Virus record (IMG/VR): IMGVR_UViG_3300007541_000168
Span: 1 to 26,803 of that record
From: a virus
DNA: 26,803 nt
Direction: 5' to 3' (one strand)
The notes beneath the pieces are model-generated. The model saw only the letters and a list, made by a program, of their open reading frames with translations. It was not told the origin of the DNA and searched no databases. Both the position numbers and the translations under genes were made by a program. Below, in pieces: positions 1 to 26,803 of this stretch; within the stretch, counting starts at the first letter, position 1; each line of letters starts with the position of its first letter.

Positions 1-179
1 GGTATGGGAAGACTAAAAACTTCGTAGTATCAAAAGGGTTTACCGCCCTTTCATCGGTGGCAATCGGGATCGGACTATGGATCTTTGGTTATAAAATAGC
101 CGCTGGTGTTGCCTTTGGTGTCTTTCTTACCAAGAATTGGGAGATATTAAAAGATTCGCTAAAGAAGCAAAGTAACTAA
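1..179 (+). CDS. Small membrane protein, 3' end only (partial)
   Basis: This is the only plus-strand gene in the window. Its reading phase begins at base 3 and stays open to the TAA at 177-179; the start lies outside the window, because no in-frame ATG is visible and the ATG at base 4 is in another frame that stops quickly. The visible 58 residues hold a Gly/Ala/Ile/Phe-rich hydrophobic stretch (roughly residues 13-42, around SSVAIGIGLWIFGYKIAAG) long enough for one membrane segment, or a tight pair, followed by a Lys-rich tail ending KDSLKKQSN. It converges on the minus-strand genes and is followed by a strong terminator. A holin-like or other small inner-membrane role is possible, but the family is not recognisable from this fragment. 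Confidence 0.6.
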   Translation, partial: YGKTKNFVVSKGFTALSSVAIGIGLWIFGYKIAAGVAFGVFLTKNWEILKDSLKKQSN

Positions 180-203
180 AAAAATAAAATACAGAGGATA
201 ACA

Positions 204-233
204 AAAAAGGACATTCGAAAGAATGTCCTTTTT
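204..233. terminator. Bidirectional intrinsic terminator between convergent genes
   Basis: A perfect 13-bp inverted repeat (204-216 with 221-233) encloses a GAAA tetraloop. The stem core is GGACATTC/GAATGTCC, flanked by A5 on the left and T5 on the right, so a U-tract follows the hairpin on either strand. It sits between the stop of the plus-strand membrane gene (179) and the stop of the minus-strand Hc1-like gene (260), as expected for a shared terminator of two convergent units. Confidence 0.9.
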
Positions 234-259
234 ACTGGCATTAGGAATAAATCTATCGA

Positions 260-436
260 TTATCCCTGATTTTTAGCTTCCTGTACCTCGAGTCTTAGAT
301 CCTGAGCTAATTTCTTTAGCTCTTGCATAGACTGTCTAACTCTAGTTCCCGCTGCTTTATTTCCTTTGTTGAAAAACTTATCAGCGTCTTCGTGAACTGA
401 TTCTACCAGGGATTTGATTTTTTCGTATGTTTCCAT
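260..436 (-). CDS. Histone H1-like Hc1-family DNA-binding protein (58 aa)
   Basis: A short minus-strand gene with ATG at 434-436 and TAA at 260-262. It begins METYEKIKSLVESV, has the central motif FNKGNKAAGTRVRQSMQEL and ends LEVQEAKNQG. The GNKAAGTR core followed by a basic helix is the hallmark I recognise from the small histone H1/Hc1-like proteins encoded by many Bacteroidota chromosomes, and the length is normal for that family. By family it should be a small helical nucleoid-associated protein binding DNA without strong sequence preference. It lies immediately downstream of the ligase/NMNAT fusion gene (52-bp gap) and ends at the bidirectional terminator, so it is last in its transcription unit; a TATAAT-like box 20 bp upstream may give it extra expression. 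In a phage it could compact genomes or act on the host nucleoid; that role is inference. Confidence 0.85.
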   Translation of the reverse strand: METYEKIKSLVESVHEDADKFFNKGNKAAGTRVRQSMQELKKLAQDLRLEVQEAKNQG

Positions 437-456
437 TTTTTAAAAAATTTACACTG

Positions 457-462
457 ATTATA
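457..462 (-). promoter_or_regulatory. Possible -10 box upstream of the Hc1-like gene
   Basis: The minus strand reads TATAAT at 462-457, about 20 bp upstream of the Hc1 start codon, inside the 52-bp AT-rich gap after the ligase/NMNAT gene. No convincing -35 element stands 17 bp further upstream (the minus strand there reads GAAACA), and the Bacteroidota -7 consensus TAnnTTTG is absent, so this is tentative. Confidence 0.25.
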
Positions 463-488
463 GTTTGGATAAAATGTTTTGTTTCATC

Positions 489-3092
489 CTATCTTAACAA
501 AAGTACAAGATTATCAGACGATCCCTCCTGTGCGCTCCATTCGCTTCCTAAGAAAGAAAGGACTATAGACTTCATATATTCGATATAGTTTTCCATCTTT
601 ATGTTATCCTGGAGCTCGTCATACATTCTAACAACCTTTGGGTTTAGTTCCAAATAGTCAATTAGACACTTTGAAATTGTCTCGAAAAGTCTAGACTTTT
701 CGCCATCACTTAATACGATCTCCTCCTTATTCATGTCCTGAGGGATTTCACCAACCCCCATAGAAATATCCTCTATAACCTTAGGGGATATCTCATTTAT
801 GTTAAGAACACAGTAGGAATTTTTAGGCCCATCTATGGGTTCGTACTCAGAATACTTACCGACATTTAGGTGGAATCCTCTTTCTTTATCATCTTCACCA
901 GCTATGTTAAAAAAGTAGTGATAAACATCAGACTCCTTTTTCATCAAAAATGGCAATGTGCCAAATCCATCAGATTCTAAAATATCTGGTTCTTTTTTAA
1001 TTCCCTCCGAAAAGGATTGGAAATCTTTGATTATTTTTTTCATCTTCTCTATTTGTTTTTTCCTGATTGATTCGGTTTTTTTGTCGGGATCCTCCATCAG
1101 TCCGACCAAATCCTGCATCTGTTCTACTGTTTCGTTCAGAAACTTGTCAGCGAAATAAATGTTATATGTTTCCATCCCGCTTTCTTTTATATCCCCGCCT
1201 CTCATAGCAGGTTCTAAAATATTATAAAGCGATGCAACCTCAGGTGGTGTTTTCTTTTTAAACCCGGAAAAATCAGACCTCAACAGCAAATCCCTTACCT
1301 CGGATGCTGATCCAGATCTAGGAGTTTTAATTATCTCAAAATGTTTTCCTATAAGATCGGAGAGATCCGTGTTCTTCAAGTATTCTTCCTGCTTTGCATA
1401 ATCCGCAAGCCTATCATCTCCACACCCTAAAAGGGACACCTCATATCCCATCTCAGCCAAAGTCGAAAGTATATTTCCAAGATACCCGCTTTTAAATACT
1501 GTATATCCCTCTACCTCCTCATTAGAATTAACAACGGGGTTCATATATTTTTCAATGACACTTCTGGTAAATGGAGATTTTCCGGATTTATTATGACCGG
1601 GGTAAACAACGGCGATATGACAGGGTAAGTCATTTTTGTCTTTTAAAAATTTGGCCATCTTTAAATGCCCCTTATGAAAAGGCTGGAACCTACCTACTAT
1701 CAAATTTACTTTTTTAGAATCTTCCGGTAGATCTTCCTCCACCACCTTATCATTCGCTTGTTCTATTGATTCTAATGTTTCTATAAAATCGTTGAATGAA
1801 TAAAAAGCATCATCTTCCAAATCCTCTTCGGTGACGTAGTCTATTCTTTCAGAAAACGCTGATTTTCTAAATCCAGAAAAAGATGGTATCTCGGACTCCT
1901 TAACAGATTCCTCCTTGTTTTTTTCTATGTAGTTGTTAATATCTTTAACAACCATATTGAATTGCTCAATTATATCGCCAGATATAATACCACTTGGTCT
2001 TTTCCTTATCTTTCTAAAAGAATTTAAGATCAGCTTGAACAATGGCTCGTAGGCATCATCCTCATCTAGCAAAGAAACTACACGGTCGTCATCGATCATA
2101 TCCCTGTTGAGTCTAAACTCCTCCTTTTTTAAGTAGGAGGGCTCTTCAAAATCAGTTCCTTTATACTTGCTACCGTGTTCATCAAGGAATCTAACGAAGA
2201 CATCAGAAATGAAAGATACGTATCTCTTATCCTCTGTGTCACCAACAGCCTCGAATGAATCTATTCCATCTTCCAGGATAAAATTCATAACGTCCAAAAT
2301 TGTAACTCCAAGAAAATCACTCGGCTTTTGCGATGCCCTGGTAGATGCTTTATCCTTAGCCAGTTGTGTGAAGACCGGGTCTACCATTTTGGCCAAAACG
2401 GGTTCTTCCTCCTTACCAGGATCACCAAATCTAAAAACTATTCCCTCTATGGATTTTTCAGTGTCATTATTTAGAGCTGTTTTCTCGAGGTCTGGATTTA
2501 GTACACCAATTATAAAGGAAACAAAACTGTTGGTTTTGTATTTTTCCACCAGTTCTTTAAAAGGGGTGTTCAAAAAACCAAGTATCTCATTCCTTTGTTC
2601 CTCATTTAGTCTTCCCTGAAATATTATCGGGGGTCTTTCAATTCCCAGCAGATCTGCCCAGGAATCAAGTTCTTCCTTATCCTGTATAGTTTCTGTTATC
2701 TTTCCTTGCTGATCCTTTTTATGGACATATGAAAGTATTAGGTTATTCTTTGGAAGATGGTCGTAAGCTATCTCCACAGGCTTAGTGTTTGAAAAATACT
2801 CCATACCAAATCTCCAACCTCTAGGTATTTTCTCTATTATATGAGGGGGCAAGGATTCTATATACTGGATGGGCTTCTCGTAATATTTTGAAATTGTCCG
2901 GTCAACCAGTGTTATGGGTTCGTTTTGGTTTCTTTTGAAAAACTTGAACTTCCCAGTCTCCCGATCCCTTTCAAAATTAAAAGACGATCCATCCATCTTT
3001 TCGTTAACGGTAACAAAAGAATCAAAGAGGCTGTCTATAAACTGCTTCCCCTTCTTATTGTAAACGTCATATAAATGGTTTATACCAGCCAT
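489..3092 (-). CDS. Fused RNA-ligase-type nucleotidyltransferase and NMN-adenylyltransferase-like protein (867 aa)
   Basis: Two catalytic domains are joined. Residues about 20-245 carry the covalent nucleotidyltransferase motifs of ATP-dependent RNA ligases: motif I EKMDGSSF with Lys32 as expected nucleotidyl-lysine, motif III-like RFGMEYF (94-100), motif IV IEGIVFRF (215-222) and motif V LAKMVD with Lys235. Residues about 462-630 are a cytidylyltransferase-fold adenylyltransferase of NadM type: GRFQPFHKGH (467-476) with the HxGH signature, and SGSASEVRDLL (593-603) matching the C-terminal phosphate-binding motif. The linker (250-460) is acidic and contains SFNDFIETLE (432-441), resembling the start of two neighbouring proteins. 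Residues 640-867 form a third domain I do not recognise. The ATG at 3092 lies 6 bp after the upstream stop. The likely roles are RNA or DNA end sealing plus NAD+ or related dinucleotide synthesis. Substrates are inferred from motifs only. Confidence 0.85.
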   Translation of the reverse strand: MAGINHLYDVYNKKGKQFIDSLFDSFVTVNEKMDGSSFNFERDRETGKFKFFKRNQNEPITLVDRTISKYYEKPIQYIESLPPHIIEKIPRGWRFGMEYFSNTKPVEIAYDHLPKNNLILSYVHKKDQQGKITETIQDKEELDSWADLLGIERPPIIFQGRLNEEQRNEILGFLNTPFKELVEKYKTNSFVSFIIGVLNPDLEKTALNNDTEKSIEGIVFRFGDPGKEEEPVLAKMVDPVFTQLAKDKASTRASQKPSDFLGVTILDVMNFILEDGIDSFEAVGDTEDKRYVSFISDVFVRFLDEHGSKYKGTDFEEPSYLKKEEFRLNRDMIDDDRVVSLLDEDDAYEPLFKLILNSFRKIRKRPSGIISGDIIEQFNMVVKDINNYIEKNKEESVKESEIPSFSGFRKSAFSERIDYVTEEDLEDDAFYSFNDFIETLESIEQANDKVVEEDLPEDSKKVNLIVGRFQPFHKGHLKMAKFLKDKNDLPCHIAVVYPGHNKSGKSPFTRSVIEKYMNPVVNSNEEVEGYTVFKSGYLGNILSTLAEMGYEVSLLGCGDDRLADYAKQEEYLKNTDLSDLIGKHFEIIKTPRSGSASEVRDLLLRSDFSGFKKKTPPEVASLYNILEPAMRGGDIKESGMETYNIYFADKFLNETVEQMQDLVGLMEDPDKKTESIRKKQIEKMKKIIKDFQSFSEGIKKEPDILESDGFGTLPFLMKKESDVYHYFFNIAGEDDKERGFHLNVGKYSEYEPIDGPKNSYCVLNINEISPKVIEDISMGVGEIPQDMNKEEIVLSDGEKSRLFETISKCLIDYLELNPKVVRMYDELQDNIKMENYIEYMKSIVLSFLGSEWSAQEGSSDNLVLLLR

Positions 3093-3098
3093 TGCTTA

Positions 3099-4028
3099 TT
3101 ATGATTTCTTTATTTCTTTAGGTATTTCTAGACCAGCTCTCTGAATAAATTCCACATACTTTTCCTTTATTTCGGGCAATTTACCATATAGATCAAATCC
3201 CGGGTCATTGATTATAGAAAAAACATCCTCGAAAGTTTTTACCGAGTCAGTCGGGTATTTTTTGCCCAGGGTGAGCTCGATGAATTTTTCCGGGTTATTG
3301 GTTACAAATGTCTCAGTTCCGGGTATTTTGGAGGCCTTTGATAGTCTGCTCTTAGTTTTACCTCTAAATGACTTTGTGTATTTATATAAGCCATCGCTAA
3401 GAACCAAAACAGGGGTTTCATAGTCCAAAATCTCTCCGTTCTCATCGAATGTTTTTGGTTCTTTCCTTGCGTCTAAAATTGCAGAGAATAGCCAATTTCT
3501 ATGTGCTGATTTGTATTTGCTTTCCCTTTTTCTGTAATCTGGTGAATAATAGATGAAGTCTGCCCATTCCATATCGGAAATTGGAATAAGATCTAGCTGA
3601 ACAACACCATTTGAAAAGTTACCCCCTATTGGCCACCCAATACTTACTATGTTTAAACCCTTTAGGAAATTAACATCAGGGGTCTCTTCCAACCCAAAAG
3701 GGATTTCTGAGATAACTCTCTGATTTAGAGCTGCTGATATCTCCTTTATGTTGTTTTGAGTTCCCAGTGACTTGGAAAGTGATTTTGCAGATATGCCCAG
3801 ATCTATATCTCCAGAAGTGTCACTTGGGTCCTCCTTTTTTCCTATGCTTCCTATTAATACAGTATCATCTTTTTTAATACCCAATGCGGGTATTAAATTA
3901 TTGTATATAAACTCTAGGGTGAGTGGAACCTCATCTTCCCTTATTCGTCGCGATTTCTTTATAGCCGCACCGCCTTCGAAAAGCCGAACAAAATCAGAAA
4001 ATCCCGATATGTGAGTCATCGATACCAT
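3099..4028 (-). CDS. Pol beta-superfamily nucleotidyltransferase (309 aa)
   Basis: The sequence LIGSIGKK (58-65) followed by SGDIDLGI (72-79) is the GS...DxD signature of the Pol beta nucleotidyltransferase fold, giving metal ligands Asp74 and Asp76. VQLDLIP (143-149) supplies the third carboxylate, Asp146. The family transfers NMPs to RNA ends, proteins or small molecules (CCA-adding enzymes, poly(A) polymerases, MNT-type toxins). Which applies here cannot be read from sequence. The N-terminus MTHISGFSDFVRLFEGG resembles a T4 capsid-targeting peptide, with LFE followed by G as a plausible prohead-protease site. Start choice is open between residue 1 and Met4. The gene is 1 bp downstream of the 161-aa gene and 6 bp upstream of the ligase/NMNAT fusion, so the three are probably co-transcribed and may form an RNA-processing set. 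Confidence 0.75.
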   Translation of the reverse strand: MVSMTHISGFSDFVRLFEGGAAIKKSRRIREDEVPLTLEFIYNNLIPALGIKKDDTVLIGSIGKKEDPSDTSGDIDLGISAKSLSKSLGTQNNIKEISAALNQRVISEIPFGLEETPDVNFLKGLNIVSIGWPIGGNFSNGVVQLDLIPISDMEWADFIYYSPDYRKRESKYKSAHRNWLFSAILDARKEPKTFDENGEILDYETPVLVLSDGLYKYTKSFRGKTKSRLSKASKIPGTETFVTNNPEKFIELTLGKKYPTDSVKTFEDVFSIINDPGFDLYGKLPEIKEKYVEFIQRAGLEIPKEIKKS

Positions 4029-4029
4029 T

Positions 4030-4515
4030 TTATATTCTAGACTTATATCTATTTAATATGCCAGTAGCATAATCAGACCAAATCTGTTGCTCCTCGTTTT
4101 GTGGATCGAAAATATTAAATGATTGACCAAATCTAGCCTTACCAGACTTTTCTAGACTATCATAGAATGCTGCAAAATCCTTTTCGGTGTAATTTGGTTT
4201 ACTAAGATATTGTCTTTCCCACATGTCGAGATACTTAGCCCTATCCCTCCTTAAAGAGACTATGTCCGCATCATCCGGAATGTAGTCCATATTTAAATCC
4301 TTCTTAATAGGATTTGCAAACCTGGCTATTTTTTCTATCGCACGACCAAAGGTTCTCATTATTGCAGCCTTTTCAGCTGACTGAGAAGCTGATCCGTAGC
4401 TCTTTATAGTATTTCCATAATCCTCCAGGCTAGAAAGTATCCTACTCACTCCCGGGGTTTTCTCCTTCCTTTCAGCCTCAAAAATGTAATCTGTAAAGTT
4501 CATTAAATTTTCCAT
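4030..4515 (-). CDS. Unknown helical protein with capsid-targeting-like N-terminus (161 aa)
   Basis: I do not recognise the family. The protein is charged and mostly helical in appearance, without membrane segments or Cys clusters. It may start at Met1 or Met5; from Met5 it begins MNFTDYIFEAERK, very close in pattern to the T4 internal-protein leader MKTYQEFIAEA, with IFE followed by A matching the (I/L)xE rule of T4 gp21 protease. That suggests an internal head protein or packaged effector, an inference from one short motif. The C-terminal half holds a Tyr/Phe/Asp-rich stretch and ends YKSRI. The gene is first of the three-gene set reading towards the nucleotidyltransferase (1-bp gap) and begins 40 bp after the UvsW stop. 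Confidence 0.65.
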   Translation of the reverse strand: MENLMNFTDYIFEAERKEKTPGVSRILSSLEDYGNTIKSYGSASQSAEKAAIMRTFGRAIEKIARFANPIKKDLNMDYIPDDADIVSLRRDRAKYLDMWERQYLSKPNYTEKDFAAFYDSLEKSGKARFGQSFNIFDPQNEEQQIWSDYATGILNRYKSRI

Positions 4516-4555
4516 CCGGATACAAAAACGTTATTTTATCTATATATCCCGGGGA

Positions 4556-6079
4556 TTATAGTTTAACCTTGAATATCTTATACTCAAAATTTTCCTTCTT
4601 GTATATCTCTATCCTAGATCTGCTATGCTTCATTAGATAATTCTCGTACCTTGGAGTCGTAAAATCGTCAACAAAGTCTATTATATTCACCCGCTCCTTA
4701 CCCTCCATTTTTCTCATACCACGACCAAGACTTTGTTTTATCAGAACCTCGCTTTTATAAGATTCCACCAAAAATATGTTATGAAGATTATTTATAGATA
4801 TACCGGTGGAGAACGTACCATATGTGGCTATTAGAACCTTATTAGAACCCTTAGCCATTCTTGATTTATATTCTTCCCTTAGATTTTCGTCTGTGTCTCC
4901 ATCAACGTAAAATGCCTCCTTGTCTCGTGTTTTCTCCCTCAGGAGATTCCATATTTGCTTTCCATACTCGTCCTTCACAGATTGAAAAAGGACCAGGGAA
5001 TTTTTTGATGTCTTTGATATGAAGTCAACGACATAATTAAGTCTCTTCTTGCTTTCTATAACGAGCTTTCTTTCCAGATTATAAACTTCATTGCCCTCCA
5101 CATTATTGGAATTAAGTTTTAAATCGGCTAGTTTTTCTTTGTAATCCTGGTCTAGCCAGTCCATCACAACAATCTTTATAGAAACTGGAGTGGCGTGATT
5201 TTGATCAAAGAGGAATTTTGGTGATATTTCTACCACGACAGGTCCCAAAAATTGTTGTACTGTCAGGTGGTCTGCGGTTCCTCTTTTTGTTAAGGTCCCG
5301 GTAAGGCCAAACCTCCAAGACGATGTCATGCACTTAGAAACTATCTTTTTGATCGACATGGAGTTGGTGTGATGAGCTTCATCAACAAAAACTGCATCAA
5401 TCCCATCAAAAAATTCTTGATCCTTTTTGACCAGAGATTGGAAAGTCCCTATTATAACATCACAATTTTCCCTCATCTTGCTGCCTCCTCCGATCTGCTG
5501 TATTCGCGATCCGAGTTTTTCTATCCCATAGTCGATAAAATCGTCGCTTCCCTGGAAAACTAGATTAGTACTAGGAACGATCATAAGAAATTTTCGAATC
5601 AAACCCTTGTCTTTTAAATAAGCAAATATCATAAACGATATTAGGGTTTTTCCTGAAGATGTAGCTATCTCTGATACAGTATATCTATATTTTATAATCT
5701 TCCATGCTGCTTCTATTTGGTAGTCTCTGGGTTTGATTTCACTGTCAGCAAAGAAACCGTCCGCCCACTCCTGGAAATCTTCCAGAGTAAGGTCCGCTAA
5801 AAATATCTTTTCTAGTCCCAGTATCTCTATTTCAATATCATATTCATCACCGATCTGATAGATCTCTCTCCATAACCCGATTGGAATTCTCCAGAAAGAA
5901 CCCTTTTTCTCAACAAAGCATATGTTTCCGTCCCATATTTTTTTCTTTACGAGCGGGTGGAAATACCAGTTGTGGATTTTTTTGGTCAAAGAGAGCTCAA
6001 TCTGCCTCTTCTCAATCTCGTCGGGAGAGTGGGTTAGCAAAAGCCATTGTCTATCTTCAGAAACTTGAAATCTTAGCAT
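4556..6079 (-). CDS. uvsW: UvsW-like DNA/RNA helicase
   Basis: A superfamily 2 ATPase of 507 residues, almost the length of T4 UvsW (503). Motif Ia-region RDYQ (118-121) precedes Walker A ATSSGKT (139-145, Lys144). Then come the DEAH box VFVDEAHH (230-237), motif III GLTGTL (258-263), motif V GTFSTGISI (421-429) and motif VI QSLGRGMRK (449-457). The N-terminal 100 residues, with the basic IHNWYFHPLVKKKIWDG region, match the DNA-binding domain position of UvsW. In T4 this helicase unwinds R-loops and branched recombination intermediates and drives the switch from origin-dependent to recombination-dependent replication. It follows the UvsY-like gene by 2 bp, with AAATAAGG directly before the ATG, an adjacency also found in T4, which supports both calls. 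A 40-bp gap with no clear terminator separates its stop from the next gene. Confidence 0.92.
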   Translation of the reverse strand: MLRFQVSEDRQWLLLTHSPDEIEKRQIELSLTKKIHNWYFHPLVKKKIWDGNICFVEKKGSFWRIPIGLWREIYQIGDEYDIEIEILGLEKIFLADLTLEDFQEWADGFFADSEIKPRDYQIEAAWKIIKYRYTVSEIATSSGKTLISFMIFAYLKDKGLIRKFLMIVPSTNLVFQGSDDFIDYGIEKLGSRIQQIGGGSKMRENCDVIIGTFQSLVKKDQEFFDGIDAVFVDEAHHTNSMSIKKIVSKCMTSSWRFGLTGTLTKRGTADHLTVQQFLGPVVVEISPKFLFDQNHATPVSIKIVVMDWLDQDYKEKLADLKLNSNNVEGNEVYNLERKLVIESKKRLNYVVDFISKTSKNSLVLFQSVKDEYGKQIWNLLREKTRDKEAFYVDGDTDENLREEYKSRMAKGSNKVLIATYGTFSTGISINNLHNIFLVESYKSEVLIKQSLGRGMRKMEGKERVNIIDFVDDFTTPRYENYLMKHSRSRIEIYKKENFEYKIFKVKL

Positions 6080-6081
6080 CC

Positions 6082-6534
6082 TTATTTAATCGTCCCGCCT
6101 CTCATATACTCTTCTAGTGCTATTCTTTGTCTAATACCATAAAGCATATGATCAACGGTTTGTACTGTTTGGTCTATAAATCTTCTGTGTCCCTCGACAA
6201 GCTCTATTTTTTCACTTATATCGCTAAGGTCACCCTCTATAAGTGTTTTTTTCTCGTTTGCCTGGTACCTAACATCGCTTCTTTCAGAATATTCTTTCAG
6301 AAGACGAGAATTTTCTTTTCTTGATTTAGAATTAAGCTTCGATACGATTTGGGCTAGCTTAAAGCTATATTCTAAAAGGGTTTGTCTCGTTGTGAAAAGA
6401 TCAACCTGAGCCTCACCAACCGTTTTTATGCTCTTAAGGTTTAAGGATATAATCTGGATCTTTTCCTTCCACTCAGACCTTTCCTGCTCAAAAAGTTTGT
6501 AAAAATCTACCCTTTCTTCTTTTTTTTCTTCCAT
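6082..6534 (-). CDS. uvsY: UvsY-like recombination mediator
   Basis: A 150-residue helical protein, close to T4 UvsY (137 aa). The N-terminal third resembles UvsY in its amphipathic helix and basic patches. The middle KSRKENSRLLKEYSERSDV is Lys/Arg/Glu-rich. The C-terminal region (about 95-146, from KTLIEGDLSDI to EEYMRGG) has the same layout as the UvsY C-terminal oligomerisation helix, ending in a short Arg/Ala/Gly tail. UvsY loads the recombinase UvsX onto gp32-coated single-stranded DNA. Position directly upstream of uvsW and within a block that includes gp32 and primase is the strongest argument, since primary-sequence identity is low. No UvsX gene lies in this window. An AGGAGGGA sequence sits 10 nt before the ATG, unusual for this genome. 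Confidence 0.7.
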   Translation of the reverse strand: MEEKKEERVDFYKLFEQERSEWKEKIQIISLNLKSIKTVGEAQVDLFTTRQTLLEYSFKLAQIVSKLNSKSRKENSRLLKEYSERSDVRYQANEKKTLIEGDLSDISEKIELVEGHRRFIDQTVQTVDHMLYGIRQRIALEEYMRGGTIK

Positions 6535-6535
6535 A

Positions 6536-6769
6536 CTAAAAGAGTCCCTCCTTTTTGTTTTTTCTTGACCTCTTGCTTATGTCAACCGTTTTAGAGCCAA
6601 CAGACTTTTTACCCAACGGTCGTGAAAAAGAAACGTTGTTTATTTCTTTTAACCCATCCATCGGTTGATCCTTAAGAGTAACAGGAAACTTAAGTTTAGC
6701 CTCCGACTCAGCATCTAAGTCTTCTTCCCATTCTTTCATGTCCTCTATATTTATCTCAATTTTATCCAT
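6536..6769 (-). CDS. Unknown small protein between primase and UvsY (77 aa)
   Basis: No family is recognised. I place the start at the ATG at 6769 because it overlaps the primase stop in the arrangement ATGGATAA (8-nt overlap), typical of translational coupling; an ATG 30 bp upstream would add ten residues and lie deeper in primase. The N-terminal half is strongly acidic (EDMKEWEEDLDAESEAKL), the C-terminal quarter strongly basic (DISKRSRKNKKEGLF), with an intervening Pro/Gly/Ser stretch. Such a charge-split protein may be a protein-interaction or nucleic-acid-binding accessory factor. Its place between primase and UvsY recalls the small uvsY.-1/uvsY.-2 reading frames beside T4 uvsY, but I cannot show homology. 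Its stop is 1 bp from the UvsY start. Confidence 0.75.
   Translation of the reverse strand: MDKIEINIEDMKEWEEDLDAESEAKLKFPVTLKDQPMDGLKEINNVSFSRPLGKKSVGSKTVDISKRSRKNKKEGLF
6545..6552 (-). promoter_or_regulatory. Shine-Dalgarno-like sequence before the UvsY-like gene
   Basis: The minus strand reads AGGAGGGA ten nucleotides before the ATG at 6534. It falls within the last codons of the upstream 77-aa gene (Lys-Lys-Glu-Gly), so it may be a coding coincidence. Most other starts in the window lack such a sequence, as is usual for Bacteroidota and their phages, which makes this one stand out. The spacing is slightly long. Confidence 0.35.
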
Positions 6770-7826
6770 CAATAAAATATCGTAGATCGAGTTTATCATC
6801 GGTAAAGTAGTTTTCTAATCTTTTTATTTTCTTTCCGTTTGATCTTAAATGATTAACTAGCTCATTTAGATCCCATTTTTTCTGAGTACTCAAGGAGTTC
6901 TCTTCTAAAAATTTTCCCCAGTTAAAAACGGAGAATCCGTTCGACAATCTTTCAACTGATTTTTTCCTACCGGCTTGATCCCAGTCATCCCAGTACCTGA
7001 TGTCATCCATCTCGAAGGGAAATTTATTTTCTACCGAGCAGAGAGCAACTGAATTGTACCACAACCAAGAATCCATAGGTCCCTCAAATATTGTTATTGT
7101 TCTATCAAAGCTGACTGTTCCTATGTTAAAAACATGGGATATGGGATCAACCTTTTTGCATCCGTCCAAAAAATCCGAGTCATCCTTCCTTAATATCTTG
7201 GACCATATTCCACTTAGGTTATAAGTATAATACTTCGAAGACCCTTTAATTGAACTCATGTTCCTTATCTGAAGACCAATTATCCTATTATCTCTGGTTA
7301 AGTTAAAGAGATAAAGTGATTCTTTCTTAGGATCCCATGCAAATTTTATATCTGGCTTTTGATTTCTTCTAAGGATGTATCCAAGTATCTTAGAGTCTGT
7401 AACTTCCAATAGGCCCATACGAGACATAAAATACTCACGGTCTATAAGATATTTTGATATGTCGTCTTCAAAAAAGAGAGATATATCTATGTCACCATAA
7501 AAAGATCTTCTCTTCTCCCGGTTTAATCTAATTATCTCCTTCAGATCCTTTTTTTCGCTTTCTGTTAACTTGCCGAAAACTTCAAAGTCTCTAAAGAAGG
7601 ATTCACCATCCTTAAATATACCGCATCCCCCATTGTAGCACTTATATGAGTTGGTATCCAGATAAAAATTACCCCTCTTTTTTCGCGAATTGTCGCTATC
7701 TCCACAATATGGGCACGAGAAATTTAATCTATTCCCAGCTGCATATATCACCTGCTTAGCAGGATTTGATGGGAAAGATTTAAGTAATACCCCAGCTATT
7801 ATTTCTTCCTGTCTCTTAGGATCCAA
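6762..7826 (-). CDS. 61: DNA primase, gp61-like (zinc ribbon plus TOPRIM)
   Basis: The 354 residues compare with 342 for T4 gp61. The N-terminal zinc-binding module has CPYCGD (38-43) and CYNGGCG (63-69), giving candidate ligands Cys38, Cys41, Cys63 and Cys68. The TOPRIM core shows ITIFEGPMDSW (244-254) with Glu248, then YWDDWDQAG (278-286) with the DxD acidic pair. KKWDLNELV (316-324) resembles the usual end of primase TOPRIM domains. The enzyme makes the short RNA primers for lagging-strand synthesis together with the gp41 helicase, which is not in this window. The start is TTG at 7824-7826: no ATG exists between the upstream in-frame stop near 7875 and the zinc module. This start lies just downstream of a strong terminator after gp32, so expression would depend on read-through or a promoter I cannot see. 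Confidence 0.88.
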   Translation of the reverse strand: MDPKRQEEIIAGVLLKSFPSNPAKQVIYAAGNRLNFSCPYCGDSDNSRKKRGNFYLDTNSYKCYNGGCGIFKDGESFFRDFEVFGKLTESEKKDLKEIIRLNREKRRSFYGDIDISLFFEDDISKYLIDREYFMSRMGLLEVTDSKILGYILRRNQKPDIKFAWDPKKESLYLFNLTRDNRIIGLQIRNMSSIKGSSKYYTYNLSGIWSKILRKDDSDFLDGCKKVDPISHVFNIGTVSFDRTITIFEGPMDSWLWYNSVALCSVENKFPFEMDDIRYWDDWDQAGRKKSVERLSNGFSVFNWGKFLEENSLSTQKKWDLNELVNHLRSNGKKIKRLENYFTDDKLDLRYFIDG

Positions 7827-7839
7827 AATTTCTAGATTT

Positions 7840-7873
7840 AAAAAAAGGGGATTCCTAGAATCCAGGAATCCCC
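7840..7873 (-). terminator. Intrinsic terminator after gp32, ahead of primase
   Basis: On the minus strand a 10-bp stem, GGGGATTCCT with AGGAATCCCC (7873-7864 and 7856-7847), surrounds a 7-nt loop and is followed by seven T residues (7846-7840). It lies 18 bp after the gp32 stop codon and 14 bp before the primase TTG start. It would limit read-through from the highly expressed ssDNA-binding protein gene into the replication genes. Confidence 0.9.
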
Positions 7874-7890
7874 ATTAAAATTAGAGAATA

Positions 7891-8862
7891 TTAAAGATCT
7901 GCGTAAAGGTCGTCTAGGGAAGAAGATGTACTAGCACTTCCTGTGTTTGATGGAGAATTGCTCGGGGTTTCCTCCGCAAAAGACCCTACCTTTGTCTGTG
8001 ATGCCTCGTTGTAGAATTCCTTGCTGGATTTCTTAGATGAGGTTGAAGGTGATGAGGTTGAAGGAGAGCTAACATTAGCACCACCTAAAATTTCATTAAC
8101 CATTCTTCCGTCAGGGACAGTGTTTCTAATAACAGACATAACTTTTTCAGTTACCTCCTCATTCCAATCCTTATAGTCGAAAGACGTTAGATTCTGTGGT
8201 CCAGTTTTCAAGTACTCTATGATTTTATTCATATCGTCTTGATTTTTCTGCATCGGGGATCCATCTATAGTAATTGGCTTTCTGTCACCTACAAACTGGC
8301 AGAGATCGTAGTTGTTCCAATCACCAACCTTTCTAACATGGATCGAAAACTCCTTTCCATTAAAGAGGTCGAATGGATTAATAGGGTCACCATATTCTGG
8401 CTTAAGTTGGGATTCTATTAGATCATTGATCTTCTTACCAAATTTGAAAATCATTATCTTTCCCTCTAGCTCCGGCTTGTTTTTATCCTGAACTATCTGG
8501 ATAAGTGAATAATAATCCTCTTTCCGAGAAAAACTTCTTGCCAATTCCTGATCAGCTGCAGAATGAGAATTTTTTAGTTTCCAAAAGATGTCCTTTAGAA
8601 TTGATTTCTTACCCACTGTAGAAGGGCAGTCTACTGAGAATCCGTCCCCGGAAACTGGGTCATTTAGATACACATAGTATTTGTGTATTTTTGATTTCGC
8701 TGGTTCAGCCTGGTTAGGCAAAAACCTAACTAGAGCCTTGTAAACCCCATCTTTCCCATTTTCAGGGTAAGGTTTGTAGAATTCCAAATCCCTAGATTCA
8801 GTTTCTTTGGATTTGGTGACGAAGATGTCTCCGTCGAGATTGAAGATGTCCATTTCACTCAT
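7891..8862 (-). CDS. 32: Single-stranded DNA-binding protein, gp32-like
   Basis: The 323 residues compare with 301 for T4 gp32. An N-terminal segment is followed by a core beginning YKALVRFLPN (41-50), which parallels QAVIRFLPS of T4 gp32; ELEGKIMIFKFGKKI (131-145) parallels the T4 EGKVFKYRFGKKI stretch, and NNYDLCQF (183-190) the NYDESKF stretch. A Ser/Thr/Pro-rich linker leads to the acidic tail SSSLDDLYADL (313-323), nearly the T4 ending TDLDDLLNDL that recruits replication partners. The T4 zinc site is not conserved: only Cys79 is present where T4 has a His and three Cys. The protein coats unwound DNA and interacts with primase, UvsY and UvsW. It follows a 101-bp leader and is followed by a terminator, so it can be transcribed as its own unit. 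Confidence 0.92.
   Translation of the reverse strand: MSEMDIFNLDGDIFVTKSKETESRDLEFYKPYPENGKDGVYKALVRFLPNQAEPAKSKIHKYYVYLNDPVSGDGFSVDCPSTVGKKSILKDIFWKLKNSHSAADQELARSFSRKEDYYSLIQIVQDKNKPELEGKIMIFKFGKKINDLIESQLKPEYGDPINPFDLFNGKEFSIHVRKVGDWNNYDLCQFVGDRKPITIDGSPMQKNQDDMNKIIEYLKTGPQNLTSFDYKDWNEEVTEKVMSVIRNTVPDGRMVNEILGGANVSSPSTSSPSTSSKKSSKEFYNEASQTKVGSFAEETPSNSPSNTGSASTSSSLDDLYADL
8036..8065 (-). repeat. 15-bp tandem duplication in the gp32 linker
   Basis: Two adjacent copies of a 15-bp unit (8036-8050 and 8051-8065), identical except for the last base, encode SPSTS twice in the flexible Ser/Thr/Pro linker of gp32. In-frame slippage or recent duplication explains it; linker length is probably free to vary. 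Confidence 0.85.
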
Positions 8863-8886
8863 TTTGATTTGCTTTTAATTTTTAAA

Positions 8887-8925
8887 TCCTTTTGTTTGTT
8901 GTCCTTTAAATTACCTTTAGTCCTT
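8887..8925 (-). promoter_or_regulatory. Purine-rich leader of gp32 with repeated AAAGGA, possible autoregulatory operator
   Basis: The 101-bp gap upstream of gp32 has almost no T on the minus strand near the start. It contains AAGGA-type repeats at 8921-8925, 8914-8918 (AAAGG), 8902-8907 and 8887-8892, followed by an A-rich run up to the ATG at 8862. In T4, gp32 represses its own translation by binding an unstructured A/U-rich leader cooperatively, nucleated at an upstream pseudoknot. The unstructured repetitive leader here fits the same logic, but no pseudoknot is evident and no binding can be proven by eye. Confidence 0.35.
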
Positions 8926-8951
8926 AAAGTTCCATGACTATATGGAATTTT
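8926..8951. other. AT-rich hairpin between gmhA and gp32
   Basis: TTCCAT (8930-8935) pairs with ATGGAA (8942-8947) around a 6-nt loop, extended by AAA/TTT beyond one mismatch or wobble. On the plus strand it is followed by a T-rich run, on the minus strand by only CTTTAAGG. It could be a weak terminator for the gmhA unit or a structure nucleating regulation of the gp32 leader. Confidence 0.35.
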
Positions 8952-8963
8952 TTATTTTTTGTT

Positions 8964-9566
8964 TCATTGGTCTGCTACCGGAAGGGTCCTTTTCTCAATG
9001 ATATCGATCAGAGAGTGTATTATTTTTATGTGCATCTCCTGTATCCTATCAGCAAACTTTGATTCTGGTGTTCTAACAATAACACCAGGGAAGATCATAT
9101 TAGATATCTCTCCCCCATTATTTCCGGTTAGAATAACACACTTTATCCCATTTTCCGATGCGTACTTTATTGCTTCTATAACATTTTTAGAATTACCACT
9201 GGTGCTTATGCCCAGAAATACGTCCCCAGGATTTCCCAGTGCTTCTAGATATCTAGAGAATATCTTATCATAACCAAAGTCATTGGCTACGCAAGTTATA
9301 TGAGATGGATCTGAAATAGAAACAGCAGGTAAACCTCTTCTGTTGAGTCTCCACCTACCGGAAAGCTCCTCCGCAAAATGCATAGCATCACACATCGAGC
9401 CTCCGTTTCCCCCCGACATTATCTTATTTCCGCCGCTAACACATTCAACAAGTATATCTGCAGCCTCTGAAACAAGATTAAGATATTCAGGATTACTCAG
9501 AAAAGAGTTCAGGAATTCCCTGGCTTCCGAGTAATGTCCAATTAATATATTTCTATTTTCCTCCAT
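8964..9566 (-). CDS. gmhA: Phosphoheptose isomerase (sedoheptulose-7-phosphate isomerase)
   Basis: A full-length SIS-fold enzyme of 200 residues (E. coli GmhA has 192). The first sugar-phosphate motif SGGNGGSMCDAMHFAEELSG (51-70) includes the catalytic Glu66. SISDPSHITCVANDFGYD (83-100) and GISTSGNS (119-126) are diagnostic, and DRIQEMHIKIIH (173-184) carries the second catalytic residue, His179. It converts sedoheptulose 7-phosphate to D-glycero-D-manno-heptose 7-phosphate, the first step to ADP- or GDP-heptose for LPS core, capsule or S-layer glycans. Other heptose-pathway genes (hldE/hddA, gmhB) are absent here, so it would draw on host enzymes or genes elsewhere in the phage. The start overlaps the end of the RuvC-like gene by 14 bp. 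Possible benefits are surface remodelling against superinfection or glycosylation of phage DNA or virions. Confidence 0.95.
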   Translation of the reverse strand: MEENRNILIGHYSEAREFLNSFLSNPEYLNLVSEAADILVECVSGGNKIMSGGNGGSMCDAMHFAEELSGRWRLNRRGLPAVSISDPSHITCVANDFGYDKIFSRYLEALGNPGDVFLGISTSGNSKNVIEAIKYASENGIKCVILTGNNGGEISNMIFPGVIVRTPESKFADRIQEMHIKIIHSLIDIIEKRTLPVADQ

Positions 9567-10221
9567 ATTGTTGGTTTTTTAAATAAAGGGATATCCAAGT
9601 AGCGTCTACCAAATCATCAACTGGTTTATTAACATTGCCAGATCCAGTTATCCACTCCTGAGAATTCTCCCTGAGTATCCTTTGGAATTCTACCATGTTT
9701 TTACCAGATTGTTCCGATTCATACAGAGAAACATACAGCTCATTTTTTTTCGCATTCCCCTTCAATGCAAATTTCTTTATGGAGGTTGGAGAAAAAACAA
9801 AAAACCGGTCAACCCCCACTACATCAACTATTCTTTCTCTAAGTAAGGCTGTTGCCATGGATATGTCTATTAAAGCGTTTCCATTGGATGCAAAACTGAG
9901 ACCCTCCATGGCTACGGTAAACTCTCTATCGCCAACAAAATCCAAGATTGAGTTCCAAAGAGAATCAACTACCTCCAAAAAGTACTTTATCTTAATTCTT
10001 TCTCTCTCAGAATAATCGGAAGGGAGATCTTTTTTTTCTAAGAAATAAAGGGAAAAGAGATCTGACTCCCCCAAAATGTAATAGGGTTTGATCCTGTTTT
10101 TCTTTAGGGATTCCTCGCTTCGATCCGTTCTAGAAACAGAACCCCATACTAGAACATCATCCTCGCTGGATATACAGTAAGCTGGAGAGGATATAGAAAA
10201 ATCTATTCCAACAAATAACAT
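9553..10221 (-). CDS. RuvC-like Holliday junction resolvase
   Basis: An RNase H-fold nuclease of 222 residues. LFVGIDFSISSPA (2-14) supplies the first catalytic Asp7. FTVAMEGLSFASNG (101-114) gives Glu106. SPTSIKKFALKGNAKKN (144-160) matches the P-x-x-(I/V)-K-x-x-x-x-G-x-x-x-K segment of the RuvC fold, and KPVDDLVDATW (199-209) provides the closing acidic pair Asp202/203 and Asp206. Such proteins resolve four-way junctions and other branches; in T4 the debranching role before packaging belongs to endonuclease VII (gp49), an unrelated fold. The stop is inside gmhA (14-bp overlap) and the start is 18 bp after the small 81-aa gene. Confidence 0.8.
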   Translation of the reverse strand: MLFVGIDFSISSPAYCISSEDDVLVWGSVSRTDRSEESLKKNRIKPYYILGESDLFSLYFLEKKDLPSDYSERERIKIKYFLEVVDSLWNSILDFVGDREFTVAMEGLSFASNGNALIDISMATALLRERIVDVVGVDRFFVFSPTSIKKFALKGNAKKNELYVSLYESEQSGKNMVEFQRILRENSQEWITGSGNVNKPVDDLVDATWISLYLKNQQYGGK

Positions 10222-10239
10222 TAGATAGAATTTAAAAGA

Positions 10240-10485
10240 TTAACTAAGCGGGTTATCTATCTTTACACTCTGTCCAACCTTACCAGTAAACTTATAAACA
10301 TTAACAAGCTTTTCGTAGCAGTCCTTCATTTGTTTGTCGGTTAAACAATTAACAAGGTCATTTAATACCCTTTCGTCGTTTCCGCTTGCTGCTATAAGCA
10401 TGTTTTTCATATGGTCTTTCTCACTAAGAAGTGGCTGACCATATTTCATTTCGTTTAGTTTCTTAAGATCTGAAAATTTTCTCAT
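10240..10485 (-). CDS. Unknown small helical protein (81 aa)
   Basis: No family is recognised. It begins MRKFSDLKKLNEMKYGQPLLSE and ends with a Lys/Val-rich stretch finishing KIDNPLS. The body looks helical, with two Cys and no membrane segment. The first twelve residues share the pattern F-S-D-hydrophobic-x-(K/R)-L-x-E with the start of the Pol beta-type nucleotidyltransferase, and LNE fits the (I/L)xE cleavage rule of T4 prohead protease, so it could be a small head-packaged protein. It could equally be a cytoplasmic accessory factor. It lies between the virion block (37-bp gap) and the RuvC-like gene (18-bp gap), preceded by an AT-rich ATATAAACAAACAAAC leader. Confidence 0.7.
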   Translation of the reverse strand: MRKFSDLKKLNEMKYGQPLLSEKDHMKNMLIAASGNDERVLNDLVNCLTDKQMKDCYEKLVNVYKFTGKVGQSVKIDNPLS

Positions 10486-10522
10486 TGCAATCGAGTTTGT
10501 TTGTTTATATATCCGAAGATCG

Positions 10523-11071
10523 TCATCCGATTTCTAAATCTATGTCGATGTAGTTGCACTTAAACCCAACGGAAAATGTATTTGTCTGATAGTTATTTTG
10601 TGTGTAGTTGAGCTGGAGCTCAGAAAAAGATGTTATTGTAACCTCTTTAAATCTAACGGTGGTCATTATGTTACCGTCGTTGTCCAATAATCTGAGAGGT
10701 AAATCCTGTATAAACAATTGATCGTTCTTGAAATTTAGAAAAAATAGAACGGTTTCTAGGAATATCCAATAATTTGTAAATCCTTCAACACATCTGAAAG
10801 TTATATTAAACTCCCTAGTAAATAGATCCTGTATGGGGGTAGCGCTCTTATATGCTATTTTTTTCCCCAATGGTCTTACCTGTTCAACTGTATCTATGTT
10901 CATAGAAGGGAAAGAAACCGATTGTATGGTGCTGTTTATAAAATCAGGAACAGTATCATACTGTAAAGGCTGCTTGTAAACATATGGTTTATACTTCTGA
11001 ACAACCTTCTCGGGAAAAAATCCCCGGGGAAAAACAAAATAGTAACTGCTGGCTCTTGAATTTAACAACAT
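10523..11071 (-). CDS. Tail tube-fold protein (gp19-like, or baseplate-tube junction)
   Basis: The 182 residues are close to T4 gp19 (163). The central part SVSFPSMNIDTVEQVRPLGK (52-71), then FTREFNITFRCVEGFTNY (84-101) and a C-terminal run including FKEVTITSFSELQLNY, follows the pattern of gp19/Hcp-type tail tube proteins: an N-terminal beta-strand with a P-x-hydrophobic element, an F-x-ITFR strand, a helix with aromatic residues, and closing strands of the type VTITSFSELxLxY...TNTFSVGFKCNYIDI. T4 also uses this fold in gp48 and gp54 at the baseplate-tube junction, so the exact role is open. The gene sits 3 bp after the 804-aa structural gene in the tail cluster. An upstream TAATATATG start context is typical for this genome. 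Confidence 0.55.
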   Translation of the reverse strand: MLLNSRASSYYFVFPRGFFPEKVVQKYKPYVYKQPLQYDTVPDFINSTIQSVSFPSMNIDTVEQVRPLGKKIAYKSATPIQDLFTREFNITFRCVEGFTNYWIFLETVLFFLNFKNDQLFIQDLPLRLLDNDGNIMTTVRFKEVTITSFSELQLNYTQNNYQTNTFSVGFKCNYIDIDLEIG

Positions 11072-11074
11072 ATA

Positions 11075-13489
11075 TTACAATTGATTTGCCGGTTTTACTG
11101 AGCTACTTACGGATGTTGTGTTCCCCCCGTTCTGAACAACATTTTGATTCTGGAACAAGAGAGATAAATCAGAAGCCTCCAATATTCCGTTTGCTGCCTG
11201 TTCAAATTGAGATTGAGTTAGATTCGGATACGTTACATATCCCGGATTACCAGGGACAAAGAAATACGTGTATATCTGTTGGGGGGTCCACCCAGTAGCA
11301 TCAAAGGAGAATATCAAAGTAGAAACCGCACTTACCAAAGAGCTTCCAGTTAAAACGGATGTTGCAACGGGGTTGTTCACGTTTGATGTTAATTTGGTAT
11401 CGGAAACAGAGGCATCGGAAACTGGTTTTACTGATTTAACGGATGCCTTCTTACTAACAACGTCAGTACTAAGCCCAGGAATAGCATTATTTCTATAGGA
11501 AGGTAAAGTTGCATAAGTAGGAACTGGAGCCCTTGGTATAAATACAGGTGCTTGTATTACCTCCTCCCCGTCCTTTTTCCACTTTCCCCAATAAAGGACT
11601 GATGATGTTGTATCAGTTACCGCATTTCTTTTCTTTGTCTCTACAGTTAAGCCCTGAGCTTTTACAGAAACGTTAGATGTGTCTTTTTTTAAGGAAAGAG
11701 TTTTTGTCCCCTTGTAAGATATTTCGGTAATCCCCGAAAATGGAACTGCAGTAGCTGCTGTGTCAGAAGATGGATTTTCTTGATCCCCCATTGGGATGTT
11801 AGAGATGTAGTACTTCCTATCATTAAACTGGAGTATCTTTGATGAAACGTCCTCACCTATCTTAAATGCCAATTCACCCTTGGCCGGATTGGCAACATTT
11901 TTATCAACTATGCTAGGTATTTTAAGCTTAGCTCCTTTGTTATCAATGAAAACCATTTTATAACTACCGGATGACTCCAGATCTATCAAATTTGGTATAC
12001 CGTCAGGACCATTGACATAGAACACAAACTTATAGTAGTTGTCAAATGGGCTAATCTCAACTACTGCATTTCCCTTTCCGTAGATTACCTCTTCAGTTTG
12101 TCCTTGCTCCGGAGAAAGAGAGACTACCCCAGTGGCATTAGTTTTTGCAATAAGGTTAGTTAGTGAAGTAGTAACCCTATTTTGCTGAATAAATATATTA
12201 CTATATTTGACAACCTCCTTTACAGTTTGCTTCTGCTGAAGGTTTATCATATTTATACCAGGCTGGTCATAAAGTTTATTGTATACCTTATATGTTTGTG
12301 GATCCTGCGATATAGAAAGAGGGGTTATCCTTGTACCGTATCTTCCAGGTTTATTTGAAGTGTATGTTCCTATACGTATCACCCGGGTTTGATCCGCATT
12401 ATTAACGAGCGACATCGTGTATCTTAAAACAAAGCTATTTGCTACAGAGGAGTTCCTTATTATAGGTCTAAATAGATTAGGTACATCGTAAGCATTCGTT
12501 TGTAGGTTTGAAAAATTGGAGGTCTCAATAAATGCAGCTCCTATCTGCTCTAGTACCTCTATTTGGTGATATACATAGTAACTGTTTCCTATTGAATTTT
12601 GAAAAAGAATGAAGTCTTCAACGAATCCACCATTATCTGTTGCAAAGTACTCGAAGAATTCTCCATTGTCAGAGGGTCTTATAACTGCACCAATATCCTT
12701 GAAAGGATCCTCTTGAGCCAACGAAAATGTAGCGACATTCTGAGTACCATACTTGCTATATCCATTATAATCTGTTATGGATTTTACTTCATCTATAACT
12801 ATCCTTATCGGTGAAATGTTATTAAATCCGTCGCCGCTCTTGCTTATTTTACCCGCTAGAGTATTTGGCTTGTTAGCAGGACTAGCAGCCATATACTTAT
12901 TTTGCATATCGAGTAAATTTGGAACCTTTATCTGCACATACTTATCGTAGATATCGGAGCCTATAGTAATAGGTGATGTATTTAGTGTGTATACCTGCTG
13001 TGTCCCTCTTTTTATTAATATGGATGCAACGGTTACATACGAAGAATCCTGATCCTCGTACTTTATATTTACTATTACCCCATCTAGATTAGATAAATTG
13101 TATCCAGCTCTAATATGAAATCTGACAGTGTCATAGACAACATTTATATTTGACGGGAATACCACAGGAAGATCCACCGTATTAGTTAGTTTACTGTCAA
13201 AGTCATTAAAAGGGATTATTAGATTAGAATCGAGGGTTACATAGTTGGATTGGTCTATCTTAACAACACTATTATTAGTTGTATTATTTGTTACTGATTC
13301 ATCCGCAAGGGGATTAAATATCTGTAGATCGTTTGACATATATCCATTCACAAGCTTATCAAATCCCACTGTTACCGGCCCGCTAATAACAGGATATACT
13401 TCGGGGGTAGGCTGGTCTGCATACATATACTCCATAAGCATATATGGGGTTAGGGTAGCGTATTTGGATGATGTTGTAAATGTTGCCAT
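11075..13489 (-). CDS. Large virion structural protein, probably tail or baseplate (804 aa)
   Basis: No family is recognised by motif. The protein is rich in Asn, Ser, Thr, Val and Tyr, essentially without Cys, and reads as consecutive beta-rich modules (for example VDLPVVFPSNINVVYDTVRF around residue 110, and YTLNTSPITIG), with no membrane segment or signal peptide. The last 150 residues are Ser/Thr/Val/Asn-rich with a low-complexity flavour and end SSSVKPANQL. Composition and position, between a tail-tube-fold gene (3 bp downstream) and a spanin-like gene (9 bp upstream) in one minus-strand run, indicate a virion component such as a baseplate wedge or neck protein. The ATG at 13489 has no Shine-Dalgarno sequence. 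Confidence 0.65.
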   Translation of the reverse strand: MATFTTSSKYATLTPYMLMEYMYADQPTPEVYPVISGPVTVGFDKLVNGYMSNDLQIFNPLADESVTNNTTNNSVVKIDQSNYVTLDSNLIIPFNDFDSKLTNTVDLPVVFPSNINVVYDTVRFHIRAGYNLSNLDGVIVNIKYEDQDSSYVTVASILIKRGTQQVYTLNTSPITIGSDIYDKYVQIKVPNLLDMQNKYMAASPANKPNTLAGKISKSGDGFNNISPIRIVIDEVKSITDYNGYSKYGTQNVATFSLAQEDPFKDIGAVIRPSDNGEFFEYFATDNGGFVEDFILFQNSIGNSYYVYHQIEVLEQIGAAFIETSNFSNLQTNAYDVPNLFRPIIRNSSVANSFVLRYTMSLVNNADQTRVIRIGTYTSNKPGRYGTRITPLSISQDPQTYKVYNKLYDQPGINMINLQQKQTVKEVVKYSNIFIQQNRVTTSLTNLIAKTNATGVVSLSPEQGQTEEVIYGKGNAVVEISPFDNYYKFVFYVNGPDGIPNLIDLESSGSYKMVFIDNKGAKLKIPSIVDKNVANPAKGELAFKIGEDVSSKILQFNDRKYYISNIPMGDQENPSSDTAATAVPFSGITEISYKGTKTLSLKKDTSNVSVKAQGLTVETKKRNAVTDTTSSVLYWGKWKKDGEEVIQAPVFIPRAPVPTYATLPSYRNNAIPGLSTDVVSKKASVKSVKPVSDASVSDTKLTSNVNNPVATSVLTGSSLVSAVSTLIFSFDATGWTPQQIYTYFFVPGNPGYVTYPNLTQSQFEQAANGILEASDLSLLFQNQNVVQNGGNTTSVSSSVKPANQL

Positions 13490-13498
13490 TGAGCTATA

Positions 13499-14338
13499 TT
13501 ATTTTCCGAACTGTAAAAATTTTGGGTTGTAACTTAATCCAAAGCCAACGTATGGACCAATACTATACCCTGAAGATGAAAAACCAAGTCCATATCCAAC
13601 GTTTATACCAATCCCAAACTCCTTTCTTGCACTTCTGAGAGCTTTTTTAGTTTCCTGATCATCGGTTACATTAACTATCTGTGCCTCACTGAGAGTAACA
13701 TTGGGGAAATCAGTAAAAAACCGATAATATAACCTCTTGTCTTTCGGATCCCTGTATAAGCCAGCCCTAATGTCCATCGTCTGAGCAATAGATATACGAT
13801 ATCTATCAAAAATCAAAGGATCTCCTTGACCTCCAGGATTTACTAAATATGGTATTTCTGCAGATATTTTAAGTGAATTTTTTCCAGGAAGGTCCGGAGC
13901 ATAAAGGAAAGACACTATACCAGTAGAATCTGGTAGTGAAAAAGAGTTGTTTGTATTACCCGACGAGGTGTCTCTGTACTCTATTACGGTTTTAATTAAT
14001 ATCTTAGGTGGCTTAGATCTTTCAAACATAAGATCCGCAAAGAGATCAGCATTCTCCTTTCTGAGTTCCTTTGTGGTCTTCTCGAAAACAGATGTTTCTA
14101 ATAAAAGACCATCTCTCTCTGTTGATAAAACCCTAATCGAGTCACCAGCCGCAAGGTAGTTATTCAAATTCCGATTTGCCTCAATCTCAGCGGAATTTGT
14201 TTTTCCACACTGCTTAAAAAGCAAAATGATCAAAATTATGATCATGCCAAATAAAAATACTCTCGAATTTAAAAAATTCAAAGTCTTCTCAATATTTTCA
14301 CGATTGATGAAGCTAAGTATCTTCGCAATAATTTTCAT
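13499..14338 (-). CDS. Spanin-like membrane-anchored coiled-coil protein (279 aa)
   Basis: A short basic cytoplasmic N-terminus is followed by one membrane helix at about 27-42 (RVFLFGMIIILIILLF). A long charged coiled-coil region follows (about 50-110, ending LRKENADLFADLMFERS), then a beta-rich periplasmic domain ending in a Gly/Tyr/Phe segment, GIGINVGYGLGF and YVGFGLSYNP, that looks like an outer-membrane-inserting or barrel-like hairpin. This N-in, coiled-coil, C-terminal outer-membrane layout is typical of spanins and of Rz-like proteins in Bacteroidetes phages, which fuse or bridge the two membranes at lysis. No lipobox is present (FKQC precedes Cys44). It lies 1 bp after a small coiled-coil gene and 9 bp before the 804-aa structural gene. 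A virion or infection-vesicle protein is the alternative. Confidence 0.6.
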   Translation of the reverse strand: MKIIAKILSFINRENIEKTLNFLNSRVFLFGMIIILIILLFKQCGKTNSAEIEANRNLNNYLAAGDSIRVLSTERDGLLLETSVFEKTTKELRKENADLFADLMFERSKPPKILIKTVIEYRDTSSGNTNNSFSLPDSTGIVSFLYAPDLPGKNSLKISAEIPYLVNPGGQGDPLIFDRYRISIAQTMDIRAGLYRDPKDKRLYYRFFTDFPNVTLSEAQIVNVTDDQETKKALRSARKEFGIGINVGYGLGFSSSGYSIGPYVGFGLSYNPKFLQFGK

Positions 14339-14339
14339 T

Positions 14340-14591
14340 TTAGTCTTCTTTTATCCATTTCATCTCAAACGGATCCAGTTTTCCAGGACCGTATTCTTGG
14401 GAAAGATCCTTTATAAAATCCATTTCTGTCTGTCTAAGATTTGACAGTTCCTCTATTAAAAGGGAAGCTTCATCATTAAGCTCGTTCATTTTTTTCTCTA
14501 CCTGAGATATTCTAGAATGGACATCGGCAAAAGATCTTTTTAGATCAGAAGCTTTTTCCATTCTTTCATTTTCTATATCAACTCTTATCAT
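14340..14591 (-). CDS. Small coiled-coil protein (83 aa)
   Basis: Residues about 10-65 form a heptad-like pattern with Glu/Lys/Leu (for example FADVHSRISQVEKKMNEL), followed by a short tail containing EYGPGKLDPFEMKWIKED. The Tyr-Gly-x-Gly element before a terminal acidic segment recurs in small phage coiled-coil proteins. Its job is unknown; trimeric or dimeric assembly chaperone, tail component or partner of the next gene (1-bp gap to the spanin-like gene) are all possible. The start is preceded by TTTAATATATACTGAT, an AT-rich start context. Confidence 0.65.
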   Translation of the reverse strand: MIRVDIENERMEKASDLKRSFADVHSRISQVEKKMNELNDEASLLIEELSNLRQTEMDFIKDLSQEYGPGKLDPFEMKWIKED

Positions 14592-14628
14592 ATCAGTATA
14601 TATTAAATTTTTCGAAGATCAGAAATTA

Positions 14629-16368
14629 TCATAAAGAAGGAGGTTCTAATCCTCCATCTTCCGAAACCGGGGCAAGAGAATAAGGATCTACTATACCACA
14701 ACAATTGAAGGTTTTCCAGAATATCCTTCTGCTCTGAGCGTAGTATGTGATCTCAAAAGTTTTAGTAGGATTACAAAAATCCACCTTAAATAACTGAGAT
14801 CCTCCAGCGGGGCTAGCACCGGAATATATTATTCCCTTGAATGTGGTGTAATAAATATCTCTATTTAAAAGCGTTGCGGATCCACTTAGATTACCATTGT
14901 AAAAAAATCTGTAGGTTAATGACTCTGCAGCCGAATATAGGCCGGAAACACCAAGAGTACTAGTGGGTGAAGGTATTCTAACCCATATTCCACCTCCAGA
15001 AGGCACGGTAGAACTGTAAGTGGTAAGATTTATCCATTCATCAGTATAATTAGAGATGTTTGAAAGATCAACCTGAGCAACGGTAGATCCACTTATAGTA
15101 ACGTTTCCGTAAATCCCAGAAACATTATTTATTGAATAGTTATTAAAAGCCCCCGTCGCCCCAGCTTTTCCAACCTTAACAAACGGAAAAGATTCACCGG
15201 GCATTGCTGCGTACCTTCGAGTTCCGACGAGTGCTGTTCTAAAGACACCAGATCCCTTTGCCTGCTCGCTCAGTCTAAAATCATCCACTGGATAATCCAT
15301 AGTAGAAGGAGTTGTTGAATTAAAAGATACACTTAATAAAGCATCGGTAAAATTAGAATTCGGACTTGTTGAAGTCTCAAAAAATCCCATTGATGCTGAT
15401 GCAGGCAAAGGTCCATTTACAACATATCTAGGCTCGGACGAACCAGTAGATCCATAAAAATTAAGATTTATACCTCTTTTAAAAACGCTTCTGGTAGAAT
15501 TTATGTCAACGTTCAAAGTAGACAAAGAGAATGTTTGAGGGGTGTTAAAAGATGTTGATACGGAAGACCCTGCAGTACCACCAGCATAAAAGGACCCGTT
15601 GCCAGAAGAAAGGATAGAAAGAGGTCCGGATTCAATCTTTAACTGCCCGCTAGCGGAAGTGGTTGATCCAGAAAGGCCCGATCGTATATCAATTCCCTCT
15701 TTGGGTCTTATCGAAATAGATCCAGATCCCTTTAAAATCAGGGAGTGGTCGGAATCGTCCGTGTTGTTCCTCCAATAAAAAGATGGGACTTGAGGATCAA
15801 CATATCCCAGCTTGGAAAGGGAAAATACAGGAACTGTAGAACTTCCACTAAGTGAAAGTCTTAATTTTGAAAAGTTGGGGTTTACATTGGTTGAGTCAAA
15901 CTGATAGTCACCTATTACAAGGGTGTTGTACTCCGGATCGGAATCACTTGAGTTATAAATAGTGTTCTGTCCGGTTATTCCAGCAGGTCCAATTGATTGC
16001 TGGTATAGAGAAAATACAGAACTTTTTAGCAAGGTTTCTCCGGTATTGATCCATGAGTTACCATCAAAATAATATATGCTATCAGATCCACTTGGACCGG
16101 GAGAAGAGTTTATCCAGTAGTCGTGCTGAGAAGATTCAGATGGTGATGGTTGTAAATTTTGTCTAAACCATTTACTAGCTCTTTGCCCGGTTAGTCCAGC
16201 CGGGCCAGGATTACCGACCTGACCAGTAGGTCCTATAGGACCATCAGGACCTTTGTCCCCAGCGTACCCTATACCACTATATAAGATCTGGTCAAAATTT
16301 AGATTGACCGTTTCTATTATTCTATCTGGTGAATCTCCTTCCTGTATGTGTCTTGTGTTTGTCTTCAT
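14629..16368 (-). CDS. Collagen-like tail fibre protein, third of three paralogs (579 aa)
   Basis: The N-terminal module has GDS (11-13) and VNLNF (21-25). It is followed by collagen-like repeats from residue 34: ten G-x-y triplets (GYAGDKGPDGPIGPTGQ at the start), an eleventh degenerate triplet ASK, then Trp67. A DYW motif (84-86) and GNSWINTGE follow. The middle is Ser/Gly/Thr-rich beta structure. The C-terminal region contains IFWKTFNCCGIVDP, a rare Cys-bearing segment in these proteins, and may form the tip. By analogy to phage fibres, the N-terminus attaches to the baseplate, the collagen rod trimerises and the C-terminus contacts the host surface. It is 5 bp downstream of the 559-aa paralog and closes the fibre set. 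Confidence 0.85.
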   Translation of the reverse strand: MKTNTRHIQEGDSPDRIIETVNLNFDQILYSGIGYAGDKGPDGPIGPTGQVGNPGPAGLTGQRASKWFRQNLQPSPSESSQHDYWINSSPGPSGSDSIYYFDGNSWINTGETLLKSSVFSLYQQSIGPAGITGQNTIYNSSDSDPEYNTLVIGDYQFDSTNVNPNFSKLRLSLSGSSTVPVFSLSKLGYVDPQVPSFYWRNNTDDSDHSLILKGSGSISIRPKEGIDIRSGLSGSTTSASGQLKIESGPLSILSSGNGSFYAGGTAGSSVSTSFNTPQTFSLSTLNVDINSTRSVFKRGINLNFYGSTGSSEPRYVVNGPLPASASMGFFETSTSPNSNFTDALLSVSFNSTTPSTMDYPVDDFRLSEQAKGSGVFRTALVGTRRYAAMPGESFPFVKVGKAGATGAFNNYSINNVSGIYGNVTISGSTVAQVDLSNISNYTDEWINLTTYSSTVPSGGGIWVRIPSPTSTLGVSGLYSAAESLTYRFFYNGNLSGSATLLNRDIYYTTFKGIIYSGASPAGGSQLFKVDFCNPTKTFEITYYAQSRRIFWKTFNCCGIVDPYSLAPVSEDGGLEPPSL

Positions 16369-16373
16369 CGGTC

Positions 16374-18053
16374 TTAACTATATAATATTCCACTAGAAAC
16401 TCCTCCGCTAGCACCAAAAGCCTCATAGTACACTGTGTAAGTATTACCTGAAGTAACGTCGTTTGGAGGAGGGGGAAGAACGAAAAATTCTACCGAAGTT
16501 GCATAAGGAGATGGTATTGCTGCCCATTGTCTAACAGAGTTACCTGAGATTGATGATGCAGGGTAGAAAGAGCCGGAATAAAAAGTTCCCATTCCCACAG
16601 CTTTAAAATACTTTCCGCTGGTTCCCATTACAACTCTTAGCCTTAAACCTCTTCCCGCGGAATAATAAAACGTGTTGACATAATTTTGGAGGTATATTCC
16701 TATGTTTTGTGTTGATGTTGTCTCTATAATTACAGTTTCTTCACCGTTCCAATCTATTCTTTCAGCTGAAGTCATACTGGAAACCGAGTGCTGGGATGGC
16801 ACAATCCCCATCCAGTAATATGTCGTACCCCCATAAGAACCGTGTTGAACTGGCGAATTCTTGGTTGTGTCGGAACCAAAATTCATTTCTCGGGTCATCT
16901 TGAATTCCCCAACGGTGGTTAACTTTATCGTGTCCTCGTAATTTGTTGTTATTGCTGTTCCAGAAGATTGGGTTAAAACCGATGGGTAATTTCCCTTCCA
17001 AAGAAGTCCAGATCCAATCGAAGTATCTATATTCAATTCAATATTCCCGCCTCCATCTATTGTGTTAGATGCTGGGATATAGTTGGTAATGCTAGTAGCA
17101 AAACGATTTGAAGAGTTTACTCCAGTATTAACGTCATTATAATAGGCATATAAAGGCGAATCTAGGACGCTGTAATCAGCTCCAAGACCTAACTTAATAT
17201 TGCTAGATATCAAGCTTAGATTCTTTTTTGATGTGTCATTATCGGACCAAGAGAATGTTCCGCCAAATACAGCATTGACTGATGATGCATTTACAAAAAC
17301 GGAATCTTTATAAGACTCGCCAACAAAAGATCCAGAAGATGCGAGAAGTTCTATACCCCCACTAAAATCAAGAGAAATACCACCGCTTCTGGAATAAAAT
17401 GATAATCCATATTGGTGGTTTGTTGTGTCCCATTGGATAAGTGTACTTTTGACCGCATTTCCAGTTGCTCCTAGAGGAAGGGTTTTAGTAAATTCGACAA
17501 GAGGTTGTGTTGTTTGATCAAAGTTTCCTAGTGTTACACCAGGATTAGTCTCTACGAGGATCCTGCTATACTGGGGATTTATAGTTGTAGAGCTGCTTGG
17601 TATACTATTTAGGGAGAGATTGTTCGTCTCCGGATTGGGACTACTTTGAACTATAGCGTCCCTTATTAGTGGACCGGATATGCTGGTAATTTTAGCAAAC
17701 TGAGTTGATGATTTAAAATTGATATTTTGGTATTCCCACACAGAATCCGTTGATAACTGATAGATAGAATTGTCGTTTAGTATATCAACCCAATAATCTC
17801 CAGCAATAGATTGTCCAGGTCCAGTTAAAGGTGATACTGGAGAGAAATACCAAACACTTCCTCTAGAACCTCTAGGTCCTTTTGGACCTCGGGGTCCGTC
17901 AGGTCCAATTAGACCGGGATTTCCAATTCCTCCATTCTTACCAAAAGGTCCACCAAAAAAATCAAGAGCCTCCCGAAAATTCTGGTTTATTTTACCTATC
18001 AGAATTCCCTGAGAGTCTCCTTTGTTTAGTCTATTTAGTTTTAGTTCCGCCAT
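16374..18053 (-). CDS. Collagen-like tail fibre protein, second of three paralogs (559 aa)
   Basis: It shares the N-terminal plan of its neighbours: GDS (12-14), INQNF (22-26), eleven G-x-y triplets from residue 35 to 67 (ending GPRGSRGSV), then Trp68. GDYWVD (85-90) and a following Trp-containing strand (DSVWEYQ) come next, and then a Ser/Thr/Gly/Asn-rich beta region. The C-terminus (VEFFVLPPPPND, then a Tyr/Gly/Ser-rich end GGVSSGILYS) differs from both siblings, as expected of receptor-binding domains that diverge. Start ATG at 18053, 20 bp after the 604-aa stop, with the AT-rich element TATAATATATAG directly upstream. The plan implies a trimeric fibre. Confidence 0.85.
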   Translation of the reverse strand: MAELKLNRLNKGDSQGILIGKINQNFREALDFFGGPFGKNGGIGNPGLIGPDGPRGPKGPRGSRGSVWYFSPVSPLTGPGQSIAGDYWVDILNDNSIYQLSTDSVWEYQNINFKSSTQFAKITSISGPLIRDAIVQSSPNPETNNLSLNSIPSSSTTINPQYSRILVETNPGVTLGNFDQTTQPLVEFTKTLPLGATGNAVKSTLIQWDTTNHQYGLSFYSRSGGISLDFSGGIELLASSGSFVGESYKDSVFVNASSVNAVFGGTFSWSDNDTSKKNLSLISSNIKLGLGADYSVLDSPLYAYYNDVNTGVNSSNRFATSITNYIPASNTIDGGGNIELNIDTSIGSGLLWKGNYPSVLTQSSGTAITTNYEDTIKLTTVGEFKMTREMNFGSDTTKNSPVQHGSYGGTTYYWMGIVPSQHSVSSMTSAERIDWNGEETVIIETTSTQNIGIYLQNYVNTFYYSAGRGLRLRVVMGTSGKYFKAVGMGTFYSGSFYPASSISGNSVRQWAAIPSPYATSVEFFVLPPPPNDVTSGNTYTVYYEAFGASGGVSSGILYS

Positions 18054-18073
18054 TCTTTCTATATATTATACCA

Positions 18074-19888
18074 TCAAGTACCTGTGGTAAAAACGCCGCA
18101 CTGTCCACAAGCAAACCAGTATATTTTGTCTCCAGTTTGCCCCCACGGGAATGATGCCGCAGAAGATGGTGCGGATCCCGCTGCGGGTGTTGATCCCTCC
18201 CTCTTGAAAATCAATTCAACCTCAGATGCAGCTGTAGTTAAAGAAATATATCTGGTTGGAACCGCTGTTTGGGGAAATGATCCATTGGGACCAGAAGGAG
18301 CCACAATCGGACCGGCAAAAGATGTTGTTTTAGTTATCCCTATGTGCTTTATCTTCCTGCTAGTGCTGGTTGACCTTATTTTTATCCGGAAAGTCTCCCC
18401 GTTGGTTCCGAACATCCTGGCAAAAGAGCCACCGACCATTTCAGGAAGTGTGTAACCACTTGTTCCTGTAGCAGAGTAGCAAAGCCAAAGACCTACTCCT
18501 ATCTCATAAGAGGGTCCAACTAACGAAGGATCTATGAATACATCATTAGTATCTGCCTTAAATGCAAGTGTTTTTGCTCCACCCCCCGATGTGTAAGTGA
18601 ATGTAACATCCTTAGTACCCATCAGATACCATGCTATTGAATTGGAAGTGTCTATGTTGTTTGTAGCAGTCAATATTTGGGTTATCTTTCTCATTCTTTT
18701 CTTAGCGTATATCCTGCCCGATGCTGATATGCTAAATCTTTCAATAGAGTTAGACCCGGAGGTATTTGTAGATATCTTGATATGGTTTCCCCCGTCCAAA
18801 AGCTGGGAAATAGTTAAACCACTGCTTTGTACTAGGACGGACTGGAAATTGCTAAAATATATTGGGACTGCTCCTCCACTCCCGTAAACTTGGGTTGTGT
18901 TCTCAAATTTAACGGCGGGGAATGCATTTGTAGATATGGTAGAAAAAATTCTAGAATTTATTAGCATTCTTCTTGTGCTACCAAGAATTAATGGATCCTG
19001 AAGAATATTTCTAAAGTTGGGTAAAAACTGACCGTTAGCGGTAATACTTATAGAACCGGTAGAATTTAGAGAAAATCCACCAGATGAAGAGTTACCTCTA
19101 GCTCCAAGTGAAAATGAGGAATCTCCATAAATGGAAAGAGTTCCTAAAGTCTTTAAATGAATATTATGAGCGATTCCCGATGATAAAGGTGCATGTGATT
19201 TAAGGAAAAAATCAGATCCAGATAATATCATATCCAGATTGGTGTTAGAACTACTTGCGTCTCCGAACCTTAGAATAGGATTATTTATATAGGAAGAGGT
19301 AGTTCCGGTATTAAGATCCCCTCGGGAAAATTCCAAAAGGTTGTATGCACCAGATTTTTGTGGATCTATTGATACATTAAAAAGAGAATTTTCAGGATTA
19401 GCATTTGTCTGAGTTAGAAACGTATCGGAAAAACTAAATGTTGATATCTCAGGGTTCGATGAAACCACTGTAGATCTAACACCACCAGTTAATCCAGATA
19501 CCCCGATAACGTCATATATGTTTTTAAACGGAGAACTGGCTGATAAATTATATCCGGTGTCTACCCAGCCGGAGGGACCAAAAACTTTTATGTCGTTCGT
19601 GTCCTGAGAACTATCTACCCAGTAATCACCATAAACCAAAGAATCTCCAAGCCCTCCCTGAGGTGGAGGATCAGAAACGAACCATCGGGTTCCCCGGATC
19701 CCCTTATTTCCGGTAGGTCCCATTGGTCCAGCATAGCCATAAGGTCCTGTCGGACCAGTTATTCCTCTTTGACCCTGAGGGCCATACATCAAATTACTGA
19801 GGGATAAAAAGTTGTCATTTATCTTTTTTACAGTAGATATCTGGGTGTCACCTAGATTTAAATATTGTATTTGTGCGGCCCTTCTCAT
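18074..19888 (-). CDS. Collagen-like tail fibre protein, first of three paralogs (604 aa)
   Basis: It has the N-terminal module GDT (13-15) and INDNF (23-27), eleven uninterrupted G-x-y triplets from residue 36 to 68 (GPQGQRGITGPTGPYG at the start), then Trp69 and Phe70. GDYWVD (87-92) and GPSGWVDTGY follow. A long Ser/Gly/Asn-rich beta region leads to a distal end with KIYWFACGQCGVFTTGT, where CGQCG could bind a metal or form a disulfide. The start overlaps the stop of the 1821-aa gene by one base (TAATG), so the two are translationally coupled, suggesting they are made together and perhaps assemble together. Confidence 0.85.
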   Translation of the reverse strand: MRRAAQIQYLNLGDTQISTVKKINDNFLSLSNLMYGPQGQRGITGPTGPYGYAGPMGPTGNKGIRGTRWFVSDPPPQGGLGDSLVYGDYWVDSSQDTNDIKVFGPSGWVDTGYNLSASSPFKNIYDVIGVSGLTGGVRSTVVSSNPEISTFSFSDTFLTQTNANPENSLFNVSIDPQKSGAYNLLEFSRGDLNTGTTSSYINNPILRFGDASSSNTNLDMILSGSDFFLKSHAPLSSGIAHNIHLKTLGTLSIYGDSSFSLGARGNSSSGGFSLNSTGSISITANGQFLPNFRNILQDPLILGSTRRMLINSRIFSTISTNAFPAVKFENTTQVYGSGGAVPIYFSNFQSVLVQSSGLTISQLLDGGNHIKISTNTSGSNSIERFSISASGRIYAKKRMRKITQILTATNNIDTSNSIAWYLMGTKDVTFTYTSGGGAKTLAFKADTNDVFIDPSLVGPSYEIGVGLWLCYSATGTSGYTLPEMVGGSFARMFGTNGETFRIKIRSTSTSRKIKHIGITKTTSFAGPIVAPSGPNGSFPQTAVPTRYISLTTAASEVELIFKREGSTPAAGSAPSSAASFPWGQTGDKIYWFACGQCGVFTTGT

Positions 19889-22800
19889 TATATCTTAGTT
19901 ATATCAAAACTGAAAGTCATAGAGTAATAGTTAGCTGGGTTTATTGGATACGAAAACTCATATACCAGATCGCTCCTTTTACTTAAAGAAAAATTATTCT
20001 GATACACAAACCCCTTCTTAGGTCTATCAAATGGAAGTATATCACCCCTGACAGTAAAAGAATCCTCTGAAAATGTTGTTCCAGCAGATTTCACAAAAAG
20101 GGATATTCCACCGGACTCAAATATCGGATTAACATTTAAATCAATATATGTTAAAACGTCATCATCCAGACTAGATGGGTTTCCAACACCGAATTCAGAA
20201 ATTATATTATCATAAAAAACTTCAGATACCCCAGAATTGAGAAGATATCTTCTTAGTATTCGATCCAACCGGATGACTCCTCTGACACCGGTAAAGGTGC
20301 TTCCTGTGATTTCCTTTTGCCAGAAAACCTCAATGTTTGGGTAAATACCCTCGTCCATTTTTTCTATGTCAACACCAATATAAGATTTAGGTAACTGACC
20401 TATCCCAGTACCACTTTGTGAATTCGTCAGGTTTTGAATGGATCTCAAATAGGATGTGGCCATAGAGTTTGTTCCGTTTATATCAGTAGATCCATCATTT
20501 TTAGAAACCTCCATAGAGATGTAAGAGTTAACCCTTACAATATCAGGTGTTTGCATTATCTTAGATCCAAAAAAGGATTTGTTTTCCATCATAGATCTAG
20601 TACCTGCAACTGGAGATTGATCGGAAGCTGTATTATAAAGATTGTAATACCCGGGATCCCAGCTGGAATAAAATAGAGAAAAATCCTTTTTATCTATCGG
20701 GGTCTGGTTAATAAGTGGATACACAGGACCTTCAGGGAGGGAGTTACTCTTTTCCAAAATATCAATTCCCAGGGATACCTTAGTGTAATTGAGATTTTTA
20801 ATAACTCCGAATCCGTCCTTATCCGGACCAAAGGTTGTGTTCCTGAATGACAAATCATAACGGTTATCACCAGATATTGTGTCATTCTTATCAGATTTAA
20901 ATCTTATGATCTTTCTAAACAAAGGCTCGTAAAACCCGCTAAATCTTAACATATCCGATTTAAGATTTGAAGAGCTTAAGATTGTATATGAGGTTGGCTG
21001 ATTTTCCCCGATGCTCTGAGGTCCGGAAAAAGATTCAACAGAATAAAGTCCCTCACTCTTGTAGAAATAGGAAGGAGCTTCTATCCGACAGGACAAATTA
21101 TCATAAGAAATTACTGGGGTACCTAAATCACTGTCCCACTTATATGTTGTATATTTTATATAGGGATTGCTTGTATTAAGTCTGTCTTTAAAACCTCCGA
21201 TAGAAATCCTATCTATAATAAAATCGAAATACTCGGCCCCGCCAGATTTTTGGAAAACAGGATTTCCCAAATAGAAAGCGGATGAACCAATAGGGACGGT
21301 AACACCACCGGTAAGGCCAGTAAAAGGCATGCTAAATTTGTAAGTTGATGTTAGTGCGCCGACTTGGACATAATCTTTAGAAACCCCTATCGGCCAGGGG
21401 TATGTTGATGAAATAGCAGGGACACTAAAACTTCCATCGCCAGAAGCAGAGTTGCTACCTCCCTCTGAAAATGTCAGATTTATCTCCTCTCTGAGATCTG
21501 TATCAAAATCAGGATTGGGATACAGATAAAGTCTACCCGGAGATATTGAAGGACTGGCAAAACTAGAGGAAGAATACGATAGATCTAAAACAGCACTCAG
21601 CTTTATATCATCTATAGAAAAGAGTTTTTGTCCTATGGTTAGGGTATTGTTTTTCTTTTTATCTGAAAGTGTATAAAGGAGAGTATAATCCAGTATACTG
21701 TCTGTAGAAGATGTTAAAGGGCGAGTTCTGTAGTCGCTAATTACAACAGTTATAAGAACCAGCACAAATTTTTGCGTCTCATTTTCTATTATTTCGTATT
21801 TTACCGGAGATTGTATTTTCGAAGAATCCTCCTCCTCTACTCTTAATAAAACACTGAATTTATAATCTTCAAATCCTCTATAATTCGGGACAAAGCTACG
21901 CGTATCTGTAATATCTACTCCCTCTATATTGGATCTCCTTCTAATAGTGTACCTTATACCTCTAAAAACGGTTTCATAAAATCCATTTGCTTGATTATAT
22001 CTAAGGATCGAGAAAAATTCACGAGTAGCTCCTTTGTTGTTAGAATACGATCCTATATAATCCTCTGGGGAAACCGTAAATTTTTGACTAAAGTAGTCCT
22101 TGTCTGATGGGGATGAACTTCTGAGTCTAGAGTAATCCGGTGCAGATGGTAAATACGAAGATTGATTATTTATCTCGCTTACCGGGTAATCGACAGGAGG
22201 TGTTTCCAAAAGAAACCACTCGTGGGTAAAATAAGATGGGTCTGCTCCACTTCTCTCTATTGAAGGTGATAAATTTGTTGGAGTAAAAACTGGGGACGAA
22301 TTTAACCTATATTGATTTCCCCTACAATCACTTCCCTCTACTAATCCCCATTTATTTATAAAAGGAACTATCCTCGATAAATTCGAAGTTGTTGTATTAT
22401 AATTTTCATTTAGATAATTATATTCACTACTTAGTTTCCCGTAATTAAAAAGTGAGATCTTATCTGAAGTGTCTGGAGATAAATCTCCAAGGTCTATAGA
22501 CTCCATACCATAGAATCCTCCAAAAAGATCAAGATTTCCCTCATATTTTATATCAGTACTGTAGAAATATGAGGATCCCTGATAAACAAGATCAGTAAAC
22601 TTGGCAGGTACAACTATAGCACTAACTCCGGAGATTTTTAAATCTTCAAAAGAGGTAAATGTCGAGGTTCCGGTAAAAACAGAATTAAGTGTACCTTGCT
22701 GATAAATCTGTGATCCATATTTTATACCACCCCTTTTAACATAGTAGAGGTCTCCGCTTTTTATAACACCTGGTGTTGATGGAAGGAGAGAGAAATATCT

Positions 22801-25353
22801 GTAAGTCTCAGGATTGGGGTTATTGGAGTAATCAGAAGACCAGTAATCAAAATCAAATTCTTTTACATCAAAAAAAGTAAATACCCCGGAATATAGTGTA
22901 GCATTACTATAGATACTTATGTTCTTATCACGTGAGGTTAGAGGAACGGATCGATCGGAGGATTCCAAATTAGCAACTAAAAGTGTATCAAAGTTTTTAA
23001 ATGTTGAAACCCTGCCCGAAATAGAATCATATGCTGGAGAATCAATAAATCTTGTTATAGACTCTATGCGGGAAAATCCCTTTGTTGTTTGAACCCAATT
23101 ACCTACCTTTACGATATCCGAATTTTCAGAGGAGAAAGAAAACCTTCCGGTTACGTAATCGCTGCCACCCAGAAAATTAAAATCGCGGTTAGCACTAGAA
23201 AAGTCTACGCCAAATATCTTCCCATATCCCGGGGTATTCGGATCAAATGTCACGTAATTTATCCACGAGCTTCCTGTGTATTCTAGGTAATTACCCGATC
23301 GATCTATTACTATGTCACCAGCAGAATAGATATAGTCCTCATCAAAATATCCTAAAAATCTGGAAGAAAATGATGCATAATCTGAAAAAACAGAAACACT
23401 AAATTGGGAGTTAGCATTTGATCCTGGTATTTTAATCCTTATTATTGAAGAAGAATATGATGTTGCAGAGTCCCAATAGACACTACCAATTTCTTGCAAA
23501 AGACCGGAAACTGAATTAGCCACATCCTGTGTACTTCCATCGGATGCATTAAATACCTTAGCGGAACCAAAATTATAATAATCACCGGGAAGCCAAGGAA
23601 AGATCCCTGAATAGTCTCCAGATCTTATTAGGTCAAATCTTATTCCATTTTCTACCAAAGATCCACCCGGCCATGTAATTTTAAAAACAAGTGGATTTTT
23701 AAGATCATATAGTTTTGTAAATTCCAGGTCCATGTAGGATCTTCCTCTTTCACCTGTGATAGAGCACGAATAAGATCCAATGAAATCATCCACTCCAGTA
23801 AAATCTCTCAGATCCACCTCTTTATTAGGGATCACAAAGTTTCCTGCTGTAGATCCAGAGGATCCAACCGATAAGAAAAGCCCACTGACTGGATCATATG
23901 GTCCATATTTTACAGAAGAATCTGATGATACAGAATACCCTTCGGTCCTAAGGAGACTGTAGAAATTATCATTCCTGTCAGTTAAATAATAAAGTTTTTC
24001 CGAATCATTTGTGTTTGTATCATTAGATCCCGGTAGCCACCCAATAGCATTCTCATAAAACAGTCTTACTCCGGTAGTACTCGTTACCCTGTATGTTGTA
24101 TTATCGTAGTAATATCCAACATCAGATCTGGAAGGTTTAGGTGAGTTGTTGTTGCCATTAAGATCCTTATATCGGTAATAAAAATCACCATTAAGTCTTA
24201 ATGATGCAAGATCATTTCTGGAAACATACATTCCAAAGTATCTGTTTATGGTATAATTATCAGAAGTTGGATCGTTGAATGCGAACTCTAAATTCAATAT
24301 TGAAGTTGAGATTATACCATTCCTTGAGAAGCCATCCGTAACATATCTTTCAAATTCAATCATTTGAGAAGAATCTACAGACGAAACATAATCACTCATA
24401 AATTCACCAGACTTAGTGTAAACACCCCTTCTATAATCTACCCCGTGGTAGTAGGTATAAGAGTTATCACCAAAGTTAAAATCAATAGGACCAGGAGGAA
24501 ATGCTGGATTTTCTGATATTTCCCTTATGTAGTCACCTATAACAGTCCCCTTTCTTAAATCAAAGGTTGATACAACATAAGAATTCGGGAGAATCTTATT
24601 TTTAAAATACTGAGGGATGTTGTTAACTGAGCTTTGGTAAAAATTTTCATCGAACAACACTACTTTACCTATCCCAGATTTAGAACCTCCTGCTACAGAA
24701 TATGTTGATCCTATTAAAGAACTACCTTCGAAAAAATCGCCGTCTGTGTAATAATTTGGGTTACCTAAAGAGTCACTACCATATGATATAACGAAGGGAT
24801 TTACCGAATTTGGATCCTGTATTACTTTGTATCTTTTACCAGATTGGATAGATCCGGAATTTACGTTTTGAGAATAAGGATAGCTTAATGGCTCTGGGGT
24901 CTTAAAAATAACAAAAAAGTCCGGGATCTCCTTCTTTATGCAAAGTGGAGCTAAATATGAAAAATCTTCAGAGTAATTTTTGTCTATAAGTGTTGTTGCT
25001 CCTGCAGTGTAAAAAAAATCATATTGTAAGGAGAAATCTTCAGAGCTCTTTATATCTCCGTCGGTCTTCTTTGAAACATCAAAAACTATATTTGGGTTAA
25101 CAGAACCTGCATCAAAAAAGTTATACAGATCTATAGCATAGCTAGAACCTTTAGATACCGTGTATTTTTTAAATCTATTATCGGAAAGTACACTGTTGGC
25201 ATTTATAGAATTAAGTGCAACCCCTCCACTCGAGTCCGTAGTTATTTTAACGTTACCGGTTAAAGCAGGATTCGTTCTCACCACCATGAAGGAGGTATTG
25301 TAGTCAAATAAGTCCGGCTCTAAGTCCGGGTTGTATATCATTTCATTCGCCAT
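19888..25353 (-). CDS. Very large virion structural protein, probably tail/baseplate or fibre (1821 aa)
   Basis: The longest gene in the window. No domain is recognised with certainty. The start MANEMIYNPDLEPDLFDYNT is followed by a segment SFMVVRTNPALTGNVKITTD that reads as a conserved anchoring region. The rest is Ser/Tyr/Asp/Gly/Asn-rich with few Cys, organised as many beta modules with recurring aromatic motifs (for instance IFPWLPGDYYNFGSAKVF and LEYTGSSWINYVTF). There is no signal peptide, membrane helix or collagen. The C-terminus ends NPANYYSMTFSFDITKI. It precedes, and overlaps by one base, the first collagen-like fibre gene, and follows the 373-aa-plus fibre gene by 24 bp, so a baseplate-peripheral protein or fibre-connecting hub is the likely role. 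Confidence 0.7.
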   Translation of the reverse strand: MANEMIYNPDLEPDLFDYNTSFMVVRTNPALTGNVKITTDSSGGVALNSINANSVLSDNRFKKYTVSKGSSYAIDLYNFFDAGSVNPNIVFDVSKKTDGDIKSSEDFSLQYDFFYTAGATTLIDKNYSEDFSYLAPLCIKKEIPDFFVIFKTPEPLSYPYSQNVNSGSIQSGKRYKVIQDPNSVNPFVISYGSDSLGNPNYYTDGDFFEGSSLIGSTYSVAGGSKSGIGKVVLFDENFYQSSVNNIPQYFKNKILPNSYVVSTFDLRKGTVIGDYIREISENPAFPPGPIDFNFGDNSYTYYHGVDYRRGVYTKSGEFMSDYVSSVDSSQMIEFERYVTDGFSRNGIISTSILNLEFAFNDPTSDNYTINRYFGMYVSRNDLASLRLNGDFYYRYKDLNGNNNSPKPSRSDVGYYYDNTTYRVTSTTGVRLFYENAIGWLPGSNDTNTNDSEKLYYLTDRNDNFYSLLRTEGYSVSSDSSVKYGPYDPVSGLFLSVGSSGSTAGNFVIPNKEVDLRDFTGVDDFIGSYSCSITGERGRSYMDLEFTKLYDLKNPLVFKITWPGGSLVENGIRFDLIRSGDYSGIFPWLPGDYYNFGSAKVFNASDGSTQDVANSVSGLLQEIGSVYWDSATSYSSSIIRIKIPGSNANSQFSVSVFSDYASFSSRFLGYFDEDYIYSAGDIVIDRSGNYLEYTGSSWINYVTFDPNTPGYGKIFGVDFSSANRDFNFLGGSDYVTGRFSFSSENSDIVKVGNWVQTTKGFSRIESITRFIDSPAYDSISGRVSTFKNFDTLLVANLESSDRSVPLTSRDKNISIYSNATLYSGVFTFFDVKEFDFDYWSSDYSNNPNPETYRYFSLLPSTPGVIKSGDLYYVKRGGIKYGSQIYQQGTLNSVFTGTSTFTSFEDLKISGVSAIVVPAKFTDLVYQGSSYFYSTDIKYEGNLDLFGGFYGMESIDLGDLSPDTSDKISLFNYGKLSSEYNYLNENYNTTTSNLSRIVPFINKWGLVEGSDCRGNQYRLNSSPVFTPTNLSPSIERSGADPSYFTHEWFLLETPPVDYPVSEINNQSSYLPSAPDYSRLRSSSPSDKDYFSQKFTVSPEDYIGSYSNNKGATREFFSILRYNQANGFYETVFRGIRYTIRRRSNIEGVDITDTRSFVPNYRGFEDYKFSVLLRVEEEDSSKIQSPVKYEIIENETQKFVLVLITVVISDYRTRPLTSSTDSILDYTLLYTLSDKKKNNTLTIGQKLFSIDDIKLSAVLDLSYSSSSFASPSISPGRLYLYPNPDFDTDLREEINLTFSEGGSNSASGDGSFSVPAISSTYPWPIGVSKDYVQVGALTSTYKFSMPFTGLTGGVTVPIGSSAFYLGNPVFQKSGGAEYFDFIIDRISIGGFKDRLNTSNPYIKYTTYKWDSDLGTPVISYDNLSCRIEAPSYFYKSEGLYSVESFSGPQSIGENQPTSYTILSSSNLKSDMLRFSGFYEPLFRKIIRFKSDKNDTISGDNRYDLSFRNTTFGPDKDGFGVIKNLNYTKVSLGIDILEKSNSLPEGPVYPLINQTPIDKKDFSLFYSSWDPGYYNLYNTASDQSPVAGTRSMMENKSFFGSKIMQTPDIVRVNSYISMEVSKNDGSTDINGTNSMATSYLRSIQNLTNSQSGTGIGQLPKSYIGVDIEKMDEGIYPNIEVFWQKEITGSTFTGVRGVIRLDRILRRYLLNSGVSEVFYDNIISEFGVGNPSSLDDDVLTYIDLNVNPIFESGGISLFVKSAGTTFSEDSFTVRGDILPFDRPKKGFVYQNNFSLSKRSDLVYEFSYPINPANYYSMTFSFDITKI

Positions 25354-25377
25354 CTTCTATAAAATAAGGTCACGTAA

Positions 25378-26803
25378 TTATCGGCTACTAAAGAAGTTTG
25401 GAGATAACAATGTGTCATTTTTATATTTTCCACTTACCACAACATCAAAAGAGAAAAGCTCTTCGTTTTTAACCTGTATATCTATTCCAATTCTTTTCGT
25501 GTACGTTATATTATTAAGACTACCACTCGCTCTAAATCCTCCAATATAACCAAGCTTATCTGTACACCTGAACTGGAATACCAGAGGTATGTTTATTGCG
25601 TTTTCTGATCCAAAAGGTAGAAGCTTTTTAGATAGAGCTGTACTACCCTCGACCTGTATATTATAAGATGATTTAGGGGCCAAGAATAAATATGCACCAC
25701 AACTATACCTTCCTATCAGATACTCGTCATTTTGTGTGAATCCTAGTTTATCAGGGTACATCGAATCAGTCCTAGAAGAAGCCCCTCCACTTCCACCACT
25801 TACAAATGCCGTACTAACAGATTGATAGGACAATTGTTTGTAGTAATCGTTTATAGAAGTATCCCAATGGAAATAATTAGCATGTCTGAAATATGGGTAA
25901 ACCAAAGTATTGTTTTCATAATCTGGTTTTACTAGATCAGCAAAATCCCTTGCAACCTGACCGTTAGTAAGATCTGGGTGATTCTTGTGTATGCAAAACT
26001 CGCTAAGAATACCATTTCCGTCTGCTACATAAGAACCGGTTGTTCCACTAAAGGTTCCATCCCATACGCTAGCATTAGTTCCACCGTTTGCTGGAGGGGT
26101 GTATGTAGGGACGTAAGGTATCAGTGCCTCCCCGTTTCTAGGATAGTTTACTCCAGCGGAAACCGTTCCCTGGTAGCTGTAAGCCCCATTGTAAGAGTTA
26201 TTGTGGGTAAAGTACAAATCATTGTCATATCCAACGGATTTAAATCTAGAATAAATGTACTGGCTGTAGGAATTCCCAGATGCAAACGGAGGAGCTTGTC
26301 TGTAAGACTGATTATCTGGGTTTCCGCTCGAATCAACGATGTCCGAAGCAGTAAGTGATGTTATAGATACCGGGGTATCTCCATATCTAAGATTGGAGTT
26401 ATATCCACTAACGCTAGTTAGGGTTGTGGGGATAGGAAGGTCAAGTCCCCCTGGTGTTATGCTTGCAAGCTCTAGGGTTGAAGCTGCTGCGTTCACCAAC
26501 TGGATATTGTAAACTTTAGCAGCTATCTTACCAGCATCAGCTGCGGTAGGAGCAGTGTATATCTGATTATAAAATCCGGCTGTTAACCTAACAACATCGC
26601 CGGTAGATACTTTAATTGGATCAGATTCACCGTCTGTAATATAAACTTCCAGAATTCCCTTGGCGTTATCTACTATTGCTCTTAACGATGCTAGCTCATT
26701 GGTTATCTCGGTCAGCTTATCAAAAAGACTAATTGGATTACCAGATCCATCATAAAATCCGCTCGCTATTCCTAGCCCAGTATGAAAATAAGTAACATTA
26801 CCA
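25378..26803 (-). CDS. Virion protein, probable fibre or baseplate component (5' end outside window)
   Basis: The frame is open from the stop at 25378 to the window edge, so the true start lies beyond 26803. A TTG at 26499 could be read as a start, but the codons upstream of it continue a sensible protein, including PISLFDKLTEITNELASLRA, a short helical coiled coil of trimerisation type, and ADAGKIAAKVYNIQLVNAAA. Downstream are Gly/Ser/Tyr/Asn-rich beta modules, an FCIHKNHPDL stretch and aromatic-rich segments (YPYFRHANYFHWDTS), ending in a strand-rich domain RIGIDIQVKNEELFSFDVVV with the terminal LSPNFFSSR. No family is recognised; the location upstream of the large structural gene and the fibre set supports a tail-fibre or baseplate role. 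Confidence 0.65.
   Translation of the reverse strand, partial: GNVTYFHTGLGIASGFYDGSGNPISLFDKLTEITNELASLRAIVDNAKGILEVYITDGESDPIKVSTGDVVRLTAGFYNQIYTAPTAADAGKIAAKVYNIQLVNAAASTLELASITPGGLDLPIPTTLTSVSGYNSNLRYGDTPVSITSLTASDIVDSSGNPDNQSYRQAPPFASGNSYSQYIYSRFKSVGYDNDLYFTHNNSYNGAYSYQGTVSAGVNYPRNGEALIPYVPTYTPPANGGTNASVWDGTFSGTTGSYVADGNGILSEFCIHKNHPDLTNGQVARDFADLVKPDYENNTLVYPYFRHANYFHWDTSINDYYKQLSYQSVSTAFVSGGSGGASSRTDSMYPDKLGFTQNDEYLIGRYSCGAYLFLAPKSSYNIQVEGSTALSKKLLPFGSENAINIPLVFQFRCTDKLGYIGGFRASGSLNNITYTKRIGIDIQVKNEELFSFDVVVSGKYKNDTLLSPNFFSSR

Follow-up and report, generated by a model that had tools for sequence, protein, structure and literature searches.

A conserved fusion of RNA-ligase-type and NMNAT-like domains in large T4-like phages may be a precursor packaged in the phage head

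T4 RNA ligase 2 (RnlB, gp24.1) is a single enzyme whose gene lies about 3 kb from uvsW. Phage adenylyltransferases of the NadM/NadR type (with NadV) are proposed to restore NAD+ (PMC9503650). In phages, the known forms have a Nudix or kinase domain as fusion partner, not a ligase. In cyanophages, a DUF6267 protein with the motifs KWDG...EGFV...KLVD lies directly upstream of, or is joined with, a HIGH nucleotidyltransferase (T4-GC71/T4-GC190; phrog_455). Virions of S-SM1 were found to contain the citidylyltransferase T4-GC190 (PMC3037559). A cytidylyltransferase is also present in those of S-CREM2; the authors suggest that it is injected while warning of possible contaminants (PMC10665884). The internal head proteins of T4, and T4 Alt, carry FxxF and [hydrophobic]xE↓ signals, where the arrow marks the cut; in the T4 leader, packaging and targeting depend on residues 4 and 7, and processing on residues 8 and 10 (PMC9026906). 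Phage counter-defence is usually studied for genes that are expressed after entry.

We analysed a virus record of 26.8 kb (26,803 nucleotides; the window), a fragment with T4-type genes for gp32, primase and UvsY-like, UvsW-like and RuvC-like proteins, which share their strand with the gene described here. This gene, encoding P0001, is a single open frame of 867 codons that runs from an ATG at 3092 to a stop at 489 (Table 1). The original prediction had placed it correctly at 489-3092, omitting the minus strand, and had read it as a fusion of a ligase-type and an NMNAT-type domain from six motifs (EKMDG, FGMEYF, EGIVF, LAKMVD, GRFQPFHKGH and SGSASEVR), all of which are present. An AlphaFold2 model made with 40 relatives (pLDDT 82.5 over residues 1-640) and the structural matches found with it agree with both domain types.

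Table 1. Features of the fusion gene and its upstream neighbours in the window
Feature	Position	Strand	Basis
867-residue fusion protein P0001 (ligase-like, linker, NMNAT-like, domain 3)	489..3092	-	single open frame; homologues
Rnl2-like covalent nucleotidyltransferase with helical C-terminal part, residues 1-390	1923..3092	-	Pfam RNA_ligase; Foldseek T4 RNA ligase 2
Motif I EKMDG with putative AMP-accepting lysine, residues 31-35	2988..3002	-	sequence, family comparison
Motif III FGMEYF, residues 95-100	2793..2810	-	sequence, family comparison
Motif IV EGIVF, residues 216-220	2433..2447	-	sequence, family comparison
Motif V LAKMVD, residues 233-238	2379..2396	-	sequence, family comparison
Linker, residues 391-458, predicted disordered	1719..1922	-	pLDDT <50 at 395-404 and 406-454
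Candidate prohead-protease site VKE↓S, residues 397-400	1893..1904	-	family conservation
Capsid-targeting-like SFSGF, residues 404-408	1869..1883	-	family conservation
Second capsid-targeting-like stretch YSFNDFIETLE, residues 431-441	1770..1802	-	likeness to T4 IPIII MKTYQEFIAE; near relatives
HIGH-superfamily (NMN/NaMN adenylyltransferase-like) domain, residues 462-632	1197..1709	-	Pfam, NCBIfam; VIA-align
GRFQPFHKGH, residues 467-476	1665..1694	-	sequence
SGSASEVR, residues 593-600	1293..1316	-	sequence, family comparison
Domain 3 with its own possible ATG (residue 684), leader MKKIIKDFQSFSEGIKKEPDILE↓SDGFG	492..1043	-	separate gene in relatives
Upstream Pol-beta-like nucleotidyltransferase, GSIGKK...SGDIDLGI	3099..4028	-	homologues, motif pattern
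Pol-beta-like leader MVSMTHISGFSDFVRLFE, ending where leaderless homologues begin (M-GG)	3975..4028	-	homologue comparison
161-aa protein with leader MENLMNFTDYIFE↓AE	4030..4515	-	leader pattern
UvsW-like helicase, conserved upstream neighbour	4556..6079	-	profile match, relatives' loci

We scanned IMG/VR once with the single sequence and once with an alignment. These scans yielded 345 relatives, from which 63 distinct proteins were examined (alignment counts below are over 64 rows). The ligase-NMNAT join is nearly constant among the 63, and two huge-phage proteins keep the ligase half alone. Because the same two-domain protein recurs in many contigs, the fusion is not a chance event. We found it in large T4-like phages only, with contigs of up to 482 kb; one relative is a 462-kb metagenomic phage, and Bacteroidota are suggested as hosts. 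BFVD holds a 623-residue uncultured phage protein that matches the fusion end to end at 33% identity. A cellular origin was also considered and rejected: the single match in the genome collection is a 254-kb contig binned as Bacteroidetes but phage-looking. We found no paper in the open literature that names an RNA ligase-NMNAT fusion. The join between the two domains is thus real, conserved and apparently unreported, while the component enzyme types are known.

The third part of the protein behaves differently. Originally described as an unrecognised domain of the same protein, it comprises residues ~684-867, and in every relative where we found these ~180 C-terminal residues they form a separate gene, usually directly downstream and often immediately adjacent; they share one frame with the fusion in this window only. 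The separate genes mostly begin with short FxxF...NE↓[S/A/N]DGFG leaders. The window keeps both an ATG at 1043 and the corresponding DILE↓SDGFG pattern, and the stop between the genes is missing. The triple fusion is taken here to be local to the window and possibly an artefact. We regard it as evenly balanced whether the join comes from an error in sequencing or from a stop lost very recently, and is not a functional triple enzyme. The two genes lie in the same or an overlapping frame in relatives, in one of which (L021) a single stop and a few codons divide them, and no second contig carrying the window's domain-3 junction was found. On the other side, nothing interrupts the window's frame anywhere between the two genes, and a simple base-call error would need this openness to have arisen by chance. 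Domain 3 is modelled with confidence (pLDDT 86.8), and its structural matches are middling (GNAT-like proteins and parts of RNase E, Z at most 6.9). It had no convincing sequence match in the PDB and no match among phage records.

The N-terminal half resembles T4 RNA ligase 2 in its nucleotidyltransferase fold and motifs. Pfam RNA_ligase, the only ligase model matched in the Pfam search, covers residues 27-222 (30.5 bits against a cut-off of 27). Motifs I, III, IV and V are intact, and the best PDB match of the model in Foldseek is T4 RNA ligase 2 (2hvr_A, E 3.4e-8, 370 columns; 1s68, E 5.6e-6), although sequence identity to the T4 enzyme is about 15%. As in T4, the gene lies near uvsW. Unlike the T4 enzyme, this half is joined to an NMNAT-type domain through a linker with a protease-like site. 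On the model, the N-terminal half is a T4-Rnl2-like covalent nucleotidyltransferase of RNA-ligase type, predicted to join RNA; its sequence alone is compatible with RNA or DNA ends as the substrate.

We compared the ligase half with the cyanophage DUF6267 proteins. With hhalign, only the KxDG stretch aligned (E 0.09), so we claim a likeness in gene arrangement, that is an analogy, and not homology. In cyanophages the two partner types are unfused neighbours, and in one family (phrog_455) they are joined. The cyanophage nucleotidyltransferase, a homologue of the NMNAT-like half, differs from it in an extra C-terminal region and in TxGH. It shares the packaging pattern described below: the T4-GC190 protein begins with a capsid-targeting-like leader, MKKFSAFLNE↓AE, and similar starts occur in several cyanophages. 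Separately, in Pfam DUF6267 (L144:2375-3271 and homologues) KxDG and EGxV are invariant and K-[LF]-[VI]-[DN]-R is nearly so, a pattern that suggests that DUF6267 is itself a covalent nucleotidyltransferase.

The second domain matches Pfam CTP_transf_like at residues 464-499 (23.3 bits, cut-off 21) and NCBIfam cyt_tran_rel (29.6 bits, cut-off 27.7). In Foldseek, the PDB matches after T4 RNA ligase 2 are NadD, PPAT and NadM enzymes. VIA-align Z values are a near tie between NadD (5vir_A, 15.5), PPAT (14.8) and archaeal NMNAT NadM (1f9a, 14.4), and are therefore too close to support a choice of substrate; by sequence, NMN, NaMN and phosphopantetheine would all fit. The (H/T)xGH and S...xVR motifs are present, and the form GRFQPFHxGH is common to P0001 and phage NadM/NadR, which differ in lacking a ligase partner. 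P0001 falls below the cut-off of the NadM equivalog TIGR01527 (20.7 against 181.2 bits), and we therefore class the domain as NMNAT-like and not as NadM. NadV-type genes occur in 5 of 11 relatives' records, which makes a supply of NMN plausible in some relatives.

The linker is variable except at a few positions. Among its roughly 70 positions, E399, F405 and F408 stand out as strongly conserved: E399 is kept in 60 of 64 rows, F405 in all 64, and F or Y at 408 likewise in 64 of 64. Residue 397 is V, I or L in 59/64, and residue 400 is S, G, N or A in 61/64. The site thus has the form recognised by T4-type (gp21-type) prohead proteases, [V/I/L]xE↓[S/G/N/A], followed by FxxF, and VKE↓S is a family-conserved candidate for cleavage. 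Further along the linker, FYSFNDFIETLE in the window and a SYQEFI-type stretch in relatives resemble the leader of T4 IPII and IPIII, which begin MKTYQEFIAE. P0001 has no N-terminal capsid-targeting leader: it starts MAGINHLYDVYNKKGKQF, without FxxF...E, and its motifs are internal, between two enzymes. We therefore do not class it as a T4 internal head protein. To our knowledge, internal targeting has no established mechanism or precedent in T4.

Could the linker motif serve as a conserved point of contact, or as a sorting tag of another kind, and not as a protease and targeting signal? In P0001 the order is cut site and then FxxF, the reverse of T4 leaders, and E399 is replaced in 4 of the 64 rows; both points would suit another kind of tag. 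However, the same site form recurs in the major capsid protein, the leader of the Pol-beta-like protein and the leader of the separate domain-3 gene of these same phages, and we consider this alternative unlikely. The capsid protein of relatives has HSLNE↓SAGAY near its N-terminus, which by analogy with T4 would be its processing site, and linkers show the same form as VNE↓S.

Of 11 large relatives' records, 10 encode a maturation protease of T4 type (PF03420) and the gp23 capsid protein. We also counted capsid-targeting-like N-termini. In a 348-kb relative, such starts occur in 47 of 402 ORFs, where shuffling gives 6.6 +/- 2.3; beside the fusion they occur in 43 of 192 ORFs (shuffled, 3.4 +/- 1.8). 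The Atu_ph07 and Lak phage controls show no excess over chance. The fusion's neighbours in the window carry proper N-terminal leaders of this kind (Table 1). The leaders of Pol-beta-like proteins end in [F/N]E↓GG exactly where leaderless homologues start with M-GG, so a cut there would restore the ancestral N-terminus. These patterns are good sequence evidence for counting the fusion among the proteins that large T4-like phages package. The leader pattern offers a simple sequence test for this set, and the 348-kb genome alone would hold about 47 packaged-protein candidates, most without an assigned function here. We found no virion proteomics of a fusion-carrying phage in the literature. In Atu_ph07, 29 virion proteins were found within the CDS 31-76 region (PMC6102473); its Pol-beta-like and ligase-like genes, gp65 and gp66 by our count, fall within that region.

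We lean, by a small measure, towards P0001 being a head-packaged precursor of two injected repair enzymes that the prohead protease cuts apart, with the fusion serving co-packaging and not coupled catalysis. The precursor would enter the prohead through its capsid-targeting motifs, and a gp21-type protease would cut it in the linker, at the conserved VKE↓S. Both enzymes, now separate, would then enter the host with the DNA, usable at once. There, the ligase half may reseal cleaved tRNA or other RNA, and the NMNAT half may rebuild NAD+ depleted by host defences. Fusion would ensure that both are packaged in equal amounts. As an account of the fusion, joint packaging into the head is more convincing than shared chemistry. 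More tentatively, and with confidence just short of even, we suggest that a single precursor packed in the capsid and cut by the maturation protease is a head-matured enzyme polyprotein, giving each infection a balanced, pre-made dose of two counter-defence activities. If so, RNA-repair and NAD+-repair enzymes would be preloaded in time for the first attack by anticodon nucleases and NADases, and joining them in one precursor around an internal maturation site would be a means of packing the two equally.

If the packaged protein instead served as a virion or core component, its ligase and NMNAT folds could act as binders, with catalysis incidental. Both halves are under strong purifying selection (dN/dS about 0.01-0.09 for pairs with measurable dS). 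The catalytic ligase lysine is absent in 13 of 64 rows, with about five losses in distant lineages; parsimony needs five changes, at least four of them forced by well-supported branches. Given these losses, catalysis is not the feature kept across the entire family, yet both domains remain under purifying selection in the lineages concerned (dN/dS 0.05-0.09 for the ligase domain). L049/L050 and L057/L059 lack HxGH, and in several lineages the catalytic residues have gone from one domain without the other. The original prediction had counted on both motifs persisting in close relatives. This holds for relatives about 55-62% identical, which keep HxGH and EKMDG (EKIDG in L044/L045), but HxGH is gone from one relative at 48% identity and the lysine from several distant lineages. 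Nevertheless, both active sites are intact in the window protein and its closest relatives and are kept by most lineages, and a structural or binding role seems improbable to us.

Similarly low in probability is a packaged set for repairing DNA ends, in which the ligase-like and Pol-beta-like proteins would act on injected phage DNA and not on RNA. The Pol-beta-like gene is conserved in 24 relatives' loci, and in Menderavirus and X1 a gene of possible nuclease type (judged by eye only) lies between it and the ligase-like gene. Against this, the closest fold is an RNA ligase, RNA_ligase is the sole Pfam ligase model matched, and the NMNAT partner would be left unexplained. The Pol-beta-like protein had no Pfam or PHROG match when checked as a possible RlaP (RNA-ligase-associated Pol-beta), with the GS...DxD pattern only, and a profile search against the PDB gave nothing useful. 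Its homologues occur in Lak megaphages, Atu_ph07 and Phosso. In Sinorhizobium phage Phosso and Agrobacterium phage Atu_ph07 it adjoins the ligase-like gene, and in Stenotrophomonas and Xanthomonas phages the Pol-beta-like, ligase-like and NMNAT genes stand side by side, unfused.

Least probable of all is catalytic coupling, with an uncut protein whose NMNAT half supplies its ligase half (for example by remaking NAD+ from NMN that a ligase using NAD+ releases) or whose two halves work together on NAD-capped or cleaved RNA. In its favour, the fusion is stable over much divergence and the partner types recur as neighbours elsewhere and joined in phrog_455. Against it, the linker is predicted to be disordered, which leaves a rigid two-domain enzyme unsupported, and carries a conserved protease-like site; several lineages have lost residues from a single domain; the partners are unfused in other phages; and neither Pfam nor NCBIfam recognised an NAD-binding Ia-type domain in P0001. 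The coupling suggested in the original prediction is thus unsupported, whereas its two enzyme types, their fusion and a link to RNA repair together with NAD+ restoration fit the T4 Rnl2 and NadD/NadM folds, the Pol-beta-type neighbour and the NadV-type genes.

Several further features of these loci were observed. In the window, a SIS-domain protein (8964-9566, minus strand) lies between the RuvC-like gene and gp32. In LR756500 (L011:4704-5969), a second EKLDG-containing protein with the leader MKFLKSYEEFLNE↓N is encoded directly upstream of the fusion. Near its ligase-like and Pol-beta-like genes, Atu_ph07 has a row of ~250-residue paralogues (L016:9579-16804), and those read have YRG motifs resembling ADP-ribosyltransferases. 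In L133-L141, the open frame that contains the gp21-type protease domain is unusually long, at roughly 610-720 codons. The 348-kb relative, G002, has a dense cluster of proteins with such capsid-targeting-like leaders at 100-120 kb (L120), several of them paralogues with EQIxWLDKC near the N-terminus. The same genome encodes a tmRNA (L125:185-650, minus strand; Rfam RF00023, 62.6 bits) with the tag EVEYAYAA.
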